A DNA stretch of 64,000 nt from Halapricum desulfuricans (GTDB lineage Archaea; Halobacteriota; Halobacteria; Halobacteriales; Haloarculaceae), in the NCBI RefSeq assembly GCF_017094525.1, contig NZ_CP064788.1, forward strand, positions 2,589,030-2,653,029. Reading direction: 5' to 3'. Positions within the stretch are counted from its first letter, which is position 1; every line of letters starts with the position of its first letter. Shown here piece by piece: positions 1 through 64,000 of this stretch. The position numbers were made by a program, and so were the translations under genes. Under the pieces are notes generated by a model. The model did not search any database. It was not told where the DNA came from and saw nothing but the letters and a program-made list of their open reading frames with translations.

Positions 1-2
1 TC

Positions 3-767
3 GAAGCACTGGGCGGGGACGTGGTCGTCGACCTCGACGATCCGGACTTCACCGTCTTCGTCGAGTGTCGCCCCGAGAAGGCGTTCGTCTTCCTCGAGAA
101 ACGTGACGGGCCGGGCGGGCTCCCGCTGGGGAGTCAACGCCCGCTGGTCGCGCTGGTCAGCGGCGGTCACGACTCGCCGGTGGCGGCCTGGGAGGCGATG
201 CGCCGCGGCAGCCCGATCGTCCCCCTGTACGTCGATCTCGGGGCGTTCGGCGGTGCGGACCATCGGGCACGGGCCGTCGCGACCGCCGACCGGCTGGCCG
301 AACTGGCTCCACAGTACGACATGCGGCTCCGGGTAGCTTCGGCGGCGGATCTGGTCGCCGATCTGATGGCGACCGTCGAGGCGACGCGGATGCTCTCGCT
401 CCGCCGGGCAATGCTCGCGGTCGCCGAGCAGGTGGCCGACGACCGCGACGCCGTCGGGATCGTCACCGGTGAGTCGATCGGCCAGAAGTCCAGCCAGACG
501 ACCGCGAACCTCGCCGCCACCGACGCCGCGACCGACCTGCCGGTCCACCGGCCGCTGGTGACGACCGACAAGACCGACATCTTAGAGCAGGCGCGGGAAC
601 TGGGCACCTACGAGGACACCTCGATCCCGGCCGGCTGCAACCGAGTTGCGCCCGAGCATCCCGAGACGAACGCGACTGTCGAGGCCGTCGAGGCGGCCGA
701 ACCCGACGATCTCTTCGAGCGGGCGCGAGCGATCGCCGACGAGCGGACGATCGTCGATCGGGGATAA
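3..767 (+). CDS. thiI: tRNA sulfurtransferase ThiI, 5' end outside window
   Basis: This is the C-terminal part of ThiI, the PP-loop enzyme that adenylates U8 of tRNA for 4-thiouridine synthesis and can feed sulfur to thiamine synthesis. The reading frame is open from the first bases of the window, so the true start lies upstream. The visible part begins at the end of the THUMP RNA-binding domain (FTVFVECRPEKAFVF) and continues into the ATP pyrophosphatase domain with SGGHDSP, the family's form of SGGxDS. The closing motif AGCNRVAPEHPET is typical. There is no C-terminal rhodanese domain, as in other archaeal forms. Identification is secure; only the start is missing. Confidence 0.9.
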   Translation, partial: EALGGDVVVDLDDPDFTVFVECRPEKAFVFLEKRDGPGGLPLGSQRPLVALVSGGHDSPVAAWEAMRRGSPIVPLYVDLGAFGGADHRARAVATADRLAELAPQYDMRLRVASAADLVADLMATVEATRMLSLRRAMLAVAEQVADDRDAVGIVTGESIGQKSSQTTANLAATDAATDLPVHRPLVTTDKTDILEQARELGTYEDTSIPAGCNRVAPEHPETNATVEAVEAAEPDDLFERARAIADERTIVDRG

Positions 768-829
768 CACGCGCGTCGGCTCCCTGACGAGCGAAATCGC
801 TTTCCCGCAGGCCGGCCTGGATCGAGACG

Positions 830-1363
830 ATGACGCGGGTCTGCCTGCTCGGCGCGGAGGACGTCAATCTCGAGTACGAACTGCTCAGCCACGAGACCTC
901 CCGCAACGCGCTGGCGACCTACGACCTCCGGGAACCGTACGACAACTCCGTCGCGCTCGAAACCGTCAGCCTCGGTGCGGCGGTCGCGCTGTTGAACGAC
1001 CTCAACTGGTATCTCGTCCGCTTCGTCGAGGACGTCCTCGTGTTCGAGCCCAGCGTCTCCGGGTCGGAGTGGCTCTCCCGTGACGCGGCGACCGCCGTCC
1101 GCGACGACGAACTCGCGCCCGAGGAGACCGACCGCTACCTGAAGATCTACGGCGTCGTCGAGCCCGAGACGGACGCGCTCGACGACCAGTCAGAGTCCGC
1201 CGAGGAACCCGACACGGACGGGAACGCCGGTCAGGACCGTTCGCCACGGCTGGTCGAGCCGATGTTCGTCACGCGAACGGGACCCAACCTGCCCGAGTAC
1301 GACCTCCGGGACGTCGATAAGACGCTCGTCGTCCGCGTCACCGAGTCCGAGTTCGGGGCGTGA
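830..1363 (+). CDS. DUF5804 haloarchaeal conserved protein
   Basis: A 177-residue cytosolic acidic protein. The opening (MTRVCLLGAEDVNLEYELLS), the NDLNWYLVRFVEDVLVFEPSVS block and the ending PEYDLRDVDKTLVVRVTESEF match what I remember of DUF5804, a family confined to haloarchaea with no assigned function. Residues from about 115 to 140 form an acidic low-complexity linker. It follows thiI by 62 bases on the same strand and could be transcribed with it. No catalytic motif or membrane segment is visible. Confidence 0.75.
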   Translation: MTRVCLLGAEDVNLEYELLSHETSRNALATYDLREPYDNSVALETVSLGAAVALLNDLNWYLVRFVEDVLVFEPSVSGSEWLSRDAATAVRDDELAPEETDRYLKIYGVVEPETDALDDQSESAEEPDTDGNAGQDRSPRLVEPMFVTRTGPNLPEYDLRDVDKTLVVRVTESEFGA

Positions 1364-1405
1364 CCAGGTTACAGAAATCCCACGACGTCAGTCGCGTGGA
1401 GGACG

Positions 1406-2455
1406 TCAACGGTGCCACTCGTCGATCCGCTCGACGCCCTCGATCGAGAGGATCAGATCCGATCCGAATGCGCTCGCCGGCGTCTGATATCCGTCCGGCG
1501 CGTCGCCCGCGAGGGTGCGCTCGACGGCCTCGAGCGCGGCGAGTGTCGTCGTCCGGTAGACGTTCGGCGTGCGCAGCCGCGACACGCGCGTCGCGTCGCC
1601 GTCACTGACTTCGCCCCACAGCGTCGCCGTCGTCTCGGCACGCGTCTCGGCATCGGGGCCGTCGACGAGCCGATCGACGACGCTCTCGAGCAGCCCCTGG
1701 ACCGGGTCCAGCGCGAGGAGGGGAGCGAGATACCGCTGATAGCGGAGCAAGCGCGCCGCGACCGGCGGGACCGCGAGGTAACAGTCGACGTCCGGGATCC
1801 CCGTCGTGTGATAGGCCGTCGAGACGTCGCCGAGCGGGACTGTCGTCGCCGGGACCGACCCCTCCCCGAAGTCGATCTCGCGGGTCTCGTGGCCGACCGG
1901 AACGGCTTCGAGACGACCGTCCCGGCGGACGAGCCCGGGCTCACCGAGGCCGGCGATCGCCGTCTTCAGCGTCCCCCGGGAGAACCCGCCCGCGGGCTGA
2001 TAGCCGATCGACAGCGACTCGGCTCCGGGGAGTCGCTCCGCGAGGTGAGCAGCCAGACAGTCCGAGGGAACGACGTCGAACCCGACGCCCGGGAGAAGCG
2101 TGAGCCCCGCCCGCCGAGCGCGGTCGTCGAACCCCCGGATCGACTCGAAGACCTCGATCTCGCCCGTGATGTCGAGATAGTGGGTGTCGCTGTCGAGACA
2201 GGCCGCCACCAGCGGTTCATGGGTGTCGACGAACGGGCCGGCGCAGTTGAGCACGAGATCCACGTCGTCAAGTTGCTGTGCCAGTGCCGGTCCCGACAGC
2301 GCGAACGCGCGCGCCTCGCAGTCGAGTTCCGCGGCGAGTGCGTCGACGCTCTCCCGGGACCGGCCGGCGAGGATCGGGTCGAGACCGCGGTCGACGGCCT
2401 CGCGAGCGATCAGCTCCCCGGTGTAGCCGTACGCGCCGTAGATGAGCCACGTCAT
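1406..2455 (-). CDS. Saccharopine dehydrogenase-like NAD(P)-binding oxidoreductase
   Basis: A Rossmann-fold protein of about 349 residues. The N-terminal nucleotide-binding loop is YGAYGYTGELIA, and NCAGPFVDTHEPLVAACLDSDTHYLDITGE is the hallmark of the saccharopine dehydrogenase / trans-acting enoyl reductase superfamily. The YDITGE-type motif and total length resemble trans-acting enoyl reductases acting on lipid or polyketide chains more than true saccharopine reductase. A start seven codons upstream is possible, but MTWLIYGAYGYTG places the Rossmann strand at the very N-terminus as in relatives. The substrate cannot be told from sequence. It faces the upstream gene tail to tail. Confidence 0.85.
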   Translation of the reverse strand: MTWLIYGAYGYTGELIAREAVDRGLDPILAGRSRESVDALAAELDCEARAFALSGPALAQQLDDVDLVLNCAGPFVDTHEPLVAACLDSDTHYLDITGEIEVFESIRGFDDRARRAGLTLLPGVGFDVVPSDCLAAHLAERLPGAESLSIGYQPAGGFSRGTLKTAIAGLGEPGLVRRDGRLEAVPVGHETREIDFGEGSVPATTVPLGDVSTAYHTTGIPDVDCYLAVPPVAARLLRYQRYLAPLLALDPVQGLLESVVDRLVDGPDAETRAETTATLWGEVSDGDATRVSRLRTPNVYRTTTLAALEAVERTLAGDAPDGYQTPASAFGSDLILSIEGVERIDEWHR

Positions 2456-2539
2456 GGGCTTCGTTCGGTCCAACACCCCCTGAATGTTGTGTCGCGTTCA
2501 CTCGGCACACCGGACGAGTGCCCCGGCGTTCGATCCGGC

Positions 2540-2830
2540 TCACTCGATCGTGAACGCCGGCTCGCTGATGGACTCGCTTTTACATTCGGGGCAGCGACTC
2601 GGGCGGTTGATCAGGTCGTCGAACGCCTCGAACCCACACTCCCGGCAGGTCGGCGGCGCGACCAGCAGTTGCTCGTCGCTCTCCTCGAGCGATTTAGCGA
2701 CGTGCTCGACGTGATCCAGTGCGACGCTCGTCTGCACGTCGAACTCGGTGGCGATCTCGCCGGCCGCCAGCGCCTCCTCGCGTAGCCTGTCGGCGATCCG
2801 CTGTCGCGTCGTCCGACTCGCCTCGCGCAT
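2540..2830 (-). CDS. HTH plus zinc-ribbon predicted transcriptional regulator (COG3357-like)
   Basis: A 96-residue protein with an N-terminal winged-helix-like segment (RQRIADRLREEALAAGEIATEF...VEHVAKSL) and a C-terminal zinc ribbon with C-x2-C and C-x2-C pairs (CRECGF...CPECKS). This arrangement is that of COG3357, predicted archaeal regulators with an HTH fused to a Zn ribbon. The start is set at MREASRTTRQ, since the longer reading upstream runs antisense through the nucleotidyltransferase remnant. It is divergent from that remnant with only 28 bases between them. The target is unknown. Confidence 0.8.
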   Translation of the reverse strand: MREASRTTRQRIADRLREEALAAGEIATEFDVQTSVALDHVEHVAKSLEESDEQLLVAPPTCRECGFEAFDDLINRPSRCPECKSESISEPAFTIE

Positions 2831-2858
2831 ATCTGCTCTTGGTCGCAGACGAACATAA

Positions 2859-3158
2859 ATGACGTACATCTTCCCGGTGGACAGAGCGAGCATACACGCT
2901 GTCGTCCTCGCGGGCGGGTACGCGACGCGACTGTGGCCGATCACCAAGAACCGGCCGAAGATGTTCCTCCCGGTCGGTGAGACGACCGAGGAAGACGAGA
3001 AGTTCGGCGTCGTCGGCGCGCTCGCACAGCTGGCCGAACGCGAGGGGATCGACGGCGAACTCCGCGATTCGATCATCGACCGGGACACCCACCCCGAGAA
3101 TCTCGACCGCAGTGGTGCGCTCATCGGCGCGCACACCAAGATCGCAAACGGCGAGTGA
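2859..3158 (+). pseudogene. Internally deleted sugar nucleotidyltransferase remnant
   Basis: The first third reads HAVVLAGGYATRLWPIT.NRPKMFLPVGE, the nucleotide-binding signature of glucose-1-phosphate thymidylyl/uridylyltransferases. It then jumps into a segment (EEDEKFGVVGALAQLAEREGID) that in haloarchaeal homologues lies about 60 residues further on, and jumps again to DRDTHPENLDRSGALIGAHT, their C-terminal end. Full-length relatives are over 300 residues; this is 99. The frame survives, so two in-frame deletions are inferred. The codon just before HAVVLAGG is ATA where homologues start with ATG, so translation would need the upstream ATG. Catalytic domains are missing; it may be a dead gene or a residual small protein. 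Confidence 0.7.
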
Positions 3159-3247
3159 GAGACGGGCGCTTGTGCCGTCCTCCCGCACTTTCACTTTCAC
3201 CCCGGGGATGGCTCGCCTTCACTACCTCTCGGCGCGTAGCCAGGGAT

Positions 3248-3394
3248 ATGTTGAACGAGCTCACGAGCACGTGCGAACACTGTGACCGGGAACTCGACGA
3301 CGAGCACTGCATGCTGGTCTACGAGACCGATGCCGGCCAGCGCCGGGCCTACGAGTGTGACTGCGGCGCAGTGACGATCACTGTCCATCGGTAG
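3248..3394 (+). CDS. 48-residue small zinc-finger protein
   Basis: A very short protein, MLNELTSTCEHCDREL..., with a C-x2-C pair at residues 9-12 and Cys residues near the C-terminus (ECDCGAV). This is the layout of haloarchaeal small CPxCG-like zinc-finger proteins. The codons show the local third-position GC bias, and the start follows directly on an A/T-rich stretch. Small zinc-finger proteins of this kind are expressed in Haloferax, but this one's role cannot be inferred. No operon partner is evident; the PspA gene follows 62 bases on with its own promoter. Confidence 0.7.
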   Translation: MLNELTSTCEHCDRELDDEHCMLVYETDAGQRRAYECDCGAVTITVHR

Positions 3395-3424
3395 CTGTTC
3401 GGCTCGTTTTCGCGGTAGTTCACA

Positions 3425-3433
3425 GATTTAAGG
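3425..3433 (+). promoter_or_regulatory. TATA element for the PspA-like gene
   Basis: GATTTAAGG lies 24-32 bases upstream of the PspA-like start, preceded by purines that could serve as the BRE. The spacing suggests a nearly leaderless transcript, common in haloarchaea. Read from sequence only. Confidence 0.5.
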
Positions 3434-3456
3434 CAGTTGATACCCAAACGACGGGC

Positions 3457-4338
3457 ATGGGAATCATTTCACGCGCCTCGTACATCATCAGATCGAAGGT
3501 CAACAGCCTTCTCAACCGGGCTGAGGACCCCAGCGAGACGCTCGATTACTCTTACGAACAGCTCCGAGACCAGTTGCAGGACGTCAAACAGGGGATCGCC
3601 GATCTCACGACCCAGAAGAAACGCCTCGAGATCCAGAAGCGTCGCCTCGAGGAGAACGTCGGGAAGCACAACGAGCAGGCCCGCGAAGCGGTCAGACAGG
3701 ACCGAGAGGATCTGGCCCGGAAGGCCCTCGAGAAGAAAAAGCAGAAGATGAGTCAGATCGAGCAACTGGAGACACAGATCAGCGACCTCCAGCAACAGCA
3801 GGACCGGCTCGTCGAACAGAAAAACACGCTACAGAGCCGCATCGAGGAGTTCCGGACGAAAAAGGAAACGATGAAGGCCCGGTACGAGGCGGCCGAGGCC
3901 TCTTCGAAAGTCAGCGAGGCGATGACAGGGGCCGGCGACGAGTTCGAGGACGTCGGCCGGGCGATCGAACGGGCCGAGGAGCGAACCGAGGACATGGAGG
4001 CGCGGGCCCAGGCGATGGACGAACTCCAGGAGACCGGCGCGTTCGAGGACGTCCTCTCCGACAAGGACCAGGTCGATCGGGAGCTGGAGCAGCTGGGCAC
4101 CGACAGCGAGGTCGACGCCGAACTGGAGACGCTGAAATCCGAGATGGGCGACGCCGAGGCCGAGACTGAGTCGGCCGAAGCGACGTCCGGATCACCGGAG
4201 GAGACCGGCGACAGGGACACAGCCGACCTCGAAGACGTCGATACGGCCGACCTCGACGATGTCCAGTCGGAAATCGACAAGTCGGAAGTCGAATCCGAAC
4301 TCGAAGATATCAAGCAGGAAGAGACCGAGTCGAGTTGA
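3457..4338 (+). CDS. pspA: PspA/IM30 family membrane-stress protein
   Basis: A 293-residue protein beginning MGIISRASYIIRSKVNSLLNRAEDP, the amphipathic helix and conserved start of the PspA/IM30 (ESCRT-III-related) family. Residues 25-190 are predicted long coiled coil (LRDQLQDVKQGIADLTTQKKRLEIQ...). The last ~80 residues are a Glu/Asp/Ser/Thr-rich haloarchaeal extension ending in EDIKQEETESS. Family members bind stressed membranes and maintain proton impermeability. It stands alone with its own promoter, and no pspF- or pspB-like genes are nearby. Confidence 0.92.
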   Translation: MGIISRASYIIRSKVNSLLNRAEDPSETLDYSYEQLRDQLQDVKQGIADLTTQKKRLEIQKRRLEENVGKHNEQAREAVRQDREDLARKALEKKKQKMSQIEQLETQISDLQQQQDRLVEQKNTLQSRIEEFRTKKETMKARYEAAEASSKVSEAMTGAGDEFEDVGRAIERAEERTEDMEARAQAMDELQETGAFEDVLSDKDQVDRELEQLGTDSEVDAELETLKSEMGDAEAETESAEATSGSPEETGDRDTADLEDVDTADLDDVQSEIDKSEVESELEDIKQEETESS

Positions 4339-4451
4339 TGACCCGCCGGGACGAGCTACAGACGTGACCGGCTGAGAGACGCGAGCGCCCAGGGGGATTC
4401 GCGCGGAACGTTCACATACAACTATGACGTGGGAGATCCAAGGACCGGATG

Positions 4452-4889
4452 ATGTACGACCACATCCTCGTGCCGACCGACGGAAGCAAGGGGACCACGA
4501 AGTCGATCGATCACGCGAGCACGATCGCCCGGAACAACGACGCGACCGTCCACGTCCTGTACGTGATCGACGAGCGCCTCTACCGGGCCGCCTCGAAAGA
4601 CGCCAAAGAGGAAGTCATCGCGTCGCTCAAGGAGGAAGGCGAGCACGCGATCGACGACGCCGTCGCCCGACTCGAAGACGACGGCGTGGAGATCGTCACC
4701 GAGCAGTTGCGCGGGATCCCCTACAAGTCGATCCTGGGATACGCCGGCGAGGAACCGATCGACATGATCGTGATGGGGACACACGGCCGGACCGGACGCG
4801 ATCGGATCGCGACGCTGGGGAGCGTCACCGAACGGGTCGTCAAGAACGCCGACGCTCCGGTGCTCGTGGTCAACATCGACAGTGAGTAG
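4452..4889 (+). CDS. UspA-type universal stress protein
   Basis: A 145-residue single-domain Usp protein, MYDHILVPTDGSKG..., with the ATP-binding G-x2-G-x9-G(S/T) motif seen as MGTHGRTGRDRIATLGSVTERV and the terminal PVLVV strand. An ATG one codon upstream (4449) is equally possible; I prefer 4452 because relatives begin MYDHIL. Haloarchaea carry dozens of paralogues and specific functions are unknown. The gene ends 46 bases before purS, so run-on into the purine genes is possible. Confidence 0.92.
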   Translation: MYDHILVPTDGSKGTTKSIDHASTIARNNDATVHVLYVIDERLYRAASKDAKEEVIASLKEEGEHAIDDAVARLEDDGVEIVTEQLRGIPYKSILGYAGEEPIDMIVMGTHGRTGRDRIATLGSVTERVVKNADAPVLVVNIDSE

Positions 4890-4935
4890 CGGTGATCCAC
4901 AAGCGTTTTCTCCCGGCGACACGGCCGCTTCAGTA

Positions 4936-5187
4936 ATGACCGGCTACACTGCGACGGTGACAGTGCGGCTCAAGAGCGGGGTACTCGATCCCGAGGCCGA
5001 GACGACCCAGCAGGCCCTGGAACGGCTCGGGTTCGAACTCGAGGAGCTGCGGTCGGCCGACCGCTTCGAACTCGATCTCGACGCCGCGTCGGCGGCTGAC
5101 GCCCGCGAGCGCGCGACGGAGATGGCCGAGCGACTGCTCGCCAACCCGACGATCCACGACTACGAGGTCGGCGTGGCGGAACGATGA
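4936..5187 (+). CDS. purS: Phosphoribosylformylglycinamidine synthase subunit PurS
   Basis: An 83-residue protein, MTGYTATVTVRLKSGVLDPEAETTQQALERLGF, matching PurS. PurS bridges PurL and PurQ in the FGAM synthase complex of de novo purine synthesis. The signature VRLKSGVLDPEA...LGF and a C-terminal LLANPTIHDYEV are present. A longer in-frame reading from 4882 would overlap uspA, so the internal ATG after an A/T-rich stretch is the better start. purQ follows after 34 bases. purL is not in the window. Confidence 0.95.
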   Translation: MTGYTATVTVRLKSGVLDPEAETTQQALERLGFELEELRSADRFELDLDAASAADARERATEMAERLLANPTIHDYEVGVAER

Positions 5188-5221
5188 TGCGAACACCGAC
5201 CGGAACGAACGGGGGGTCTCG

Positions 5222-5905
5222 ATGACGGTCGCCGTGGTCCAGTTCGGCGGGAGCAACTGCGATCGGGACACCGTGCAGGCGCTGGAGGCGCTTGAGATCG
5301 ATGCCGAGCGCGTCTGGCACGAGGACTCGCTCCCGGAAGACACCGATGGGATCGTCCTGCCGGGTGGCTTCTCGTACGGTGACTACCTCCGTGCCGGGGC
5401 GATGGCCGCCCACTCGCCGATCATGGACGAGGTCAAGGAGGCGGCCGAGGGGGGGACGCCCGTGCTCGGGATCTGCAACGGGGCACAGGTCGGCTGTGAG
5501 GCCTCGCTGACGCCCGGCGCGTTCACCACAAACGAGAGCGCGCGCTTCCAGTGTGAACACGTCCACGTCAGCGTCGAGAACGCCGACACGCCCTGGACCC
5601 GACAGTTCGAGGAGGGAGAAGTGATCGAACTCCCGATAGCGCACGGCGAGGGGCGGTTCGAGATCGAGGACGATCGACTGGCGGCGCTGGAAGACGACGG
5701 CCGCGTGCTCTTTCGGTATTGCGAGGCCGACGGGACCGTCACGCCCGAGGCCAACCCCAACGGGTCGAAACACAGCGTCGCGGGCGTCACAGGCGAGGCC
5801 GGCGATAACGTGGCCGTGTTGATGCCCCACCCCGAGCGGGCGACGCTTCCCGACATCGGTGTCACGGACGGTCAGGGCGTCCTCGAAGGCTTCCGGACGG
5901 ACTAG
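5222..5905 (+). CDS. purQ: Phosphoribosylformylglycinamidine synthase subunit PurQ (glutaminase)
   Basis: A 227-residue class I glutamine amidotransferase supplying ammonia to PurL. The family start VAVVQFGGSNCDRD, the oxyanion GGFSYGDYLRAGA, the nucleophile elbow GICNGAQVG and the His-Glu ending MPHPERA are all present. It forms an operon with purS. The next gene on this strand is more than 1 kb away, so transcription probably ends here. Confidence 0.96.
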   Translation: MTVAVVQFGGSNCDRDTVQALEALEIDAERVWHEDSLPEDTDGIVLPGGFSYGDYLRAGAMAAHSPIMDEVKEAAEGGTPVLGICNGAQVGCEASLTPGAFTTNESARFQCEHVHVSVENADTPWTRQFEEGEVIELPIAHGEGRFEIEDDRLAALEDDGRVLFRYCEADGTVTPEANPNGSKHSVAGVTGEAGDNVAVLMPHPERATLPDIGVTDGQGVLEGFRTD

Positions 5906-6210
5906 CGGCGCTTCGCCTTCGGAGTGTCCCGCGAAAACGGCCCGTGAGGACCGAGTGTACCATGGCGAGCCGATCGCAACGACCGACCGCCACGCGCACC
6001 GAGTAGCCGAGCGATTTTGAGTGCTACGGATCGTGCGATATTGGCCTGATGTCGACTCGCCGCTGTACAAAGGGGAGCGGGGCCATGGAGCGTGTGACAG
6101 TGGTCCGAGGCCCCGTATTCTCTTCTAGTGCCTCCGGACATATGAACGTCAGCCACCCGGAGTGAAAGTGAAACTGCGGGACTGCGTCCCTGTGGCCGGC
6201 ACGACCCCGA
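5906..6210. other. 305-base intergenic stretch between purQ and the DMT exporter
   Basis: The two flanking genes converge on this stretch. I see no convincing coding frame; a weak minus-strand frame has atypical codon use. Its only recognisable content is, on the minus strand near 6158-6178, TTTCACTTTCACTCCGGG, which recurs at 3188-3204. Transcript ends of both genes probably lie here, but no clear T-run terminator is visible. Confidence 0.5.
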
Positions 6211-7116
6211 TCAGCGTCGATCTGCCGGGCGAACGGTTTCGAGGAGCGCCCGGCGCTTGATGAGGAAGAAGCCGGTGAAGATCGCGACGAACCCGCCGAG
6301 CGTCGAGAGCGCGATCGCCTGCCCCAGCACGAGCCAGGAGAGGCCGTTCGCGACGACCGGTTCGGCGTAGCCGACGAGGTTGATCTCGGTCGGACCGAGC
6401 CGATCCAGCAGACGGAAGTACAGCGCGTAGGCGAACGCGCCCGAGACGACGCCGAGATAGACGAGCGCGGCGACAGTTGAGGGCGTCACCGACGCGGCCG
6501 AGAGCGCTTCGCCGCGAAGCGGGCTCGCGAGATGCAGGAAGGCGGCCCCGACGAGCATCGCCCAGGCCTGGACGGTCGACAGCGGGAGGTCGACGTCGAT
6601 CGGCCGGGACGCGACGGCCCCGAAGGCGAAGCTCACCGATCCGAGCAGGACGATCCCGACCCCGATGGTGTTCGTGTCCAGCAGGGCATTCGGGTCGGGG
6701 TCGGCGACGAGGACGACCCCGACGAGCGCCGCCAGAAAGCCAAGCGCCCCGATTCGGCTGGGCGGCTCCTCGATACCGAGCGTCGTCGCGAACCCCGCCG
6801 TCAGGACGGGGCCGAAGCTGATGACGATCGACGCGACGGCCCCGGAGACATGGTCGATCCCGATGTAGATCAACGCGTTGTACGCGCCGAACATGAAAAA
6901 CCCGAGGAACGCGACCAGCGTCCACTCCCAGCGTGATCGCGGTCGCCAGCGGTCGGTCCTGCTTGCCGCATACCCGAGAACGAGCAGGCCCGCGACGTCG
7001 TAACGCATCGCCGCGAACAACACCGGCGGGAGATCCCGAAGCCCGATGTCGATCGCGACGAACGAGCCACCCCAGAGTAGCGAAAGCAATACGAACAACA
7101 ACCCGGTCGTTGGCAT
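6211..7116 (-). CDS. DMT superfamily (EamA) transporter
   Basis: A ~301-residue membrane protein with ten hydrophobic segments in two EamA repeats. The first repeat opens LLFVLLSLLWGGSFVAIDIGLRDLPPVLFAAMRYDVAG, and the second includes LLGSVSFAFGAVASRPI and STVAALVYLGVVSGAFAYALYFRLLDRLGPTEIN. The C-terminus ends in basic residues (KRRALLETVRPADRR). The start at MPTTGLLF avoids a basic extension present in the longest frame. Family members export small metabolites; the substrate cannot be assigned. It is divergent from the Lrp-type regulator at 7346, which might control it. Confidence 0.9.
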   Translation of the reverse strand: MPTTGLLFVLLSLLWGGSFVAIDIGLRDLPPVLFAAMRYDVAGLLVLGYAASRTDRWRPRSRWEWTLVAFLGFFMFGAYNALIYIGIDHVSGAVASIVISFGPVLTAGFATTLGIEEPPSRIGALGFLAALVGVVLVADPDPNALLDTNTIGVGIVLLGSVSFAFGAVASRPIDVDLPLSTVQAWAMLVGAAFLHLASPLRGEALSAASVTPSTVAALVYLGVVSGAFAYALYFRLLDRLGPTEINLVGYAEPVVANGLSWLVLGQAIALSTLGGFVAIFTGFFLIKRRALLETVRPADRR

Positions 7117-7345
7117 CGAACGCCAACGTCTCGCCGAATACATGGATATGTTTCCAACTACTGCCGGCCACTACTTAACTATTTCTTTGATTTTACCCCA
7201 CTTATCAGAACTCGTACCCACATACAGAAGTTAATTTGTATTTTTATTTAATAATATTCTCTATTTTGGATTCTATACGACTTGGGTGATCGGGGCGGTC
7301 GGATACCCGAGATTGATAGGGTCGAGCGCCGAACGGGGAGACGAG

Positions 7346-7831
7346 ATGGACGAGCGCGACATCCGCATCCTGAAAGCGATCGCGGATCTGGGGACGGGGA
7401 GCCCGGACAGACTGCACGAGGAGACGGACATCCCGGTTTCGACGATCCACTACCGGCTGCAGAACCTCCGCGAAGAGGGGATCATCGAGAACGACCTCTA
7501 CGACTTCGACCTCTCGGAACTGGGACTTGACGTCACCGTCATCGTCGAGGTGCTGTCGGATTACAGCGACGATCACGACGTCGTCCTCGAGAAACTGGGC
7601 GATATCGAGGGCGTGACGCAGGTGTTCTCGACGATGGGCGAGACGGACTTCATCGTCATCGCCCGGTTGCCCGGGAGCGACGCCGTCGAGCGACTCATCC
7701 GGGACTTCGAGATGATCGATGAGGTCGACCGGACGAACTCGACGTACGTGATCTCGACCGATCGGGAGTTCACCCGCGGTATCGAGAGCTACAGTCTGGA
7801 GACGCTGGTCGAGACACTCGCCGAAGAGTGA
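7346..7831 (+). CDS. Lrp/AsnC family transcriptional regulator
   Basis: A 161-residue regulator, MDERDIRILKAIADLGTGSPDRLHEETDIPVSTIHYRLQNLREEGII, with a classic AsnC winged helix in residues 1-60. A RAM ligand-binding domain follows (VVLEKLGDIEGVTQVFSTMGETDFIVIARLPGSDAVERLI). Haloarchaeal relatives sense amino acids or glutamine. The 229-base spacer to the divergent DMT exporter is AT-rich (7190-7270), suited to a shared regulatory region, so control of the exporter is plausible but inferred. Confidence 0.92.
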   Translation: MDERDIRILKAIADLGTGSPDRLHEETDIPVSTIHYRLQNLREEGIIENDLYDFDLSELGLDVTVIVEVLSDYSDDHDVVLEKLGDIEGVTQVFSTMGETDFIVIARLPGSDAVERLIRDFEMIDEVDRTNSTYVISTDREFTRGIESYSLETLVETLAEE

Positions 7832-7840
7832 TGCTGGTGG

Positions 7841-8434
7841 CTATTCGAGTTGCACGTTGTCCAGGACACCGGCAGCGCCGGTCTCCCAGATGATGCTGAA
7901 CCCGACCGCGACCAGTCCGGTCCCGTCGTGGTCGACGTCGTACTCGTAGGTCTTCCAGCCTTCGTGGTCCCACAGCGAGTGGTCTCGGTTGAAGTCCGTC
8001 TCCACGAGTCCGTCTTCGGGGACCGGCCCGGTGTAGGTCGCGACCTGCAGGACGGTGGTGAACGAGTTCTGTTCGCTGTAACCGTCGACTTTCAGCGTCG
8101 AGACCTCCGAGAGGTCGACTTCCTGCTGGACCCAGACCGTCCCGTCGTCGGCGCTCCCGTCGATGAAGATCTCGATGCCCTGCTGGCCGTCCGAGGCGCG
8201 GTCGGCCGTCGTGACGCTCGCGTCGACCTTCTGACCGGGGTTGCCCGGCTCGTCAGGCAGATCGGTATCGACGTACCACCTCTCGAGCCCGTACTCGAAA
8301 CTGCCGTCGACGAGTTCATCCGACGGCGTCGACGTGTCGGTCGGGTCGTCGTCGGACGGTTCGTCGTCACCGGAGCAGCCGGCCAGCAACGCGGCGACCG
8401 AGGCTGTTCCGGCGAGGAAGTATCGTCGTTTCAC
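7841..8434 (-). CDS. Secreted Tat lipoprotein, possible carbohydrate-binding-like domain
   Basis: A 197-residue protein starting MKRRYFLAGTASVAALLAGCSGD. It has a twin-arginine signal with lipobox LLAGC, so it should be lipid-anchored outside the cell. An Asp/Ser/Thr-rich tether follows. The mature part (LVDGSFEYGLERWYVDTDLP ... WVQQEVDLSEVSTLKVDGYSEQ ... AAGVLDNVQLE) has the beta-sandwich pattern of domains that bind carbohydrates or decorate glycosidases: the NG(G)FE..W opening and a closing DNV strand. No enzyme is attached. Function is a structural inference. Confidence 0.75.
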   Translation of the reverse strand: MKRRYFLAGTASVAALLAGCSGDDEPSDDDPTDTSTPSDELVDGSFEYGLERWYVDTDLPDEPGNPGQKVDASVTTADRASDGQQGIEIFIDGSADDGTVWVQQEVDLSEVSTLKVDGYSEQNSFTTVLQVATYTGPVPEDGLVETDFNRDHSLWDHEGWKTYEYDVDHDGTGLVAVGFSIIWETGAAGVLDNVQLE

Positions 8435-8504
8435 ACCCGTACCGACGACCGAGACGGTAAAAGTCGTCAGGAGCGCTCAAATGGCCGTTTGACCGGCGAC
8501 GCGA

Positions 8505-8747
8505 TCACGGGACGAGCTGCTCGCCGTCGTCGTCGTAGACGGTGATGGCGTCGACCGGACAGGTCCGGGCGGCGAACTTCGCGTCGAGTTCGGCGTCCTC
8601 GGGCACCGCACGGACGAACACGCCCCCGTCTTCCTCGCTGTCGGTCAGCACGGCCTTGCCGGCGTCCTCGTCGCGCTCGAAGGCGTCCCACTCCTCGACG
8701 CACTGGAACATCCCGATACAGGTGTCGTAATCGTACTCGATGCGCAT
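8505..8747 (-). CDS. Small single-cluster ferredoxin (C-x5-C...CP type)
   Basis: An 80-residue acidic protein with C10-IGMFQ-C16 and C63-P, the layout of single-cluster 3Fe-4S/4Fe-4S ferredoxins of the form CIGAGQC...CPxxAI. The residue where 4Fe-4S forms keep a third N-terminal Cys (C-x2-C) is Met13, so a 3Fe-4S cluster, or a 4Fe-4S with a non-Cys ligand, is likely. The start MRIEYDYDTC matches the family. It is divergent from hel308 with 80 bases between. It might carry electrons for the Ni-CODH 3 kb away, but nothing links them directly. Confidence 0.8.
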   Translation of the reverse strand: MRIEYDYDTCIGMFQCVEEWDAFERDEDAGKAVLTDSEEDGGVFVRAVPEDAELDAKFAARTCPVDAITVYDDDGEQLVP

Positions 8748-8827
8748 ACGTCTCCTTCGCCCCCGGGGATCAAAGCACTGGCGACAGTACGACAGTTTAA
8801 ACCCGGCGACGACCCAACCACGTCCCA

Positions 8828-11122
8828 ATGGACGTTGCGGAGATCCCTGCGGTCCCGGAGTGGCTCCCCGAGCACCTGCAGGCAGCGGGTATCGAATCCC
8901 TCTATCCCCCGCAGGCAGAAGCCGTCGAGGCCGGCGTCACCGAGGGCGAGAATCTGGTCGCGTCGATCCCGACGGCCAGCGGCAAGACCCTGATCGCGGA
9001 ACTGGCGATGCTCGCGAGCGTCGCCCGCGGCGGGAAGGCCCTCTACATCGTCCCGCTGCGGGCGCTGGCCAGCGAGAAACACGCCGAGTTCGAGCAGTTC
9101 GAACAGTACGGCCTCGACGTGGGCGTCTCGACGGGCAACTACGAGTCCGAGGGCGGGTGGCTCGCGGGCAAAGACGTCATCGTCGCGACCAGCGAGAAGG
9201 TCGACTCGCTGGTGCGAAACGGCGCGCCGTGGCTCGAGGAGTTGACCTGCGTCGTCGCCGACGAGGTGCATCTGGTCGACGACGGCGAGCGCGGCCCGAC
9301 GCTTGAGGTGACGCTGGCGAAGCTCCGTCGGATCACCGCCGACCTCCAGACGGTCGCGCTGTCGGCGACCATCGGCAACGCCGGGCAGCTGGCCGACTGG
9401 CTCGACGCCGAACTGCTCGACTCCGACTGGCGGCCGATCGACCTCAAGAAGGGCGTCCACTACGGGCAGGCGCTCCACCTGGAGGACGGCAGCCAGCGCG
9501 AGTTGCGCGTCCGCGACGGCGAGAAGCAGACGGCCGCGATCGTCCGGGATACGCTCGAACCCGACCGCGACGAGGACGGGACGATACGCGAGGACGGCGG
9601 GTCGTCGCTGGTGTTCGTCAACTCCCGGCGCAACGCCGAGGCGGCGGCCGGTCGGCTCGCCGGCGTCGTCGAGGAGTTCCTCGACGCCGAGGAGCGCGAG
9701 GCGCTTGCCGACGTGGCGGCGGAGATCCGGGACGTCAGCGACACCGAGACCAGCGACGACCTGGCCGACGCGGTCGAGGGGGGCGCGGCCTTCCACCACG
9801 CGGGCCTCTCGCGGGGTCACCGCGAACTCGTCGAGGACGCGTTCCGCGATCGGCTGATCAAGGTCGTCAGCGCGACGCCGACGCTGGCGGCGGGCGTCAA
9901 CACGCCCTCTCGTCGGGTGATCGTCCGGGACTGGCGGCGCTACGACGGGACCGCCGGCGGGATGACCCCGCTGTCGGTGCTGGAGGTCCACCAGATGATG
10001 GGGCGTGCCGGCCGTCCCGGGCGGGACCCCTACGGCGAGGCGGTGTTGACCGCAAGCAGTCACGACGAACTCGACGAGCTGTTCGAACGGTACGTCTGGG
10101 CCGAACCCGAACCCGTCCGGTCGAAACTGGCCGCCGAGCCGGCCCTTCGCACCCACGTCCTCGCGACCGTCGCCTCGGGATTCGCGAGCACGCGCGAGGG
10201 GCTGCTGGAGTTTCTGGAGGCGACGCTGTACGCGACCCAGACCGACGGGCGGGACCGCCTGGAGGAGGTGACCGATGAGGTGATCGCGTATCTCGAACGG
10301 AACGGCTTTCTCACGCGCGATGAGGGGCTCACCGCGACGAACCTCGGACACACGGTCTCGCGGCTGTATCTCGACCCGATGAGCGCGGCGGAGATTATCG
10401 ACGGGCTGGAAGCTGCCGACGACCGGCCCACGGTGCTGGGCCTCTATCAGCTGGTCGCCCGGACGCCGGACATGTACGAACTGTATCTCCGTTCCGGCGA
10501 GGACGAGGAGTACACCATGCTGGCCTACGAGCGCGAGGAGGAGTTCCTCGGACCGATGCCCAGCGAGTTCGAGGACGAGCGCTTCGACGACTGGCTCTCG
10601 GCGCTGAAGACCGCTCGACTGCTCGAGGACTGGGCGAGCGAACTCGACGAGGACGAGATCACCGACCGGTACGGGATCGGGCCGGGAGACATCCGCGGGA
10701 AGGTCGAGGCCGCCTCGTGGCTGCTCGGGGCCGCCGAGTCGCTGGGGGGCGAACTCGGTCTGGAGTGGACGCCAGCGATCCGACAGGCCCGGACCCGGGT
10801 CGAGGACGGCGTCAGGGAGGAGTTGCTCGATCTGGTCAGCGTCCGTGGCGTGGGGCGCAAGCGCGCCCGGCGACTCTACGACGCCGGGATCGATGACCGC
10901 GCGGCGCTGCGCGAGGCCGACAAGTCGGCCGTGCTGGCCGCACTGCGGGGACGGCGTTCGACCGCCGAGACGATCCTGGAGAACGTCGGGCATCGCGATC
11001 CCTCGATGGACGGCGTCGAACCCGACCCGGAGGCCGCACCGACCGACGGCGGCTCGACCGACAGCGACGCCTCGTCGGCCGGGACGAAGACGGACGATCA
11101 GGCGAGTCTGGGTGATTTCTGA
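8828..11122 (+). CDS. hel308: ATP-dependent DNA helicase Hel308
   Basis: A 764-residue superfamily 2 Ski2-like helicase that acts on stalled forks. Walker A is PTASGKT (48-54), the DEVH box is [11 protein letters not shown], and motif VI reads [17 protein letters not shown]. The ratchet domain and a C-terminal helix-hairpin-helix segment ([19 protein letters not shown]) are present, followed by an acidic Ser/Thr tail ending QASLGDF, which resembles a PCNA-interacting peptide. The last codons overlap cgi121 by one base, indicating translational coupling. Confidence 0.96.
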
Positions 11123-11643
11123 TGGAGGTACTGGAGGCGACGGTCACCGTCGACGACCTCGATGCGTTCGTCGCGCGACTCGGCGAGATCGGCGACGAGC
11201 ACGGCGTGGCCGTCCAGGCACTTGACGCTCGCTACGTGATCGATAGGGAACATCTCCAGCGGGCGGTCGAACTGGCCGACCGGGCCTTCGAACGCGGAGA
11301 GAACATCGCCGACGAACGGTCCGTGGAGGTCCTGCTGTATGCGGCCGCCACGCGACAGATCAGCCGCGCGCTTGAGCTGGGTGTCGAGACCGGCGGGTGT
11401 CCGGCGGTGATCGTCGTCCACGATTCGGGTGCGTCGGACGGTGTGGACTCACAGGGCGACGAAACAGCCGCCATCGAGGCCGTGCGAGCCCTTTCGGCAG
11501 TCCAGACGGAGGCGACGCTCGGTAATTACGATGAGCGACGGGTCAGAGAGTGGTTCGAGATCACCGACCCCGAACTCGCGACGGGCGCGGACCTGTCGGC
11601 GCTGGTCCGCGAGCGGGTCGCGTTGCTCGTCGTGGAGAAGTGA
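11122..11643 (+). CDS. cgi121: KEOPS complex subunit Cgi121
   Basis: A 173-residue protein matching archaeal Cgi121, the KEOPS subunit that recruits the 3' end of tRNA for t6A37 synthesis. Recognisable parts are VQALDARYVIDREHLQRAVELADRAF and RSVEVLLYAAATRQISRALELGV, with a terminal REWFEITDPEL. An insertion rich in small and acidic residues sits at about 105-130. Its start overlaps the hel308 stop, the usual haloarchaeal pairing. A T-run follows about 58 bases downstream. Confidence 0.93.
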   Translation: MEVLEATVTVDDLDAFVARLGEIGDEHGVAVQALDARYVIDREHLQRAVELADRAFERGENIADERSVEVLLYAAATRQISRALELGVETGGCPAVIVVHDSGASDGVDSQGDETAAIEAVRALSAVQTEATLGNYDERRVREWFEITDPELATGADLSALVRERVALLVVEK

Positions 11644-11700
11644 AGAAGCGCGGACGACCGTGCCACAGCCGCGCCCCGACTGGCACCTGACCGGAAACTG

Positions 11701-11706
11701 ATTTTT
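11701..11706 (+). terminator. T-run after cgi121
   Basis: Six consecutive T residues follow GA about 58 bases after the cgi121 stop. Archaeal termination occurs at such U-tracts, and the gene beyond has its own promoter. Confidence 0.4.
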
Positions 11707-11842
11707 TGTTGAGTGTAGTTTATGCAATTCTACTCTATCCACTCTACCGGCGGAGATGTCAATAGAAGCGGAAAATACAGGATTTAGCCGTTGATGTTCG
11801 GAAACCCGTCTTACCGCTGACGACCCGGTTATGACTCAATAC

Positions 11843-11849
11843 GTATAAA
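11843..11849 (+). promoter_or_regulatory. TATA element for cooS
   Basis: TATAAAT lies 36-42 bases upstream of the cooS start codon inside an AT-rich stretch (11700-11884) that contrasts with the GC-rich surroundings. Initiation about 25 bases downstream would leave a leader of roughly 10-14 bases. Further upstream, GAGTGTAG (from about 11710) faces CTACTCT (from about 11729), an imperfect inverted repeat that could bind a regulator. Confidence 0.55.
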
Positions 11850-11884
11850 TGTTGCACTGAAATCCCACAGATGCAGAATCTAGA

Positions 11885-13903
11885 ATGGTTGATTATACGG
11901 GACCGTCCTCACCGGAACGTATGAGCGGGGACGAACCAGCGGATCCGGTGATCGATTTCGGTCCGGCAGGCAGCGAGGACCGGACGATGGAGGTACAGCG
12001 CGAGATTGACTATGAGATGCCCGCCGATCGCCTCGAGGAGAGCCAGCCCCAGTGTCCGTTCGGGGTCGCGGGCAGTTGCTGTGACATCTGTTACATGGGG
12101 CCGTGTCGAGTAAGCGACGATGACCAGTACGGTCAAGATCGGGGCGTCTGTGGAGCGACCCCCGGAACTGTCGTCTCGCGCAATCTCTACCGGGAGATCG
12201 CCGGCGGCGTCTCCGCCCATTCCCACCACGCCAGGGAAGCCGTCGAGTTGCTCGAAGACATCGCCGAGGAGAACGCCGCCGATTACGAGATCAAAGACGA
12301 ACGGAAGTTACGGGACATCGCTGAGGACCTCGGCCTTGACGCCGACGGGGACGTGAACGAGGTCGCGAAACGCGTCGCCGAGACGGCGAAGGAGGACTTC
12401 GCTCCCGGCGGCGGGGAGACGCTCAACTGGGTCGAGCGCATGCCGGCCGAGCAGCGCGAACACCTCGACGAACAGGATCTGCTCCCGCTGAGCAGCGTCG
12501 ATCAGCAGGCCTCGCGGGCGCTGGCACAGACTCACCAGGGCAACGACTCCGACACCGGTCACATTCTCAAAAGTGCGCTCTCGGCGGGCGTCGCCGACGG
12601 ATACGCCGGGCTAACGATGGCGACCGACCTGCAGGACGTGATCTTCGGGACGCCGACACCGACGAACGCGACGGCTCACCTCGGCGTCCTCGAAGAGGAC
12701 CAGGTCAATCTCGCCGTTCACGGTCACTCCCCGGAGTTGAGCGAGATGGTGGTCAAGGCCGCCCAGGAACTCGAGGAGGAAGCCTACGAGGTCGGTGCCG
12801 AGGGCATCAATCTGGTTGGGATCTGCTGTACCGGCAACGAACTCGCCGAGCGTCACGGGATCCCGCTGGCGGCCCACAGTCTGCAGTCGGAGCTCGCCAT
12901 CACGACCGGCGCGGTCGACGCGATGGTCGTCGACATCCAGTGCATCTGGCCGGGCATCTCAGATCTGATGGAATGTCACCACACCCGGCTCATCACGACG
13001 ATGGACTACGTGCGGATGCGAGAGGCGACCCACATCCCCTTCGAGGAGGAGACCGCGATGGAGGACGCGAAGGAGATCGTCCGGCAGGCGATCGAGGGCT
13101 ACGAGGACCGCCAGCGCCGCCAGAAGTACGACGTGAACATCCCGGATCGCTCCCAGGAGGCCGTCGTCGGCTTCTCGGATACGGCGCTGCTCGACGTACT
13201 CGAAACGATCGACCCGGACAACCCCGCACAGCCGATCGTCGACGCGATCCAGTCGGGCCAGTTGCGTGGTATCGTCGGCATTGTCGGCTGTCCGAACCCC
13301 AAGATGCGGGAAGCCCAGATGTCCGAGAACCTCATCGAGAACCTGCTCGCCGCCGACGTGTTGCCCGTCGTGACCGGCTGCATCGGTCACATTATGGCCC
13401 AGGGCGGCTATCTCGATCCCGGAACGGTCGACGAGCTGGCGGGCGACGGCATCCGGGATCTGCTTTACACGCTGGGGGACGCGGCCGGACTCGACGGGCC
13501 GCTGCCGCCAGTGCTCCACATGGGGTCCTGTGTCGACAACTCCCGGATCGGAAACGTCATCCGGGCGATCTCGGAGGGAAGCGGTATCCCGACTCGCGAC
13601 CTGCCGGTCGCCGCGAGCGCGCCCGAGCTGATCGCCGAGAAGGCGGTCAGCATCGGGACATGGGCGCTCTCGCTCGGGCTACCACTCCATACGGCACCGG
13701 GGCTGCGCATCGAGGCGAGCGACGCCGTCACGCAGACGCTCACTGAAGACCTGAAAGACATCACAGGCGGCCACCTCATCCAGGACGAGACGCCGGACGG
13801 TGCCGCCGAGAAGCTGATCGACGCGCTGGACGAACGCCGCGAACCGCTGCTGAACGCGTCAGCGGCGGGCGCGAGCGAAGGAACAGCGGCCGACGACGAC
13901 TGA
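11885..13903 (+). CDS. cooS: Ni-Fe carbon monoxide dehydrogenase catalytic subunit CooS
   Basis: A 672-residue monofunctional Ni-CODH oxidising CO to CO2, releasing electrons for a ferredoxin. The N-terminal cysteines C57, C65, C66, C69, C74 and C89 reproduce the D- and B-cluster pattern (C-x7-C-C-x2-C-x4-C-x14-C; the last spacing is one residue longer than in Carboxydothermus CooS-II). C-cluster motifs are all recognisable: HGHSP (279), GICCTGNE (C314/C315), VDIQCIWP (C353), GCPNPK (C469), TGCIGH (C499) and MGSCVDNSR (C549). The acid-base Lys motif AEKA (K586) is also present. The N-terminal ~30 residues and the C-terminus are acidic haloadaptive extensions. It is followed after 6 bases by cooC. 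A start at Met13 is possible. Confidence 0.93.
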   Translation: MVDYTGPSSPERMSGDEPADPVIDFGPAGSEDRTMEVQREIDYEMPADRLEESQPQCPFGVAGSCCDICYMGPCRVSDDDQYGQDRGVCGATPGTVVSRNLYREIAGGVSAHSHHAREAVELLEDIAEENAADYEIKDERKLRDIAEDLGLDADGDVNEVAKRVAETAKEDFAPGGGETLNWVERMPAEQREHLDEQDLLPLSSVDQQASRALAQTHQGNDSDTGHILKSALSAGVADGYAGLTMATDLQDVIFGTPTPTNATAHLGVLEEDQVNLAVHGHSPELSEMVVKAAQELEEEAYEVGAEGINLVGICCTGNELAERHGIPLAAHSLQSELAITTGAVDAMVVDIQCIWPGISDLMECHHTRLITTMDYVRMREATHIPFEEETAMEDAKEIVRQAIEGYEDRQRRQKYDVNIPDRSQEAVVGFSDTALLDVLETIDPDNPAQPIVDAIQSGQLRGIVGIVGCPNPKMREAQMSENLIENLLAADVLPVVTGCIGHIMAQGGYLDPGTVDELAGDGIRDLLYTLGDAAGLDGPLPPVLHMGSCVDNSRIGNVIRAISEGSGIPTRDLPVAASAPELIAEKAVSIGTWALSLGLPLHTAPGLRIEASDAVTQTLTEDLKDITGGHLIQDETPDGAAEKLIDALDERREPLLNASAAGASEGTAADDD

Positions 13904-13909
13904 TCACTC

Positions 13910-14641
13910 ATGAAACTGGCAATCACTGGCAAGGGCGGCGTCGGGAAATCGACGCTGTCGGCAGCGATCGCACAGCACATCGCAGACCAGCGTGAGGTCA
14001 TCGCCATCGACGGCGACCCGGACATGAACCTCGCGGGCACGCTCGATATCGAGCGGCCGGCACCGATCACCCGGGAAACGAGCCTCATCGAGGACCGGGC
14101 GGGCTCTTCGGGCGGCCTCCTGCAGATGCAACCCGAGGTCGAAGACGTTCTCAAGGACTACTCGGTACCGTTCGGGGCGGCCGGGCGACTCGTCACGATC
14201 GGCCCGCCGGAGGGCGGCGGAACCGGCTGCATGTGTCCGGAGAACAACTTCATTCGCGCGCTGGTTAACCAGGCGCTGGACGCCGACGACGTGATCATGG
14301 ACATGGAGGCCGGGATCGAACACCTCGGCCGCGGCACTGCCGACGATATGGACGCGATGATCGTCGTGATCGAACCGTCACGCGCCTCGATCGAGACGGC
14401 CCACCAGATCCAGTCGCTGGCAAACGACATCGGCATCGACGAGATCTACGGCTTCCTCAACAAGGTCCGCGACGAGGCCGAAGCCGAACTCGTCCGCGAA
14501 CAGGCCGATATCCCGATTATCGAGACGTTCGGTTACGATGAGGACGTCGCGGCCGCCGGGCTGCAGGGAACCTCGCCCGTCGAAGAGAGCGAGGCGCTCC
14601 GGGCAGTCGCGGTCGACGTGCTGGATGCGGTTTCGGAGTAA
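13910..14641 (+). CDS. cooC: CO dehydrogenase nickel-insertion ATPase CooC
   Basis: A 243-residue MinD/SIMIBI ATPase that delivers nickel to the CODH C-cluster. The deviant Walker A KGGVGKST (8-15) is at the N-terminus. The C-x-C pair C107-M-C109 in GTGCMCPEN is the zinc/nickel-binding dimer-interface motif that separates CooC from MinD. Further conserved parts are DGDPDMNLAGTL, DMEAGIEHLGRGTA and VVIEPSRASIETA. It starts 6 bases after cooS and surely shares its transcript. No cooJ or cooT homologue is adjacent. Confidence 0.93.
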   Translation: MKLAITGKGGVGKSTLSAAIAQHIADQREVIAIDGDPDMNLAGTLDIERPAPITRETSLIEDRAGSSGGLLQMQPEVEDVLKDYSVPFGAAGRLVTIGPPEGGGTGCMCPENNFIRALVNQALDADDVIMDMEAGIEHLGRGTADDMDAMIVVIEPSRASIETAHQIQSLANDIGIDEIYGFLNKVRDEAEAELVREQADIPIIETFGYDEDVAAAGLQGTSPVEESEALRAVAVDVLDAVSE

Positions 14642-14707
14642 CGGTCTTTTCATCGCCGGAAACCGCTGGAAGGGGGTTTTACCGATCGAGGCCTGAATCG
14701 TCGAACG

Positions 14708-15685
14708 ATGACTTCCGGGGCTCGTGGCATCTCACCCGTCGTCGGGGTCGCGCTCCTGATCATCATCGTGACACTGCTCGGGGCGGTGTCCGCGACGATG
14801 GTGTTCGACCTCAGTGAGGAGCGCGAGCCGGCACCCGAGGTCGCACTGGAGATGGAGGTCGAGAACGCATCCGCGGGGGAGTACGTCCTGCGACACGACA
14901 GCGGCGAGACGCTCGACGGTGACAAAGTCGAGATTCTCGGCCTCGAAGATCCCGACACCATCGACGAGATGCGCTTCGTGGCTGGCGACGAACGCACCGT
15001 CGTTCCGACCGACGAAACGGTGACCGTGATCTATCACGGCGAACACGGGACGATCTACACGCTCAGAGAGTTCTCGGTCGATCCGTCGCTCGGATCGTCA
15101 GACGACGGACTCTCGTTGCCCTCGGCCGACGAAGGATGTTCGTGGGTCGACACCGAGTCGGATGGCGGGACGGAAGACGTGAAAGTCGAAGACGGGCTGG
15201 TCGTCGACTGCGACGTCACGACTGAGAAGATCGTGGAAGTATTTGACGGCGGCGCGGTCACCGGCGACACCGAGAGCGAGGGCAACGCCATCGACGTGGA
15301 CGACGGCACGCTTTACGGTGACGCAACAGCCGAGAAAGTCGTCAACGTCCAGGACGGTGCGGTCCACGGGACTGTGGTCTCGACCACCGCGGACGTGAAA
15401 ATCGACGACAGCTACGTCAACGAGTCTATCCAGGGTGCGAAAGTGGTCGAAGTGATCAACGGCGGGACGGTCGAGGGTGACGCGGTGAGTACGAACAAGG
15501 AGGTGAAAGTCAACTCGGGAAGTACTGTCGAGGGTGACGTCACCAGCGGCGACAGCGTCAAACTGACCGATGCGACTGTCGAGGGAGACGTCTACATCGA
15601 CGAAGGCGATTTCGACTGTACGGACTCGACGATCGACGGAGAGTCCTGTAGCGAGTACGACCCGAAGGACCCGGACGATTACTGA
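14708..15685 (+). CDS. Type IV pilin-like N-terminus fused to bactofilin-like beta-helical repeats
   Basis: A 325-residue exported protein. Residues 5-35 (ARGISPVVGVALLIIIVTLLGAVSATMVF) are a class III signal peptide of the haloarchaeal archaellin/pilin N family, processed by a prepilin peptidase. Residues 35-135 resemble a pilin beta domain. From about 160 to 310 the protein consists of short repeats of the form (V/D)-x-V-x-x-G-x-V-x-G-D (for example GGTVEGDAVS, GSTVEGDVTS, DATVEGDVYI), the pattern of polymer-forming bactofilins folded as beta-helices. Such a fusion suggests a surface filament or adhesin subunit. It stands alone 66 bases after cooC. Confidence 0.75.
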   Translation: MTSGARGISPVVGVALLIIIVTLLGAVSATMVFDLSEEREPAPEVALEMEVENASAGEYVLRHDSGETLDGDKVEILGLEDPDTIDEMRFVAGDERTVVPTDETVTVIYHGEHGTIYTLREFSVDPSLGSSDDGLSLPSADEGCSWVDTESDGGTEDVKVEDGLVVDCDVTTEKIVEVFDGGAVTGDTESEGNAIDVDDGTLYGDATAEKVVNVQDGAVHGTVVSTTADVKIDDSYVNESIQGAKVVEVINGGTVEGDAVSTNKEVKVNSGSTVEGDVTSGDSVKLTDATVEGDVYIDEGDFDCTDSTIDGESCSEYDPKDPDDY

Positions 15686-15758
15686 CCGTCGAGTGTGGTG
15701 GTCTCGACGACGACTGCCCTCGAGCGCGGTCGTCCCGACGCTGACCGGGAAACGTTGT

Positions 15759-15766
15759 CCTTAAGA
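15759..15766 (+). promoter_or_regulatory. TATA element for the FKBP gene
   Basis: CCTTAAGA sits 24-31 bases before the FKBP start codon, at the spacing expected for a leaderless haloarchaeal transcript. Confidence 0.4.
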
Positions 15767-15789
15767 GTGCAACGACTGACAGAGGAACT

Positions 15790-16761
15790 ATGAGTGACGA
15801 TTCCGAGGCCGAGGAGGCCGACATCGAAGACGTCGAAGAAGAGACGGACGCAGAGGGGCTCCAGCGCGGGGACTTCATCGAACTCGAGTACACGGCATAC
15901 ACCGCCGAGGGCGACCAGCTCGTCGACACGACCGACGCTGAGATCGCCGAAGAGGAAGGCGTCGGCGAGGATCAGGAGTTCGGCCCGCGAACGATCGTCC
16001 TCGGACAGGGACACATCTTCGAGGCCGTCGAGGACGACATCGTCGACAAGGAAGTCGGCGACAGCGGCACCGTCGTCGTCCCCGCCACGGAGGCGTTCGG
16101 CGAGTACGACGAGGACGAGGTCCGGACCGTCAGCGCCAACAAGATCCCCGAGGACGACCGCTATCCCGGCGCACACGTCGACATCGACGGCGAGCACGGT
16201 CACGTCGAGACGATCATCGGCGGCCGCGCGCGCGTCGACTTCAACCACCCGCTCGCCGGCGAGGACATCGAATACGAGTACGAGATCCTGCGGGAGATCG
16301 ACGACCGCGAGGAGAAGGCCGCGGGGCTCATCGAGATGTTCCTCGGGATGGAACTGGACGTCTGGTTCGAGACCGAGACCGTCGAGGAAGAACAGCTCGT
16401 CGAGCCCGACGAGGACGAACTCGATGAGGACGAAGAGCCCGAGCCCGAAACCGAGACCGTCGAGGTCGAGGAGGAGACGCTGTACATCGAAGCCACGCCC
16501 CAGCTGACGATGAACCAGCAGTGGATGATGGGCAAACAGCAGATCGCCCAGGAGCTCACCCAGCAGCTCGGCGTCGACCGGATCATCGTCCAGGAGGAGA
16601 TCGGTGGCGGCGGCATGATGGGCGGGATGGGCGGCATGATGGGCGGTGCCGGCGGCGACGTCGACGTCGACCTCGAACAGGCGGTCGAGGACATGGATCT
16701 GGAAGACGCCGACGTCGACGCCGACGAGATCGTCGAGGAACTCGACGACGTCGAAGAGTAA
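15790..16761 (+). CDS. FKBP-type (SlyD-like) peptidyl-prolyl isomerase with C-terminal extension
   Basis: A 323-residue acidic protein. After an acidic N-terminal tail comes the FKBP/SlyD domain (GDFIELEYTAYTAEGDQLVDTT ... FGPRTIVLGQGHIFEAVEDDIVDKEVGDSGTVVVPATEAFGEYD) with the inserted-flap region and VDFNHPLAGEDIEYEYEIL. A second domain (QLTMNQQWMMGKQQIAQELTQQLGVDRIIVQEE) and a Met/Gly-rich segment GGGMMGGMGGMMGG follow, like the flexible tails of chaperonins. It should fold proteins in the cytosol. It is monocistronic, and the long form is standard for haloarchaea. Confidence 0.9.
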   Translation: MSDDSEAEEADIEDVEEETDAEGLQRGDFIELEYTAYTAEGDQLVDTTDAEIAEEEGVGEDQEFGPRTIVLGQGHIFEAVEDDIVDKEVGDSGTVVVPATEAFGEYDEDEVRTVSANKIPEDDRYPGAHVDIDGEHGHVETIIGGRARVDFNHPLAGEDIEYEYEILREIDDREEKAAGLIEMFLGMELDVWFETETVEEEQLVEPDEDELDEDEEPEPETETVEVEEETLYIEATPQLTMNQQWMMGKQQIAQELTQQLGVDRIIVQEEIGGGGMMGGMGGMMGGAGGDVDVDLEQAVEDMDLEDADVDADEIVEELDDVEE

Positions 16762-16830
16762 GACGACGTTCTGCGGTGGAACGAAGTGGTCGTGCCGTGT
16801 CGAGCGCTGGTTCGCCGCGAGAACCGCAAC

Positions 16831-17199
16831 TCACGCCGAGTCGTCGGCGTACGATTGCAGCGTCTCGATGTCCAGCGTGTCCAGCACGGCTTCGTTGGTC
16901 GCTTCGAGCACGACCGGCGGCGCGACGCCGGCCTCGCGGGCTTCCTCCCACCGCGGGAGACAGAGACACCAGCGATCTCCGGGTTCCAGCCCCGGGAAAT
17001 CGAGGTCCGGACGCGGCGTGATCAGGTCGTTGCCCTGGCGCTTGCTGTACTGGAGGAACTCCTCGGTGACCACGGCACAGACCTCGTGGCGACCGGGATC
17101 GCGCTGGAGCGCCGTACAGTCGCCGTCGCGGAGGTAGCCGGTCGTGGGATCGGTACTGCAGGTCTGCAGGGCCGTTCCGAGCACGTTCTGCTGTGTCAC
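16831..17199 (-). CDS. DUF2237 family protein
   Basis: A 122-residue cytosolic protein clearly of DUF2237: it opens NVLGTALQTCSTDPTTGYLRDGDC, and the core HEVCAVVTEEFLQYSKRQGNDLITP and PGLEPGDRWCLCLPRW are near-invariant in the family. Four conserved Cys hint at metal binding or redox chemistry, but no function is established. The gene ends 69 bases from the FKBP stop and lies 22 bases from the gene at 17222, on the same strand. Confidence 0.9.
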   Translation of the reverse strand: MTQQNVLGTALQTCSTDPTTGYLRDGDCTALQRDPGRHEVCAVVTEEFLQYSKRQGNDLITPRPDLDFPGLEPGDRWCLCLPRWEEAREAGVAPPVVLEATNEAVLDTLDIETLQSYADDSA

Positions 17200-17221
17200 A
17201 GCCGCTTTATGGGCTGGACCG

Positions 17222-17938
17222 TCAAGGCCCTTCGGACGCCTCGAACCGCCGATCGATCTCGTCGATCGCGTCGGCGACGACCTCGCGTTCGGCCCGTCGG
17301 AGCGCCCGGATCGCCTCCTCGGTGTAGGTCACCTCGATAGACGGGAGTCGCCCGCCGAGCACGCGCCCGAGTCCGCCGAGCACCTCACCCGGATCGATCG
17401 TCGTCGAGATCGCGAGATCGTCAGTGTACTCGCGTACCGGCCGCGTGAGGACGAACTGCTCCTCGACGAGTCGCTTCGCCTCCGGTCGGTCGAGCGTCGC
17501 CTCTGCAGCCGCCCAAAAGTCGTCGTCGGGCGCGTCGAGCAGCGGGGCAGCCGCGTCGCCGAGCGCCCGGTGTCGTTCGAGCAACCGATCGCGGATCTCC
17601 TGGCGACGCGCGCGTGGTACATCGGACCGGATCGACTGTGCGAAGATGTCGTGTTCGAGGATCTCGTCCCGAAAGGCGTCGATGCCCTCGTCGCTCTCGG
17701 CGTACTCGAGGATGACGTCGAACTGCGCGAGTACCTGTCGTCGATACCGCTGTAGCCGGGGCTCGACGACACGACGGCGTACGGCCCGTGTGTCTCCAAG
17801 CAGGCGATCGACGACTGAAGCGCCCGGTCCGTCGACGCCCCGTCTCAGTGCACGCGCCACGTTGAAGTGCTCGAGGGCCGCGTCCATAGCGTCCTCGACG
17901 AACCGCTCGAACCCGGCCTCTACGGCTGCTCTGGTCAC
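17222..17938 (-). CDS. Conserved haloarchaeal hypothetical protein, mostly helical
   Basis: A ~238-residue protein I cannot assign to a named family. A GTG start (VTRAAVEAGFERFVEDAMDAALEHFNV) is chosen because the sequence upstream loses protein-like character. It is helical and Arg/Glu/Asp-rich. The last third (LAISTTIDPGEVLGGLGRVLGGRLPSIEVTYTEEAIRALRRAEREVVADAIDEIDRRF) resembles a small alpha/beta domain followed by a coiled coil. No catalytic or membrane motif is evident. It lies upstream of the DUF2237 gene and may share its transcript. Confidence 0.65.
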   Translation of the reverse strand: MTRAAVEAGFERFVEDAMDAALEHFNVARALRRGVDGPGASVVDRLLGDTRAVRRRVVEPRLQRYRRQVLAQFDVILEYAESDEGIDAFRDEILEHDIFAQSIRSDVPRARRQEIRDRLLERHRALGDAAAPLLDAPDDDFWAAAEATLDRPEAKRLVEEQFVLTRPVREYTDDLAISTTIDPGEVLGGLGRVLGGRLPSIEVTYTEEAIRALRRAEREVVADAIDEIDRRFEASEGP

Positions 17939-18052
17939 GGTGGCTCTCAGTACGAGTGCCAATTGAATGTGTCGGCCCTCTCGATCAGATGCCGCGTGGA
18001 GACCTCGCACTCTGGCCAAGTGCTTATCGGCGCGTCCCCGGACAGCGAGAGT

Positions 18053-18235
18053 ATGGTCCCCGAAACCGTCGAGACGGATCGGCTCCGGCTCAAGCGTCTC
18101 AGTCTGGATACGGTCGATACGCTGGCGCTGTACGAGCACGTCAATTCGAGCGCCCCGCATATCGACGGGATCACTCGCTACCTGTCCTGGGACGAGCGCG
18201 AGTCGGCCGAAGACCGGGACGCCGTCAGTGGGTGA
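18053..18235 (+). pseudogene. N-terminal fragment of a GNAT acetyltransferase (RimJ/RimL type)
   Basis: Sixty residues, MVPETVETDRLRLKRLSLDTVDTLALYEHVNSSAPHIDGITRYLSWDERES, match the N-terminal beta-alpha unit of haloarchaeal RimJ/RimL-type acetyltransferases, normally about 180-190 residues. The acetyl-CoA-binding half (R/Q-x-x-G-x-G/A) is absent. The frame stops at 18235, immediately before the stop of the converging gene at 18236, suggesting that a deletion joined the two. It is probably inactive. Confidence 0.65.
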
Positions 18236-18913
18236 TCAGTCCCGCCGTTCCTCGAGCAGCCGCGATCCGACGACGAACGCGCTCGTGAGCACGAGCAAGA
18301 GCTGTTCGCCCGAGCCGACGATCGGGAAGACGCGCTCGACGCCGCCCGACTCGGTCCCGCTCTCGGACGGCTGTGGATCGACGCCGGTCCAGTAGCGGTC
18401 GCCGACCTCCCCGGTCGAGCCGACGGCGACCTGTCCGGAGCCGCCGGACGATCCAGCGGGCGACTCGGACGGGGAGAGATCCACGAACGTCTGGACCAGT
18501 CCCTCCTCCGTCGAGAGCCTGACGTGGCCGGTGAGCTGGTAGAACTGATCGTGCAGCGGGTACAGGAGGTTGACGCCGTTAGTGAACAGATCGGGGCCGA
18601 TGCCGGCGAAGACCACGGCGACGATGGCAACCCAGCCGGTCCGGACGCCGCGAGTACCGAACCGGTCGCGGAGCCACGAGCGATCACGAAGGCGCGTCTC
18701 GTAACCCAACAGCCCGGCCAGCAGGAAGGGGAACAGCAGCGTGTGAAACGCCGCGCGGTGTGCGCCGACGACCCACAGACCGATGAACACGTCCAGGTCG
18801 ACGACGATCACTGCACTGACGACGACGGCGAGCGATCGAACGCCGAAGGCCCCCCGTAGCAACGCGGCGGCGATCAACCCCGCGAGTGCCGCGTGGACGA
18901 CCGTCGAAACCAT
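18236..18913 (-). CDS. Membrane protein of the YdjM/DUF457 metal-dependent hydrolase type
   Basis: A 225-residue protein with about five hydrophobic segments. The N-terminal part (VSTVVHAALAGLIAAALLRGAFG ... VVDLDVFIGLWVVGAHRAAFHTLLFPFLLA) has the spaced His and Asp residues (H7, DLD, HRAAFH) of the YdjM/DUF457 family of membrane-bound putative metal hydrolases. An outward Ser/Gly-rich loop of about 50 residues precedes the last helix (EQLLLVLTSAFVVGSRLL). Substrate and activity are unknown. It abuts the truncated acetyltransferase fragment. Confidence 0.75.
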   Translation of the reverse strand: MVSTVVHAALAGLIAAALLRGAFGVRSLAVVVSAVIVVDLDVFIGLWVVGAHRAAFHTLLFPFLLAGLLGYETRLRDRSWLRDRFGTRGVRTGWVAIVAVVFAGIGPDLFTNGVNLLYPLHDQFYQLTGHVRLSTEEGLVQTFVDLSPSESPAGSSGGSGQVAVGSTGEVGDRYWTGVDPQPSESGTESGGVERVFPIVGSGEQLLLVLTSAFVVGSRLLEERRD

Positions 18914-19058
18914 ATGTTAGCTAGCCACACGCGGAAGTAAATCTGTTTCCACACCTTCTGACGAAAGTGAAATGTCCGTTCCGGTATCGGTCGATGGTTC
19001 GACGATCGACGATCGCTGATTCGACAATCCTTATCCAGCCGTGGCCCGAACTCGAGAC

Positions 19059-19772
19059 ATGGACATCGACGCGAACGCTCGCCAGCGGTTGGCCGAACGG
19101 CTCGCCGGCGAGATCACGCTCAGCGAGGACACCGGTGCGACCCTGCGGAAGTGGCGCACCGACTTCGAGATCAGTCAGACGGAGCTGGCCGACCGGCTCG
19201 ACGTCTCGTCGTCGGTGATCTCCGATTACGAGAGCGGCCGGCGGACGAACCCGGGGAGCGACATCATCCGCCGGTTCGTCGAGGGGATGCTCGCGATCGA
19301 CGAGCGCCGCGGCGGGAGTCGGATCCGCCAGCACGCCCGAGTGCTCAGTTCTGGGTTCGACCGAGAGGTCGTCCACGAACTCAAAGAATACCCGGCGACG
19401 ATCGACCTCGACAGGTACTACGAGACGATCGGGGCGAAAGAGCTCGTTCGCGGCCGCGAGGACACGATCGCCGGCCACACGATCATCGACAGCATCGCCG
19501 CGATCACCCGGCTCTCAAGCGAGGAGTTCTACCGGCTGTACGGGCAGAGCGCCAACCGTGCGCTCGTGTTCTCGGGCGTCACGCGCGGGGAGTCGCCGCT
19601 CGTGGCGATGCGCGTTGTCAACCCGACGCCCAACGTCGTGGTCCTGCAGGGGATCGACCGAGCGGACGTCTGGGAGCACGCGACAGACCTTGCACGCGTC
19701 GACGGCTTCTCGCTCGCGGTGCTCGAAACCGATCTGGAGACGACGCTCCGACGTCACCGGGAGTTGCCCTGA
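19059..19772 (+). CDS. XRE-type transcriptional regulator (COG1709-like)
   Basis: A ~237-residue archaeal regulator. Residues 35-75 form a Cro/C1 helix-turn-helix (WRTDFEISQTELADRLDVSSSVISDYESGRRTNPGSDIIRRFVEGML). The C-terminal half (GVTRGESPLVAMRVVNPTPNVVVLQGIDRADVWEHATDLARVDGFSLAVL) matches the uncharacterised domain of COG1709 regulators. A GTG 18 bases upstream is a possible alternative start. It faces the tauE/DUF7512 pair convergently, so autoregulation or a distant target is as likely as control of neighbours. Confidence 0.88.
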   Translation: MDIDANARQRLAERLAGEITLSEDTGATLRKWRTDFEISQTELADRLDVSSSVISDYESGRRTNPGSDIIRRFVEGMLAIDERRGGSRIRQHARVLSSGFDREVVHELKEYPATIDLDRYYETIGAKELVRGREDTIAGHTIIDSIAAITRLSSEEFYRLYGQSANRALVFSGVTRGESPLVAMRVVNPTPNVVVLQGIDRADVWEHATDLARVDGFSLAVLETDLETTLRRHRELP

Positions 19773-19831
19773 GTCTGACGAAACCGACCGACTGCGGCGG
19801 GGCGAATGCAAGAGAGCGACAGCGGCCGCGA

Positions 19832-20866
19832 TCAGTCGGCCGGCTGGGGTGTCGCCTGTCCCTCGCTGCGGAGCTCTCGGATCGAGCTGACCACGACGGC
19901 CCCGCTGACCAGCGTCGCGGCGCCGAGAATGATGATGAGGCTCACCGTGTCGAGGATCGGCATCTCGATCGCGCCGCCGATCTCCCGGACGGCGACGGCG
20001 ACGGCACCGAGCAGCAGCATCACGCCGAAGTAGACCTTGATCTCGTCCTCGTCGACGATGCTGGTCGCCGCGGCGCCGAGGCGCGCGCCGAAGGCGCTCC
20101 CGGCCAGAAGCGGCGCGACGATCGTCAGATCAACCGCCCCGTCCATCGCGTACAGGAAACTCCCGATGCCGCCGGAGAAGACGATCTCGAAGAGGTCGGT
20201 CCCGACCGCGACGGGAACGGGGACGCCGACGAGATAGAACAGCGCGGGCATGCGGATGAAGCCACCACCGACGCCGAGCAGCCCCGACAGCAGGCCGGTG
20301 GCAAAGGCCACGAGCAGGATCATCCACAGCGATACCGTCACGCCCCCGCGAAGGGACATCATCGGCGGGATCTCGTAGGACTGGATCGTCTTCGCGATCT
20401 CGGGAAGTTCGTCCTCGTCGGGTTCGTCGCCGTCGGCATCGTGGCTGAGTCCGCCGCCGCTGTTCGTGAGGGCGTTCCGGGTGACGAAGGCCCCGATAGC
20501 ACCGAGCAACACGACGTACGTGACGCTGACGAACGTGTTCGCGACGCCCAGGTTCTGCATGAAATGCAGTCCGATCCGTCCGACCTCGATCCCGGCGGTC
20601 GTCCCCGCGATCATGAGGACACCGAGCTTGTAGTCGACCTGGCCCAGATCGCGGTGTTTCAGCGTCGCGATCACCGACGTCCCGAAGACGAACGCCAGCC
20701 CGGACGCGACCGCCACGTCGGTCGGGTAGCCCATCACCAGCAGCGCGGGCGTGACCAGGAAGGATCCGCCCATGCCGAAAAAGCCGAACAGCAGCCCGAT
20801 GAGTACGCCGAACCCGACGAACATCCCGAGCAGGCTGGCGGCGACGCCGAACAGTTCCATCGTCAT
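19832..20866 (-). CDS. TauE/SafE family sulfite/sulfur-compound exporter
   Basis: A 344-residue membrane protein with two TauE repeats of about four helices. The first repeat is IGLLFGFFGMGGSFLVTPALLVMGYPTDVAVASGLAFVFGTSVIATLKH, and the second GLLSGLLGVGGGFIRMPALFYLVGVPVPVAVGTDLFEIVFSG. An acidic cytosolic loop (HDADGDEPDEDELPE) joins them. The family moves sulfite, thiosulfate or organosulfonates. Its start overlaps the stop of the 49-residue gene upstream (ATGA), and it sits head to head with the persulfide dioxygenase fusion, which supports a role in sulfur oxidation or sulfite export. Confidence 0.9.
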   Translation of the reverse strand: MTMELFGVAASLLGMFVGFGVLIGLLFGFFGMGGSFLVTPALLVMGYPTDVAVASGLAFVFGTSVIATLKHRDLGQVDYKLGVLMIAGTTAGIEVGRIGLHFMQNLGVANTFVSVTYVVLLGAIGAFVTRNALTNSGGGLSHDADGDEPDEDELPEIAKTIQSYEIPPMMSLRGGVTVSLWMILLVAFATGLLSGLLGVGGGFIRMPALFYLVGVPVPVAVGTDLFEIVFSGGIGSFLYAMDGAVDLTIVAPLLAGSAFGARLGAAATSIVDEDEIKVYFGVMLLLGAVAVAVREIGGAIEMPILDTVSLIIILGAATLVSGAVVVSSIRELRSEGQATPQPAD

Positions 20867-21012
20867 TCACCCCGTAACATGCGCGCGAGACGCGGGCCGA
20901 ACAGCTTTTCGAGCGCCCCGTAGCCCACGTACAGGACGATCGCCTCGAACAGGACGATCCCGATGAGCGCGGCCGCGCCCACCGGACCGTCCAGCGTCTC
21001 AATACCGAGCAT
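20863..21012 (-). CDS. 49-residue single-pass membrane protein (DUF7512-like) upstream of tauE
   Basis: A tiny protein reading MLGIETLDGPVGAAALIGIV and onward to a basic end at RMLRGE. One transmembrane helix covers about residues 12-33, followed by an amphipathic basic tail. I recall nearly identical small proteins (DUF7512) placed before tauE genes in haloarchaea. Stop and start overlap with tauE (TGA inside ATGA), so the two are translationally coupled. A small accessory subunit of the exporter is the natural inference. Confidence 0.8.
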   Translation of the reverse strand: MLGIETLDGPVGAAALIGIVLFEAIVLYVGYGALEKLFGPRLARMLRGE

Positions 21013-21327
21013 TGTCTGTCACCTCTGGGTTCCGTGTGTCTGTCATGGTTCGTCGTTCGCCTGAGCATATCCGTCGACACCTCTTAACAGTTTTGGGTTT
21101 AGTGCACAATACAATATCCGGCTACCCTACGCATGGTTTCGCATAAGTTATCGCTATCCTACCGCTCGTCCCCGATAACAGGAAAAAGATTACCCCGACA
21201 TATTGGGCTATTTTTATATAGTCGAAATTCGGGACGGCGACTTCACGTCGAGGCGGTCGTCATCAGTATCGACTAGAATTGTGATTACTATACAAAACTC
21301 TTATATCCGTCCCGCCAGTACTCGGCG
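21013..21327. promoter_or_regulatory. Divergent regulatory region of the sulfur module
   Basis: This 315-base AT-rich spacer separates the two divergent transcripts. TATATAG-like and CTTATATCC sequences occur near 21212 and 21301. The latter is about 25 bases before the rhodanese-fusion start, consistent with a leaderless message. No coding frame is seen. The length beyond core promoters suggests regulator sites. Confidence 0.5.
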
Positions 21328-22527
21328 ATGAGTACGATGGACGCAGACGACTTCCCTACACCGGAGGAATCGGTCGACACGATCGCCCCCGAAGAGCTCC
21401 GCCGTCGGATCGGGGACGACGAGAGCGTGACGATCCTCGACGCCCGCGCGAGCGGGGACTTCGAGGAGTGGCACATCGAAGGCGAAGCCGTCGAGATCGA
21501 GAACGTGCCGTACTTCGAGTTCCTTGACGGTATCGACGAGGAATTGCTGGAGACGGTCCCGACCGGCGACCCGCTGGTCGTGCTGTGCGCGAAAGGCGGT
21601 GCCAGCGAGTACGTCGCCGGGACGCTCGCCGAAGAAGGCCGCGATGTCGTCCACCTCGAAGACGGGATGAACGGCTGGGCGAGCATCTACGAGTCCGTCG
21701 AGGTCGAGGGCTACGACGGTCCCGGAACGGTCCTCCAGTACCAGCGCCCCTCCAGCGGCTGTCTCGGCTACATGGTCTACGACGACGACGAAGCCGCCGT
21801 GATCGACCCGCTGCAGGCGTTCACTGACCGCTATCTCGACGACGCCGCCGAACTCGGAGTCGAACTGACCTACGCGTTCGACACCCACATCCACGCGGAC
21901 CACGTCAGCGGCGTTCGCGCGCTCGACGACGAGGGCGTCACCGGCGTCATCCCCGAGGAGGCCGCCGATCGCGGTGTCACCTACGCCGACGATCTCGAGA
22001 CGGCCGCGGACGGCGACACCTTCGCAGTCGGCGACGTGACGATCGAGACGCTGTACACGCCCGGCCACACCACCGGGATGACCTCCTATCTGGTCGACGA
22101 GAGCTTCCTGGCGACCGGCGACGGCCTGTTCGTCGAGAGCGTCGCCCGCCCTGATCTCGAAGAAGGTGACGACGGCGCGCCCGACGCGGCCCGCCAGCTC
22201 TACGAGACGCTTCAGGAACGGATCCTCGAACTGCCCGACGACGTGATCGTCGGCGGCGGGCACACCAGCGACGCGGCCGAACCGGCCGCCGACGGCTCCT
22301 ACACCGCGCCACTGGGCGACCTGCGCGAGGAAATGGACGCGCTCACCTACGACGAGCAAGCGTTCGTCGAGACCGTCCTCGAGGACATGCCGCCCCGTCC
22401 CGCCAACTACGAGGAGATCATCGCCACGAACCTCGGCCAGCGTGACACCGACGAGGACGAGGCGTTTACCCTGGAACTCGGCCCGAACAACTGCGCCGCG
22501 AGCCAGGGCTCGATGACCGGCGACTGA
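21328..22527 (+). CDS. Rhodanese / metallo-beta-lactamase fusion, persulfide dioxygenase-like
   Basis: A 399-residue protein with an N-terminal rhodanese domain (ITPEELRRRI-like opening, DARASGDFEEWHIEGE, active loop VVLCAKGGASEYVA with Cys near residue 93). An ETHE1-type MBL domain follows (THIHADHVSGVRAL, TPGHTTGMTSYLV, ATGDGLFVESVARPDL). Such proteins oxidise glutathione- or other persulfides to sulfite, with the rhodanese domain transferring sulfane sulfur. The fused order is rhodanese first. The C-terminus (FTLELGPNNCAASQGSM) is typical of haloarchaeal forms. Divergence from a TauE exporter fits sulfite removal. Confidence 0.92.
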   Translation: MSTMDADDFPTPEESVDTIAPEELRRRIGDDESVTILDARASGDFEEWHIEGEAVEIENVPYFEFLDGIDEELLETVPTGDPLVVLCAKGGASEYVAGTLAEEGRDVVHLEDGMNGWASIYESVEVEGYDGPGTVLQYQRPSSGCLGYMVYDDDEAAVIDPLQAFTDRYLDDAAELGVELTYAFDTHIHADHVSGVRALDDEGVTGVIPEEAADRGVTYADDLETAADGDTFAVGDVTIETLYTPGHTTGMTSYLVDESFLATGDGLFVESVARPDLEEGDDGAPDAARQLYETLQERILELPDDVIVGGGHTSDAAEPAADGSYTAPLGDLREEMDALTYDEQAFVETVLEDMPPRPANYEEIIATNLGQRDTDEDEAFTLELGPNNCAASQGSMTGD

Positions 22528-22533
22528 ACACCC

Positions 22534-22539
22534 TTTTTT
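22534..22539 (+). terminator. T-run between the persulfide dioxygenase fusion and the PiT gene
   Basis: Six T residues occur within the 34-base spacer. They may cause partial termination, though the closeness of the next gene suggests some read-through. Confidence 0.35.
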
Positions 22540-22561
22540 CTCCCTATCTCACTCTCTCTTC

Positions 22562-23743
22562 ATGAACTTCTCGACACTCGGACTCTTCTTGCTCGCCGGC
22601 GGCGCGAGCCTGTTCATGGCGTGGGTCATCGGCGCGGGTTCAAGCGGCGCGACCCCGTTCGCTCCCGCGGTCGGTGCCAACGCGATCTCGACGATGCAGG
22701 CCGCGTTCTTCGTCGGCGTCCTCGGGTTTCTCGGCGCGGTCCTGCAGGGCGGCAACGTCACCGAGGCGGTCGGCTCCGGGCTGATCCGCGGGGTGTCGCT
22801 CACGCCGCCGGCGGTCATCCTCGCGCTCGTCACGGCGGCGGGACTGATGGCGGTCGGCATCGCGACGGGCTATCCGATCGCGACGGCCTTTACCGTCACT
22901 GGCGCGATCGTCGGTGCCGGACTGGCGCTGGGCGGACTGCCGGCGTGGTCGAAATACGCCGAGATCGGCCTGATGTGGACGGTCGCCCCGCTGGTCAACG
23001 CCGGCCTCGCCTACGGCCTCGCGAGCCTGCTCCCGCGAGAAGACGTGCCCGAACGGCGGTCCGTCCCGACGCTGGCCGGGTTGACGGGCGCGACGGTGTC
23101 GCTGATCGGGTTCGCTCTGCTCGGCCCGGGCGGGACGAGTCGCTCGATCGCCGCGACGGCGGCGGCCCTCGGACCGGTCGAGAGCCCGACCGGCGCTCTC
23201 GCGGTCGAACTGTCCGTCATCGTGCTGTTCGCGCTCGTGTCCGCGCTGGTCGTCCGCTTCTGGATCGTGGCCGATCAGGAGCGCGGTCTCCGGCGGTTCC
23301 TGCTCGTGCTGGGCTCGCTGGTCGCCTTCTCGGCGGGTGGCAGTCAGGTCGGGCTGGCCGTCGGGCCGCTCGTCCCGTTGCTCGATACCGTCGAGGTCTC
23401 GCTGTTCGCGGTGCTCGTCGGCGGTGCAGTGGGCATCCTCGTCGGCTCGTGGACCGGCGCGCCGCGGATGATCAAGTCGCTCGCCCAGGACTACGCCTCG
23501 CTGGGGCCGCGCCGGTCGATCTCCGCGCTCCTGCCGACGTTCCTGTTCGCGCAGGCCGCGGTCGCGCTGGGCGTCCCGATCTCGTTCAATCAGGCTATCG
23601 TGGCTGCGATCATCGGCAGCGGCGCGGCCGTCGCCGGCGGCGACGGGGTCAGTCGCTCGAAGATGGGGCGCACGCTCGGCGCCTGGGCCGGGTCGTTCCT
23701 GCTGGCGTTCGCGATCGGGTTCGGGACGCTCTCGTTGCTCTAA
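22562..23743 (+). CDS. PiT family inorganic anion permease
   Basis: A 393-residue membrane protein with about ten helices and the duplicated PiT signatures. The first is FAPAVGANAISTMQAAFFVGVLGFLGAVLQGGNV, where phosphate carriers have GANDVAN; the second is GVPISFNQAIVAAIIGSGAAVAGG, where they have PVSTTH. The departures (GANAI, PISFNQ) together with the sulfur neighbours make a sulfate- or thiosulfate-transporting PiT member (as known for CysP) possible. Phosphate is the default family annotation. The stop overlaps the convergent DUF790 gene by four bases. Confidence 0.85.
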   Translation: MNFSTLGLFLLAGGASLFMAWVIGAGSSGATPFAPAVGANAISTMQAAFFVGVLGFLGAVLQGGNVTEAVGSGLIRGVSLTPPAVILALVTAAGLMAVGIATGYPIATAFTVTGAIVGAGLALGGLPAWSKYAEIGLMWTVAPLVNAGLAYGLASLLPREDVPERRSVPTLAGLTGATVSLIGFALLGPGGTSRSIAATAAALGPVESPTGALAVELSVIVLFALVSALVVRFWIVADQERGLRRFLLVLGSLVAFSAGGSQVGLAVGPLVPLLDTVEVSLFAVLVGGAVGILVGSWTGAPRMIKSLAQDYASLGPRRSISALLPTFLFAQAAVALGVPISFNQAIVAAIIGSGAAVAGGDGVSRSKMGRTLGAWAGSFLLAFAIGFGTLSLL

Positions 23744-25284
23744 CGCTCTCGAACCGTTCCGCCGCTGAGTCCGTCCCACTCGACGCGATAGCCGAGGCGC
23801 GAGAGGATCGCACTCGCGTCGTCGATCCCGTGCGTCTCGAGGACGGACTCCACGTCGCCGAGGTCCATCCCCGCCTCGATCTCCCCGGCGAGCGAGTCGA
23901 GCACGCCGGGACGGACGAGCGTCCGACCGAGCCGTTCGTGCTCGGGGAGAGATCTGGCCTCGATCGCGTCCTCGCTGACGCCGTGCTCCTCGGCGACGGC
24001 GGCGAGCGTCGTCACGTCCTCCTCGGGGACCAGCTTCTCGGGGAGTTCGGCCACGCTCTCGGCGACCAGTTCGTCCTCGTAGCGCCGCAGCGCGTCCCGG
24101 ACGTTCTTCAGTCGGACCGTCCCCGAGTAGGTGATTGCGCGGTGGTCGCGGGCCTCGATCTCCGCGCTCGCGTCGCCGCTTTCGGTCAGCTGGTCGATGT
24201 CCTCGATCTCGCCGACGCCCAGCGACCGATCGACCGCGACCAGCAACTCGACGTCTTCGAGATCGGCGAGCCGATCGAGCTTCTTCGCGACGTACTCGGG
24301 CGTCCAGAAGCCCATGATCTCGAAGTACACCCGGAAGTCGGCGTACCGGTAGTCGAACGCGAAATCGGGGATCACGACGTGTGCGCCCGCGGCCAGCGGC
24401 TCGGGCTCGCGCACGAGGTCCCAGTCGAGATCAAGCGCCTCGAACCGGGTCGCGAAGTCGGCCTCGACGCCGCTGTCGAAAGTCACCGCCGTGACGGGTT
24501 CGTGGTCGGGGACGGTCACGTCCGCCCCGGTGAGCACGAGTCGGCGGTCGGTCCCGTCGTCGTCGATCGTCGCGACGAGACGCCACTCGGCGGTCTTCGC
24601 GACGCTGCGAAGCAGGCGGGCGAAGCGCGTACCGTAACGGCGCGTCCGCCGGAAGAGCGCCGTCGGCCCGGTCACGACGACCGCTCGCCCGTCGCCGGTG
24701 CGCTCGATCTCGTACATGAGCCGAAGGCGCTTGACCGCCGAGATCACGGCCTTCGGATCGTCGCTCTCGATGCGGACCTCGGTTGCGTCGAACAGCGCGG
24801 TCTGGGCCAGCGAGAGGTCGTACTGGCGACACAGCGACTCGGGGTCGTACCGCGCGGAAACGTCGGTCAGAACCTGTCTGTCCTCGAGATCGGCGTACAG
24901 CGACTCGTCGAGATCATCCGGCTCGACGGCCAGTCGATCGGCCGCGACCGCGAGCGCACGCTCGCGATCGGACTCGGTGACGACGCCGACGCGTTCGGCC
25001 GCCTCGAAGGCGACACGGCGGGCCCGCTCCGGCGGCAGCGGTGCCCGCGTCTCGAAGGTCGCCTCCCGCTCCAGCAGTTTGGCGAACCCGCGGACGAGTT
25101 TGAAGTCGGGCGCGTCGCGCTCGAGGTCGGTCAGCGCGCTCTCGAGCTGTTCGCGCCGCTGACCGACGTGGCCCTGGTAGATCCCGATAACGCGGGCCGC
25201 GAGCTCGCGGTGGTCGTCACCGACGAACTGCGGGTGGTAGCCGCCGCCCGCCCGGGAGACGCGAAGCAGCTCCTTCGTCAGCAC
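23740..25284 (-). CDS. DUF790 nuclease, Bax1-like partner of XPB helicase
   Basis: A ~514-residue protein. The family normally begins MLTKDLLRVSRAGGGY; here that reads from a GTG codon at 25284 (VLTKELLRVSRAGGGYHPQF), so this start is preferred over a longer upstream one. The C-terminal half carries a PD-(D/E)xK-like core (VVIPDFAFDYRYADFRVYFEIMGFWTPEYVAKKLDRL) including PDF...E-x-MGFW-x-PEY. Archaeal members called Bax1 are endonucleases acting with XPB in excision-like repair. No xpb gene is in the window. Confidence 0.88.
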   Translation of the reverse strand: MLTKELLRVSRAGGGYHPQFVGDDHRELAARVIGIYQGHVGQRREQLESALTDLERDAPDFKLVRGFAKLLEREATFETRAPLPPERARRVAFEAAERVGVVTESDRERALAVAADRLAVEPDDLDESLYADLEDRQVLTDVSARYDPESLCRQYDLSLAQTALFDATEVRIESDDPKAVISAVKRLRLMYEIERTGDGRAVVVTGPTALFRRTRRYGTRFARLLRSVAKTAEWRLVATIDDDGTDRRLVLTGADVTVPDHEPVTAVTFDSGVEADFATRFEALDLDWDLVREPEPLAAGAHVVIPDFAFDYRYADFRVYFEIMGFWTPEYVAKKLDRLADLEDVELLVAVDRSLGVGEIEDIDQLTESGDASAEIEARDHRAITYSGTVRLKNVRDALRRYEDELVAESVAELPEKLVPEEDVTTLAAVAEEHGVSEDAIEARSLPEHERLGRTLVRPGVLDSLAGEIEAGMDLGDVESVLETHGIDDASAILSRLGYRVEWDGLSGGTVRER

Positions 25285-25355
25285 GATCACTACTGGGACC
25301 GCCACGCTGATAAGCGATGCCAAGACACTTGGAGGTCGCTCTCGATCGATCGACC

Positions 25356-25595
25356 ATGCAAGCGACCAGGCGCGCGGTACTCGCTGGTCTCGCCGGGACA
25401 GTCGCCGCGAGCGGGTGTCTGCGACGCGATCCCGATCGGCCGTCGCGGACGACTGTCACCGAACAGACGCCACGCGACTCCGAGGAGACGAACGGAAGCG
25501 ACCAGCGGACGCCCCTCTTCCCGACTGTCGTCGACCGCGAACCGGACCGTGAGGATCGCACCGAACAGGCCGGGCGTCAGGCGTCATCACGGTGA
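25356..25595 (+). CDS. Small Tat-type lipoprotein, possibly truncated
   Basis: A 79-residue frame starting MQATRRAVLAGLAGTVAASG with Cys at position 21. It has a twin-arginine motif, a short hydrophobic core and a lipobox (AASGC). The rest is a hydrophilic Arg/Asp/Thr-rich stretch without a folded domain, so it may be the remaining N-terminus of a larger lipoprotein. It overlaps nothing substantial upstream and runs nine bases into the convergent gene. Codon bias is weaker than in neighbours. Confidence 0.5.
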   Translation: MQATRRAVLAGLAGTVAASGCLRRDPDRPSRTTVTEQTPRDSEETNGSDQRTPLFPTVVDREPDREDRTEQAGRQASSR

Positions 25596-25976
25596 GGACG
25601 AGGCGTTGTGCGTCCCTTCGACGGCAGCGGCGATCACGTCGACTGCCGGCTTGACGGCCGCCCCGCTTTCGACCCGCAGTACCGCCGTCTCGCCCTCGCG
25701 TCGAGCCGGAACACCGGCGCTCGCGGCCGTTTCCACGACCGCATCGACGCCGAGGGAGACGGTCACCCGGACGTAGTCCGGGAACAGCGAGGCGGTCCCC
25801 ACGTCGACGCCGTCGATCGCGATCCCGTAGGCCGGCGTCCCGTCTGCGCTCGGCGTCGCGTCGCGGTCGGCGTCGATCACCTCGACGCGCTCCAGCGGCC
25901 CCGTTTCGCGGGCCGACAGCTCCGAGGCGAGCAGTTCCGCGATGCGCTTGCCGTCCGTGATGCGTTCCTCGACCAT
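25587..25976 (-). CDS. Conserved haloarchaeal hypothetical, coupled to the DUF2240 gene
   Basis: A ~129-residue protein, MVEERITDGKRIAELLASELSARETGPLERVEVIDADRD, with an alternating beta pattern and a Gly/Asp-rich middle (GTPAYGIAIDGVDVGTASLFPDYVRVTVSLGVDAVVETA). I do not recognise a named family. Its start overlaps the stop of the DUF2240 gene (ATGA), implying coupled translation. The DUF2240 partner offers the only functional hint. No membrane segment is present. Confidence 0.65.
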   Translation of the reverse strand: MVEERITDGKRIAELLASELSARETGPLERVEVIDADRDATPSADGTPAYGIAIDGVDVGTASLFPDYVRVTVSLGVDAVVETAASAGVPARREGETAVLRVESGAAVKPAVDVIAAAVEGTHNASSSP

Positions 25977-26416
25977 CACAGGCCCTCCCGGACGCGGTCG
26001 ATCTGGTCGTCGACGGACACCCCTCGCCGGCGGGCGTAGACGACCGCGGCCGTCTCGATCGTCACGCCGAGGTCACTCTGCAAGCCGTTGATCGCCGCGA
26101 CCGCCTCGCGCTTGTCGGTACCGGCCTCCACGACCGCGTCGAGGAGCCGCTCGAAGGTCGTCCGCTGCTGGAGGACCGACTCGTCGGGCGTGAACCCCTC
26201 GGGAACGGTCACTTCGCCGAGGTCGAAGGTCGCGACCAGTTCGTCGTCGTCGGGTTCGAGGAGTCCTTCGCTGGCTGCGACATCGATCAGTCGCTTGGCC
26301 TGGTCGGGCGAGAACCAGTCCCGGTCCAGCGACAGCGCGACGACGAAGTCGCTGCGACCGAGCCGGTCGGTGCCCGCCTGGACGAACGGCGCTCCGACGG
26401 CTGTCCGAAGACTCAT
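25976..26416 (-). CDS. DUF2240 family protein
   Basis: A 146-residue archaeal protein matching DUF2240: it opens LRTAVGAPFVQAGTDRLGRSDFVVALSLDRDWFSPDQAKRLIDVAASEGLLE and includes FDLGEVTVPEGFTPDE. The first 60 residues look like a winged-helix dimer. The C-terminal VEAGTDKREAVAAINGLQSDLGVTIETAAVVYARRRG resembles a helical RNA- or protein-binding unit. Its function is not established. It is divergent from rps8e, which is a common archaeal neighbourhood. Confidence 0.85.
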   Translation of the reverse strand: MSLRTAVGAPFVQAGTDRLGRSDFVVALSLDRDWFSPDQAKRLIDVAASEGLLEPDDDELVATFDLGEVTVPEGFTPDESVLQQRTTFERLLDAVVEAGTDKREAVAAINGLQSDLGVTIETAAVVYARRRGVSVDDQIDRVREGL

Positions 26417-26502
26417 TGACAGTTCGTGAGGTCCCCGTGGTGTAAATACTACCGTTTCCGCGAGTCGAGAGGTTCAAGTATCCGCTGGTGTTTCTCTCGG
26501 GT

Positions 26503-26874
26503 ATGAAATTCCAGGGCCGTTCGACACGCAAGCGAACCGGCGGTCGTCGCCGCCACTCCCGGAACAAACGCAAGTACGAACTCGGCGACGAGCCGACCGA
26601 GACCGAACTCGACGAGCCGTCACTGAAGACGGTCGACGCCCGCGGCAACACGACGAAGGTGCGGGCGCTCAGCACGGACGTCGCCAGCGTCGCCGACGGC
26701 GGCGAGGTCGTCGAGGCGGATATCGAGAACGTCGTCGAGAACCCCGCCAACCCCAACTACATCCGTCGAAACATCATCACGAAAGGCGCAGTGATCGAAA
26801 CCGACGCGGGCGAGGCGCGCGTCACCTCTCGCCCCGGCCAGGACGGACAGGTCAACGCCGTCCTGCTCGAGTGA
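26503..26874 (+). CDS. rps8e: 30S ribosomal protein S8e
   Basis: A 123-residue protein, MKFQGRSTRKRTGGRRRHSRNKRKYELG, unmistakably S8e of the archaeal/eukaryotic small subunit. The beta-rich core reads VRALSTDVASVADGG and NPANPNYIRRNIITKGAVIETDAGEARVTSRPGQDGQVNAVLLE. An earlier ATG five codons upstream is not used in relatives. TTCAAGTA at 26473-26480 is a suitable TATA-like element. It is monocistronic. Confidence 0.97.
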   Translation: MKFQGRSTRKRTGGRRRHSRNKRKYELGDEPTETELDEPSLKTVDARGNTTKVRALSTDVASVADGGEVVEADIENVVENPANPNYIRRNIITKGAVIETDAGEARVTSRPGQDGQVNAVLLE

Positions 26875-26967
26875 CCGATTGCGGGGTCGTTCCCGGGCGA
26901 GAGTACCCGAGGGGAGCGCGCTGGTGATGTCCAAAGCATTTTGTAGGGCTTGAGCCAACGTACGTCC

Positions 26968-27303
26968 ATGAGCGAGCACACCGTGGAGTTCGTGGGCACC
27001 GGCGAGACGGTCACCGTCTCCGAGAAGGAGACGATCCTCGACCGGTGTGTCGAGGAGGGGATCGCTCAGGAGTACTCCTGTCGCGTCGGGATGTGTCTGG
27101 CCTGCTCGGCGAAGATCGTCGAGGGCGAGGTGACCCAGCCCGCCGCGCGCGGTCTCAGCGAGGACGAACGCGAAGAATACGCCCTGACGTGCATGGCCCG
27201 CCCTCAGTCCGATCTGAAACTCCGTCGCGGGGAGTACCCGCCCAGTATCGAAGACGAGGCGATCGACGGCGGAGCGGATGAGCCTGCGGCCGCGGACGAT
27301 TGA
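26968..27303 (+). CDS. [2Fe-2S] plant-type ferredoxin
   Basis: A ~111-residue ferredoxin with the cluster ligands C38-x4-C43-x2-C46 in YSCRVGMCLACSAKI and C75 in ALTCMARP. An acidic C-terminal tail follows the domain. It lacks the acidic N-terminal insertion of the main halobacterial ferredoxin, so it is a paralogue with an unknown partner. A longer reading from 26950 is possible, but MSEHTVEFVG is the family-like start. It is convergent with the DUF1102-like gene at 27304, whose stop directly abuts. Confidence 0.93.
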   Translation: MSEHTVEFVGTGETVTVSEKETILDRCVEEGIAQEYSCRVGMCLACSAKIVEGEVTQPAARGLSEDEREEYALTCMARPQSDLKLRRGEYPPSIEDEAIDGGADEPAAADD

Positions 27304-27948
27304 TTACGAACACTCGATCTCGCCAGGATTGACGCTTCCGATTGCTGTCGCGGGTCCGTCCCCGTTATCGCACTTTTTATATGTCATATTAGTCGAGTCG
27401 ACGTACACGGCAGTAATCGATCCATCTTGGTCTTTGAGCTGATTGCCGTTCAAAGAGTCGCCTGTGAATTCCTGAGGGACGTTTTCCGTCCAGTAGGTCC
27501 CGCTTGCATCGGCAACAGTGATGAGTGCGTTGCCACTTTTTCCGGGGAATGCCACGACCCGATTATTCGGAATCTGACACTCCGTCGGCACGGACCGATC
27601 GAGTTCGGCGGAGATTCCGTCCCCTTCGACAGTAACGGTAACGGGGTCTTCAGACTCGACGCTGATGAAGCTGGTCGTCACGTCTTCCCCGGATCCGAGA
27701 GGGTCTAATTCTCTCTCGGTATCGTCGACAGTCACTGTTACCGTAACGTCGCTATCGAACCGATTCGTGATCGTTATCTCGAACCCTTCTCCATCACATT
27801 CGTCCGCATAACCGACGTACGCCTCCTCGTCACCGGCCACGGAGACGGAGACCCCCCGGTCGGCCGACATCGCGCTGAACCCGCCAGTCCCGAGTATCAG
27901 CAGGACGGCGAGCGCGAGCAGCGCGGCGTAGGCCCAGCGACGGACCAT
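27304..27948 (-). CDS. Exported DUF1102/TasA-like surface protein A
   Basis: A 214-residue protein with an N-terminal hydrophobic signal (RRWAYAALLALAVLLILGTGGFSAMSA). It is followed at the likely cleavage point by DRGVSVSVAGDEEAYVGY, the same opening as the proteins at 29007 and 29774. The mature part is beta-rich (FEITITNRFDSDVTVTVTVDDTERELDPL), as expected for a TasA/camelysin-type beta-sandwich, with Cys near the end. It is translated after the membrane-bound regulator, with a single base between. GC content is lower than in neighbours. Confidence 0.7.
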   Translation of the reverse strand: MVRRWAYAALLALAVLLILGTGGFSAMSADRGVSVSVAGDEEAYVGYADECDGEGFEITITNRFDSDVTVTVTVDDTERELDPLGSGEDVTTSFISVESEDPVTVTVEGDGISAELDRSVPTECQIPNNRVVAFPGKSGNALITVADASGTYWTENVPQEFTGDSLNGNQLKDQDGSITAVYVDSTNMTYKKCDNGDGPATAIGSVNPGEIECS

Positions 27949-27949
27949 G

Positions 27950-28600
27950 TCACTCCCTCACTTCTGGCGGACTCTCGGAGTCACCCAGTCGCATCTCGGT
28001 ACGACTGTAGTACGTGTGGACGAGCGCGGACACGAGAAACGTCGTCGCGACGAACAGTCCCCACCCGGCGTCCGGGACGAGCCGGAGGGGGTAGGTCCCT
28101 GCCGTGGCGGCGACGAGCAGCCCGAGGTTTACGGCCGCGAGCCCGAGGTAATACTGGCTCCAGGGGACGTCGTTGCCCTCGACGACCTCGAGATAGACGT
28201 CCATCTGTTCGGCGGCGGGCGTGAGCTCAACAACGCCCTCACGGTCGTCGAACTCGACGACGCCCTTGTCGTCCATCTTCGGCAGGTGGAACTGCTGGAG
28301 GGAGGTGTAGACGCGCTTGCGCTCGCTGGCGGAGATCTCCTGGACGCCGCTGTCGTTCTCCCAGGCGGCGACGTGCTCGGAGAGCTCGCCCAGCTCCGCG
28401 CGCTCGCCGTTGTGCTGGAGGTGGTGCAGCGCGAACCGACGCCGACGGTTGCTGAGTATCTCGAACGCGTCGTCCCGGGAGAGCTCCGGCTCCGGCGACG
28501 CACTGCGTTCGTCCTTTCCCTGCGCGCCGTCGTCCGGTCCCACTCCGGCGACGGATTGCCCGTCTGTCGAGGCCGTAACGGCCTCGGTCTTGCTTGCCAT
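27950..28600 (-). CDS. Winged-helix regulator with two transmembrane helices (DUF7344 type)
   Basis: A ~216-residue protein. An acidic Ser-rich N-terminus leads to a winged-helix domain (LSRDDAFEILSNRRRRFALHHLQHNGERAELGELSEHVAAWEN ... VYTSLQQFHLPKMDDKGVVEFDDREGVVELTP), the haloarchaeal DUF7344 pattern. Two membrane helices (YYLGLAAVNLGLLVAATAGTYPL and GLFVATTFLVSALVHTYY) make it a membrane-tethered DNA-binding protein. It is the first gene of the minus-strand pair and probably senses or controls the surface-protein locus. A TATA-like GATAAATG lies near 28622. Confidence 0.8.
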   Translation of the reverse strand: MASKTEAVTASTDGQSVAGVGPDDGAQGKDERSASPEPELSRDDAFEILSNRRRRFALHHLQHNGERAELGELSEHVAAWENDSGVQEISASERKRVYTSLQQFHLPKMDDKGVVEFDDREGVVELTPAAEQMDVYLEVVEGNDVPWSQYYLGLAAVNLGLLVAATAGTYPLRLVPDAGWGLFVATTFLVSALVHTYYSRTEMRLGDSESPPEVRE

Positions 28601-29006
28601 AAGGGCCCACCTACGTGTCAGACATTTATCTCCAACCAAACAAAAAGGTATTGGTCAGTACAATATTCCCCCTCGGTGAACGGTTCTAAACGGTTGTATT
28701 CGGAGATTTTCTATAATCTCGGGTTAGTGTTTGGTAATTCACCATAGAATAATATTGTCCTAATATATTCGACTGTGATATCTCGTGATTTCAGGCACCG
28801 TTTGGGCCGGGCGACAGCGGTTCAAAGACTGTAATCCGGAATTTCTGGGGGAGCCAGCAGGTCAGTCAAGCGGGTCAATACAAGGTGGGAAGGGCCACTG
28901 TTGTCGAGCAAGCGCGCCCCGGGACCACGATCAGGCCGGTGACGCCGAACGGTCGGTGTCGAAGTAGGTGGGGTTCGGGGGCGTGCGGACAAGAGGTAGA
29001 CCAACC
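28601..29006. promoter_or_regulatory. Regulatory spacer of the surface-protein locus
   Basis: This 406-base stretch separates the divergent regulator and first plus-strand DUF1102 gene. Its left half (28620-28790) is unusually AT-rich for this genome and contains the direct repeat AACGGTT at 28679 and 28689. The right half is GC-rich and may be a 5' leader of the plus-strand transcript. No coding frame with normal codon use is present. Confidence 0.5.
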
Positions 29007-29651
29007 ATGACAAAACGACGCAAGTTCCTGCTCGGAATGGGATCGCTCGCTGCCGGTGGGGCAGCTGCAATGGGAAGTGGCGCGTTCACGAGTGTGCAGG
29101 CGGAACGGGGTATCACAGTGGAGACCGCAAATGATGCTAATGGGCTCCTCGGTATCGAACCGTACCCGAGTGGTGACCTTGGTGAAAATCCCAGCTATAC
29201 TGATGACGACGGCAACGGCAACGGAGAGTACGCAGAGGCTGTCGACGGTGAGATTGTGTTAGATTTCACCGAGACCACTGGTTCCGACGACGAGGACACT
29301 GGGCTGAACGAGAACGCGAAAACTAATATCGAAAACGTCCTCAAAATTACCAACAACGGTACGCAGGATGTCTACGTGACCGTCAAAGTCACGGACACCG
29401 ACGATAATACCGGGACGGCAGCTGTCGGTCTGTCGGAGTTCGGCGTCTCCGGGGACCCCGATGTCGACTTCGCTCGACTCGCCGGCAGTTACGATGGCGA
29501 TAAGCTTCCAGCTGGAGACTCCGCTGGCATGGGATTCTACTTCTTCCTCGACGAAGACAAGAGCTACGAGGACATTATCAATGATATCGACACGATTACT
29601 ATCGTTGCCGCGGAGAGTAAAAGCGCATTAGATCGGTACAGGCCTGATTAA
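29007..29651 (+). CDS. Tat-exported DUF1102-like surface protein B
   Basis: A ~214-residue protein starting MTKRRKFLLGMGSLAAGGAA. It has a twin-arginine type signal, and the probable cleavage follows FTSVQA. The mature protein begins ERGITVETANDANGLLGIEP, the DUF1102 opening. A beta-rich domain follows with ENVLKITNNGTQDVYVTVKVTDTD, the strand-turn motif that TasA/camelysin-like proteins share, and an Asp-rich loop. Length and architecture match a filament subunit assembled outside the cell. It is the first of two tandem paralogues. Confidence 0.78.
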   Translation: MTKRRKFLLGMGSLAAGGAAAMGSGAFTSVQAERGITVETANDANGLLGIEPYPSGDLGENPSYTDDDGNGNGEYAEAVDGEIVLDFTETTGSDDEDTGLNENAKTNIENVLKITNNGTQDVYVTVKVTDTDDNTGTAAVGLSEFGVSGDPDVDFARLAGSYDGDKLPAGDSAGMGFYFFLDEDKSYEDIINDIDTITIVAAESKSALDRYRPD

Positions 29652-29773
29652 TCCAACGAGTGCCCGCAGAGAGTCGGACACACCAACGCATCGGTTCAAC
29701 GATTGGAGAACGCCCACGCTGGCGCACGGCGGTTCGATTCCGTCGGTGGGTTTCCCCGTAGGTGGGGTCACAT

Positions 29774-30937
29774 ATGAAACGACGCAACGTACTGGCTGCG
29801 CTCGGTTCGCTCAGTGCCGGCGGAGCCCTCACAGTCGGATCGGGCGCGTTCACCAGCGTTAGCGCAGACCGAGCAGTGACTGTCGATGTCGTCGGTGACG
29901 CCGATGCCTTCCTTCGACTCGCACCCTGTGATGGATCGTCGAACGGCGACTACGTCGCGAACGCCTCGGAGGGAGCGATGGCTATCGACCTCGCGGATGG
30001 TGACAGTAACGTTGCCGGCAGTGGCGTCAATCCCGAAGCACATTCGGTGTTCCACAACGTCTTCGAGATCTGCAACCAGGGGACTCAGCCAGTGTGTGTC
30101 GACTTCGCGGTCGACGTGCCGTCGATTCCCGGTCCAGTTCCGGATCGGTACGGGTTTGAAGAGGGGGACCCAGCAGTCGTCTTCTATCGGGCGGACAATC
30201 CGGACGACACGGTCAACGTCGACGACCTCGATACGGACCGAAGCGGGGCGTTCCCTCTGGATGTCGGCGATTGCCAGTGTGTCGGATTCGAAGTCCGGGC
30301 ATTCGGCTTTGAATCAGGCGCGGATCTCTTCGGGGATACCGACCTCGAGATTCGCGCGCAGGCCAGTGCTAACTGTGGAAGCGAAGATGCGCCTCCAGGG
30401 TTGATCCCCCCGGAGCAGCTTCGTTTAGACACTGGCGGCGAACTAAACTGGCAGGAAACCTACTGGCAAGTCGTGAGTGGACCCGGGACAGATGGACCCG
30501 GGACAGAGGATACATCCTACCGCGCAAAGGTGGTGGATGACCCACCGAACGATTGGGACACGTCCTCCCCAGAGGCCTCGTGGGTCGATCCGTTCGGAAC
30601 GGGCGGACTGGACAGCGATCCAGCCGATGCAGAAGATCCGTATGTATATGAACTGGCCTTTTCTGTCCCTGCTACTTTTGACCTCGTCATGGAGGAATAC
30701 GGCTCCGATAACCCAGTCACGTTCCTCCTTGATGGTACAGAGATCGGGAGCAGCCCGGACGGAGAAGACGCGTACAACCCACTCAAGGACAATATCTCCA
30801 GCCAACAGATCGAAGCAGGAAACCACACTTTGCGAGCTGAGGTCATCAATGAGCCCCAATCGGGTACGTCTGTGACGGGGAATCCGACAGGATTGTTGGT
30901 CGCCGCGAGGCTTGAGCCTCCCCAAGAGCCTAACTAG
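29774..30937 (+). CDS. Tat-exported DUF1102-like surface protein C with extra beta domain
   Basis: A ~387-residue protein starting MKRRNVLAALGSLSAGGALT with mature start near DRAVTVDVVGDADAFLRLAP. Residues ~30-210 repeat the DUF1102 fold of the upstream gene (VFEICNQGTQPVCVDFAVDVP), with added Cys pairs (CDCQC-like DCQCVGFEVRAFG). From ~215 there is a second domain (WQVVSGPGTDGPGTEDTSYRAKVVDDPPNDW ... FLLDGTEIGSS ... HTLRAEVINEP), a jelly-roll pattern like carbohydrate-binding modules. The linker holds a 15-base tandem repeat at 30479-30508. It may be the tip or adhesive subunit. Confidence 0.75.
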   Translation: MKRRNVLAALGSLSAGGALTVGSGAFTSVSADRAVTVDVVGDADAFLRLAPCDGSSNGDYVANASEGAMAIDLADGDSNVAGSGVNPEAHSVFHNVFEICNQGTQPVCVDFAVDVPSIPGPVPDRYGFEEGDPAVVFYRADNPDDTVNVDDLDTDRSGAFPLDVGDCQCVGFEVRAFGFESGADLFGDTDLEIRAQASANCGSEDAPPGLIPPEQLRLDTGGELNWQETYWQVVSGPGTDGPGTEDTSYRAKVVDDPPNDWDTSSPEASWVDPFGTGGLDSDPADAEDPYVYELAFSVPATFDLVMEEYGSDNPVTFLLDGTEIGSSPDGEDAYNPLKDNISSQQIEAGNHTLRAEVINEPQSGTSVTGNPTGLLVAARLEPPQEPN

Positions 30938-30953
30938 CCACTGATAATCGGCG

Positions 30954-31103
30954 TCACTCCGCGTTTTCCAGGAAGATGATTTTCTGATACGCCTCTCTGA
31001 TGTGATACTTCGCGGTGTCGTCCTCCGCGTTTTCCAGTGCCTTTGCCAGGTGGCTCTGGAGCGACGAAAGATCAGCGTCGTTAGTCCGTTTTTTGATTGA
31101 CAT
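30954..31103 (-). CDS. 49-residue haloarchaeal small helical protein
   Basis: The frame reads MSIKKRTNDADLSSLQSHLA through KYHIREAYQKIIFLENAE. Short proteins ending in a KYHIREA...-like helix recur in haloarchaea, so this is likely real. Two amphipathic helices are predicted. It lies opposite to the surface-protein genes and interrupts their run. No function is known. Confidence 0.55.
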   Translation of the reverse strand: MSIKKRTNDADLSSLQSHLAKALENAEDDTAKYHIREAYQKIIFLENAE

Positions 31104-31340
31104 CCTGGTAGGAGCTTGGAACCAGATCCCCTTTGTAATGTCGTGCGTGTCTATCCTCAAGCAGCCTCTACTCGCAGTACAAACTGTGATAACAAATGCC
31201 ACGAAACTGGCGTCGCCGATCCCCGGCCAGCGGCCGGACAGTCGCGTTCAGACACTGTTTGAACCCCTTCTCGCGGATCAATACAAGGGACGTCCGGCCG
31301 GTACGTCTCTCGTACCGACAGTACCGTCGGCGGTCTGACC

Positions 31341-32180
31341 GTGACTCGAACGTCGCTCCTCGTCGCCGTGCTCGTCGCCTCGACAGCCCTGCTCGTCTCG
31401 ACCGGGGCGGTCCCGTTCTCGGACGGCACCGACGAGATCTCCGGAGTCAACATCGAGATGTCGCCGGCCGACGGCCCGAACGGCCAGTACGCCGTCATCG
31501 ACGAGACGGGCGAACTCGCACTGGTGTTGTCCGGTGAGAACCCCGACCTCGAGGTCGGCGGCGTTCCCGGCGACGCGGTCACGCCGCTCGATCGCGTGTT
31601 CACGATCACCTACACCGGCGACCTGTTCGCGCGCGTCTGGATCACCGACGACGCCGAGGACGTCCGATTCTATCGCGGGGGCGATCCTGACGAGACACTC
31701 GAAGGGTCTGACAACGCCGTCACGCTCGGCCCGAACGAGACGCTCAAGGTCGGGTTGCGCGTCGACACGCGCGGCGATCACGACGTCGAGAGCGCTTCGA
31801 CGTTCGGCGTGAGCGTCGAGCAGGCCACGCCTACCTCTGCGGAGATATCGGGAGATTCGTCGGCAGAGACACCGACGACCCAGACCGCAGTCGAGGCGCC
31901 GACGGAGTCGACGATGCCCCTCACGACAGAGACGACACAGCCGAGTAACAGCCCGACTGACGGCGAAGTCGGCAACGAGACGACAACCGAAGCCGGGCCG
32001 GTACCGCCCGTCGGTGCTGACACGACCACAGGAACGGCAACTGGCGGCGACGACTCACCCGCCGGCGGACTCCCGGCCGAGGTCGGTGGCTTCGACCTGG
32101 CCGTGGCTGTTCCCGCCCTCTCGTTGCTGGCGCTTGCGCTGCTCGCTCTGGCGTGGTACCGACGGCGGAGCGACCGGTAG
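31341..32180 (+). CDS. Membrane-anchored DUF1102-like surface protein D
   Basis: A 279-residue protein from a GTG start. It has an N-terminal signal (TSLLVAVLVASTALLVSTGAVPFS), then a mature beta-domain (INIEMSPADGPNGQYAVIDETGELALVLSGENPDLEVGGVPGDAVTPLDRVFTITYTGDLFARVWI). A ~100-residue Thr/Ser/Pro-rich stalk suited to O-glycosylation and a C-terminal transmembrane helix (LAVAVPALSLLALALLALAWYRRR) with a basic stop follow. It is probably the membrane base of the surface structure. It is the first gene of a plus-strand run with the rhomboid, signal peptidase and DUF5305 genes. Confidence 0.78.
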   Translation: MTRTSLLVAVLVASTALLVSTGAVPFSDGTDEISGVNIEMSPADGPNGQYAVIDETGELALVLSGENPDLEVGGVPGDAVTPLDRVFTITYTGDLFARVWITDDAEDVRFYRGGDPDETLEGSDNAVTLGPNETLKVGLRVDTRGDHDVESASTFGVSVEQATPTSAEISGDSSAETPTTQTAVEAPTESTMPLTTETTQPSNSPTDGEVGNETTTEAGPVPPVGADTTTGTATGGDDSPAGGLPAEVGGFDLAVAVPALSLLALALLALAWYRRRSDR

Positions 32181-32228
32181 AGACCGTCAGGAATAGGTCA
32201 GTCGCCCGTCACTCCCGAAACGAAACAG

Positions 32229-33143
32229 ATGGACGACGACTCTCGGTCGAGGAGCGCGGACCCCCTGGGGCGGACGATCCGCGAGCGTGCGGCCCCGGCC
32301 GACCTGCTGTTGCTCTCGATCGCTCCCGCCGTCCTGCTGGCGGTCTACGCCCTGCCGACCGCGACCCGGGAGGCGCTCGTTTTCGAGTACGCGGCTCCGA
32401 CCGTCCGGACCGCGGTCGCGTCCCCGTTCGTCCACTTCAGGTGGTCACACCTGCTGTTCAACCTCGGTGGCTACGTGCTGGTCGCGGGGACGGCCTACGT
32501 CCTGAGCGTCGCGGCCGATCGTCGCCGCGAGTTCGTGATCGTCTTCGCGTCGCTGCTGCTCGCCAGCCCGCCACTGCTGTCGGCGCTCAATCTCACGATC
32601 GTCAGACGCGGCGTCGCGTACGGGTTCTCCGGCGTGGTGATGGTCTACTACGGGACGCTCGCGATCGCGATCGCCGTGCACGCCCAACAGCGCCTGGACG
32701 TGAGCGACGCCCGGAGCGTCGCCCCGCTGCTGTTCTTTCTCGGACTGCTTGTCGTGACTACACAGACGCTCCGGGCGGTGCTCGGCCGCCCCGTCACGGT
32801 CGCCGTCGAGGGGGTTCCCACGTCGGTCACGTGGGTGCTCGTGGCGACGCTCGCGGAGTTGCTGGTGCTTCTGGCGCTGGTCGTGACGCTGTACGCGCTG
32901 TCGATTGCCGACGGCGACCCGATCGGGCGACAACTGCGGGCGGCCGTCGAACGGAGCGGCGACGCCGAACTCGCCGTCAGCGCTCTGCTCCTGTTTCTGG
33001 CGGTCCCGTTCGCGACGTTCCCGCCCGATCCCGTCTCCGGAACCCGGGTGTTCAACCTCTACGTTCACGCGGTCGGGTACGCGCTAGGCTTTATCGCCGC
33101 CTACCTCTATCACGTACTCGGGCGCAGCGGGGATCGCAGCTGA
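32229..33143 (+). CDS. Rhomboid-like intramembrane serine protease
   Basis: A 304-residue membrane protein with six to seven helices. Rhomboid features are visible: H69 and H74/N78 in FVHFRWSHLLFNLGGYV (the H-x3-H-x3-N type motif of helix 2), the nucleophile motif G-F-S134-G, and a His at about 280 in the last helix (NLYVHAVGYALGFIAAYL). These are the expected Ser-His dyad positions. Such enzymes cut within membrane anchors. Placement between an anchored surface protein and a signal peptidase suggests it releases or matures that protein. Confidence 0.75.
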   Translation: MDDDSRSRSADPLGRTIRERAAPADLLLLSIAPAVLLAVYALPTATREALVFEYAAPTVRTAVASPFVHFRWSHLLFNLGGYVLVAGTAYVLSVAADRRREFVIVFASLLLASPPLLSALNLTIVRRGVAYGFSGVVMVYYGTLAIAIAVHAQQRLDVSDARSVAPLLFFLGLLVVTTQTLRAVLGRPVTVAVEGVPTSVTWVLVATLAELLVLLALVVTLYALSIADGDPIGRQLRAAVERSGDAELAVSALLLFLAVPFATFPPDPVSGTRVFNLYVHAVGYALGFIAAYLYHVLGRSGDRS

Positions 33144-33194
33144 TCCAGGCCACACCCATCAGGTATTTATCACGACGGCCGCAACGAGACGGTA

Positions 33195-34340
33195 ATGGAC
33201 TGGCGGGGGACAGCCACGAAAGCCGTGGGTGCGGTGCTCGCACTCGCGCTCGTCGCGCTCGTCGTCGGCCAGTTGCTCGGCCAGCCGGTCCTGTTGAGTT
33301 ACGTCACCACCGGGAGCATGGAGCCGACGATCGGTACCGGTGACGGTTTCGTCGCGGTTCCGTCGGCGGTCGCGGGCCCGATTGAGGAGGGCGACGTCGT
33401 CGTGTTCGAGGCAGAGGAGATCCAGGGCGGTGGGCTCACGACACACCGCGTCGTCGGGGAGACCGACCGCGGGTTCGTCACGCGAGGGGACGCCAACCCG
33501 TTCACCGATCAGGACGGTGGCGAGCCACCGGTCAAGCGCGAACAGATCGTCGCCGTCGCCTGGCAGGTCGGCGACGAGCCGGTCGTGATCCCGCATCTTG
33601 GGACGGTCGCCGAGGGAGTTCAGGGGGGTGTCGAGACGCTCCAGTTCCGTCTGGCCGGCCTGCTGGGGACGCGCTCGCTGCTCGGCACGCAGGGGTTCGG
33701 CTATCTCATCTTCGGTCTGACGGTCCTCCTGTACGCGATCGACGTCTTCCTCAGCAGCGACCGGCGACGGGATCGGGCTCGCGAGCGCGATAGCGGGCTC
33801 AGCGCCCGCGTCGTGGTCGGCGCGATGGCGGCGTCGCTAATGCTGGCAGCGACGGCTGCCATGGTCGCTCCGGCCGGGCCGCAGTCGTTCGAGATCGTCA
33901 GCTCCGAGTTCGAGTCCGAGCGGTCGGACGTCATCGAGGCCGGAACGAACGAATCGCTACAGTTCACGGTCGGCAACGGCGGGCAGGTGCCCGTCTACGT
34001 CTACTTCGAGGAAGGCAGCGAAAACATCGATATCGAGCCCGACCGGTTCGAGGTCGGCGGCAACGAGCTGGTCAACGGCACGCTCACGCTCACCGCACCA
34101 CCCGAGACCGGGTCGTATCGGCTGTTCCTGACCGAACACAGATATCTCGCGCTGCTACCCGAATCACAGGTTCGAGCCCTCTATTCGGTTCATCCGTGGC
34201 TGCCGATCGTCGTCATCGACGCGCTGATCGGGGTCCCCTTCTACCTCGCTGGGATCGCGCTCGTCGGCACGGAACGGGTGCGCCGACGCGACAGAGAGGG
34301 GCCATCGACGAGCGATCGGATCCTCGCACGGTTGCGATAA
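33195..34340 (+). CDS. SipW/ER-type signal peptidase I with extra C-terminal membrane domain
   Basis: A 381-residue protein. After one helix, TTGSMEP has the catalytic Ser41, and TTHRVVGETDRGFVTRGDANP supplies His84 in place of the bacterial Lys, the SipW/SEC11 Ser-His type. A region of ~190 further residues is not part of the minimal enzyme: a second helix (GYLIFGLTVLLYAIDVFL), a third (VVVGAMAASLMLAATAAMVAP), an exterior beta-domain (FEIVSSEFESERSDVIEAGTNESLQFTVGNGGQVPVYVYFEEG) and a last helix. The beta-domain resembles its putative substrates. It probably processes the DUF1102-like proteins. Confidence 0.88.
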   Translation: MDWRGTATKAVGAVLALALVALVVGQLLGQPVLLSYVTTGSMEPTIGTGDGFVAVPSAVAGPIEEGDVVVFEAEEIQGGGLTTHRVVGETDRGFVTRGDANPFTDQDGGEPPVKREQIVAVAWQVGDEPVVIPHLGTVAEGVQGGVETLQFRLAGLLGTRSLLGTQGFGYLIFGLTVLLYAIDVFLSSDRRRDRARERDSGLSARVVVGAMAASLMLAATAAMVAPAGPQSFEIVSSEFESERSDVIEAGTNESLQFTVGNGGQVPVYVYFEEGSENIDIEPDRFEVGGNELVNGTLTLTAPPETGSYRLFLTEHRYLALLPESQVRALYSVHPWLPIVVIDALIGVPFYLAGIALVGTERVRRRDREGPSTSDRILARLR

Positions 34341-34387
34341 CGGGACCGACGACAGCCTTAATATCAACGCGTTGAATGCTAAACGTG

Positions 34388-35665
34388 ATGGAAGAACGGG
34401 GTCTCCGCGTCCGGGCTGTCCTCGACCGATATTTCAGTATCGCTGTGCTGGCGCTCGCGGTCCTGATCGTCGTCGGCGGAGGGGTCGCATACGCCGCACA
34501 CACCGGGCCGGACGAACGGACCGAGACGACGACCGAGACGGTGATCCTCTGGAACTCGACCGGACAGTTCAGCCACGAGGCGACGGTCGTCGAGGACACC
34601 AGAGTCTTCGAGGCGGGCGAGACGCTGACGAACCGCTCTCAGTACTTCCAGCGGATCGCACCCACTCTCGAAGGGGCGTTCGTCTACGACTACGAGGCCG
34701 AGAGCGGTTCGGTCGCGGCGAACGCGTCGATGGCGCTGGTCATCCGTTCGGTCACCGAGGACGGAACCGAGCAATGGCGGGTCACGGAGTCGCTCGAGCG
34801 GGCAGACCGAACGCTCGGACCCGGCGATCCCCTCCGCTTGACGTTCGAGCAGAACGTCACCGTGGTGGAAGCCGAGCTAACGGAGATCCGGTCCGAACTC
34901 GGGGCGACCGCCGGCACCGCGGAGACGTTCTTCGAGGTGACGGTGCGTCTCGACGGAAGCCGGAGCGGTGAGCCGGTCGAGACGACCCGGTCCTACCGGC
35001 TCCCACTCACGATCGAAGACGGGCTCTATCGCGTCAACGACACCGGCCCCGTCGTGCACGAGGGCGAGCGAACGGTCCGCGACGAGCGGACAGTGCCGGT
35101 CACGGTCGGTCCGATCCGGACGTACGGCGGCCCGCTGCTCGCTGTTCTCGGACTCGCAGGCTTGGCTGGACTGGTCGCCGGCCGCTGGCGGGGCTGGCTT
35201 GCGGTCAGCGAGCAGGAGCGTGACTACCTGTCCTACCGGTCGGAGCGCCGCGAGTTCGACGAGTGGATCACCGAGGTCAGGCGACCGGCAGATCGGATCG
35301 CCGACGCCGACAATCAGGCCGAAACGACGTCGCTCGCTGGACTGGTCGATCTGGCGATCGATACCGACCGGCGAGTGCTCGAAACGCCCGACGAACGGTA
35401 TCTGGTCTTCGAGGACGACGTCGTCTACAGGTACGAGCCGCCTGACGTATCTGTCGGAGACCGTGATCCGCTTGCGACGGCCGCTGAGACAGACGGTTCG
35501 TCCGGGTTGTCTGACTCGATCGGGAGCCTCCTCGACGGCGACCGCGACGTATCAGAGACGGACGACGGAGAATCGGGGACTGACGAGGCTGATACGCAAT
35601 CGGATTCCGACAGCATTGATCGATCTGAATCCGTCAGCGACGACGCACGGGACGTCGAACGGTGA
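34388..35665 (+). CDS. DUF5305 membrane protein
   Basis: A ~425-residue protein. An N-terminal helix (LDRYFSIAVLALAVLIVVGGGVAYAAH) precedes an exterior beta-rich domain of ~200 residues (TETVILWNSTGQFSHEATVVEDTRVFEAGETLTNRSQYFQRIAPTLEGAFVYDY), the DUF5305 hallmark. A second helix (GGPLLAVLGLAGLAGLVAGRW) leads to an acidic cytosolic tail. DUF5305 genes commonly sit with SipW-type peptidases in haloarchaea, as here (47 bases apart). GCCTTAATATC near 34356 may be an internal promoter, so I prefer the second ATG (34388). Its function is unknown; an assembly platform is a guess. Confidence 0.82.
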   Translation: MEERGLRVRAVLDRYFSIAVLALAVLIVVGGGVAYAAHTGPDERTETTTETVILWNSTGQFSHEATVVEDTRVFEAGETLTNRSQYFQRIAPTLEGAFVYDYEAESGSVAANASMALVIRSVTEDGTEQWRVTESLERADRTLGPGDPLRLTFEQNVTVVEAELTEIRSELGATAGTAETFFEVTVRLDGSRSGEPVETTRSYRLPLTIEDGLYRVNDTGPVVHEGERTVRDERTVPVTVGPIRTYGGPLLAVLGLAGLAGLVAGRWRGWLAVSEQERDYLSYRSERREFDEWITEVRRPADRIADADNQAETTSLAGLVDLAIDTDRRVLETPDERYLVFEDDVVYRYEPPDVSVGDRDPLATAAETDGSSGLSDSIGSLLDGDRDVSETDDGESGTDEADTQSDSDSIDRSESVSDDARDVER

Positions 35666-35699
35666 CGGCGATTTCCGCTCGAGAGGCTGTGACCGACTG

Positions 35700-35780
35700 A
35701 TACGGTCGGTTGTAACGATCTACCGGTACGATCGCATACCGGGTGCGATCGACCCGGAACAGACTTACAACCGACCGTAT
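35700..35780. repeat. 81-bp palindromic element, family 1, copy A
   Basis: The element is bounded by perfect 16-bp inverted repeats, ATACGGTCGGTTGTAA and its complement, around an inner GATCGCAT...GTGCGATC palindrome. The reverse complement of the copy at 40053-40133 matches over all 81 positions with five differences. It begins 34 bases after the DUF5305 stop. No coding capacity is present. It behaves like a MITE-type or REP-like repeat and could also act as a transcript-end hairpin. Confidence 0.85.
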
Positions 35781-35891
35781 GACACTGGTGGCGATACCAT
35801 TTCGAACTGATCCGACACGCCGTCGTGCCGGATGTCTTTCCGAACGGATAGCCACCAGTGTGAACAACCGGGACTGCGTCGCAGAAGCGGA

Positions 35892-35909
35892 CCGGGCGCG
35901 ATTTGAACC
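35892..35909 (-). repeat. tRNA-Lys 3'-end copy 1 (probable att scar)
   Basis: CCGGGCGCGATTTGAACC repeats the T-arm and part of the acceptor of the intact tRNA-Lys at 36152. It heads a ~125-base unit that is repeated, diverged, from 36017. It has no anticodon or D arm, so it is not a gene. Confidence 0.7.
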
Positions 35910-36012
35910 GGAGGAAGACGGTCGCTCACTTCGTTCGCGCTGCGACTTCCAGGGTGCAAATCGCTTCGGCAACGTACAGCAACCGCTCGCGATTTTGCTC
36001 GCGGTAAAAGTA

Positions 36013-36040
36013 CGGGCCGGGCGCGATTTGAACCACGCGA
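36013..36040 (-). repeat. tRNA-Lys 3'-end copy 2 (probable att scar)
   Basis: This segment repeats the tRNA-Lys acceptor and T-arm with one extra base in the T-arm, which would spoil the stem. Sequence between this copy and the intact tRNA is related to that between copies 1 and 2 (shared TTCAAATCG, CGGCAAC and CTCGCG blocks), showing a tandem duplication of about 125-139 bases. Confidence 0.7.
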
Positions 36041-36151
36041 AGACGGTCCTGCTCGCTCACGATGTTCGCTGCGCGGGCTGCAGCTTCTCTCATTCAAATC
36101 GCTCCGGCAACACACAGCAGTCGCTCGCGGTGTTGCGAGCGACAGCATGAA

Positions 36152-36225
36152 CGGGCCGGGCGCGATTTGAACACGCGACCGTCTGATTAAGAGTCAGACG
36201 CTCTGCCGGACTGAGCTACCGGCCC
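36152..36225 (-). tRNA. tRNA-Lys (anticodon CTT)
   Basis: A 74-base cloverleaf can be folded by eye: acceptor GGGCCGG/CCGGCCC, D-arm stem GCTC/GAGC, anticodon stem TCTGA/TCAGA with loop CTCTTAA giving anticodon CTT, T-stem GCGTG/CGCGC with loop TTCAAAT, and discriminator G. CCA is not encoded. No intron is present. Its 3' end is repeated twice further on in the minus direction, as happens where integrative elements have used the tRNA. Confidence 0.93.
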
Positions 36226-36404
36226 TCGCACTACGAGGTAACGGCAGGGCGGTAAAATAGGTTTCCTTTCGGGACTGTCGACGGACGGCGACGCGGTTCG
36301 ACACTCCGTGATTCGATGGGAGCCACGACTCGATCTCTCCTCGGGCGAGAGTCGCATGGCGTTGCCGGTGACGGCAGTCACATTGGTAATATCCCAACGG
36401 AGAT

Positions 36405-37808
36405 CTAGTAATCACCGGACGGTTCGTCGATGTCGCGGCCACGGTCGTCGGTGTCGCCGGCACCGTCATCTCGGTCGTCGGTATTGCTGACCTCGGGGCC
36501 CCGGTCCGTCTCGTCTCGGGTGAGTCGTACCGACTCGATCCGGGAGCCGTCGACGGCCGTCACCGCTGCGAGAAATCCATCGAGCGAAACAGTGTCCCCC
36601 TGTTCGGGCGCGCGTGCCAACTGATCGAGCACGAGCCCAGCGAGCGTCTCGTAGCCTGCAGCCTCGAAGTCCGTCCCCAGGACATCGTTGACGGTCGAAA
36701 GCGGGACGGCCCCGTCAGCGTCGTAGGCGTCCGGGCCGTCCTGGCGGATTACCGGTTCGCTGGTTTCGACATCGAAGTCGTCGCGGAGATCGCCCACGAC
36801 GGCCTCGACGGTGTCTTCGATGGTGACCATTCCCTCGAACGCGCCCCACTCGTCGACGACAGCGGCCATCTGGCGGTGTTCGTCCTGAAACTGCAACAAC
36901 AGCTCACGGAGTGACGTCATCTCCGGGACGACCATGATCTCGCGGGAGAGTTCGGCGGCTGTCGTCTCCGCCTCGCCGGCGCCGAGCACGTCCTTCACGT
37001 CGAGATAGCCGGTCACCTGATCGTGATTTTCCGCCGCGACAACGGGGTACCGGGTGTGACCGGCCTCGAGAACGGTGGCGCGAATCTCGGAGAGGCTCCG
37101 GTCGCCGGAGAGGGTCACGACGTCCGGTCGGGGGACCATCGCTTCTCGGACAGTCGTATCGTCGAGGTCGAAGACGCTCTCGATCATCTCGACCTCGGAC
37201 TGGGCGACGTGACCCGCTTCGCCGGAGCGGGCGAGGACGCGTCGGATCTCGCGTTCCTCGAGCGTCTCGTCGCTCTCGGAGGCCGGCGGGACGCCGAGCA
37301 ACTGGGTGAACGCGTTCGCGGTCCCGTTGAACACGACGATCCCGGGTGCGAACAGCCGATAGGAGAGTTTCATCGGTGGCGCGAGAAACAGCGAGAGCCG
37401 TTCAGCCTGTGAGATGGCGATCGTCTTCGGGGCGAGTTCGCCGAAGACGACGTGCAGGAACGTGATGATGCTGAAGCCGATCGCGAACGCGACAAGGTGG
37501 ACGAGCCCCGCGGGAAGCAACGGCCCGAGGACGGGTTCGATGAGTGCCGCGACCGCGGGTTCGCCGACCCACCCTAGACCCAGCGACGCGAGCGTGATCC
37601 CGAGCTGGGTCGCGGCCAGGTAGTCGTCGAGGTTGTCCATTACTTCCTGTAGCGTCGCCGAACCCGTCCGTCCCTCCGCGGCGAGCTGCTCGACCGACGT
37701 GGCGCGCACCCTGACGAAGGCGAACTCCGAGGCGACGAAAAACCCGTTCAACACCACGAGCACGAGCGCGAGCACCAGCTGCAGTGACGAGACAACGAGA
37801 TCTACCAT
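36405..37808 (-). CDS. CNNM/HlyC-CorC family transporter (DUF21-CBS-CorC_HlyC)
   Basis: A 467-residue membrane protein. The N-terminal DUF21 domain has four helices (LQLVLALVLVVLNGFFVASEFAFVRVRATSVEQLAAEG ... TQLGITLASLGLGWVGEPAVA ... HVVFGELAPKTIAI). A CBS pair follows (VREAMVPRPDVVTLSGDRSLSEI; YLDVKDVLGAG), then the C-terminal CorC_HlyC domain (MAAVVDEWGAFEGMVTIEDTVEAVVGDL). An acidic Asp/Arg tail is added. Family members move or sense Mg2+ and related divalent cations. Confidence 0.93.
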   Translation of the reverse strand: MVDLVVSSLQLVLALVLVVLNGFFVASEFAFVRVRATSVEQLAAEGRTGSATLQEVMDNLDDYLAATQLGITLASLGLGWVGEPAVAALIEPVLGPLLPAGLVHLVAFAIGFSIITFLHVVFGELAPKTIAISQAERLSLFLAPPMKLSYRLFAPGIVVFNGTANAFTQLLGVPPASESDETLEEREIRRVLARSGEAGHVAQSEVEMIESVFDLDDTTVREAMVPRPDVVTLSGDRSLSEIRATVLEAGHTRYPVVAAENHDQVTGYLDVKDVLGAGEAETTAAELSREIMVVPEMTSLRELLLQFQDEHRQMAAVVDEWGAFEGMVTIEDTVEAVVGDLRDDFDVETSEPVIRQDGPDAYDADGAVPLSTVNDVLGTDFEAAGYETLAGLVLDQLARAPEQGDTVSLDGFLAAVTAVDGSRIESVRLTRDETDRGPEVSNTDDRDDGAGDTDDRGRDIDEPSGDY

Positions 37809-37972
37809 CGACGTTCACCGGGCCAGCGCCCGCAGCGAATCTGTGTGACCATACCGTCGTCTCGTGCGGCCCACACTAAAAGGTCGATCGATCTATAATT
37901 TGGATTTCATGACGAGGCGGGCCGAGACTGCTTCAAAAGTTTTTTCAGTTCCGAGTTAATAGATACACCTGT

Positions 37973-38296
37973 ATGGGACGAGAGGCATATCGACTGACCG
38001 AATCGGTCGCTGGGTTCCCGGAAGGTGAGGTGCTGGACGTGACGGCGCGGTTCGGAAACTGGCACATCTACGACATGGAACTGGAGCCGCGCCGCGAGAC
38101 GGCGACGACGCCGAGCAAGGTCGTGGTTTCCGAAGAAGACGCGGGGTTCAGCGAAGAAGAGATCCTCGACGAGACGGCACGGATCGGCGACTGGCACGAG
38201 TACGAACTGGCGTTCGAGCCGGGCAGGTCCGACGACGAGCCGACCGCGCTCACGATGGACGATCTGGAGACCGTCGCCGAGCGCGTCGAAGGCTAG
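37973..38296 (+). CDS. Hypothetical protein with an internal tandem duplication
   Basis: A 107-residue acidic protein made of two related halves: AGFPEGEVLDVTARFGNWHIYDMELEP and AGFSEEEILDETARIGDWHEYELAFEP, joined by a short Thr/Ser linker. I do not recognise the family. The duplicated aromatic and acidic motif (TAR-x-G-x-WH-x-Y) suggests a pseudo-dimer binding fold. AGTTAATAGAT just upstream could supply the promoter of a leaderless transcript. No operon partner is present. Confidence 0.65.
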   Translation: MGREAYRLTESVAGFPEGEVLDVTARFGNWHIYDMELEPRRETATTPSKVVVSEEDAGFSEEEILDETARIGDWHEYELAFEPGRSDDEPTALTMDDLETVAERVEG

Positions 38297-38425
38297 CTAC
38301 CACCAGGCTGCTTCGGCCCCTGCTTTTCCGTTCCGAGCGACATGTGATCGTCTCTCTCGAGACGCTGCAGCGGTAGTGAGGCGAACGCCCGTCTGTAGCC
38401 GGAGGACGAGAGTGACGAGGAAGTC

Positions 38426-38504
38426 ATACTGCCGGCTGTAAGTTCGTAAAGATATTCGCCACCCTGGGTGGCGAATTCCTTCAGTGTGTTACAGCCGGCA
38501 GTAT
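38426..38504. repeat. 79-bp palindromic element, family 2, copy C
   Basis: Perfect 16-bp terminal inverted repeats, ATACTGCCGGCTGTAA and its complement, enclose an inner TTCGCCACC...GGTGGCGAA palindrome. The element at 54331-54410 is the same sequence in reverse orientation, with one indel in the loop and a few substitutions. The last base of the element is also the last base of the trm1 stop codon (read on the minus strand). Confidence 0.85.
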
Positions 38505-39610
38505 CAATCCGTGTGGATCGCTGCGTCGATCCCGGTCACGTCGGCGTCGGTCTTGAATGTCGTCCCGCCGTAGTGGGTGCGCGACGCCTCGTGGCCCGCG
38601 TTCCGGAGTCGCTCAAGGAAGTCGTCCATCGCCATCGCGCCCTCGCCCCAGCGCTTGGCGAGCCGGTGCTGGTCGTAGTGGGTCGGCGTCGCCAGTTCGG
38701 CGGCCAGCCGCTCGGTCAGTTCACGGGCCTCCTCGGCGGTTCCCATCCCGTCGTCGACGTGCTGGCCGACCCGCTCGAGGAACTCGCGGTCGTGAACCGG
38801 CCCGAGCCACAGCGGACCGGCGGTCTGGAGGTGCTCGCCACAGTTGGGACACTCCGCGGGCGGGTCGGCGATCAGCCCGCGTTCGTGAGTGCGCCACAGG
38901 CAGTGCTGGCAGTGATGGACGTGCCCGAGTTCGTCGAGCGCCCGGTTTGCGACCGTCGCGCCGTCCGCCAGCGCGAGGTAGGTCCGGACGTAGTGTTTCG
39001 TGGCGTGTGTCGTGACCGGCGTGATCGCCCGGTCGTATCGGGCGGCGGTCCGGGCCAGCGCTCCCAGCAGGATCCGGACGCCCATCTCCCGGTGATATTC
39101 GGTGTTGCGCGGGACCGCGCTGTAGGACCGGACGCCGCTCTCGAAGTGTGCGCCACAGAGCGGCGCGGTGTCGGTCGCGGTGACCGCGAGCAGATCGATG
39201 GCGCTCCGGACGGCGGCATCAGCGAAGGGGATCGGCGTGCCGAACGGATCCAGATCGACGACGTCGAAGCGTCGCTCATGCATGAGCGCGTTGACGTTCC
39301 GGTTGACGACCTCGCCGGCGAGCCCGTTCCGATCGAGGTTGGTCCGGCAGAGTTCGACCGCGTCCTCGTCGCGGTCACACAGCGTCACGTCCCAGCCCTC
39401 GGCGGCCGCTCGCACGCCCCGGACGCCGCTCGCGGCGGTCGCATCGAGGTACGTCTCGGCGTGTTCGAAGCGCTCGCGGGCGGCCCGCAGGACCGCCACC
39501 GTCAGATCGCGGTTCAACTCCTGGACGGGGTTGTAGAAGACGCCGTCGCCGATTCCCGCCTCGGGTTGTTCGGGGACCTCGATCTCGACGCTGCCCTCGG
39601 TGACGCGCAT
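38504..39610 (-). CDS. trm1: tRNA (guanine26-N2)-dimethyltransferase Trm1
   Basis: A 368-residue SAM-dependent methyltransferase making m2,2G26 in tRNA. The start [14 protein letters not shown] and [22 protein letters not shown] are characteristic. The catalytic segment is [16 protein letters not shown] and the SAM site [18 protein letters not shown]. The C-terminal domain has a zinc motif ([12 protein letters not shown] ... CPNCG). It is divergent from the SWIM-domain gene. Its stop codon overlaps palindromic element C. Confidence 0.96.
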
Positions 39611-39692
39611 GTCGACATCTCGACGACCGGGACGCAAATCCGTTGCGCTCCGGTGCCGAAGCGTTTTGTCCTCGCTGTCCATAGCCGGAGAC

Positions 39693-40040
39693 GTGAACGC
39701 CGTCGAGCAGTGGCAGGCAGCTCTCGCCGACGCGGGCGAACTCGACCCCGACGTAGTCGATCGGATCATTTCGGTCCACGGGTCACGCGGCGTCCAGGCG
39801 ATCGAGGCCGTCTCCGAAGGACGGGTCAAACAGTACAACGATTTCACGGTCGTAGTCGGTCACGACGACGAGTACATCGTCGAGGACGGTGGCTGCACCT
39901 GCAAGGACGCCGAGTACAACCTCGATCCGGCGGATCCGACCGAACTGTGCTGGCACGTCCTCGCCGTGAAGATCGCCCGCGAAATCGACGCCGTCGACGA
40001 CCACGACATGTTCTACTCCGAAGTCCGGGACTTGCTCTAG
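39693..40040 (+). CDS. SWIM zinc-finger protein
   Basis: A ~115-residue protein from a GTG start ([40 protein letters not shown]). The C-terminal half carries a SWIM motif, C-x-C-x(n)-C-x-H, in [34 protein letters not shown] domains bind DNA or proteins and occur with recombination factors. The gene ends 12 bases before palindromic element B. The N-terminal frame upstream of the GTG overlaps trm1 and lacks protein-like composition. Confidence 0.82.
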
Positions 40041-40052
40041 AGCAAGAGTCTC

Positions 40053-40133
40053 ATACGGTCGGTTGTAAGTCTGTTCCGGATCGATCGCATCCGTTATGCG
40101 ATCGCACCGGTAAATCGTTACAACCGACCGTAT
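40053..40133. repeat. 81-bp palindromic element, family 1, copy B
   Basis: This is the inverted counterpart of the element at 35700-35780: identical length, identical 16-bp ends, five substitutions. It starts 12 bases after the SWIM gene stop. A run of short hairpins follows it downstream. Confidence 0.85.
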
Positions 40134-40170
40134 CAAAGACGGCGCTGTATCTCCTCTCTACTGCGTCCTC

Positions 40171-40296
40171 AGAACGCGAGCGTTCTGATGTGCGAACGAA
40201 AGGTCTGCGCTCGTTAACGCTCCTTGTCCGCTTGCGCTGACTGCGGTGTCGTCCGGAAATCTTCGATTTCCGTGATCACGAGAATCGGAGATTCTC
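40171..40296. repeat. Run of short perfect hairpins
   Basis: Three small stem-loops are visible: AGAACG-CGAG-CGTTCT (40171-40186), GGAAATC-TTC-GATTTCC (40255-40271) and GAGAATC-GGA-GATTCTC (40280-40296). Between them the sequence has no protein-like frame. Such chains often lie at the ends of haloarchaeal insertion elements, so this may be a transposon remnant. Confidence 0.6.
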
Positions 40297-40335
40297 GAAC
40301 CACTCCTTGAGGGAAGCGTAGCGCCTACATTCAGG

Positions 40336-41091
40336 TCACTGACTGGTGTATCCGCCGTCAATCACAAATGTCTCGCCGGTGACGAACGTGGCGTCATCCG
40401 AACAGAGCCACACCGCGGCGTCACCGATCTCTTCGGGTTTCCCGAGTCGGCCCAGCGGTGTCGCAGCGATTGCCTGCTGTGTGGTCTCGTTTTCCTCAGC
40501 GGACGCTTCGACCATCGGCGTCTCGATGACGCCCGGCGCAATGACGTTGACCCGGATCCCCTCGCCACTGTACTCCAGTGCCGCGGTCTTTGTCAATCCG
40601 ATCGTGCCGTGCTTGCTGGCGACGTACGGGCTGATCTGCGGGAACCCGACCTCGCCCGCGATCGAAGAGACGTTTACGATCGATCCGCCGCCACCATCGA
40701 GCATCACCGGGATCTCCGCCTTCATCGACTGGAACACCCCTTTCAGATTGACGTCGATTACCTGTTCCCAGTTCTCAAGGGGCTGGTCGCCGAGTGCCTC
40801 GTTTTCCCCTTCGATACCGGCGTTGTTGAACGCGAAATCCAATCCGCCGTATGTGTCAACTGCTGTGTCTACCATCGCCTGGACGTCGTCCCAGTCACTG
40901 ACGTCTGTCTCGACGAATGTTGCCTCCCCGCCCATCTCTTCGATTTCTTCGGCAGTTGCCTCGCCATCCTCCACGTTGACGTCCGCGGCGACTACACTCG
41001 CCCCTTCTTCGGCGAAACGCAACGCTGCTGCGTGTCCAATACCTGTGCTCGCTCCGGTAACGACTGCAACTTTGTCGTTGATGCCATCCAT
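40336..41091 (-). CDS. Short-chain dehydrogenase/reductase
   Basis: A 251-residue classical SDR: cofactor loop TGASTGIG (12-19), NNAG, catalytic Ser in VNVSSIAG, and Y-x3-K in YVASKHG. D37 in VVAADVN after the second strand favours NAD over NADP. The C-terminus reads FVTGETFVIDGGYTSQ as in glucose/3-oxoacyl dehydrogenase relatives. The substrate is undetermined. It lies alone between mobile-like debris and orc1 with somewhat lower GC, which could mean recent acquisition. AACATATGTT, a perfect palindrome, lies about 40 bases upstream of the start. Confidence 0.92.
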   Translation of the reverse strand: MDGINDKVAVVTGASTGIGHAAALRFAEEGASVVAADVNVEDGEATAEEIEEMGGEATFVETDVSDWDDVQAMVDTAVDTYGGLDFAFNNAGIEGENEALGDQPLENWEQVIDVNLKGVFQSMKAEIPVMLDGGGGSIVNVSSIAGEVGFPQISPYVASKHGTIGLTKTAALEYSGEGIRVNVIAPGVIETPMVEASAEENETTQQAIAATPLGRLGKPEEIGDAAVWLCSDDATFVTGETFVIDGGYTSQ

Positions 41092-41226
41092 AGCGGTTCA
41101 CGTCTGTCTGCCAGACAGAACGAATTCGCCCGAACATATGTTATATCTTGCGCCGTCAGAGAACTGTTAACATGCCAATCGACGGCACGAAAACCGGCAG
41201 TCAATTTCTGCCAGGACGGAACAGCG

Positions 41227-42357
41227 TCACTCCAGTCGCTCGAGGACGGCGTCGGCGTCGTAGTTCAGCGTCAGTTCCCGCGAGCGGCCGCGGCCGTCGA
41301 CAGTGGTGTACTCGGTGTCGATGATGTCCAGCTGGTCGAGCTTGTTGATGATCTCCGAATAGCGGGTATAGCCCAGCTCCGAGCGGTCGTGAAACGCCTC
41401 GTAGATGTCGCCCGCGCGGCCACCGCCCTCTTCGGCCAGTACCTCGACCAGCATCTGTTCGGAGTCAGACAGTCCCCGGAGATGCCGGGAGAGGTGTACG
41501 TACTTGGACTTGTCGTAGGCCGCCTCGACGTCCTCGAGTTCGACAGTCCGACTGGCACGCATTTCGGCGTGCATGCCCGCCCGCCGCAAGAGATCGATAC
41601 CGACGCGCAGGTCGCCGCCCTGCGCTGCGGTCAGGCCCGCGACGCGGTCGAGCACCGTCGGGCCGACGGCGTCCTCGTGAAAGCCGCGATCGACCCGCTC
41701 CCGCAGGATGTCGACGATCTCGCGCTCGCCGTACTTGTTGAAATAGACCTCTTCCGGGCGGAAAACGCTCTGGACGCGGCTGTCCAGTTCCTCGATCACG
41801 TCCAGATCCAGGTCCGAGGAGATGACGATGACGCCGATCTTCGCGCCGCTGTGTGCCTCGTGGGCGCGCAACAGCGAGTACAGCGTCTCGCTGGCCTCGC
41901 CCTCGTAAAAGAGATAGTTCACGTCGTCCAGCGCCACCGCGAGGACCTCGTCGTCCTCGACGAGTTTGTCGGTGATCTGCCCGAACAGCTTCTTGAACGA
42001 GATGCCGCTTGCCGGCGGTTCGTACTCGAAGACGTGCTCGAACAGCCGCGAGAACACCGAATAGCGGGTCGAATCGACCTGACAGTTGACGCGAGCGACG
42101 TTGACGTCCGTCCGGGCGCGCAACTCCGAGAACAGCTTCTGGACCGCGGTCGTCTTGCCGGTCCCGGGCGGACCGCGCGCGATCACGTTCAGCGGCCGCG
42201 ATCCCCGGACAGCCGGTCGGAGCGCGTACTTCAGGCTCTCCATCTGGCTGTCACGATGGCGAAAGGTTTCGGGGACGTAGTCGATCTCGAAGACGTGCTC
42301 GTCGCGGAACACCGACTCGTCCCAGGACAACATCCCCTCCTCGGGGTCGTCGCTCAT
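41227..42357 (-). CDS. orc: Orc1/Cdc6 replication initiator
   Basis: A ~376-residue AAA+ protein: Walker A GPPGTGKTT (62-70), Walker B VALDDVNYLF, sensor 1 VIVISSD, sensor 2 QGGDLRVGIDLLRRAG, and a C-terminal winged helix (YEAFHDRSELGYTRYSEIINKLDQLDIIDTEYT). Haloarchaea have many paralogues, of which only some mark origins. No origin recognition boxes or AT-rich unwinding element are visible on either side, so this may be one not tied to an adjacent origin. A start three codons upstream is also possible. Confidence 0.93.
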   Translation of the reverse strand: MSDDPEEGMLSWDESVFRDEHVFEIDYVPETFRHRDSQMESLKYALRPAVRGSRPLNVIARGPPGTGKTTAVQKLFSELRARTDVNVARVNCQVDSTRYSVFSRLFEHVFEYEPPASGISFKKLFGQITDKLVEDDEVLAVALDDVNYLFYEGEASETLYSLLRAHEAHSGAKIGVIVISSDLDLDVIEELDSRVQSVFRPEEVYFNKYGEREIVDILRERVDRGFHEDAVGPTVLDRVAGLTAAQGGDLRVGIDLLRRAGMHAEMRASRTVELEDVEAAYDKSKYVHLSRHLRGLSDSEQMLVEVLAEEGGGRAGDIYEAFHDRSELGYTRYSEIINKLDQLDIIDTEYTTVDGRGRSRELTLNYDADAVLERLE

Positions 42358-42439
42358 CACTTTCACCGAGCTTCCCGCACCACTTAACTGTTGGCCAGAA
42401 GCTGGGAGTCAGCGTCTGACGGGCGTCTTGCCCGGCGTA

Positions 42440-43204
42440 TTACCCGTCGATCATATCATCGAACTCGTACCAGCCGGGATCCTGATCGGCCAGCCAGACG
42501 GCGGCGTCGATCGCGCCCGCCGCGAAGACGCCGCGGTCCTCCGCCCGATGAGAGAGGCTGAGGACCTCGTCGTTGCCGGCGAGCACGACCTCGTGTTCGC
42601 CCCGGATGTCGCCGGCGCGGCGGACGTGGACGCCGATTTCGCCGTCCTCGCGGGGCTGGATCCCCTCGCGACCGTAGACTTCCCGGAAGTCCTCGTCGCC
42701 GGCGTCCCGGATCGCCTCGAGGATCGTGTTCGCGGTCCCGCTGGGGGCGTCGCGCTTGCCGTTGTGATGGGTCTCGGTGAGTTCGATGTCGTAGCCCGGC
42801 AGCGCCTCGACCGCCGCCGAGACCGACCGCAGCAGCGCCTGGATCCCGCGGGCGAAGTTCGTCGCCTTCAGGACCGGCGTGCGTTCGCTGGCGGCCGCGA
42901 CCGTCTCGAACTGCAGGTCGTCGTGGCCGGTCGTCCCGGTCACAAACGGCACGCCCGCCGCCGCACAGGCGGTCGCGAACGTCGTCGCCGCTCTGGGGAC
43001 GGTGAAGTCGATCACCGCGTCCGGCTCGTGGGTTTCGAGCACCGTCTCGAAGGCGTCCGGGTCCTCGACCGGGACGCCCAGCACGTCCTCGACGTCGGCG
43101 GTATCGACGCCGAAGACGACCTCGACGTCGTCGCGATCGGCAGCGGTCTCGACGACGGCCTCGCCCATCCGCCCGGCCGCGCCGGTGACGCCGAGCGAGA
43201 TCAT
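42440..43204 (-). CDS. dapB: 4-hydroxy-tetrahydrodipicolinate reductase DapB
   Basis: A 254-residue enzyme for the second committed step of diaminopimelate-route lysine synthesis. The cofactor loop is VTGAAGRMG, the middle reads DFTVPRA, TGTTGHD and ATNFARGIQALL, and the catalytic signature is ETHHNGKRDAPSGTA. Its ATG overlaps the dapA stop, so the pair is translationally coupled. Confidence 0.96.
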   Translation of the reverse strand: MISLGVTGAAGRMGEAVVETAADRDDVEVVFGVDTADVEDVLGVPVEDPDAFETVLETHEPDAVIDFTVPRAATTFATACAAAGVPFVTGTTGHDDLQFETVAAASERTPVLKATNFARGIQALLRSVSAAVEALPGYDIELTETHHNGKRDAPSGTANTILEAIRDAGDEDFREVYGREGIQPREDGEIGVHVRRAGDIRGEHEVVLAGNDEVLSLSHRAEDRGVFAAGAIDAAVWLADQDPGWYEFDDMIDG

Positions 43205-44115
43205 CGTGCACCTCCCCTGTCCTTGAGGTCGGCCTCGGCCAGTCGACGGAGTTCGGCTTCCAGCGTCTCGCGATGGGGCTCGGAGAGGCGCGTCAGCGGC
43301 GACCGGATATGTGGCGTGCCGTGCCCGCGGATGTGCATCGCTTCCTTGATCGGGATCGGGTTCGTCTCGACGAAGAGCTGTCGGGTCAGCGGCCCGAGTT
43401 CGTGATGCAGGCGTCGCGCGCGCTCGTAGTCGCCGGCCAGCGCCGAGCCGACCATCGCGCAGGTCCGCTCGGGTTCGACGTTGGCGACCACGGAGATGCA
43501 GCCGTCGGCCCCGATCGACAACAGCGGCAGCGTCATGCCGTCGTCGCCCGACAGCACCGCGAACGCCTCGTCGCGGGTGCGCTCGATGATCTCGCTGATC
43601 TGTCCGACGTCGCCGCTCGCGGCCTTGAAGCCCGCGATATTCGGATGGCTCGCCAGTTCGACCGCCGTGTCGGGGTCGACGTTGCGGCCGGTCCGCGAGG
43701 GGACGTTGTAGACGATCTGGGGGAGATCCACCTCGTCGGCCAGCGTCCGGTAGTGCTCGAGCAGTCCGTCCTGTTCGGGCTTGTTGTAGTACGGCGAGAT
43801 GAGCAGCAGGGCATCGGCTCCCGCGTCGGCGGCCCGCCGGGAGAGCTCCAGCGCCTCTCGGGTGTTGTTCGATCCGGTGCCGGCGATCACGGGGACATCC
43901 TCGACGGCGTCGACGACCGCCTCGACGACCTCGACGTGTTCGTCGTGGCTGAGCGTCGCCGACTCGCCGGTCGAGCCGACGGGGACGAGCCCGTCGACGC
44001 CCGCCGCTTCCAGTCGCCGGGCGTCCGCCCGGAGCTGTTCGAAGTCGATGCGTCCGTCCGTCTCGAAGGGCGTCACCATCGCGGGGTAGACGCCCTCGAA
44101 GAGCTGTGTCGTCAT
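43201..44115 (-). CDS. dapA: 4-hydroxy-tetrahydrodipicolinate synthase DapA
   Basis: A 304-residue TIM-barrel lyase condensing pyruvate with aspartate semialdehyde. Signatures are VPVGSTGESATLSHDEH (Thr pair), LISPYYNKPEQDGLLEHYR, YNVPSRTGRNV (catalytic Tyr) and AGFKAASGD (Schiff-base Lys). The start MTTQLFEGVYPAMVTPF is family-typical. It heads the dapA-dapB operon. The rest of the lysine genes present lie 16 kb away. Confidence 0.96.
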   Translation of the reverse strand: MTTQLFEGVYPAMVTPFETDGRIDFEQLRADARRLEAAGVDGLVPVGSTGESATLSHDEHVEVVEAVVDAVEDVPVIAGTGSNNTREALELSRRAADAGADALLLISPYYNKPEQDGLLEHYRTLADEVDLPQIVYNVPSRTGRNVDPDTAVELASHPNIAGFKAASGDVGQISEIIERTRDEAFAVLSGDDGMTLPLLSIGADGCISVVANVEPERTCAMVGSALAGDYERARRLHHELGPLTRQLFVETNPIPIKEAMHIRGHGTPHIRSPLTRLSEPHRETLEAELRRLAEADLKDRGGAR

Positions 44116-44352
44116 GTGTCGTGTCTCGTTGTCGCAATACTTCGCGCGCGAGCAGTTAACAGGACCGACCCGGGACGGGACGCCACCCCGCCACGAGTCA
44201 CCGCTCGCGTTTCGAGACCGCCGTCTCACCGAGGGAATCGCGCACGTCGGCGGTGAGACGAGTCATATCAGACTGGTACTCGCTCATCGACTTAGGGCTT
44301 GTGTGTGGAGCGTGGACACATCCCATCCGGGAAAAGCGGACGAACCGCGGTC

Positions 44353-45348
44353 CTAGGCATCCTCGGCCCGCCGTTCGAACAGTTCGCTGACGGCGTCTTC
44401 GATCGAGTGTCGGGTCTCCCAGCCCAGCGTCTCGTGGGCGCTGGTGGTATCGACTTCGAACTGTTCGACCAGCGTTTCGTCGCCCGCCCGAGGGTTCTCG
44501 ACGAGTTCGACGTCGACGTCGATCCCGTACTCGCCGGCGATCGACTGGACGCGCTCGGCGACGGTCATCACGCTCGGGTCCTGATCGCTGGCGATCTCGT
44601 ATTTCTCGACGCCGGTCTCGCCCGCCGCGAGTTGCTCCTCGAACCGCTCGGCGCTTCGGACGTAGGCGCGGGCGACGTCCTTGACGTGGATGTAGTTGCG
44701 GGCCTGCGTGCCCGGCTCGTAGACCGTCAGGGGCTCGCCGGCCATCGCGCGACCGAGGAAGAAATTGATCACCGTTCCCTTCGAGACGATCCGATCGCCG
44801 ACGCGGTGATCGCCGTAGAGGTTCGATTTCATGAACAGATGTGCCGGGAACGCGCCGTCGGCGTAGGTCTCGATCAGGCGCTCGCCCAGCACCTTCGTCC
44901 GGCCGTACCAGTTCATCGGGTCGCGTGGCTGGTCGATCGTGATCGGGAACTGTCCGGGATCGCCCAGCACGGCCATGCTGAACGGGAACGTCAGCGCGGC
45001 ACCGGTCTTCCGGCAGAACCAGGCGACGTTCGCGGTCCCCTCGACGTTGACCGCCTGCGCGAGATCGGCGTTCTCCCGGCAGTCGTCGACGCCGCTGATC
45101 GCGGCCAGATGGAGCACGACGTCCGCGCCGTCCAGCGCGGCTTCGAGGCGGTCGCGCTCGCGGATGTCGACGTGCTGGACCTCGACGTCGCCGACCTGTC
45201 GGACGTCGCCGCGATAGAAGTTGTCGATGGCAGTGACGGTCCAGTCGGGGTGTGTCTCCTGGAGTCGGTCGAGCACGCGACTGCCGATGTACCCCGCGCC
45301 GCCAGTCACCGCGACGTGAAACCCGTCCGTCGTGGATTCGTCAGTCAT
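44353..45348 (-). CDS. NAD-dependent sugar epimerase/dehydratase (third gene of the SQ cluster)
   Basis: A 331-residue extended SDR: VAVTGGAGYIGSRVLDRL at the N-terminus, LHLAAISGVDDC, and catalytic Y-x3-K in NWYGRTKVLGERL. Where UDP-galactose epimerases have a Ser/Thr before the Tyr, here FPFSMAVLG is seen. Substrate-binding NYIHVKDVARAYV is present. Likely acts on a UDP-linked sugar. It is the last of three same-direction genes after UDP-sulfoquinovose synthase, 25 bases beyond its neighbour. Confidence 0.88.
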   Translation of the reverse strand: MTDESTTDGFHVAVTGGAGYIGSRVLDRLQETHPDWTVTAIDNFYRGDVRQVGDVEVQHVDIRERDRLEAALDGADVVLHLAAISGVDDCRENADLAQAVNVEGTANVAWFCRKTGAALTFPFSMAVLGDPGQFPITIDQPRDPMNWYGRTKVLGERLIETYADGAFPAHLFMKSNLYGDHRVGDRIVSKGTVINFFLGRAMAGEPLTVYEPGTQARNYIHVKDVARAYVRSAERFEEQLAAGETGVEKYEIASDQDPSVMTVAERVQSIAGEYGIDVDVELVENPRAGDETLVEQFEVDTTSAHETLGWETRHSIEDAVSELFERRAEDA

Positions 45349-45373
45349 AGATGTCGCTGTGTGGGCATGGCGG

Positions 45374-46312
45374 TTATCGCTGTCGTTCCGTCAGCGTCGC
45401 CGCGAGATCACGAACCCCATCGCGCAGCGTCCACTCGGTCTCGAAGCCGGTCTCGGCCACGCGATCGAAGTTGACGTGATAGGACGGGCCGGGGTGTTCG
45501 TCCTCGAGGTACGTGATGTCGACGTCACCGACTTCCTCGCTGACGACCTCGGCGATCTCGCTGATGCGGTAGTTGCCCTCGTTTGAGCCGACGTTGTACA
45601 CCTGCCGTGGCCAGTCACCGGGCGAGACCGCGGCGTGTTTGAACGCCCGGGCGGCGTCCCGGACGTGGATGAAGGGTCGCCAGTTGGTCCCGTCGCCGTA
45701 CACCGTCAGCGGGCGATCGGTCAGCGCGCGGAAGACGAACAGGTTGACGACGAGGTTGAACCGCACCCCGGGCGCGTACCCGAAGTTCGTGGCCATCCGC
45801 AGGGCCGTCGCGTCGAACCCGCTCGTCTCGGCCCGCTCGGCCAGTTCGCGCTCGGACTCGACCTTGGTCTCGGCGTAGGGATTCAGCGGGTCCATCGCCG
45901 TCTCCTCGTCGATGTTCGTCTCGGTCGTCCGCCCGTAGTTGTTACACGAGGAGGCGAAGACCACGTTCTCGACGTCGAGTTTCGCCGCGGCGGTGAGCAC
46001 GTTCGTCGTCCCGTCGCGGTTGACCGCGAAGGTCTCCTCGCGGCGGTCGTGCGTGCTCGAGGCACCGGTGATCGCCGCCAGATGGACGACCGTGTCCGCC
46101 CCGCGCATCGCGCTCTCGACGTCGCCGTATTCGCGGACGTCACCACGGCGAAACGCCAGCCCGTCGCCGAGTTCGGCCTCCAGCAGGTTGCGCGGCGACC
46201 CGTTGGCCAGCGAGTCCAGTACCGTGACTCCCTCGACGTCCGGGTCGTCCTGCAACAGCGGGAGGAGCGCGCTGCCGATGTAGCCACAGCCGCCGGTGAC
46301 GAGTACGTGCAT
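45374..46312 (-). CDS. NAD-dependent sugar epimerase/dehydratase (second gene of the SQ cluster)
   Basis: A 312-residue extended SDR: VLVTGGCGYIGSALLPLL, VHLAAITGASSTHD, SSCNNYG (the Ser-containing catalytic segment), Y-x3-K in NPYAETKVESERELA, and WRPFIHVRDAARAF. It is closer to nucleotide-sugar 4-epimerases and dehydratases than to reductases. It is separated from the sulfoquinovose synthase gene by only one base, so co-transcription is near certain. Confidence 0.9.
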   Translation of the reverse strand: MHVLVTGGCGYIGSALLPLLQDDPDVEGVTVLDSLANGSPRNLLEAELGDGLAFRRGDVREYGDVESAMRGADTVVHLAAITGASSTHDRREETFAVNRDGTTNVLTAAAKLDVENVVFASSCNNYGRTTETNIDEETAMDPLNPYAETKVESERELAERAETSGFDATALRMATNFGYAPGVRFNLVVNLFVFRALTDRPLTVYGDGTNWRPFIHVRDAARAFKHAAVSPGDWPRQVYNVGSNEGNYRISEIAEVVSEEVGDVDITYLEDEHPGPSYHVNFDRVAETGFETEWTLRDGVRDLAATLTERQR

Positions 46313-46313
46313 C

Positions 46314-47489
46314 TTACTCGTCGGGTTCGAGCACGCCCGGCAGGAACCGGTCCTCGTGGGACTCGATGCGGCCCTCGTAGTCCGTCAGCGTCTCGAAGAC
46401 GTCCTCGATTCCCTCCCGGAAGGTGACGTCCTGTCCGTCAATGAGATCGAGATAGCGGTCGTTCTCGATCTCCATCTGGTGGGTCTCGTCCTCGTCGCGC
46501 GGGTTCTCGAAGTGCTCGACCTCGACGTCGAAGTCGTGTTCGCGGGCGACCTCCGCGATAGTCTCGCCGACCTCGACGATGGAGATGGGTCGCGTGACCT
46601 GATTGTAGACGACGTGGTCGTCCTCGCGCTCGTCGGGGTCCATTACTCCAAGACGCGCGAGCCCCTCGACGGCGTCCTCAAGGCTGCCGAACGGCTTGCG
46701 CTGCTCGCCCTTGCCGTAGATCGTGACGGGATAGCCCGCGACGGCCTGGGCAGCAAAGCGGTGGGCGACGACGCCGAAGTAGTAATCGAAGTCGAAGCGG
46801 GTCTTCAGCCGGGGGTCCTGTCGGGTCTCCTCGACCTCGGTCCCGTAGATGATCGAGGTCCGGACGTCGCTGATCGGGATGTCGAACTGCGAGTTGGCCA
46901 GCCGGAGGTTCGCGGCGTCGTGGCTCTTCGTGAGGTGGTACCACGAGCCGGCCATCGCCGGGAACGGGACCTCGTCGCGCTCGCCCTGGTTCTCCATGGT
47001 CGCGCCGCCCTCGGGGATGGGGAACTCTGGGGCACCGTAGACGCCCGTCGTGGTCGTCTCGATGAAGTGCGTGTCGGTCATGTCCTGTTCTTCGAGCCCC
47101 CACAGCAGGTTGCGCGTCGCCTGCATGTTGTTGTGCTGGGTGTAGTTGGCCCGCTCGCCGTTGATCTGGCTGTAGGGCGCGGAGGGCTGGGCGGCGGCGT
47201 GGACGATCGCCTCGGGTTCGTGAACCGCGAGCAACTGGTCGACGAAGGACTTCTCGGTGAGATCACCCTCGACGAAGGAGAGGTTGCTCAGCCCGAGGAC
47301 CTCCTCGGCCGCGTCGAGGCGCTCGTCGATCGAGGCGATCGGCACGGCGCTGACCGACCCGATCTCCTCGACCCACTCCCGTCGGGCGAAGTTGTCCACG
47401 AGGACGACGCGGTCGTCGGTTCGGTCCGCAATACGCAGGGCGGCCGGCCACCCGAGGTAGCCGTCGCCGCCGGTGACGATGATCGACAT
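46314..47489 (-). CDS. UDP-sulfoquinovose synthase (SQD1/Agl3-like)
   Basis: A 391-residue extended SDR with the distinctive opening SIIVTGGDGYLGWPAALRIADR (GWP after GYLG), HAAAQPSAPYSQ, and the catalytic TTTTGVYGAPEFPIPEG plus WYHLTKSHDA. These are features of SQD1-type enzymes that add sulfite to a UDP-4-keto-glucose-5-ene intermediate to form UDP-sulfoquinovose. Sulfoquinovose-type sugars have been reported in S-layer glycans of some haloarchaea. It leads the three-gene cluster behind a palindromic site. Confidence 0.88.
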   Translation of the reverse strand: MSIIVTGGDGYLGWPAALRIADRTDDRVVLVDNFARREWVEEIGSVSAVPIASIDERLDAAEEVLGLSNLSFVEGDLTEKSFVDQLLAVHEPEAIVHAAAQPSAPYSQINGERANYTQHNNMQATRNLLWGLEEQDMTDTHFIETTTTGVYGAPEFPIPEGGATMENQGERDEVPFPAMAGSWYHLTKSHDAANLRLANSQFDIPISDVRTSIIYGTEVEETRQDPRLKTRFDFDYYFGVVAHRFAAQAVAGYPVTIYGKGEQRKPFGSLEDAVEGLARLGVMDPDEREDDHVVYNQVTRPISIVEVGETIAEVAREHDFDVEVEHFENPRDEDETHQMEIENDRYLDLIDGQDVTFREGIEDVFETLTDYEGRIESHEDRFLPGVLEPDE

Positions 47490-47493
47490 GAGT

Positions 47494-47524
47494 GTTACTC
47501 AATTTCTGAGTAACGGATATAAAT
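47494..47524 (-). promoter_or_regulatory. Operator-like palindrome and TATA of the sulfoquinovose cluster
   Basis: A perfect inverted repeat, GTTACTCA-N5-TGAGTAAC (47494-47514), lies between the start codon of the synthase (47489) and ATATAAAT (47517-47524). Read on the minus strand, the TATA box precedes the repeat, which covers the expected transcription start. That is the position of a repressor site. The same TATA could also serve the divergent gene at 47571. Confidence 0.65.
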
Positions 47525-47570
47525 CTTCTCATCCCGAAGTATCAAGCCCGTCACGGCCCTGTCCCCGTCC

Positions 47571-48179
47571 ATGGACGTGTACAACGTCACGGCCGACGCG
47601 GAGACGTTCACCGCCAACGCGTATCTGGCCGTCGGCGAGCAAACGACGCTGGTCGACGCGGGCGCGATGGAGGGTGTCGTCGACGTCGTCGCTTCCCACG
47701 TGGACGACCTCGACGCCGTCGTTCTCACCCATCAGCACGGCGATCACGTCGCCGAACTCGACGCCGTCGTCGAGGCGTTCGAGCCCGATGTCTACGCCTA
47801 CGCCGACCACCCGCTCCGGACGCATGCGATCGCGGACGGGGACACCGTAGCCGTCGGCGACGAGGACTGCGAGGTGATCTACACGCCGGGTCACGCCGAC
47901 GATCACGTCTCGCTGGTCGGCCCGGCCTCGCTGTTCAGCGGCGACCTGGTCGTCCACGACGACGGGGCCTTCGAGTACGGGAGTTTCGGCCGGACCGACC
48001 GGCCCGGCCAGTCCCGCGAACGCCTGATCGAAAGCATCCGTCACCTGCTGGATCGGCTCCCCGAAAGCGTCGAGCACATGTACGCCGGCCACGGGTCGGT
48101 CTTTCACGGCGACGTCCGCGACGTCGTCGAGACCGCGCTCGAACGGGCCGAGAAACGCGAGCCGAAATATCCCGACTGA
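47571..48179 (+). CDS. MBL-fold metallo-hydrolase
   Basis: A 202-residue single-domain metallo-beta-lactamase fold protein: VVLTHQHGDHVAEL (HxHxDH-type zinc site, with Gln between the His residues), TPGHADDHVSLV, SGDLVVHDDGAFEYG and AGHGSVFHG. It is close to glyoxalase II-like hydrolases. It is divergent from the sulfoquinovose genes, sharing an 81-base control region. The substrate is unknown. Confidence 0.92.
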   Translation: MDVYNVTADAETFTANAYLAVGEQTTLVDAGAMEGVVDVVASHVDDLDAVVLTHQHGDHVAELDAVVEAFEPDVYAYADHPLRTHAIADGDTVAVGDEDCEVIYTPGHADDHVSLVGPASLFSGDLVVHDDGAFEYGSFGRTDRPGQSRERLIESIRHLLDRLPESVEHMYAGHGSVFHGDVRDVVETALERAEKREPKYPD

Positions 48180-48233
48180 GAATCGGGGCCCAACGCTCAA
48201 GTCGATACACGCGAATCGTCGAACAACTGGGAG

Positions 48234-49106
48234 ATGCCGTCGGTCCTCGCGGATTTCACTGGCCGGTTCAGCGTCGCCGGGTCCGACCGTGACGGCCCCG
48301 TCGAGGGGCGGATCCTCCTCGGCGAGGAGCAGTTGATACTGGCGGCGAGCGAAACCGACCGGCAGACGATCCCGCTGACCGAGGTCTTCGACGTCGCGAG
48401 CGGCAACGAGGCCGCGCTGATCGATCCGATGGCGGGGACGCCGCTGACGGTCGCCTACCGGAACGGTTCGAGCCGGACGACCGCCGTCGTGGCCGGCGAG
48501 GAAGCGACCATCGAGAAGTTCACCACGGTGCTGTTCAAGGCACTGCTCAACGGGACCGCAGTGCAGGTCAAACACCCCGCGAAAGTCGGGGGTCGCGTCC
48601 TCGAGACGGCGTTCGCCGGCGGCCTCCTCTCGCTGCGGTCCGGCGGCGTCGTCTTCGACACCGAGGACGGGCCGATCACGGTCCCGCTCTCGTCGATCGT
48701 CGATTTCGACCGCAGGGAGGAGTCCGTCGGCGGTCACAGGCGGCCGGTCGTGGCCGTCGCCCACGTCGACAGCGGGCAGGCGCTGACGACCGTCGCCGCG
48801 ACCGAGACCTCGCGGGAACTGTCGCTGCTCGGGCGGTATCTCCGACGGACCTACGAGGACGTGCTGGCGTCGCTGCGGGACCTCTCGCTGAGCGAACGCG
48901 AGACCGAGACGCTCGCCGCACTGTACTCGACCGGCGACGCAGACGTCTCGCTGTCGAGCGTCGTCGATGCCGACGCCCGGACCGTCAAACGCATTCTGCA
49001 CGCGCTCCACGAGAAGGAGCTCGTTGAGTCGGGCGAACACAATCCCATCCTGACCGCCAAGGGGCAGATCGTCGTCAACCAGTACCTCGAACGCGTCAAC
49101 GAATGA
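48234..49106 (+). CDS. cheF: Taxis protein CheF
   Basis: A 290-residue protein matching archaeal CheF, which connects CheY and CheC-type proteins to the archaellum switch. The N-terminal part (ADFTGRFSVAGSDRDGPVEGRILLGEEQLILAA) and central domain are typical. The C-terminal ~75 residues (LSLSERETETLAALYSTGDADVSLSSVVDADARTVKRILHALHEKELVES) form a winged helix. No che or arl genes adjoin it here, which is unusual since cheF normally sits in the taxis cluster. Its stop borders the hairpin-bounded element. Confidence 0.85.
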   Translation: MPSVLADFTGRFSVAGSDRDGPVEGRILLGEEQLILAASETDRQTIPLTEVFDVASGNEAALIDPMAGTPLTVAYRNGSSRTTAVVAGEEATIEKFTTVLFKALLNGTAVQVKHPAKVGGRVLETAFAGGLLSLRSGGVVFDTEDGPITVPLSSIVDFDRREESVGGHRRPVVAVAHVDSGQALTTVAATETSRELSLLGRYLRRTYEDVLASLRDLSLSERETETLAALYSTGDADVSLSSVVDADARTVKRILHALHEKELVESGEHNPILTAKGQIVVNQYLERVNE

Positions 49107-49500
49107 CATCCTCCTCGGCGTAAACGCCGAGGTTTCCACGCGCTTGGGGCCGGCAAGCCGACACCAACGGTGGCAAGATTCCCTTTGCAGGTACTCCGGT
49201 TTGCACGCAAGCCGTCAGTCCCGCGAGGGAGTGGTGTGCTTGAGTATCTGCTTGGCCCGTGCGGGCGGTGCCATCCGCCTGACTGCGCCTCGCGGCGGAG
49301 TCTGACTCGGGCAGGCTCGCGTTTTTGATGACGGGTGAACGCCAAACCACACCCACTTTTCCCGAGTAACTACTGGTGTTTCCGGCCCCAACGGGTTTCA
49401 GTTTTTCGCTGGTTGCCCGGAGTGGACGCGCTTCACGCCCGCCCTGTTCGGCGCTCGGTTCCGACAACAGAGTGTCGGAACACTCTCGCCTCACGGGAAG
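49107..49500 (-). mobile_element. Hairpin-bounded non-coding element, possible IS200/IS605-derived MITE
   Basis: The block is flanked by two 8-bp-stem hairpins: CCTCGGCG-TAAA-CGCCGAGG (49113-49132) and TTCCGACA-ACAGAG-TGTCGGAA (49459-49480). A subterminal hairpin at each end and insertion directly at a gene's stop codon fit IS200/IS605 elements and the palindrome-associated MITEs described in haloarchaea. No transposase or TnpB remains. A minus-strand frame runs across it but has no recognisable domain. The minus-strand right end could be an omega-RNA type structure. The rest of the gap to 49624 shows no feature. Confidence 0.5.
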
Positions 49501-49624
49501 GCCGGGACTCTCGCGCTGTTACAGGTAGGGACTGGCCGGGCCATCGCTCGCGACCGCGTGTGGCCGACAACGGGCCCCGCTACCACCCGCTGGATTTAAC
49601 CGCTGTCTCCGAGAAACGCCGTCA

Positions 49625-50194
49625 ATGTCGGCTTCCGAGGAGTTCGCCTCCATCTACCGGGAGGCGCTGCCGGTCCTGCTGATCTCGCTGGTCGGGGGCC
49701 TGTTCTCCGGGCTCGTACTCGAGATCGTCATTTCGCAGGCCGACACCTTCCCGGGGCTTCTCGTGGCAGTGCCGGTCTTTCTCGCGACGCGGGGCAACGT
49801 CTACGGCGCGCTGGGCGGTCGGATCGCCAGCGGCCTCCATCAGGGGTTGATCGAACCGCGGTTTCAGCGCGACGAGCGGCTGCTCAACGCCGTCCTCGCC
49901 TCGTTCACCATCGCGATCAGCATGTCGATCGTGATCGCGACCCTCTCGTGGGCGGCGCTCGCGCTGCTGGGCTGGGAGTCGGCCTCGCTTCCGGAGTTCG
50001 TCGCGATCCTGCTCGTCGCCGGCGTGCTCACGTCGGTCGTGCTGATCCTCGGATTGCTGGTCGTGATCTTCGCCGGGTACAAGCGTGGGTACGACCCCGA
50101 CAACCTCGTCGGGCCGATCGTGACGACGCTGGGCGACGTCTTCGGGATGTCGTTTCTACTCCTGGCGACGATCCTCGTGGAGGCGATCGGTTGA
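49625..50194 (+). CDS. MgtE-like divalent cation transporter half 1
   Basis: A 189-residue membrane protein with five helices corresponding to one MgtE (SLC41) transmembrane domain: LPVLLISLVGGLFSGLVLEIVI, FPGLLVAVPVFLATRGNVYGALGGRIASGLHQG (the pore-lining P-x4-RGN motif) and DPDNLVGPIVTTLGDVFGM. It lacks the N and CBS domains of bacterial MgtE. Its stop overlaps the start of the second half-transporter by one base, so the two probably form one heterodimeric carrier. Confidence 0.88.
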   Translation: MSASEEFASIYREALPVLLISLVGGLFSGLVLEIVISQADTFPGLLVAVPVFLATRGNVYGALGGRIASGLHQGLIEPRFQRDERLLNAVLASFTIAISMSIVIATLSWAALALLGWESASLPEFVAILLVAGVLTSVVLILGLLVVIFAGYKRGYDPDNLVGPIVTTLGDVFGMSFLLLATILVEAIG

Positions 50195-50778
50195 TGATGA
50201 TCGGATCGAACGAGTCGCTGGGCTCCTGGCAGGCGAACCGGATCGTTCGACACATGGCTCCGCTGTTGATCGCGCTCTCGATGATCGTCCTCATCGCGGG
50301 GGTCACGCTCGAGGACGCCCGGGGACTGCTCGCGGAGTACGGCATCCTGGCGGTCATGGTCCCGACGATGATCGCCGCCGGGGGGAACCTCGGAGCGATC
50401 CTGAGCGCGCGCCTCTCGACGCGGCTGCACCTCGGGCTGGCGGACCTGCGAGTCCGCGACCGGACGCTGTGGGCGAACGTGGCGGCGATCTACGCGCTCG
50501 GGCTGACACTCTTCGTCGCGCTCGCGGTGGGTGCCTACACGATCTCACGACTGACCGGCGATCCGGCCGTCACGCTGTTCGAACTACTGACGATCGCGCT
50601 GGGCAGCGGGCTCGCCATCGTCTCGATCGCCGTCGTGGCCAGCATTACGGCGACGTGGGCCTCCTACCGGCTGGGAGTCGATCCCGACGACGTCACCATC
50701 CCGGTCGTCACGAACGTCGTCGACGTGCTGGGCATGCTCGTGTTCGTCGCCGTGTCGTCCGCCGTGCTCGGGTTCTGA
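50194..50778 (+). CDS. MgtE-like divalent cation transporter half 2
   Basis: A 194-residue partner of the upstream gene with the same layout: APLLIALSMIVLIAGVTLE, VMVPTMIAAGGNLGAILSARLSTRLHLGL (GGN in place of RGN) and DPDDVTIPVVTNVVDVLGMLVF. The pairing reproduces the two-fold symmetric pore that single-chain SLC41 proteins make with two domains. The start is set by the one-base overlap with half 1. Mg2+ is the usual substrate. Confidence 0.88.
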   Translation: MMIGSNESLGSWQANRIVRHMAPLLIALSMIVLIAGVTLEDARGLLAEYGILAVMVPTMIAAGGNLGAILSARLSTRLHLGLADLRVRDRTLWANVAAIYALGLTLFVALAVGAYTISRLTGDPAVTLFELLTIALGSGLAIVSIAVVASITATWASYRLGVDPDDVTIPVVTNVVDVLGMLVFVAVSSAVLGF

Positions 50779-50797
50779 GAGTTGCAAGTTCGGGGGC

Positions 50798-51121
50798 TCA
50801 GTTATACTCCCGCCACCGATGGCCACACTCCTGGCATTTGAAAAACCGCGTCGGCGGCTCGTCGGCCGACCCGGTCTGTTTGATCGTGTACCAGGCTTTC
50901 GTGTGGCCACACTCCTCACAGACGACGTCGTCGGCGGTGGGCTTGCCCTCGAAGTTCGCGCCCTCTTCGGTCTCGATGACGTCGTCGGTGCTCTGAGATT
51001 CCGTCGAGACGAACTGTTCGGCCGCGGCCTCGTCGCGCGGCTGCTCGTGCCCGCAGGATGAACAGACCATCACGTCGCCGTCGGCGTGCATCATCGAACC
51101 GCACTGCTCGCAGAACTGCAT
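50798..51121 (-). CDS. tfs: Transcription cleavage factor TFS
   Basis: A 107-residue archaeal TFIIS-like factor that rescues backtracked RNA polymerase. The N-terminal zinc ribbon is FCEQCGSMM...CSSCGHEQ, the C-terminal ribbon VCEECGHTKAWYTIKQTGSADEPPTRFFKCQECGHRW, and the acidic catalytic pair is in SADEPPTRF. It is convergent with the transporter genes. It lies 36 bases downstream of the gene at 51158, same strand. Confidence 0.95.
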   Translation of the reverse strand: MQFCEQCGSMMHADGDVMVCSSCGHEQPRDEAAAEQFVSTESQSTDDVIETEEGANFEGKPTADDVVCEECGHTKAWYTIKQTGSADEPPTRFFKCQECGHRWREYN

Positions 51122-51157
51122 CCTTGCGAGGAATTGGCGCCGAGAGGATGTTAAGTG

Positions 51158-51667
51158 CTACTGCTCGAAGCCGCCCTGTTCCAGCCGTTCGCGCTCCTCG
51201 ACGATCGGACAGTCGACGACGCGGACGGTGTCCACGTCCGGGAACGACAGGATCTCGGTCCCCTCGTGCGTGCAGGCGATCTCCGGCGGTTCGGTGAAGT
51301 GCCGACATCCCTCACAGAAGCGGTGCTTGTCGACCGCCGAGATCCGCCGCCCGTCTTCCGCCTCGGTCTCGATCTCGGACTCGGTCGAGAGGTCCTCCCA
51401 GACGGAGTCGTCGGTGCCACTCCCCGTCCAGTCGCCGCTCTCGAAGGGGTCACCCTCGACGTCTCCGGCGAGATCGGCCAGCGGATCGGCCTCGATGTCC
51501 CGATCAAGGTCGTCAGCCTCGGCTGTCCGGTCGAAGTCATCCGCCTCGGCGTCCGGTTGCCCCGCAGAACGGTCCGGGAAGGGGTGGTCGTCGAACGGGT
51601 CCTCGTCGGGCACCTCGTCCGCGAGGCCGTCGAAGGGGTCGACGTCGTCGGTCGGATCCTCGCTCAC
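51158..51667 (-). CDS. Acidic haloarchaeal protein with C-terminal Cys cluster
   Basis: A 169-residue protein. Residues 1-110 are low-complexity Asp/Glu/Pro-rich. Residues 110-160 form a compact domain (VDKHRFCEGCRHFTEPPEIACTHEGTEILSFPDVDTVRVVDCPIVEER) with C-x2-C-x2-H and two further Cys, likely a metal site. Similar proteins occur next to tfs in haloarchaea, but I know no function. Its start overlaps the stop of the coiled-coil gene upstream (ATGA). Confidence 0.72.
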   Translation of the reverse strand: MSEDPTDDVDPFDGLADEVPDEDPFDDHPFPDRSAGQPDAEADDFDRTAEADDLDRDIEADPLADLAGDVEGDPFESGDWTGSGTDDSVWEDLSTESEIETEAEDGRRISAVDKHRFCEGCRHFTEPPEIACTHEGTEILSFPDVDTVRVVDCPIVEERERLEQGGFEQ

Positions 51668-52563
51668 GGCTGCTCAACCCCCGTGTCGATACCGTCGACG
51701 GCGTCGCCCGTCTCGTCGGCCCCGGAACCGATCCCCGAGGCGGCGGTGAGCGTGGCGCTGCCGAGCCCGAAGATCCGGCCCGAGGGCTCGAACCCGTCGA
51801 GCGCGGCCGAGCAGTGCGGGCAGGACGGCTCAGTCAACAGCCCGATCTCGACGCCCTCACCGCAGTTCTCACACCGGGCGCGACGGACGTCGTGTTCGGC
51901 CGCCTCGCGTTTGATCGCGTCGACGGTCGTTCCGTCGCCGCTCTCGCGGAGGTCCCGGACGACCCAGGCGACCGTCCGGAGCTTCTCGCGGGCGTCCTCG
52001 AGGTCTTCCGCCAGCGCGGCCACGTCGTCGCTCGCGGCGGTGTCCTCGAGGTGTCCCCGCAGTTCGTCTTCGAGGGTCTCGACGCGGTCGAGTTCGCCGT
52101 CGACCCGCTCGATCCGGGACTCGACGGCGTCGAGGCGATCGACGAGCGTGTCTAGCCGGTCGTGGGTGTGATCGGCGGGCGCTTTCGCGTCGGCCTCGCG
52201 TTTGACCTGGATGACGCGCTGGCGGACGTCGTCGAGCTTGTCCTGGAAGTCCGCTTCGAGGGCCTCGACCCGGGCTTCGAGCCGATTCCCATCGTCGGGC
52301 GAGCCGTCCTCAAGCTGTGACTGGACGGCCTCGGTGATATCGGGGAGCCGGTCGGCGACGACGGATCTGACCGCCGGTTCGAGGAGTTCGGCGTCGAACG
52401 CCTCGCCGTCGTGTTCGGCGAGTTCGCGGTAGGACGCGAGCAACTGGACGAGAACGGTTTCACGGTCCAGATCGCGTTCGGCGGCGTGCTGGTCGAGCCA
52501 CGACTCCAGTTCCGGCGGCAGCGAAACCGTCAGATCCGTGCTCTCCTGTGACTCGCCCGCCAT
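51664..52563 (-). CDS. Coiled-coil protein with ribbon-helix-helix-like start and zinc ribbon
   Basis: A ~299-residue protein. The N-terminus (LTVSLPPELESWLDQHAAERDLDRETVLVQLLASYREL) resembles a CopG-type ribbon-helix-helix. Residues 80-205 are long coiled coil (EARVEALEADFQDKLDDVRQRVIQVKREADAKA). A zinc ribbon (CENCGEGVEIGLLTEPSCPHC) follows and then a Gly/Ser tail. This looks like a DNA-binding, oligomerising protein. It is translationally coupled to the next gene. No characterised homologue comes to mind. Confidence 0.72.
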   Translation of the reverse strand: MAGESQESTDLTVSLPPELESWLDQHAAERDLDRETVLVQLLASYRELAEHDGEAFDAELLEPAVRSVVADRLPDITEAVQSQLEDGSPDDGNRLEARVEALEADFQDKLDDVRQRVIQVKREADAKAPADHTHDRLDTLVDRLDAVESRIERVDGELDRVETLEDELRGHLEDTAASDDVAALAEDLEDAREKLRTVAWVVRDLRESGDGTTVDAIKREAAEHDVRRARCENCGEGVEIGLLTEPSCPHCSAALDGFEPSGRIFGLGSATLTAASGIGSGADETGDAVDGIDTGVEQP

Positions 52564-52665
52564 CACCCGGATATCGGGCAGCGCGTAGTTAAGGGTTCCC
52601 CACGGATTTTCAGGATCGAATCTGGCGGATGTGCCGGCGTCACCGCTGTCGAGGCCGGTACGGGA

Positions 52666-53508
52666 TCAACGGATCTTCCGGACGTCGCTGATGTCGAAGC
52701 CGGCGTCGGTGAACTCCGTCTCGAAGCGGACGATGTCCTCCGATTCGAGCTGGCTCAACACGCCGCGGAACTGCTTGACCACCATCGTCCGGGCGAGCGT
52801 GCTGCCGCCGCTGGCCCACTCGAATTTGAGCGTCCCGTCGGCGGCGTCGACGAGCTGCCCGTTGCGCTCCTCGGAGATCGTCTCGAAATTGAGATACGTC
52901 AGGATGAGCCCGCCCCAGTCGTGGGCGACCTTCTGCAGGCCCTTCAGGAAGAACGTGACATCGGCCCACTCGATGTCCGCGCGGTCGCCGATAGCGGTGA
53001 TCAGGTCGGTCAGCGAGTCGATCACGACCAGGTTGTTCGCGGCGTGATCGCTCAGCAGGTCGCCCAGGACCGTCAGCAGTTCCTCGCGGTCGTCGCGCGT
53101 CCGGATGTCCTTGATCGAGGGGGCCCGATCGGCGTACCACTGGCGAGGGACGGGGCTGACGTGGAAGTACGTTGTCGAGAGGTCGTGATACTCGACCGCC
53201 TCCATCCCCGTCTCGAACAGTTCCGACTCGAAGGCGCGGCTGGCCTCCTCGCGGAACTGCGCTTCGCTCGCGGTCAGCGAGATATAATGCACCGCTTCAG
53301 GAAGTTCAGCGGCCGCCGGCAAATCGCCGTAGTACAGGTCGAACAGTTCCGGATCGGCCGTCGCGAGCCCGGTGATCAGCGGACTGGTGTACATGAACTC
53401 GCGAGCGCCGGCCCCGGCCTCCCCCGAGAGCAGCACGACGCTCCCCGGCGGGGCACCGCCGTCGATCGTCGTATCGAGCTGGCGGATCCCGAACGGAATG
53501 CGGACCAT
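52666..53508 (-). CDS. KaiC/RAD55-like ATPase lacking the Walker A lysine
   Basis: A 280-residue RecA-fold protein of the archaeal HTR/RAD55-like group. The P-loop reads GEAGAGAR (29-36), with Ala and Arg replacing the Lys and Ser/Thr that bind phosphate. Walker B is intact (NNLVVIDSLTDLI). The start MVRIPFGIRQLDTTIDGGAPPGSVVLLSGEAG follows the KaiC template. The missing Lys suggests a non-hydrolysing regulatory protein. Haloarchaea have several such paralogues with unknown roles in signalling. Confidence 0.82.
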   Translation of the reverse strand: MVRIPFGIRQLDTTIDGGAPPGSVVLLSGEAGAGAREFMYTSPLITGLATADPELFDLYYGDLPAAAELPEAVHYISLTASEAQFREEASRAFESELFETGMEAVEYHDLSTTYFHVSPVPRQWYADRAPSIKDIRTRDDREELLTVLGDLLSDHAANNLVVIDSLTDLITAIGDRADIEWADVTFFLKGLQKVAHDWGGLILTYLNFETISEERNGQLVDAADGTLKFEWASGGSTLARTMVVKQFRGVLSQLESEDIVRFETEFTDAGFDISDVRKIR

Positions 53509-53540
53509 ACAACCCAGTTTCGGGGCCGTCCGCTTGTGCG

Positions 53541-54182
53541 TTACGGCGATCGTCCGGCGCGGACAGCCTCACCCAGCTCGCGCGTCGCGGCCGCCGGATC
53601 GGCCGCGCCGGTGATCGCGGAGATGACCGCCACGCCGTCGGCACCCGCCGCCGCGACGTCACCGGCGTTGTCGGCGTCGACGCCACCGATCCCGACAACC
53701 GGGATGTCGACCGCCTCGCAGATCGCTTCGAGGCGCTCGAGCCCGATCGCGTACTCGTCGTCGTCGATATCGTCTTTCGAATCGGTCGGGTAGATCGCCC
53801 CGACGCCCAGGTAGTCCGCGCCGAACCGCTCGGCCTCGCGGGCGTCCTCGACGAACGACACCGATCGGCCGACGATCGCCTCCTCGCCCAGCAACTCCCG
53901 CGCGACCCGAACCGGCAGATCCTCATCGCCCAGATGAACGCCGTCGGCGTCGATCGCCTGCGCGATGTCGACCCGATCGTTGACGATCAGCGGCACACCG
54001 GCGTCGCGCGTCAGCGCGCGCAGTTCGCGCCCGAGGTGATAGCGGTCACGGGCGGGCACGCCCTTCTCGCGCAACTGGACGATGTCGACGCCGCCCTCGA
54101 TCGCCTTGCGAACGATCGCTCTCGTTTCCCGTCCCTCCGAACGGCCGGCCTGCGTGACGAGATACACGTCCCAGTCGGTCAT
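53541..54182 (-). CDS. thiE: Thiamine-phosphate synthase ThiE
   Basis: A 213-residue TIM-barrel enzyme joining HMP-PP and thiazole phosphate. Signatures are VDIVQLREKG, VPLIVNDRVDIAQAIDADGVHLGDEDLP, RSVSFVEDA, DYLGVGAIYPTDSKDD (phosphate loop) and VVGIGGVDADNAGDVAAAGADGVAVISAI. It stands alone. A T-P-S-K type active loop is present as PTDSK. Confidence 0.95.
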   Translation of the reverse strand: MTDWDVYLVTQAGRSEGRETRAIVRKAIEGGVDIVQLREKGVPARDRYHLGRELRALTRDAGVPLIVNDRVDIAQAIDADGVHLGDEDLPVRVARELLGEEAIVGRSVSFVEDAREAERFGADYLGVGAIYPTDSKDDIDDDEYAIGLERLEAICEAVDIPVVGIGGVDADNAGDVAAAGADGVAVISAITGAADPAAATRELGEAVRAGRSP

Positions 54183-54330
54183 TGACCGTGCTACTGGCGG
54201 GACGGAAGTGGGTCTTGCGATCGGATCTAGTGGCGCATCAACTGTGGAGTTCGAAGTCCCGCAATCGAATCCCCCACCTATCGATTAGCATGCATGTATT
54301 TTGAGGGGTGCAAGACAGAGGGCGACATTC

Positions 54331-54410
54331 GTACTGCCGGCTGTAACAAACTGAAGGAATTCGCCACTCCGGGGTGGCGAATATCTTTACGAACTTACAG
54401 CCGGCAGTAT
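54331..54410. repeat. 80-bp palindromic element, family 2, copy D
   Basis: Reverse-oriented counterpart of the element at 38426-38504. Ends are GTACTGCCGGCTGTAA and TTACAGCCGGCAGTAT, with one mismatch at the outermost base. The inner TTCGCCAC...GTGGCGAA palindrome is kept. It ends 54 bases upstream of hicB, so it sits within that promoter region. Confidence 0.85.
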
Positions 54411-54464
54411 CAGCAGTCACCAGACTACCGAAGCGTTTTCACGTTCGGTCAAGTACTGAAGAAT

Positions 54465-54746
54465 ATGGCACGAGCTGACACCGGGAATTCGGATTCGGAA
54501 CGGCGAGAGATTCGCCTCGTCGAAGAGGAAGACGGCCGGTGGTCAGCAATCGACGAAGGGGTGGGCGTGGCAAGTCAGGGCGAGACACGGTCTGAGGCGC
54601 TCGCCAATCTGGACGAGGCAGTCGCACTGCACAGGGGAGAGATCGGGGACCCGGTAACAGACGCCGATCTACACGACCTCGGGATCGACCCGGATACAGT
54701 CCCGGACGAACCCCAGGTACCTGATGCACCGTGGTTTTCTGAGTAA
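54465..54746 (+). CDS. hicB: HicB-family antitoxin
   Basis: A ~93-residue protein: IRLVEEEDGRWSAIDEGVGVASQGETRSEALANLDEAVALHRGEIG is the HicB partial RNase H-like fold (W-x-A...G-x-(S/T)-x-G-x-T-x-x-EAL). The C-terminus (DLGIDPDTVPDEPQVPDAPWFSE) lacks a separate DNA-binding domain. It is followed two bases later by hicA. Lower GC than neighbours and an adjacent repeat element suggest a mobile module. Confidence 0.88.
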   Translation: MARADTGNSDSERREIRLVEEEDGRWSAIDEGVGVASQGETRSEALANLDEAVALHRGEIGDPVTDADLHDLGIDPDTVPDEPQVPDAPWFSE

Positions 54747-54748
54747 CT

Positions 54749-54991
54749 GTGCCTGCCCCGTATTCGTCTCGAGAACTCGTGAACGCGCTCACTGAGATGG
54801 GATACCAGCCAGTTGACCGAGCTGGCAGTCACCTCAAACTCCGGTATATCCATCCAGAGACCGGGGAAGTCCGAAATGTTACGATCCCAATGGGCAAAGA
54901 AATCAGCGGCGACACGCTCCGAAACATCGCTAATCAATGCGGTGCCGACGACTTCCAGCGATGGTGTGACTGGATCGACGACATTCTCTGA
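54749..54991 (+). CDS. hicA: HicA-family mRNA interferase toxin
   Basis: An 80-residue double-stranded-RNA-binding-like toxin from a GTG start: SSRELVNALTEMGYQPVDRAGSHLKLRYIHPETGEVRNVTIPMGKEISGDTLRNIANQCG, with catalytic His28 in GSHLKL. The domain is complete, so the pair could be active. The gene order is antitoxin first, as is frequent in archaea. Confidence 0.9.
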   Translation: MPAPYSSRELVNALTEMGYQPVDRAGSHLKLRYIHPETGEVRNVTIPMGKEISGDTLRNIANQCGADDFQRWCDWIDDIL

Positions 54992-55090
54992 GGCGGAATT
55001 GCGAAGTATTGTACGGCCGTTATATCAAAACAACCACCTTCTCGCGAGTAACCGAGGGCGTGGACTCGCAAGTCGAGGCTTGAAGTACCA

Positions 55091-55945
55091 CTAGATCCGG
55101 CCGCCGACACTGCTCGACCCGCGGTCTCCGCCGAGTCCGGAGAAGTCCATATCCTCGAAGAACTCGGGTGCGGTCTGTTCGGTCGCGTAGACGTACAGCG
55201 CGGTCTTGGCGATGCCGGTCAGGGACTTGCCGATCAACAACCCGAGGACGATCCCGCTGAGTCCGACGACGACCGCGGCGGCGACGCCGATCCCCGACGG
55301 GACGACGAGGAAGGTGACGACGCCGAGCAACGCGCCGACCAGCACGAACGCGAACGTGACGAGGTTTATCGCGCCCATTGCGCCGATGGACTCGCCCCAG
55401 GTGTCTTTGAACGTGCGCGCACTCTCGGAGAATATCCCCGTCACCGAAGTATCCTCGAAGACGATCACCGGAACGACGAAGTACGTCATCACCGACCACG
55501 CGACGGCGAACAGCCCGGCGAGGACCTCTGCGACGATGTTGTCCTGTGATTCGATCGCCTGGATGATCACGCCGACGACCGCCGCGATGACCGACCAGAC
55601 CAGCAGCGGCCACTTGTGGTCCCAGGCCTGTCGCATCGCGCCGGCGACGGTCGGTTCGTCGCCGTGGAACACGCTTCGCGTCGCCGCGACCAGCGCCGCC
55701 GCGAAGAAGGAGGCGACGAACGTCTCGACGAGATAGATCACGAACAGTGCGACATACAGCATCGCGCCGCCGCTATCGTAGACGCCGCCGGCGTACAGCG
55801 CGCCGAACAGCGTCGCGACGAACGCGATCCCCGCGATTCCACCCAGCAACGGCAGGATCAGGAGGTTCGGATGCGCACGCAGGACGCGACCGCTCCGACG
55901 CGCCATACCGAACCCGATCTTCAGTCGTCTGAAGACCCCGAACAT
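55091..55945 (-). CDS. Polytopic membrane protein (DUF6159-like)
   Basis: A 284-residue protein with about six helices: NLLILPLLGGIAGIAFVATLFGALYAG, LYVALFVIYLVETFVASFFAAALVAATRSVF, WSVIAAVVGVIIQAI, VAWSVMTYFVVPVIVFEDTSV, LVTFAFVLVGALLGVVTFLV and VVVGLSGIVLGLLIGKSL. The arrangement, including VPVIVFEDTS, fits DUF6159, a family with no defined role. A Gly/Ser tail follows the last helix. Confidence 0.75.
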   Translation of the reverse strand: MFGVFRRLKIGFGMARRSGRVLRAHPNLLILPLLGGIAGIAFVATLFGALYAGGVYDSGGAMLYVALFVIYLVETFVASFFAAALVAATRSVFHGDEPTVAGAMRQAWDHKWPLLVWSVIAAVVGVIIQAIESQDNIVAEVLAGLFAVAWSVMTYFVVPVIVFEDTSVTGIFSESARTFKDTWGESIGAMGAINLVTFAFVLVGALLGVVTFLVVPSGIGVAAAVVVGLSGIVLGLLIGKSLTGIAKTALYVYATEQTAPEFFEDMDFSGLGGDRGSSSVGGRI

Positions 55946-56091
55946 GGTCGCCCGAGTGGTACACGAGACCCGATGTTAAAAGTACCTGATCGGCCTGCTG
56001 CAATCAGAACGGTAGCGACAGGCGTCCGAGAATCACAGCCGGACCATCGGACCGACGACGACCTTTTCGCAGGTGACGCCGTATAGATTAT

Positions 56092-56508
56092 ATGCCCGTC
56101 GAGACAGACGCAGACATCCGAAATATACTGGAATATGACACGGTCGCTGTCGTCGGGTGTTCATCGACGCCCGGGAAGGACGCCCACGAGATCCCGAAAT
56201 ACCTCCAGGCGCAGGGCTACGAGATCATCCCGGTCAATCCCACTGCAGACGAGGTTCTTGGACGGCCCGCCTACGACTCCCTCGCCGACGTCGAGGAGGA
56301 AGTCGATATCGTGGACGTGTTTCGACCGAGTCCCGAAGTCGCCGGGATCGTCGACAAAGCCCTCGCCCGTGACGACCGCAAGGTCGTCTGGCTCCAGCTC
56401 GGTATTCACGACGACGAGGCCGTTGCCAGAGCGGAAGCGGCCGGCCTGCGCGTCGTCCAGGACCGGTGTATGGAACCGGAACATCGACGGCTAGTCGAAT
56501 CCACGTGA
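56092..56508 (+). CDS. CoA-binding domain protein (YccU-like)
   Basis: A 138-residue Rossmann protein: YDTVAVVGCSSTPGKDAHEIPKYLQAQGYEIIPVNPTADEVLGRPAYDSLADV, VDVFRPSPEV and VVWLQLGI, ending VVQDRCMEPEHRRL. This is the single-domain CoA-binding family related to succinyl-CoA ligase subunits. No activity is assigned. Confidence 0.92.
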   Translation: MPVETDADIRNILEYDTVAVVGCSSTPGKDAHEIPKYLQAQGYEIIPVNPTADEVLGRPAYDSLADVEEEVDIVDVFRPSPEVAGIVDKALARDDRKVVWLQLGIHDDEAVARAEAAGLRVVQDRCMEPEHRRLVEST

Positions 56509-56549
56509 ATCACCCCGGAGTCGGTCGGAGTCGATAACCGGCAGTACGA

Positions 56550-56840
56550 TTACCGCCGATCTTCCAGTTCCGATCGCAGGTCGGCAAGGTCCATGTCCTT
56601 CATCGAGAGCAACACCAGCATGTGATAGACGATGTCGGCCGCCTCGTGGGCGATCTCCTCGCGCTCGTCATCTTTGGCGGCCAGCACGAGTTCGGTCATC
56701 TCCTCGCCCAGTTTCTCCAGCACGGCGTTCTCGCCTTTCTCGTGGGTGAACAGCGACGCAGTGTAGGAGTCCTCGGGCAGAGTCTCCTTGCGGTCCTCGA
56801 TGACCTCGAACACCTCGTCGAGCACGTCAGCGTCGGTCAT
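56550..56840 (-). CDS. hisE: Phosphoribosyl-ATP pyrophosphatase HisE
   Basis: A 96-residue all-alpha NTP pyrophosphohydrolase for the second step of histidine synthesis. The motif KLGEEMTELVLAAKDDEREEIAHEAADIVYHMLVLL contains the E-x2-E...E-x2-D metal site. The start MTDADVLDEVFEVIEDRKETLPEDSYTASLF is typical. It lies 64 bases downstream of pdxT on the same strand; no other his gene is nearby. Confidence 0.95.
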   Translation of the reverse strand: MTDADVLDEVFEVIEDRKETLPEDSYTASLFTHEKGENAVLEKLGEEMTELVLAAKDDEREEIAHEAADIVYHMLVLLSMKDMDLADLRSELEDRR

Positions 56841-56904
56841 ACTCGGGGCGAAGCGGCCGGGAAGCAAAAAGGTCGCTACTCGACAGTGACCGCGAAGATC
56901 GCGC

Positions 56905-57483
56905 TCACTCGAAGAATGCCAGATCGTGGACCCGCGAGTCGCCCGTGAGTTCGGGATGGAACGAGGTCCCGAGGACCGGGCCGTCCCGGACCGCCACGGG
57001 GCGACCGTCCCAGGAGGCCAGCACTTCGGCGTCACCGACCTCGTCGATGACGGGCGCGCGGATGAACACGGCGTGGAACGGCTCTGTGAGACCATCGACG
57101 TCGAGGTCGGCCTCGAAGCTGTCCCTCTGGCGGCCGAAGGCGTTGCGCTGGACGCTCACGTCCAGCAGATCCAGCGTCTCGACGCGGTCGTCGTTGGCGT
57201 CGCTCGAGGCGACGATCAGGCCCGCACAGGTCGCCAGCAGGGGCTTGCCCTCGGCGACGTGGGCTTTGACCTCCTCGTCGATCCCCTCGCGGGCGAGCAG
57301 CCGCGAGATCGTCGTCGATTCGCCGCCCGGGATCGAAAGCAGATCACATTCGGGGACGATCCCCGACTCGCGGATCTCGACGACCTCGGCGGACTCGCCG
57401 TGGGCGGCGGCCGCCGACTCGATCGCCGCGGCGTGTTCGCTGACGTCGCCCTGGACGGCGACGACACCGGCTGTGAGACTCAT
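56905..57483 (-). CDS. pdxT: Pyridoxal 5'-phosphate synthase glutaminase PdxT
   Basis: A 192-residue class I amidotransferase that supplies ammonia to PdxS. Motifs: AGVVAVQGDVSEHAAAI, SIPGGESTTISRLL (oxyanion), LLATCAGLIVAS (Cys nucleophile), RDSFEADLDV, and GTSFHPEL with the His-Glu pair. The start is MSLTAGVVAVQG; a longer frame upstream is not family-like. pdxS is not in the window. Confidence 0.95.
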   Translation of the reverse strand: MSLTAGVVAVQGDVSEHAAAIESAAAAHGESAEVVEIRESGIVPECDLLSIPGGESTTISRLLAREGIDEEVKAHVAEGKPLLATCAGLIVASSDANDDRVETLDLLDVSVQRNAFGRQRDSFEADLDVDGLTEPFHAVFIRAPVIDEVGDAEVLASWDGRPVAVRDGPVLGTSFHPELTGDSRVHDLAFFE

Positions 57484-57596
57484 CACCGGCGGTAGCTGAT
57501 CGACCGCGAAAAGCCTCTCGTTCCGGAGCCCGAACACGTCGGGACTGCGATGCTGGTCGCCGGGAGTATTAGGTACTGGGAGTTCGAGAACCCGAT

Positions 57597-58592
57597 ATGG
57601 ACAGTCGTCGGGATCCGGTGCAGGCGCGCAACGACGGCTCGCTCGACCTCCACGACATCGCCGACTGGGACCAGCGGACGGTTCTGGACGCCGTCTCCGT
57701 GTTCATCTATCAGGCGCTGCTGATCGCGGCGCGGGCGTTCGTCGTCCTGCTCGCGCTGTTCATCCTGCTGGCGGAGATCGCCCTCGGGACGCTCGGCGGA
57801 CTGGCCGACCCCTGGATCGGCGTGCTGACGGCGCTTTCTGCCGTGCCGGCGCTCGGACTCGCCGCGTTCGTCTGGTACGCGGACGTGACGACACAGGAGC
57901 CGCTGTCGCTGCTGGTCGGCACGTTCCTGCTCGGCGTGCTCGTCGCCGGGTTCGCCGGCGTGCTCAACGCGACGGTCCCGGCCGTGTTCCTCGAGGCCGG
58001 GATCGACCTCGGGCTCGCGGCGTTTTTCTTTCTGGTCGTCGGTCCGGTCGAAGAGGGGGTCAAGTTACTCGCCGTCCGGCTGTATCCGTTCCGCGACGAC
58101 CGCTTCGACGCCGTGATCGACGGCGCGGTGTACGGCGCGGTCGCGGGACTCGGCTTTGCGACCATCGAGAACGCGCTGTACATCACCCAGAACGTCGCCG
58201 CGGCAAGCACGAACTCGCTTGCCATCGGCGGCGGGACCTCAGTCGTCCGCGCGCTGGCCGGGCCCGGCCACGTCATCTACTCGGCCATCGCCGGGTACTA
58301 CCTCGGGCTGGCGAAGTTCAACCCCGAAAACGCCGGTCCGATCGTGATCAAGGGATTGATGATCGCGTCGGTCATCCACGGCGGATACAACACGCTCGCA
58401 CAGTTCGTCCCGGAGCTGCTGGCGACCGTGACGGGACTCGGCTGGTTCGGCGGGTTCGTCCTGTTCGTCGTCGTCTTCGACGGCGTGTTCGGGCTCGTAC
58501 TCGTCTGGAAACTGCGGGCCTACCGCCGGGCCTACCGGCTCGTCCACGACCGACCGGCCCCGAGATCGGAGCCGACGGAGTTCGAACCGTGA
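57597..58592 (+). CDS. PrsW-type intramembrane metalloprotease
   Basis: A 331-residue membrane protein with eight or more helices. The PrsW signature EE-x2-K is at 152-156 in VGPVEEGVKLLAVRLY, with further conserved residues DGAVYGAVAGLGFATIENALYI, GPGHVIYSAIAGYYLG and SVIHGGYNTL giving the metal-binding His and Glu. PrsW enzymes cut membrane-bound regulators. A cytosolic acidic N-terminus precedes the first helix. The substrate is unknown. The MFS gene follows after 9 bases. Confidence 0.9.
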   Translation: MDSRRDPVQARNDGSLDLHDIADWDQRTVLDAVSVFIYQALLIAARAFVVLLALFILLAEIALGTLGGLADPWIGVLTALSAVPALGLAAFVWYADVTTQEPLSLLVGTFLLGVLVAGFAGVLNATVPAVFLEAGIDLGLAAFFFLVVGPVEEGVKLLAVRLYPFRDDRFDAVIDGAVYGAVAGLGFATIENALYITQNVAAASTNSLAIGGGTSVVRALAGPGHVIYSAIAGYYLGLAKFNPENAGPIVIKGLMIASVIHGGYNTLAQFVPELLATVTGLGWFGGFVLFVVVFDGVFGLVLVWKLRAYRRAYRLVHDRPAPRSEPTEFEP

Positions 58593-58601
58593 CGGTCACA
58601 C

Positions 58602-59921
58602 GTGGTGGGTGATTCGACAGTGTTCGATACGGACTCGCGGGTGCTGACGCTGTCGGTCGCACGGATGGCCGACGCGCTGGGCAACTCGTTTCTGATCATC
58701 GTCCTCCCGCTGTACATCGCCAGCGGCGAGATCTCGCTGGCCGGGATCGCGGGCACCGAGATTCAGCTCGCCGGGATCGGGGGGTTCGTCCTTCGGAAGG
58801 AGACGCTGATCGGGGTCGTCCTCTCGCTGTTCGGCCTGGTCAACAGTTTCGGCCAGCCCTTTACCGGTCGCTGGTCCGATCGACTCGGCCGCCGGCGGGC
58901 GTTCGTCCTCGGCGGACTTGCCCTGTTCGGAATCGGGAGCGCGGCCTATCCGTTCGCTGGATCCTACTGGACGGTACTGCTGGCGCGGGCGATTCAGGGG
59001 ATCGGCGCCGCCTTCACCGTCCCGGCGACGGTCGCGCTGATCAACGACTACGCCGAAAGCGACAGCGAACGCGGGGGGAACTTCGGCGTCTACAACACGC
59101 TCCGCTTGCTCGGGTTCGGCTCCGGGCCGATCGTCGCCGGGATCGTCGTCACCGGTGGGCTCGCCGCCGAGGGCGTCGTCACCTACGATCTGTCCGGACT
59201 CGCAGTCTCCGGGTTCGACGCCGCCTTCGCCGTGGCCGCCCTCGGCGCGGTCGTGAGTGTGGCGCTGGTCGTGCTGTTCATCGAGGACCCGCCGGAAGCG
59301 GCCGACGCCGCGAGCAAGGACCTCTCGATTGCGATCCGAGATCCCGACGGGCGGGGTCTCGACTCGGTGTTCGTCCTCGGAGTCGGCACGTTCCTGATGG
59401 CGACGACGATCGCCCTGTTCGCCACGCTGGAGGGGCCGATCCGGGCGCGGCTCGACGAGTCGACCTTCTTTTTCAGCGTCCAGTTCGCCGCGGTGACGCT
59501 CGCGAACGTCGTGTTCCAGGTCCCGGTCGGACGGGCCAGCGATCGTCACGGGCGACGCCCGTTCGTCGTCGCCGGGTTCGCCGTGTTGATCCCTTCGGTG
59601 TTCGTCCAGGGGATCGTCACCGATCCCTGGCTGATGCTGGGCGCACGCTTTCTCCAGGGCGTGGCCGTCGCGCTCGTGTTCGCGCCGTCGCTGGCGCTGG
59701 CCGGCGATCTGGCCGGCGAGCGCGGCTCGGGAACGACGCTGTCGGTGCTGACGATGGCCTTCGGCTTCGGCGTCGCCGTCGGACCGCTGGCCTCCGGCGT
59801 CCTGTACAACGTCGGGAGCTTCGGGACGCCGTTTTTCTTCGGCGCGGTCCTGAGCGCGCTCGCGCTCGCGCTCGTCTACAGTCAGGTCGAGGAGACGCTG
59901 CCCGCATCTGCTGCCCGGTGA
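58602..59921 (+). CDS. MFS transporter
   Basis: A 439-residue twelve-helix carrier from a GTG start. The helix 2-3 loop motif GRWSDRLGRRRAFVLGG and the corresponding second-half motif GRASDRHGRRPFVVAG mark the major facilitator superfamily, drug/sugar exporter type. A 40-residue loop after the first helix is longer than usual. It is probably co-transcribed with the PrsW gene. The substrate is unassigned. Confidence 0.92.
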   Translation: MVGDSTVFDTDSRVLTLSVARMADALGNSFLIIVLPLYIASGEISLAGIAGTEIQLAGIGGFVLRKETLIGVVLSLFGLVNSFGQPFTGRWSDRLGRRRAFVLGGLALFGIGSAAYPFAGSYWTVLLARAIQGIGAAFTVPATVALINDYAESDSERGGNFGVYNTLRLLGFGSGPIVAGIVVTGGLAAEGVVTYDLSGLAVSGFDAAFAVAALGAVVSVALVVLFIEDPPEAADAASKDLSIAIRDPDGRGLDSVFVLGVGTFLMATTIALFATLEGPIRARLDESTFFFSVQFAAVTLANVVFQVPVGRASDRHGRRPFVVAGFAVLIPSVFVQGIVTDPWLMLGARFLQGVAVALVFAPSLALAGDLAGERGSGTTLSVLTMAFGFGVAVGPLASGVLYNVGSFGTPFFFGAVLSALALALVYSQVEETLPASAAR

Positions 59922-59950
59922 TGGCGATCGCCGATGAGACGCGGGCTCGC

Positions 59951-60220
59951 TTAGGCCAGCTGGATCGCGCGTACGATGACGTACATGAGCACGATCCCCG
60001 ACCCGACGGCGAGAATGAGCTGTCCGAGCCACGTCAGTGCTGTCCCGATCAGCGACGAGAACCCGGTCGCCGCGGTGACGGCCGCGCCGAGATACAGCGG
60101 GAGCAACCCCAGGATCCCGAACAGCAAGACCAGTCCCAGGATCGGATAGGCTTCCCGCCAGATCTGTTCGAAGTCGAACGTCCCGGTTTCCCTGTCGATG
60201 AACGGCGTCGAGGATGGCAT
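59951..60220 (-). CDS. Small two-helix membrane protein
   Basis: An 89-residue protein, MPSSTPFIDRETGTFDFEQIWREAYPILGLVLLFGILGLLPLYLG, with a second long hydrophobic stretch (LIGTALTWLGQLILAVGSGIVLMYVIVRA). I do not recognise it beyond this. It lies 82 bases downstream of dapE on the same strand and ends convergently with the MFS gene. Confidence 0.65.
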   Translation of the reverse strand: MPSSTPFIDRETGTFDFEQIWREAYPILGLVLLFGILGLLPLYLGAAVTAATGFSSLIGTALTWLGQLILAVGSGIVLMYVIVRAIQLA

Positions 60221-60302
60221 CGGGTACCGCTTCGACCACCCGATCAAAATCACTTCGGGAAAGTACAGTGGCTGTTTGGGTTTCCCGTCGGGAGTAGCCC
60301 GT

Positions 60303-61382
60303 TCACCGGAGCATCGCTTCGAGCGTCCCGGTGACGGCCTCGGCGGCGGCGTGTACCTCCGGCAGACGGACGTACTCCCGGTCGCTGTGGGCGACGGCAC
60401 CCTCCTCGTCGGCCAGCACGCCCGGCCCGAACACGACCGTCGGCGCTTCCTGGGCGAAATACGAGGCCTCGGTCGCGGCCCCGAACGGCCGCACCGCGCC
60501 GCCGCTTTCGGCCGCGAGCGTCTCGGCGAGCGGGTCGTCGGGATCGGTCGCGAACGCCTCCAAAAACGGGGTGTCGCGATCGCTGAGCGCGACCGAGAGG
60601 TCCACGCCCTCGGGCAGTCGCCGGCGGAGCCACTCGGACAGCCCCGACCGGAACCCATCGGCCGTCTCGGGCGGGACGCTCCGACGATCGAACGTGACGG
60701 TACATACGGCGGGGATCTGGTTCGGGGCCTCGCCGCCCTCGATCAGCGTCGGCACGAGCGACGGCCGACCCAGTTGCTCGTGCTCGCCGGGCCCGCAGCC
60801 CTCGTCGTAGGTCGCCACCCCGTCGAGGATCGGTCCGGCAGCGGCGATAGCGTTGTCGCCGCTTTCGGGCTCGGCCGCGTGCGCGCTCGTGCCCGTGATC
60901 GTGATCGTCCCCTCGAAGCGACCGCGAGCAGCCGTACAGACGTCCAGCCCCGTTGGCTCGCCGACGATGAAACCGTCAGCGTCGAACCGCCCCCGCAGCG
61001 CGGCCGCGCCCGTCGAGTGGACCTCCTCGTCCGGCGTGATCGCGAGGGTCACCGACCCCCGTTTCGGGTCGACAGCCAGGAAGGCCGCGAGCAGCGCGGC
61101 AAGCGGCCCCTTCGCGTCACAGGACCCGCGACCGGTGACGACCTCGCCGTCGCGCCCGTAGGGAATATGCGGCGGGACCGTGTCGATGTGGGTGTTGAGC
61201 ACGAGACGGGGGCCGTCCTCGTTCCCCACGCGGGTCGCCAGCACGTTCCCGGCGTCGTCGACGGTCGGATCGATCCCCTCCTCTGCCAGCGTCTCGACCA
61301 GCAGCGTTCGCATCTCGGCGACCGACTCGTGAGACGGGGTCTGCACGGCCCGCTCGTGGAAGACCTCGAGGTCGAAGGTCAT
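60303..61382 (-). CDS. dapE: M20 peptidase, probable succinyl-diaminopimelate desuccinylase DapE
   Basis: A 359-residue M20 metallohydrolase: NTHIDTVPPH (zinc His and Asp), GRGSCDAKGPLAALLAAF, TPDEEVHSTGAAAL (catalytic Glu and zinc Glu), VGEPTG, and HSDREYVRL for the last His. M20 members include ArgE, DapE and peptidases. Assignment to DapE rests on its four-base overlap with dapF in the lysA-dapF-dapE operon. Confidence 0.88.
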   Translation of the reverse strand: MTFDLEVFHERAVQTPSHESVAEMRTLLVETLAEEGIDPTVDDAGNVLATRVGNEDGPRLVLNTHIDTVPPHIPYGRDGEVVTGRGSCDAKGPLAALLAAFLAVDPKRGSVTLAITPDEEVHSTGAAALRGRFDADGFIVGEPTGLDVCTAARGRFEGTITITGTSAHAAEPESGDNAIAAAGPILDGVATYDEGCGPGEHEQLGRPSLVPTLIEGGEAPNQIPAVCTVTFDRRSVPPETADGFRSGLSEWLRRRLPEGVDLSVALSDRDTPFLEAFATDPDDPLAETLAAESGGAVRPFGAATEASYFAQEAPTVVFGPGVLADEEGAVAHSDREYVRLPEVHAAAEAVTGTLEAMLR

Positions 61383-62242
61383 CGTTCGGCGACCGCTCCG
61401 TCGGCCGGTACGGTCGTCTCGAACTCGCGCTCGACCGGGCCCTGCAAGATCGCCCCGTCGGCAGTGCGCGTGACGACCAGCCGCCCGCCAGGCGGATGAA
61501 CGGGGACGGACTGGTCGGTCTCGACGCGACCGAGTTCGTGGGCAGCAGCGACGATCGCGACCGCGCCGGTCCCACAGGAACGCGTCTCGCCCTCGACGCC
61601 GCGCTCGAATGTGCGCTGGTCGTAGCCGAACACCGAACCGTCCGTCCGCTCGGAGGCGACCGTGACGTTCGCGCCCTCGGGGAACACCGCGGCGTGGCGC
61701 ACCGGCGGGGCGATCGCTTCGAGATCGATCTCCGCGACGTCTTCGACGAACGCGACGGCGTGGGGGACGCCCGTATTGACCGCCGTAACGGTCAGGCCCT
61801 CGGTCTCGCGCTCGATCAGCGGTTCGTCGAGGGTCGTCGGCACGGCGTCGGGATCGAACGTCGGTTCACCCATCTCGACGGCGACGCCCTCCTGCCCGAC
61901 TTCGGCGGGGTACTCGCCGGCCGGCGTGTCGATGACGAACTCGCGGTCGCCGGTCCGGCCGGCCGCCCACGTCGCGACGACTCGGGCACCGTTGCCACAC
62001 ATCTCGGCGACCGAGCCGTCGGGCTGGACGAGCGTCATCTCGACGCGCGTCGGCGCGGTGCTGGCGTCCAGCTTCAGAAACAGGACGCCATCGGCACCGA
62101 CTCGCTCGCCGTCCGGGTGGTCGAGGCCCGTCTCCCGATCGGCGAGTCGACGGGTAAAGGACGCTCTATCTTCGATAGGGGCGTCGGCCTCGACCACGAC
62201 GAAGTCGTTGCCAGTGCCGTGGTACTTCTCGACGGTGATCAT
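61379..62242 (-). CDS. dapF: Diaminopimelate epimerase DapF
   Basis: A 287-residue epimerase converting LL- to meso-diaminopimelate. The two catalytic cysteines lie in AEMCGNGARVVA and TRSCGTGAVAI. KYHGTGNDFVVV at the start, NTGVPHAV and HPPGG are further signatures. It overlaps lysA upstream and dapE downstream by four bases each, indicating strong coupling. Confidence 0.96.
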   Translation of the reverse strand: MITVEKYHGTGNDFVVVEADAPIEDRASFTRRLADRETGLDHPDGERVGADGVLFLKLDASTAPTRVEMTLVQPDGSVAEMCGNGARVVATWAAGRTGDREFVIDTPAGEYPAEVGQEGVAVEMGEPTFDPDAVPTTLDEPLIERETEGLTVTAVNTGVPHAVAFVEDVAEIDLEAIAPPVRHAAVFPEGANVTVASERTDGSVFGYDQRTFERGVEGETRSCGTGAVAIVAAAHELGRVETDQSVPVHPPGGRLVVTRTADGAILQGPVEREFETTVPADGAVAER

Positions 62243-63486
62243 TGCTCGATCTCTAGTCGGGTCAGCTCCGAAAGGGTTTCGCGTTCGACGGCGAGCCGCG
62301 ACTCGCCTCCGTCGAGGGAAACGACGGCCGGACGGGGCCGGGAGTTGTAGTTCGAGGCCATCTCGTAGCCGTACGCGCCGGCGTTGCCGATCGTCAGCAC
62401 GTCGCCCCGTTCCGGGCCCGGCAGCTCGCGGCCGCGGCCCAGAACGTCGGCGGTCTCACAGATCGGGCCGGCGACCGTCGCCGTGACCGACTCGCGCTCG
62501 TCGGCGTCGGGTGCCAGCGTCCGGATCTCGTGGTATGCGTCGTACATCGCCGGGCGCAACAGCGTCGTCATGCCCGCGTCGACGCCGACGACCGTCGTCT
62601 CGGGCGTCGGCTTGACGGTGTTGACCGTCGTCAGAAGGACACCTGCGTCGGCGACGACGTACCGGCCGGGTTCGATCCCCAGTCGAGCGTCCAGTTCGCC
62701 GACCGCCTCGCGGGTCGCCGCCGCCACGCTGTCGAGATCCAGCGGTTCGTCTGTCGGTCGGTAGGGGATGCCCAGTCCGCCGCCGACATTGAGAAAGTCG
62801 AGGTCGTGATCGAGCTCGCGTGCCAACTCGCCCATTCGAGAGACGAGTTCGCGGTGGGCCGCCAGATCCGACGCCTCGTGGATCCCGCTGCCGGCGTGGG
62901 CGTGCAGGCCGACGAGGTCGAACCCCCGACTGACGATCTCGCTCGCGAGTTCGGAGACGCGATCGTACGGGACGCCGAACTTCGGGGCGTCGCCGGTCGT
63001 GACCTTGGCGTGGTGGCCCGCACCGACGCCCGGGTTGACCCGGATCGCCAGCGGGCCGTCGTAGCCCCGCTCGGCGAGCGCCTCGAAGGCGTCGGCCGCG
63101 CCGACGGTGATCACCAGATCGAGGTCCCGGGGCGGATCCGCAGCGAGGTCGACGACGTGATCGAGATCCCCGGCGGGCGGGTTGACCGCAGTGTATCGGA
63201 GCCGGTCGAAGCCGGCGTCGACCGCACGCTGGAGTTCGCCGGCAGAGGCACACTCCGCGCCGATCCCCGTCTCTGCGATCGTTTCAAGCGTCGCGCGGAC
63301 GGTGTTGGCCTTGACGGCGTAGCTGATCGACTCCTCGTGAAAAGCGGCTCGGAGGTTGGCGACGTTCTCCCGAACGCGTCGCTGGTCGAGAACGTAGAGC
63401 GGCGTCCCGTGTCCGTCGGCGAGATCGCGCAGCGTGGCCGCGTCCCAGTCGGCCAGGCGGCGGATCGGTGGTCCCTCGGTGGTCAT
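62239..63486 (-). CDS. lysA: Diaminopimelate decarboxylase LysA
   Basis: A ~415-residue PLP-dependent fold III decarboxylase completing lysine synthesis. The PLP Lys is in ISYAVKANTV, the His in GLHAHAGSGI, the phosphate loop in NVGGGLGIPY, and the substrate Cys region in VAGPICETADVLGRGREL; GAYGYEMASNYNSRPRP closes the site. The start is MTTEGPPIRRLADW; the ten residues upstream are not conserved-looking. It is the first gene of the operon. Confidence 0.96.
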   Translation of the reverse strand: MTTEGPPIRRLADWDAATLRDLADGHGTPLYVLDQRRVRENVANLRAAFHEESISYAVKANTVRATLETIAETGIGAECASAGELQRAVDAGFDRLRYTAVNPPAGDLDHVVDLAADPPRDLDLVITVGAADAFEALAERGYDGPLAIRVNPGVGAGHHAKVTTGDAPKFGVPYDRVSELASEIVSRGFDLVGLHAHAGSGIHEASDLAAHRELVSRMGELARELDHDLDFLNVGGGLGIPYRPTDEPLDLDSVAAATREAVGELDARLGIEPGRYVVADAGVLLTTVNTVKPTPETTVVGVDAGMTTLLRPAMYDAYHEIRTLAPDADERESVTATVAGPICETADVLGRGRELPGPERGDVLTIGNAGAYGYEMASNYNSRPRPAVVSLDGGESRLAVERETLSELTRLEIEQ

Positions 63487-63759
63487 TACGGGTCGTTCGA
63501 TCCGGCCGCAAATCATAGTGACTATCCTGACCCGCCGTCAGAGATCTGCAAAGAGAACTGTCGGTGGAGATAGAAACCGTCTGACGTCGCGAACGCGACT
63601 GTGGGGGGTATCGCCCTGTTTACCGCTATTTACGCTGTGAAACGATCACAGCCGGATATCTCGAAAAGTACGACAGACGCGCCCGGCGGGCACTGATCTC
63701 GTCCGTACGACGGCTGATGAGGGGCCGGCGGCCCGCCCGGAGAGCTCCCGACGGTTCTC

Positions 63760-64000
63760 CTACATCATGCCGCCCATGCCGCCGCCCATACCGCCCATGC
63801 CGCCGGCGCCGGGTCCGCCAGCGCCTTCCTCGTCGCCGCCGGACGTCGACAGGTCGCCGGCAGCGATGATGTCGTCGATCTTCAGCACGAGGTTGGCGGC
63901 CTCGGCGGCCGAGGACAGCGCCTGCGACTTGGCGTGGGCCGTCTCGACGACGCCCGCCTCGTAGGTGTCTTCGATATCGCCGGTGAAGACGTTCAGCCCG
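63760..64000 (-). CDS. Thermosome (group II chaperonin) subunit, C-terminal part
   Basis: The visible 80 codons read [51 protein letters not shown], the conserved end of the equatorial domain of archaeal thermosome subunits. It is followed by a Gly/Glu linker and the flexible [14 protein letters not shown] tail. The gene continues beyond the right edge. Which paralogue it is cannot be told. Confidence 0.93.

Follow-up and report, generated by a model that had tools for sequence, protein, structure and literature searches.

Described CO dehydrogenases related to the locus

Sulfur-respiring haloarchaea are reported to have a locus with both cooS and cooC. Strains of Halanaeroarchaeum and Halalkaliarchaeum (HSR-CO, AArc-CO) are said to grow on CO and sulfur with no H2, and three out of four genomes of Halapricum reportedly contain similar genes. 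The locus of Halapricum desulfuricans described here resembles the one reported for these CO oxidisers, with CooS and CooC in one locus of an anaerobic-type haloarchaeon. According to the accessible part of PMC11332174, the isolation of Halanaeroarchaeum and Halalkaliarchaeum used CO as the electron donor and S0 as the acceptor, and excerpts of PMC10949518 and PMC10158934 cite the work on CO- and sulfur-using haloarchaea likewise. The literature search for haloarchaeal CooS, carboxydotrophy or CO dehydrogenase found no other description, and haloarchaea are not mentioned in the accessible text of three CODH surveys searched by word (PMC6344411, PMC13056359 and PMC8776680). A Ni-CODH in haloarchaea is an already published kind of finding, and for this reason the novelty implied by the earlier note on this DNA was overestimated. 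Added by the present analysis are the distribution (6/392 genomes), the single branch, the partner-less cassette and a genome-wide inventory of partners.

The closest solved relative by score is PDB 6elq, which we take to be CODH-IV of Carboxydothermus hydrogenoformans (ChCODH-IV). Both proteins possess the same ligands and lie on the same side of the tree (93/82), whereas the haloarchaeal CooS differ by their long branch (stem of 1.57 changes per site), by a D+E content of 0.16-0.19 compared to 0.11, and by P470 and G501. The aerobic Mo-Cu CODH (CoxL) of haloarchaea oxidises CO too, but is an unrelated protein, and its family (PF02738) had no match in the six CooS genomes, own genome included; one match was found in the CooS-less genome G209. 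Unlike the CODH-IV operon, as described in the available portion of PMC13056359, the haloarchaeal locus lacks FeS and NAD/FAD oxidoreductase partners. The CODH of Nitratidesulfovibrio (Desulfovibrio) vulgaris (6vwy/6b6v) is similar in being encoded in a small operon with CooC as sole maturase (PMC13056359, same portion). However, it lies on the opposite side of the tree and reached only 433.7 bits, and its operon includes a transcriptional regulator; no regulator was seen at the haloarchaeal locus.

Identity of cooS and cooC

The window, i.e. the whole analysed stretch of 64,000 nucleotides, harbours the two genes on the same strand:

11885..13903, + strand: cooS, predicted Ni-Fe CO dehydrogenase catalytic subunit, 672 aa (TIGR01702, PDB 6elq, ligand alignment)
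13910..14641, + strand: cooC, predicted CODH nickel-insertion ATPase, 243 aa (CbiA/ArsA P-loop families in Pfam, motifs, adjacency)

The genes are separated by 6 bases, and both ORFs have the same coordinates as in the earlier note. The first ORF is predicted to encode a complete CooS-type Ni-CODH. The NCBIfam equivalog TIGR01702 (anaerobic CO dehydrogenase catalytic subunit) matched with 596.9 bits, its cut-off being 478, and the Pfam Prismane/CODH family with 472.5 bits. Residues 41-656, which follow an acidic N-terminal extension of about 40 aa, align to solved CODHs, with 6elq as top match (E 1.5e-166, 559 bits). Ligands were compared among 36 CooS, comprising the six haloarchaeal proteins, one acidobacterial protein and 29 from those other genomes of the phylum that matched best. 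The cysteines C57, C65, C66, C69, C74 and C89 of the D and B clusters, the C-cluster ligands H279, C315 (or C314), C353, C469, C499 and C549, and also H112, H115 and K586 were invariant in 36/36. The cluster assignments are taken over from ChCODH-II, and H112 and K586 are the catalytic His and Lys. The earlier note had read all six D/B-cluster cysteines, the C-cluster motifs and an anaerobic-type Ni-Fe CODH with its CooC from the letters of the window, and these readings were confirmed by the family match, the ligands and the CooC motifs.

A hybrid-cluster protein, which the earlier note had named as an identity to be checked together with a loss of C-cluster ligands, was rejected, as HCP/hydroxylamine reductase models reached about 19 bits (19.5 against a cut-off of 360.8); all ligands were kept. 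A separate Prismane-family gene is present in the genome as well (1727740-1729362); of two PF03063 matches it is the better one.

The search with CooC-specific profiles gave no match in NCBIfam or Pfam, where general MinD/ParA/ArsA-type P-loop profiles were the only ones to match. The name CooC is therefore based on motifs and adjacency. The deviant Walker A motif GKGGVGKST (GKGGxGK; K8-T15) and the pair C107-x-C109, both already noticed from the sequence, proved invariant in 6/6 haloarchaeal CooC, and cooC lies directly 3' of cooS in all six haloarchaeal CooS genomes. The CooC of G364 and G010 possess a His-rich N-terminal tail of roughly 50 residues, absent from the other four. CooJ is known as a nickel-store protein, and we read the tail as a possible fused, CooJ-like nickel store.

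Distribution and phylogeny of CooS

CooS was detected at E <1e-60 in 6 out of 392 genomes sampled evenly across the order. Three carriers belong to the same genus, namely the own genome, G274 (99% identical) and G218 (86%), and three to other families, namely G155 (89%), G364 (66%) and G010 (62%). Within the genus, cooS is present in 3/6 genomes, one of the misses being a genome only 78% complete. In the phylum sample, 163 out of 392 genomes had some CODH match at 1e-40; the best matches outside the order were 40-46% identical. The one scan of genome contigs revealed a single relative, an acidobacterial MAG contig.

The tree was calculated from 43 rows: the six haloarchaeal CooS, the 29 best-scoring other archaeal loci, L009, two plasmid-record proteins and five solved structures. 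The six haloarchaeal CooS form one branch (support 100/100) on a stem of the length given above. As regards the placement among CODH clades that the earlier note had asked for, CooS lies on the side of ChCODH-IV (93/82, which is below the 95/80 mark and comes from a tree with few bacterial rows); the clade E anchors lie opposite. The accessible part of PMC13056359 names ChCODH-IV as clade F and 6vwy/6b6v as clade E. The haloarchaeal branch is probably near clade F. Its placement relative to other CODHs is provisional, because long branches, and an unusual amino-acid make-up in 5/6 haloarchaeal rows, drew warnings from the tree program. The CooS of G155, a member of another family, nests inside the copies of the own genus (95/82), and therefore points to a transfer of cooS between haloarchaea.

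At twelve positions, the six haloarchaeal CooS have a fixed residue that differs from one present in 90% or more of the remaining rows, the Ruminococcus row being left out of the comparison. Two are located beside C-cluster cysteines: P470 directly after C469, where 97% of the other rows have N, and G501 two residues after C499, where 92% have A. These substitutions could affect the activity of CooS, a reservation about the function proposed below, and represent a natural experiment on CODH tuning. The D+E content of the haloarchaeal CooS is 0.16-0.19, compared to 0.10-0.14 elsewhere; a high content is the usual salt-in signature.

Gene neighbourhood

ORFs of at least 90 aa in 19-kb stretches around the five other copies were compared mutually and with the window's first 32 kb. 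The sister species G274 has the whole region in common with the window. Apart from G274, the compared neighbourhoods share cooS and cooC (and overlapping frames) only, and no cooF was common to them. Genes for CooF, acetyl-CoA synthase (ACS) or an energy-converting hydrogenase (ECH) were not seen adjoining cooS-cooC in the window, in agreement with the earlier note. The pair is a two-gene cassette without a redox partner of its own, an arrangement that is general for the branch, and CO oxidation may be addable to a genome by two genes only.

The genes for the Fer4_15 ferredoxin (window 8505-8747), Hel308 and CGI-121 form a group that lacks cooS in G218, whose cooS lies in another place, and in two congeners devoid of CooS. 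The neighbourhood in G155 is the sole one that hints at a functional link. On one strand it comprises cooS, cooC, a TsaA/TrmO-like ORF (recognised by eye), the small and large subunits of a hydrogenase, cytochrome b and a protease-like ORF, followed by HypC, an AIRS-family (HypE-like) gene and HypA.

Possible redox partners in the genome

The own genome consists of one contig of 2.89 Mb. The CdhC/ACS family (PF03598) had no match in 8/8 genomes, while the controls M. jannaschii and M. acetivorans matched; no ACS for a CODH/ACS complex was thus detected. Nor does CooS appear to belong to a hydrogenogenic CODH/ECH system: no CooF was seen adjoining it at the locus, and the group-4 hydrogenase family (Complex1_49kDa, PF00346) gave only a Nuo-type match in the own genome. 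PF00374 matches were found in five of the six CooS genomes, G364 having none; among the CooS-less congeners, G259 possesses many and G209 none. The earlier note had proposed a search of the complete genome for acsB and hydrogenase. While PF03598 gave nothing, the own genome encodes four [NiFe] hydrogenase large subunits, none of the group-4 type:

Hydrogenases 1-2: large subunits of the membrane-bound type (for one of the two, the small subunit was scanned as well)
Hydrogenase 3: sulfhydrogenase-like, with FAD/NAD and Fer4_22 subunits
Hydrogenase 4: NuoE-NuoF-NuoG-like-small-large set, VhuA being the nearest match of the large subunit (416.7 bits, short of the cut-off of 800)

The divergent PF00374 matches of the own genome were considered as group-4 hydrogenases and rejected, as family scans identified them as sulfhydrogenase-like and NuoEFG-linked.

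The own genome also encodes four Psr/Phs-type (polysulfide-reductase-like) molybdopterin catalytic subunits, each followed by ferredoxin-like ORFs (one of the four scanned), with NrfD confirmed at 2/4 loci, and a fifth, TtrA-like subunit. All of these score below every NCBIfam cut-off, and sulfur as their substrate is for this reason a presumption. Complex1_49kDa and molybdopterin oxidoreductases were each found in 8/8 genomes. Close homologues of the [2Fe-2S] ferredoxin (window 26950-27303) occur in 14/14 genomes, eight of them without CooS. The earlier note had pointed to the ferredoxins at 8505 and 26968 as the only local candidates for the electron path. They are indeed the local ones; nevertheless, they are not CO-specific, because both also occur in CooS-less genomes, the Fer4_15 protein beside Hel308 in the two congeners and the [2Fe-2S] protein throughout. 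All six CooS genomes possess the ferredoxin, the Nuo-like complex and molybdopterin oxidoreductases, whereas hydrogenase is not universal among them.

Selection and origin

Between cooS and its counterpart in G274, 71 codons differ synonymously and 7 non-synonymously, which indicates purifying, and strong, selection. A nickel enzyme of strict anaerobes is thus maintained in a high-salt cytoplasm. Among 45 window genes (at least 200 aa, called by a simple ORF scorer), cooS is the nearest to the mean codon usage, and cooC ranks 31 of 45. The GC3 of cooS is 0.82-0.88 in five hosts with loci of about 66% GC, and 0.40 in one host with a locus of 47% GC. The gene is an old resident with a GC3 that follows the host. 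Typical codon usage and host-following GC3 argue against a recent import from bacteria, which was rejected. The suggestion that the module was acquired from anaerobes is plausible for a single old event, but not for a recent one.

The peptide-pattern search in viral contigs could not detect a CooS relative, and the two plasmid records with a CODH are both bacterial and <40% identical; carriage by viruses or plasmids was accordingly discarded. A tRNA-linked insertion was discarded likewise. The loci L010-L012 lack tRNAs, L013 has two and L014 one, all at least 3 kb from cooS, and the single tRNA of the window is 22 kb away.

Proposed function

We consider it likely that CooS oxidises CO in an anaerobic sulfur-reducing haloarchaeon, with electrons passing from a house ferredoxin through quinone to sulfur. 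The CooS homodimer, loaded with nickel by CooC, would catalyse CO + H2O -> CO2 + 2 H+ + 2 e-. Via its B and D clusters the enzyme would pass the electrons on to a common ferredoxin of the cytosol, for which the core [2Fe-2S] protein of haloarchaea is the most likely candidate, and from there they would reach a Nuo-like complex, menaquinone and the polysulfide-reductase-like molybdopterin complexes of S0 respiration. The soluble hydrogenases of the genome may serve as a secondary outlet. The cassette would supply catalyst and maturase only, the electron carriers being those of the house. The route from CO over CooS, ferredoxin, Nuo/quinone and sulfur reductase is favoured because these modules are present in 6/6 CooS genomes and hydrogenase is not; co-occurrence itself singles out no route, since the same downstream modules are present in CooS-less genomes. 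What can be read from the genes here is the identity of CooS with its metal ligands, the CooC motifs, the purifying selection, the lack of dedicated partner genes and the downstream modules; the activity of CooS, the ferredoxin used and the route to sulfur we infer. Should CooS pass its electrons directly to the [2Fe-2S] ferredoxin, the partnership would be an unusual one. CO and the haloarchaeal [2Fe-2S] ferredoxin lie far apart in potential, and an acceptor of lower potential could thus be the true one. The electron acceptor of CooS and the altered surroundings of the C-cluster are where the remaining interest lies.

A CO-dependent hydrogen metabolism, in which the electrons go mainly to [NiFe] hydrogenases and yield H2 or NADH instead of sulfide, seems unlikely. 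Such a metabolism could draw on the four hydrogenase large subunits of the own genome, and cooS-cooC of G155 lie upstream, on the same strand, of the membrane-bound hydrogenase with cytochrome b, HypC, HypE-like protein and HypA. However, the CooS genome G364 lacks a PF00374 match that the CooS-less G259 has many times, the own genome has no match to a group-4 energy-converting hydrogenase, and CO-grown haloarchaeal isolates reportedly form no H2 from CO. Scavenging or detoxification, a low-flux removal of CO with no contribution to energy, is in our judgement distinctly improbable, although a solo cassette without energy-conserving partners would suit it. The positions E118/E121, which we take to be the second half of the CODH histidine wire, are acidic in CooS as they are in 6elq (D/E). 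The tree neighbours also include ChCODH-IV (93/82), for which a reference cited in the accessible part of PMC13056359 carries the words 'high-efficiency CO-scavenging' in its title. Yet this placement is not strongly supported and involves a long branch, and relatives grow with CO as electron donor, according to the part of PMC11332174 available.

Reduction of CO2 to CO, or another function of the prismane fold such as redox sensing or hydroxylamine chemistry, we regard as hardly credible. The two substitutions beside C-cluster cysteines, found only in the haloarchaeal branch, would be in line with it. Nonetheless, all ligands and the catalytic His and Lys are intact, CooC is kept in 6/6 genomes, there is no ACS match for an enzyme that would use the CO, and the other Prismane-family gene of the same genome is the better-scoring one. 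Returning to CO oxidation with sulfur as the final acceptor, a more far-reaching version can be proposed tentatively, and we find it rather doubtful. The haloarchaeal CooS would be a separate old sub-branch of Ni-CODHs, with a second shell changed at P470/G501 and an acidic surface, and would spread from one haloarchaeal family to another as a self-sufficient cassette of two genes. Its electrons would go to the core plant-type [2Fe-2S] ferredoxin and not to a CooF-type [4Fe-4S] protein, and the His-rich tail of CooC would do the job of CooJ in two lineages.

Upstream region

The region 5' of cooS comprises one feature:

11644..11884, + strand: intergenic region of 241 bases, AT-richer, with the TATA-like CGTATAAATG (sequence, upstream alignment)

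The imperfect inverted repeat that had been taken to suggest regulation did not hold up. The best inverted repeat of the 241 bases was equalled or beaten by 141 out of 200 dinucleotide shuffles, which is chance level, and the repeat search listed no inverted repeat in the stretch upstream of cooS in the window. The TATA-like sequence lies about 40 bases 5' of cooS and is also present in the sister species G274. The upstream region is alignable to that of G274 alone (209 of 244 aligned positions identical), the more distant copies being unalignable. A perfect 10-base arm pair was observed in the same intergenic region of G274 only.

Hydrogenases and Complex I-like genes

Among the [NiFe] hydrogenase gene sets of the Halapricum desulfuricans genome are the following two:

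G000:C1:2754493-2759251 (L024:9494-14252), minus strand, sulfhydrogenase-like group 3 [NiFe] hydrogenase operon
G000:C1:2759438-2765765 (L024:14439 to L025:1765), consecutive genes for NuoE, NuoF, a NuoG-like protein, hydrogenase small subunit and VhuA-like large subunit

The sulfhydrogenase-like operon encodes protease-like, large, small, FAD/NAD and Fer4_22 subunits. In the NuoEFG-linked set, NuoF carries Fe-S motifs at its C-terminus, and this set resembles the electron-bifurcating [NiFe] hydrogenase HydABCSL.

Complex I-like genes were present in two distant clusters in H. desulfuricans and its sister species (G274), whereas those of a congener (G218) and of a CooS-bearing haloarchaeon of another family (G155) are confined to approximately 9 kb. 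The loci considered here are:

~806-811 kb of the H. desulfuricans genome (L066), nuo genes
1988040-1992531 of the same genome, antiporter-like subunits of the Complex I-like genes
G259:C34:120587-127364, CooS-less congener, hydrogenase large subunit adjoining antiporter-like subunits

The large subunit of the CooS-less congener matches both PF00374 and PF00346, and the locus is a possible haloarchaeal group-4 energy-converting hydrogenase.

CooC, its neighbourhood and a second Prismane-family gene

L013:8944-9888 and L014:8222-9100 (minus), CooC with an N-terminal His-rich extension
Window 14708-15685, plus strand, archaeal type IV pilin gene, flanked by cooC and the FKBP gene
G000:C1:1727740-1729362 (L001), minus strand, second Prismane-family gene

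The extension, common to both haloarchaeal CooC proteins, starts with MCD-CG-H and is possibly a fused nickel store. Comparison of the neighbourhoods revealed no pilin counterpart between cooC and the FKBP gene in the sister species, where the latter closely follows cooC, whereas the pilin gene intervenes in the window. The second Prismane-family gene, the best PF03063 match of the genome, presumably encodes a hybrid-cluster protein.

Unusual CooS proteins outside haloarchaea

Two CooS proteins of family f18 (L032 and L036, from genomes G392 and G410) are extended C-terminally by approximately 500 aa, reaching 1137 and 1154 aa, respectively. By eye, the extension resembles the acetyl-CoA synthase N-terminal domain, and these proteins are possible natural CODH-ACS fusions. 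On Ruminococcus albus plasmid pRUMAL02 (L065), an annotated cooS adjoins ABC transporter genes. Its aligned product has D in place of the C-cluster cysteine C353 (H. desulfuricans numbering), and therefore may not be an ordinary CODH.

Follow-up and report, generated by a model that had tools for sequence, protein, structure and literature searches.

A haloarchaeal Tat-fimbria locus with a rhomboid protease as proposed processing enzyme of the anchor protein TafF

Positions 27304-35665 of the Halapricum desulfuricans DNA that we analysed (a stretch of 64,000 nucleotides, hereafter the window) almost certainly constitute a Tat-fimbria (tafi) locus, and we hold with moderate confidence to the fuller statement, in which the rhomboid protease of this locus is dedicated to the C-terminal tail of its anchor protein, TafF. 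Tat-fimbriae were reportedly first described in 2025, by Galeva and coworkers in iScience. All eight genes named in a sequence-only reading of this DNA were present where it had placed them, and the features of the locus are as follows.

27304-27948, minus strand: TafC-like secreted beta-rich protein with a Sec-like signal and the opening SADRGVSVSV (NCBIfam TafC 35.3 bits, cut-off 410)
27950-28639, minus strand: DUF7344 winged-helix regulator with C-terminal transmembrane segments (PF24035, 107.7 bits)
28951-29100, plus strand: 5' leader and Tat signal DNA, shared in conserved form with two paralogues at other sites of the genome
29007-29651, plus strand: fimbrial subunit with predicted Tat export, TafE/TafA-like, probable main pilin (NCBIfam TafE 68.8 bits, cut-off 155)
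29712-29753, plus strand: tRNA T-arm-like RNA element between two pilin genes (covariance model R1)
29774-30937, plus strand: TafE-like pilin with predicted Tat export and an extra C-terminal domain (NCBIfam TafE 61 bits)
30954-31202, minus strand: small antisense ORF of 82 aa between the pilins and TafF, its composition favouring a real gene
31341-32180, plus strand: TafF-like anchor (NCBIfam TafF 63.7 bits, cut-off 420)
32076-32177, plus strand: C-terminal tail of TafF, candidate sorting signal (AEVGGFD, hydrophobic helix, YRRRSDR; signature profile A2)
32229-33143, plus strand: rhomboid intramembrane serine protease, proposed dedicated TafF-processing enzyme (HFRWSHLLFN; GFSG, Ser134; VHAVGYALG, His280)
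33195-34340, plus strand: archaeal type I Ser-His signal peptidase with an extra C-terminal membrane/Ig-like part (TIGR02228 56.7 bits, above the cut-off of 51.85)
34376-35665, plus strand: DUF5305 membrane protein, last gene of the operon (PF17231, 161.5 bits)

Dozens of haloarchaea have the same gene set, arranged in the same order. The TafC-like gene and the regulator lie on the minus strand, followed on the plus strand by one to four TafE-like genes, TafF, in some loci the rhomboid, the signal peptidase and DUF5305, and since this order recurs across several haloarchaeal families the association of the genes is non-random. The regulator gene, divergent from the fimbrial operon, is kept at its site in most taf loci, and in other taf loci the TafC-like gene occupies the same divergent site beside it. 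The signal peptidase gene adjoins TafF in nearly all taf loci, and the DUF5305 gene is conserved together with it. The winged-helix regulator and the DUF5305 membrane protein, both proposed earlier from the letters alone, were borne out by their Pfam scores. The genome also carries a second locus of related subunits without the machinery genes; this locus and the twin-arginine signals of the proteins encoded at 29007 and 29774 had been overlooked in the earlier reading.

The three openings that had been seen to resemble each other directly after the signal region (SADRGVSVSV, QAERGITVET and SADRAVTVDV) were confirmed, and the pilin family follows the pattern GAF-[ST]-x-x-x-A-x-R-x-V-x-V-x-V-x-x-D-x-x-A-x-L, whose Arg does not vary among 62 aligned homologues. 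Twin-arginine signals, from which export is predicted, are KRRKFLLG on 29007 and MKRRNVLA on 29774, and they are conserved across loci. Positions 28951-29100 share 80-96% identity with the two paralogues across about 150 bp, after which the mature region is about 45% identical. The mature chain of 29007 is predicted to begin at the Phe of GAF (position 29085). In the AF2 monomer model of this protein (pLDDT 74, pTM 0.71) mature residues 1-18 are mostly of low confidence, and the top two PDB structures retrieved with the model by Foldseek were the Pyrobaculum calidifontis bundling pilus 7ueg (E 1.2e-4) and the entry titled 'Natrinema sp. J7-2 Tafi pilus', 9p0a (E 1.4e-4). Entry 9p0a is a deposited structure of Natrinema tafi, and it resembles the Pyrobaculum bundling pili. 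A single-sequence search of the PDB with 29007 gave chance matches only and a profile was needed; the pilin family profile matched 9p0a at E 9.7e-23, and 29774 matched it by single sequence at E 1.9e-12 over residues 1-109. The earlier proposal of a filament-forming locus akin to the bundling pili of archaea is supported by these matches. A search of PHROGs gave weak, local matches only.

The best family matches of the locus proteins were NCBIfam TafA, TafC, TafE and TafF, all below the equivalog cut-offs (35-69 bits against 155-420). A Natrinema-type pilin nearly identical to 9p0a (E 4.5e-116) also misses its cut-off, at 77.9 of 155 bits; the cut-offs therefore pick out near relatives within a single lineage, and we do not treat them as defining the system. 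By the 9p0a match and the TafF cut-offs, one genus (g13) is of Natrinema type, and Haloarcula belongs to the same family as the window. The locus of Natrinema type (L074) has regulator, pilin, TafF, peptidase and DUF5305 in the same order, without a rhomboid. The sequence-only reading had likened the locus to bacterial TasA fibres with a SipW-type peptidase, and a strict TasA/SipW-type matrix fibre system would share with it the common logic of secreted beta-sandwich subunits and a linked Ser-His signal peptidase. Of that proposal the Ser-His signal peptidase stood, as an archaeal signal peptidase I, while with the SipW model it scored 32 bits (cut-off 190). No TasA/camelysin (Pfam M73) match was obtained at E<=1 and no TasA structure was among the top 50 fold matches of the 29007 model; the pilins carry Tat signals, and their closest structures are bundling pili and tafi. 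With TasA/SipW membership failing in the Pfam, NCBIfam and fold-search tests, we regard this explanation as highly improbable.

It is plausible that 29007 is the main pilin, 29774 a tip or adapter adhesin and TafF the anchor. Under the mechanism that we propose, the two pilins would fold inside the cell before Tat export, the dedicated signal peptidase would cut them directly before the Phe of GAF, and they would assemble extracellularly through the freed N-terminal strand (R-x-V-x-V). TafF has a single pilin-like domain that lacks the donor-strand motif, a Thr/Pro/Gly stalk and a C-terminal helix; its AF2 model places the domain at residues 38-161 and the helix at 253-278, and the domain gave better fold matches to MSP/Ig-like proteins than to pilins. 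Because TafF shares the domain build yet lacks the R-x-V-x-V strand, it is probably the basal cell anchor of the fibre. The rhomboid would then recognise the EPxGF/GG-helix-Arg tail of TafF and cleave it within the membrane, after which TafF, with the fibre attached, may be re-anchored (possibly on lipid, as with rhombosortase) or released.

The rhomboid-like protease named in the sequence-only reading scored weakly by Pfam (18.1 bits, cut-off 22.6), yet the catalytic residues Ser134 and His280, together with His69/His74 of the motif, are invariant in 24 homologues. The rhombosortase model TIGR03902 gave 19 bits, below its cut-off of 84. The tail of TafF, whose pairing with the rhomboid had gone unremarked earlier, consists of a GG/EPxGF motif, a hydrophobic helix and an Arg-rich end, and is distinct from PGF-CTERM; with the GlyGly-CTERM model it scored 12 of 15.5 bits, below cut-off. 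Profile A2 (19 training rows, the tail of this locus among them) matched the TafF tail at E 2.8e-10 in this genome, the next best match being at 0.075, so that the tail occurs once, in the gene adjoining the rhomboid. In a set of 117 genomes, all 18 tail-positive genomes (E<1e-4) fell within the 24 that are rhomboid-positive, and the 93 rhomboid-negative genomes gave no tail-profile match at the same threshold. Among genomes outside training, the rhomboid was present in 36 of the 37 with the tail and in 5 of the 39 without it (the Fisher values ignore phylogeny), and 35 rhomboid-tail pairs lay 38-679 bp apart. This co-occurrence is partly circular and is confounded by relatedness, the profile having been trained on TafF proteins that mostly adjoin rhomboids.

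A different explanation is that TafF is a substrate of archaeosortase A (ArtA) with a variant PGF-CTERM, the rhomboid acting on another product of the operon. The TafF tail does have the same three-part build as PGF-CTERM, often with a PGF-like G-F, several TafF proteins contain PGF_pre_PGF domains, and this genome encodes ArtA together with five PGF-CTERM proteins. Elsewhere, the neighbour of one lone rhomboid bears a true PGF-CTERM by its score (L066) and one TafF tail reads SPGFG (L073). The PGF_CTERM model (TIGR04126), however, gave no match to the TafF of this locus at E<=1, TafF being absent from its genome-wide matches, and the rhomboid-negative genomes of the first set were devoid of tail matches; we consider it quite unlikely that ArtA processes TafF.

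It could also be argued that this is an ordinary tafi locus, its rhomboid a linked quality-control or shedding protease not specifically connected to the tail, and the tail a plain anchor that follows TafF ancestry. Tail type is indeed closely tied to the TafF tree, albeit on several branches. The rhomboid is missing from many tafi loci (the Natrinema-type L074 and several of Haloarcula type), a tailed neighbour is lacking for about half of the lone rhomboids, TafF beside the rhomboid lacks the C-terminal helix in one genus (L058, L059), and similar tails occur without a rhomboid in two genomes (G094, G111). On the other hand, rhomboids of this subfamily outside taf loci adjoin unrelated, non-fimbrial, large to giant surface proteins that share the tail motif (560, 2976, 2473, 2616 and 2748 aa, and in Halorubrum 2649 aa in two members and 508/550 aa in two), such a neighbour being found at about 10 of 20 non-taf rhomboid loci as against about 0.7% of background genes. 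Second TafF copies distant from the rhomboid still carry the motif in rhomboid-positive genomes. We judge the plain-anchor explanation rather doubtful and retain the rhomboid as the proposed dedicated TafF-tail protease; at the level of genomes its pairing with the tail matches the 'dedicated' pattern of rhombosortase and GlyGly-CTERM, which to our knowledge is not known in archaea.

A further unexpected feature is the element at 29712-29753 (CCCAC...GGCGG-TTCGATT-CCGTC-GGTGGG), which is conserved between fimbrial genes, and several pilin genes are punctuated by it in related loci. In 1.5 Mb of sequence, covariance model R1 found 16 matches (E<=5e-5), all within taf operons, with a window-level expectation of 0.01. 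We found no Rfam entry for it, and a viral origin was set aside, with no exact match among viral contigs. A general RNA-fold signal was likewise rejected, as the folding energy is ordinary for GC-rich sequence (z 0.47) and covariation is weak; the case for the element is made by sequence conservation, position and tRNA-like loop variation.

What looks new in the locus is the pairing of rhomboid and TafF tail, and within the literature accessible to us the results suggest that TafF and its own rhomboid form an undescribed archaeal protein-tail processing system. The Haloferax rho1/rho2 literature describes phenotypes, and we found no rhomboid-tail pairing in it. If true, a dedicated anchor protease would supply a predicted natural substrate for archaeal rhomboids, make the question of fibre attachment directly testable by one deletion and add rhomboid-based sorting to the archaeal domain; as for the element at 29712-29753, a tRNA mimic carried within the mRNA of a surface protein would be an unusual case. 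More tentatively, at somewhat less than even likelihood, haloarchaea may possess a second C-terminal sorting system beside archaeosortase, with a rhomboid subfamily for EPxGF tails on TafF and giant surface proteins as archaeal counterpart of rhombosortase, and some tafi operons may in addition be punctuated by T-arm mimics that tRNA-processing enzymes cut, setting the proportions in which pilin, tip and anchor are made.

Among known systems, the tafi of Haloarcula hispanica and Natrinema sp. J7-2 (9p0a) share with this locus Tat-signalled beta-sandwich pilins, TafC/E/F-like partners, a linked signal peptidase and DUF5305, in the Natrinema type also the gene order; this locus differs in lying well below the NCBIfam cut-offs, in its added rhomboid and in its TafF tail. 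The Pyrobaculum calidifontis bundling pilus (AbpA, 7ueg) is the best fold match of 29007, although no sequence match was found; Tat signal, TafF and rhomboid are features of the present locus. Bacillus TasA/SipW/TapA is alike in its overall logic, a beta-rich fibre that is secreted and served by a signal peptidase of its own, but it uses another export route and gave no family-level match. Archaeosortase A with PGF-CTERM likewise sorts haloarchaeal surface proteins by their tails and is co-resident in the genome, whereas the enzyme is unrelated to rhomboid and its tail model misses TafF. In the rhombosortase/GlyGly-CTERM system a rhomboid protease is coupled to a three-part C-terminal tail, the genes standing side by side in single-target genomes (Haft and Varghese 2011, PMC3237569). 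The present pair is archaeal, falls below the model cut-offs and has an EPxGF/VGGF instead of a Gly/Ser-rich tail, but it resembles that system in its rhomboid with active-site Ser and His, its three-part tail and the adjacency of the two genes where there is a single target.

The four secreted proteins encoded at 27304-35665 (27304 on the minus strand; 29007, 29774 and 31341 on the plus strand) have as best NCBIfam families TafC, TafE/TafA, TafE and TafF, which are components of the Tat-fimbriae ("tafi"), a kind described by Galeva et al., iScience 2025 (doi 10.1016/j.isci.2025.111793), as cited in PMC12687288. All four score under the curated equivalog cut-offs; a near-identical relative of the solved Natrinema pilin likewise falls below, so these cut-offs are lineage-specific. 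The pilin profile matched PDB 9p0a, entitled 'Natrinema sp. J7-2 Tafi pilus', at E 9.7e-23, and the single sequence of pilin 29774 matched it at E 1.9e-12. A filament akin to bundling pili had been proposed by the sequence-only reading, and with the AlphaFold model of mature pilin 29007 (pLDDT 74, pTM 0.71; N-terminal 18 residues mostly low) the top two Foldseek matches were indeed the Pyrobaculum bundling pilus 7ueg and then 9p0a; TM-scores were only ~0.4 and the support is therefore at fold level only. The filament of the window is a new tafi, a kind already known. The 9p0a chain lists 188 residues of a 215-residue sequence, in keeping with a mature chain that begins at the Phe of GAF, and the predicted cleavage site of the window pilins would likewise lie before this Phe.

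The eight genes named in that reading were recovered at the positions and on the strands it gave. Family scans placed its membrane-tethered winged-helix regulator (27950, minus strand) in DUF7344, divergent, and the last gene (34376) in DUF5305, while its Ser-His signal peptidase (33195) scored over the cut-off of the archaeal type I signal peptidase family. The opening motif it saw in three secreted proteins is a segment of a longer family-wide pattern: in an alignment of 62 relatives the mature chain opens F-[TS]-x-V-x-A-x-R, and its Arg is the same in all of them. Both plus-strand pilin genes also carry twin-arginine signals, absent from that reading. Since gaps of only 35-51 bp separate 31341 (TafF), 32229 (rhomboid), 33195 and 34376, a single operon is suggested. 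A small antisense ORF (30954-31202, minus strand; 82 aa, or ~48 aa from an inner ATG) sits between the pilin genes and TafF.

A TafF search of 117 haloarchaeal genomes found a relative in 48, and 60 neighbourhoods were fetched, with genes called by a composition-based caller. The association of these genes elsewhere in haloarchaea was upheld, as one order recurs: TafC-like and regulator genes on the minus strand, then one to four TafE-like pilins, TafF, a rhomboid in some, peptidase and DUF5305. The locus of the 9p0a orthologue (L074) keeps this order but lacks the rhomboid.

In the TafF model, residues 38-161 form the single confident domain, and a helix lies at the C-terminus. Because the N-terminal segment of TafF falls about nine residues short of that in the pilins and lacks the R-x-V-x-V-x-x-D-x-x-A strand, TafF is a candidate base subunit that could take up a strand but give none. 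Pilin 29774 and its relatives look like tip adhesins; C-terminal modules added among them include a LamG domain (L051), a beta-helix (L018) and, judged from sequence, a beta-helix-like stretch (L007). The last belongs to a second locus of the same genome (L007:7588-12116; G000:C1 ~2862587-2867115), where IS4 and IS1595 transposase genes lie among three taf subunit genes, one with this C-terminal part, and peptidase, DUF5305 and rhomboid are absent. The ~150 bp 5' leader plus Tat signal of the window pilin gene (28951-29100) is 80-96% identical to those of two paralogues there (L007:7551-7700, 10430-10580), while the mature regions share only ~45%, as if leaders had been exchanged or separately selected.

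Between 29007 and 29774 lies an element built as a tRNA T-arm with acceptor-like flanks:
element 29712-29753; sequence at 29713-29750, CCCACGCTGGCGCAC-GGCGG-TTCGATT-CCGTC-GGTGGG
Across the 1.5 Mb of loci examined, a covariance model found 16 copies with E<=5e-5, of which 12 had been used to build it. Every copy belongs to a taf operon, and several haloarchaeal families are represented; the next matches, which lie elsewhere, are weak (E 0.03). The loop varies at 57 (R), 59 (N) and 60 (Y), with one C at 54. tRNA T-loops vary at 57 R, 59 N and 60 Y, and by this comparison the element appears variable only where they are. Folding energy and covariation added no support. In most cases a pilin or adhesin gene precedes the copy, whose end lies <=28 nt ahead of the next start codon. 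Most likely tRNA-processing enzymes recognise the element, either to process the mRNA or to form its 3' end, and this would allow the main pilin to be made in excess over downstream products; a recombination site for adhesin gene exchange is the alternative explanation.

What appears new in this locus, on comparative evidence, is the pairing of rhomboid and TafF tail. In most TafF proteins with a rhomboid downstream, the C-terminal tail reads [E]EP-x-[GA]-[FI]-[GD], followed by a hydrophobic helix and then by residues resembling RRxPR (AEVGGFD-helix-YRRRSDR in the window), and Natrinema-type TafF, with no rhomboid, ends without that tail. Ser134, His280, His69 and His74 are invariant across 24 rhomboids. 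Among the 117 genomes the rhomboid (>180 bits) occurs in 24 and the tail (E<1e-4) in 18, all 18 within those 24, the tail profile having been trained on TafF linked to rhomboid. In a partly independent check on further genomes, the rhomboid was present in 36 of 37 with the tail vs 5 of 39 without (p ~4e-15, a statistic that ignores relatedness); in the lone exception the tail match falls in a 38-codon frame. The two lie 38-679 bp apart in 35 genomes. On the TafF tree the tail is clustered, yet on several branches. The window genome has the tail once, in the gene adjoining the rhomboid, and also encodes archaeosortase A and five PGF-CTERM proteins.

There are exceptions: in L058 and L059 TafF adjoins a rhomboid yet has no C-terminal helix, two genomes (G094, G111) have similar tails and no rhomboid, and in Haloarcula-type genomes the TafF end differs, individual genomes either having the rhomboid, having it in decayed form or showing none. 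One of these retains a rhomboid remnant adjoining TafF (L133:3273-3518); rhomboid loss is apparently in progress in that genus.

Stronger evidence than co-occurrence at taf loci is that a rhomboid of the same kind adjoins large secreted tailed proteins outside them:
L067 neighbour, 2976 aa, tail EPGGFDFGALAV..WTRAE
L063 neighbour, 560 aa, tail QSGFDLSTVAV..ARRRV
L113 and L125 neighbours, tail EPAGLGLPAIGG..RRRRR
L120 neighbour, 2473 aa, tail GEPAGLPMGL..YRTRMQE
L122 neighbour, 2649 aa, tail EEPGGFSPVV..YARREE; L124 similar
L123 neighbour, 2616 aa, tail EQFGFPLEQ..YRYRQS
A tailed neighbour was found at 10 of 20 non-taf rhomboid loci vs ~0.7% of other genes, a count that takes in three found by eye and missed by the automatic rule, and includes L116 (short protein, Gly-rich tail) and L066 (PGF-CTERM). 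DUF7344-type regulators adjoin non-taf rhomboid genes at L060:10476-11102 and L063:6777-7349, hinting at a regulatory circuit common to both kinds of locus. Three lone rhomboid genes without taf genes (L114, L115, L118) each stand beside an amidase, with a 2Fe-2S ferredoxin as a further neighbour at L114 and L115; as a ferredoxin (26950-27303) adjoins the window taf locus and an amidase ends taf locus L111, these may be leftovers of lost taf loci.

The passages of PMC3237569, of a 2025 rhomboid review and of a 2025 haloarchaeal rhomboid study (PMC12615303, PMC11985538) make no mention of an archaeal rhomboid/tail pair. The reasoning applied here is the same as that in the passages of PMC3237569, where Haft and Varghese proposed rhombosortase from co-occurrence and from adjacency in single-target genomes.

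Follow-up and report, generated by a model that had tools for sequence, protein, structure and literature searches.

Why an intramembrane protease should be encoded between a surface protein and a signal peptidase in a haloarchaeon is the question raised by the locus described here, which lies in a 64,000-nucleotide stretch of the Halapricum desulfuricans genome (in the following, the window). The reading that we favour, and regard as reasonably probable, is that the cluster holds a dedicated enzyme-substrate pair, in which the rhomboid would recognise and cut the tripartite C-terminal tail of the TafF-like surface protein, freeing it for release or re-anchoring. Rhomboids are already known, as are tripartite sorting tails and the taf (Tat-fimbria) cluster; the pairing of a haloarchaeal rhomboid with the tail motif appears to be new, and is likely an undescribed archaeal form of C-terminal sorting or release. 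A literature search that covered sources other than the text of the taf paper found no archaeal rhombosortase-like pair and no such motif. The natural substrates of archaeal rhomboids are, in two published accounts, proposed candidates only (PMC9263693, PMC11985538), and a rhomboid fixed beside a protein with a defined tail offers a direct, one-protein test of such a substrate. The pairing, if true, would give archaeal C-terminal protein sorting a branch based on a rhomboid and account for a fimbrial protein leaving, or staying at, the membrane; a rhomboid beside a tagged-tail protein, in a cluster for thin surface fibres of salt-loving archaea, suggests a new route by which proteins are cut free or re-anchored.

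The locus begins on the minus strand with a TafC-like secreted protein (27304..27948; NCBIfam TafC 35.3 bits, cut-off 410), divergent from the operon, and a DUF7344 protein (27950..28639; PF24035 107.7 bits), conserved beside taf clusters and a probable regulator. On the plus strand follow two TafE-like fimbrial subunits with twin-arginine leaders (28968..29651, TafE 68.3 bits against an equivalog cut-off of 155; 29762..30937, 61.3 bits), the TafF-like surface protein (31341..32180; TafF 63.7 bits, E 1.6e-17, equivalog cut-off 420), the rhomboid-fold intramembrane serine protease (32229..33143, 304 aa), an archaeal/ER-type signal peptidase I (33195..34340, 381 aa) and a DUF5305 membrane protein (34376..35665; PF17231 161.5 bits), the conserved final gene of the cluster. 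The first-pass annotation had placed the two proteases next to one another and directly behind the surface protein, and this layout holds: the TafF-like gene stops 48 bp before the rhomboid, 51 bp separate the rhomboid from the peptidase, and the DUF5305 gene starts after a gap of 35 bp. Terminator-like sites were sought in 30900-36400 and none was found; the TafF/rhomboid/peptidase region would form one transcript.

The setting, as far as sequence can tell, is a cluster related to the haloarchaeal Tat-fimbriae (taf) one, which was reportedly described by Galeva et al. 2025 in iScience (doi 10.1016/j.isci.2025.111793), and the surface protein is TafF-like within it. This assignment is made because of the matches to the Taf models, the twin-arginine leaders and the homology to the solved pilin 9p0a. 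The window shares with that cluster TafC-, TafE- and TafF-like proteins, whereas its own Taf-like members fall under the equivalog cut-offs given above. In the leader, R17 and R18 are invariant among 12 TafE-like relatives, as is the whole RRKF, and the profiles of the two subunits retrieve 9p0a with E 1.3e-29 (28968..29651) and 8.2e-13 (29762..30937). Thus 9p0a could serve as a template for a putative fibre of the twin-arginine subunits at 28968-30937, this homology being the one pointer to filament assembly at the locus. As a separate observation, DUF7344 genes flank not only taf clusters but also solo rhomboids (loci L046, L047 and L068), which suggests shared regulation.

That the rhomboid is very likely an active protease is concluded from the conservation of its catalytic and oxyanion positions together with its GlpG-like fold. 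Among 103 homologues, S134 (in GFSG; codon 32628-32630, plus strand), G132, H74 and H69 are each kept in all 103, N78 in 101, and H280 (codon 33066-33068) in 99%. Fold comparison was adopted because the profile of the rhomboid alignment, run against solved sequences, gave nothing convincing. The AlphaFold2 model (mean pLDDT 92.7, pTM 0.90) aligns by VIA-align with GlpG (6pja) at Z 14.1 and rmsd 2.9 over 165 residues, the first unrelated fold appearing at Z 6.7; Foldseek gives a probability of 1.00 for GlpG, with an E-value of only 0.16. The Ser-His residues on which the first-pass annotation had relied are therefore present and conserved, in a confident model of the GlpG fold, and residue conservation and fold match together rule out an annotation artefact as the origin of the finding. 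The Pfam model PF01694 scores the window's rhomboid at 18.1 bits, under its gathering score of 22.6, and matches 18 of 40 members of the family at E 0.01.

The candidate substrate has an N-terminal signal, a beta-domain, an acidic linker and a C-terminal anchor, so that the signal and the anchor previously ascribed to it were both found, the latter as a C-terminal helix with basic residues. The candidate recognition motif, E-V-G-G-F-D (residues 247-252; 32079..32096, plus strand), stands immediately ahead of the helix, which is followed by RRR at residues 275-277. More generally, the tail of a rhomboid-adjacent TafF consists of a variable acidic linker, E-x-[GSA]-G-[FIL]-[GDE], a hydrophobic stretch of about 18 residues and RR. 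In the alignment of 24 tails, some trimmed, taken from 36 non-redundant ones after setting aside long cytoplasmic ends, weak motifs and close copies, the Glu and one Arg never vary and the next Arg is kept in at least 90%. The profile derived from such tails finds that of the window's TafF with E 3.0e-12. Clusters with a rhomboid in Haloarcula and Halomicroarcula carry tails of the form E-L-[GA]-G-[FIL], and at L095, L099 and L107 rhomboid-adjacent TafF end in divergent versions of the tail, with E-L-A-G-F-G, a longer cytoplasmic end and no RR.

The motif is found in 53 of the 59 TafF that have a C-terminal helix and are encoded within 700 bp of a rhomboid. Four of the 58 rhomboid-adjacent TafF first examined (L037, L040, L042 and L043) lack the helix; the tail profile was built without them, and they are still counted as exceptions. 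At the level of genomes, with the 8 of 76 clusters whose TafF has no C-terminal helix set aside, the motif is present in 51 of 56 with a strong rhomboid vs 1 of 12 without (p 3e-8). When a genome lacks an intact rhomboid, its TafF often has the helix without the motif, as in 11 of the 12 helix-bearing cases. The lone motif-bearing exception, G289, contains what is left of a rhomboid, about 57 profile positions from its C-terminal part (L202, about 7730-7900), beside a TafF with a weakened motif, and is probably a case of recent rhomboid loss. Two genomes (G023 and G126) have motif-bearing taf clusters without an adjacent rhomboid, the rhomboid being encoded elsewhere; in G134, which has a near-motif, and in G233, the rhomboid is likewise elsewhere and the TafF motif is not kept.

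The arrangement itself recurs. At E 0.001, profile matches were found among 292 haloarchaeal genomes in 127 for the rhomboid, 243 for the peptidase and 200 for DUF5305; strong rhomboids (E 1e-15) occur in 89 of the 292, the limits between strong and weak (E 1e-15, score 200) having been set after the lists were inspected. The co-occurrence of the three genes, to which the first-pass annotation had pointed, is borne out: among 93 strong rhomboid genes, at loci taken mostly by rank of the rhomboid match and after dropping L191 as a repeat of L130, TafF lies directly upstream of 62 and the peptidase directly downstream of 55, with 52 flanked by both. The order TafF-rhomboid-peptidase is not due to chance. 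The gene-order analysis covered loci other than the short L132-L161, and layouts differ at L039, L041, L050 and L051. In 46 named loci new to the analysis, TafF accompanies 16 of 21 rhomboids and is found in 2 of 25 loci without one (p 2e-6), and the motif is present in 13 of 15 helix-bearing TafF adjoining a rhomboid and in 0 of 2 others. The search for related loci was keyed on the peptidase alignment; the absence of TafF from other clusters may partly reflect missed detection, because most of the clusters behind the TafF profile, which includes the tail, carry the rhomboid. Across 196 sampled genomes of the phylum, matches from orders other than that of the window remain below about 96 bits vs 200-350 for the rhomboid family.

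Rhomboids encoded outside taf often have neighbours with the same tail; these range from 297 to 2671 residues, PKD, CARDB, VWD or similar domains occur in some of them, and the rhomboids of the family there seem to act on tail-bearing surface proteins other than TafF. Among non-TafF proteins with a single C-terminal helix, the motif is found in 9 of 15 adjoining a rhomboid vs 1 of 21 others (p 4e-4). Three loci, L162-L164, had been noticed through tails beside a rhomboid and were included; when the test was repeated without them, the motif was present in 6 of 12 adjoining proteins (p 0.005). Loci L165-L181, obtained because of their tails, were excluded throughout this test. Three of the adjacent partners are 65-82% identical over long stretches and partners share modules, so that they are not independent and the independent cases are fewer than those counted. 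In the genome-wide search the tail profile, at E 1e-4, matched 63 of 292 genomes, 61 of them with a strong rhomboid: rhomboid and tail are both present in 61 genomes, the rhomboid alone in 28, the tail alone in 2 and neither in 201 (by genus 14, 11, 0 and 52, respectively), a result that is favoured by the derivation of the profile from rhomboid-adjacent tails. Some of the 28 of 89 strong-rhomboid genomes without a significant tail have near-motifs under the threshold.

Taken with the conserved tail and its distribution, the favoured pairing can be cast as a sequence of steps. TafF would be inserted with its C-terminus inside, and the Ser-His signal peptidase of the cluster would then remove its N-terminal signal; next, the rhomboid would cut near G-G-F, at the outward end of the C-terminal helix or slightly farther in, and TafF, thus off its helix, would be released into a fibre or transferred to another anchor. 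The first-pass annotation had proposed a two-step release of the protein at 31341. The action of the rhomboid on this protein gains indirect support from the tail shared beside rhomboids and from the near absence of the motif where no intact rhomboid is encoded; as to its outcome, release and lipid re-anchoring, as proposed for rhombosortase, are equally possible.

The re-anchoring branch leads to a special form of the favoured explanation, a tentative one, in which the rhomboid would act as a rhombosortase does, cutting the tail and joining the new C-terminus of TafF to a membrane lipid. The logic of gene pairing is the same as that by which the rhombosortase/GlyGly-CTERM system (TIGR03902/TIGR03501) was discovered, an enzyme beside a tail, as the original account describes it (PMC3237569): here too a rhomboid is encoded beside its proposed substrate, and several surface proteins share a tripartite tail in which a short motif is followed by a helix and basic residues. 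In published accounts, the cut that rhombosortase makes in VesB of Vibrio cholerae falls after glycine 383, inside the membrane segment, and the cut VesB is then surface-bound (PMC6219818, PMC11389362), its exposed glycine bearing a glycerophosphoethanolamine group (PMC6219818); in haloarchaea, archaeosortase substrates are described as lipid-anchored (PMC7157517). The enzyme speaks against the transfer: TIGR03902 gives the window's rhomboid 19 bits against a cut-off of 84, less than another rhomboid of the same genome (39.9 bits), and none of the 292 haloarchaeal genomes exceeds that cut-off, so that identity with rhombosortase is rejected by sequence and the rhomboid appears to have no specific closeness to it. 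The tails differ as well, with an invariant Glu before small-Gly-Phe/Ile/Leu in archaeal proteins, whereas GlyGly-CTERM is described as widespread among Proteobacteria and rare elsewhere (PMC3237569). TIGR03501 gives weak matches in 2 of 24 tails; the window tail alone scores 16.3 against a cut-off of 15.5, on the helix and RR only and not the motif (whole protein E 0.29), and nine tails scanned singly gave no NCBIfam tail model at cut-off. At L087 (8607-9161), where the rhomboid is solo, a neighbouring 184-aa protein has ALGGGSF ahead of its helix, a glycine-rich stretch that resembles GlyGly-CTERM more than it resembles the main motif.

The tail might instead be an ordinary membrane anchor and the motif a lineage signature, with a general or regulatory rhomboid merely travelling with the cluster. 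Such a reading seems unlikely, although the phylogeny leaves it some room: on the tree of 76 peptidases only 6 phylogenetically independent pairs exist, of which 3.4 link the motif to the presence of the rhomboid, 1.0 run the other way and 1.6 show no difference, so few events that a sign test is not significant, and the counts of motif and rhomboid given above are inflated because of the relatedness of the genomes. Rhomboids without neighbouring tails exist, and those of Haloferax volcanii are described as broadly affecting motility, adhesion and glycosylation (PMC9263693, PMC11985538). Counting against a lineage signature are the presence of the same motif, at a fixed spacing from RR, in proteins of very different length beside non-taf rhomboids, and the TafF that often keep the helix and not the motif when the rhomboid is missing. 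Less likely still is that archaeosortase A (ArtA) reads the tail as a variant of PGF-CTERM, with the rhomboid doing something else. Archaeosortase A/PGF-CTERM (TIGR04125/TIGR04126) also deals with tripartite tails of haloarchaeal surface proteins; ArtA, looked for in the window's and control genomes, is present in the former at 292.7 bits (cut-off 75), where it coexists with the rhomboid and tail, and tails such as EPGGFG resemble PGF. The PGF-pre-PGF domain TIGR04213 is shared, being over cut-off in one TafF (L102) and two partners (L068 and L105), which suggests an exchange of tails between proteins of the archaeosortase and the rhomboid type. At L109 (103-8378), a strong rhomboid gene shares a few bases with the gene of a 2466-aa protein whose tail is of the classical PGF-CTERM type (PGFG...RR), so that some members of the family may meet archaeosortase-type tails. 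Against ArtA stand the unrelated type of the enzyme, the failure of TIGR04126 to recognise these tails (1 of 24, with E 0.35, and none in the nine single-tail scans), the many tails with E-P-S-G-I and no PGF, and the fact that the motif tracks the rhomboid, itself a feature of only 89 of the 292 genomes. The broadest version of the rhomboid-TafF pairing, which we put forward with much reserve, would be a second haloarchaeal C-terminal sorting system beside archaeosortase, in which a rhomboid subfamily recognises and cuts tails with E-x-[GSA]-G-[FIL], carried by TafF and several large surface proteins, and re-anchors the products, while the peptidase carries a PapD-like pilus chaperone domain.

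The peptidase itself had been labelled 'SipW-type', of which the signal peptidase part stands: TIGR02228, for archaeal signal peptidase I, gives 56.7 bits (cut-off 51.85), the Ser-His pair S41 and H84 is kept in 18 of 18 sequences each (alignment A4, which is A3 without the wrong-frame row L082), and the nearest solved sequences are the signal peptidase complex subunits SEC11A and SEC11C. The SipW equivalog model NF046067 gives 32 bits, far under its cut-off of 190, and the enzyme is better called archaeal/ER-type. To our knowledge, the SipW/TasA/TapA system of Bacillus includes no rhomboid. Both cases share an ER-type signal peptidase devoted to fibre proteins, the role that SipW is described as having in Bacillus (PMC10269814), whereas the window's peptidase has an extra exterior domain. 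This beta-domain, noted in the first-pass annotation, is indeed present in the predicted model at residues 224-338, between two membrane helices (33864..34208, plus strand), where pLDDT is mostly about 80-88 vs 67 for the whole model. The folds that match it best are those of MSP/PapD-like Ig domains, pilus chaperones included (VAP-A 1z9o, Z 7.9; Caf1M, CupB2 and PapD, about Z 6), at a noise level that chance can produce; a chaperone-like domain is therefore possible. No TasA-like fold is among the matches listed, which is uninformative either way. As a lead, the MSP/PapD-like match weakly favours the earlier idea of a chaperone over that of a domain mimicking the substrates.

Downstream of the cluster, imperfect palindromes of about 80-90 bp occupy intergenic positions at 35698-35786, 40047-40135 and 38426-38504. 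A single typed DNA pattern for a suspected repeat had given no match; a repeat search revealed that the copies at 35698-35786 and 40047-40135 are 93% complementary to one another, and they are probably a small interspersed repeat.
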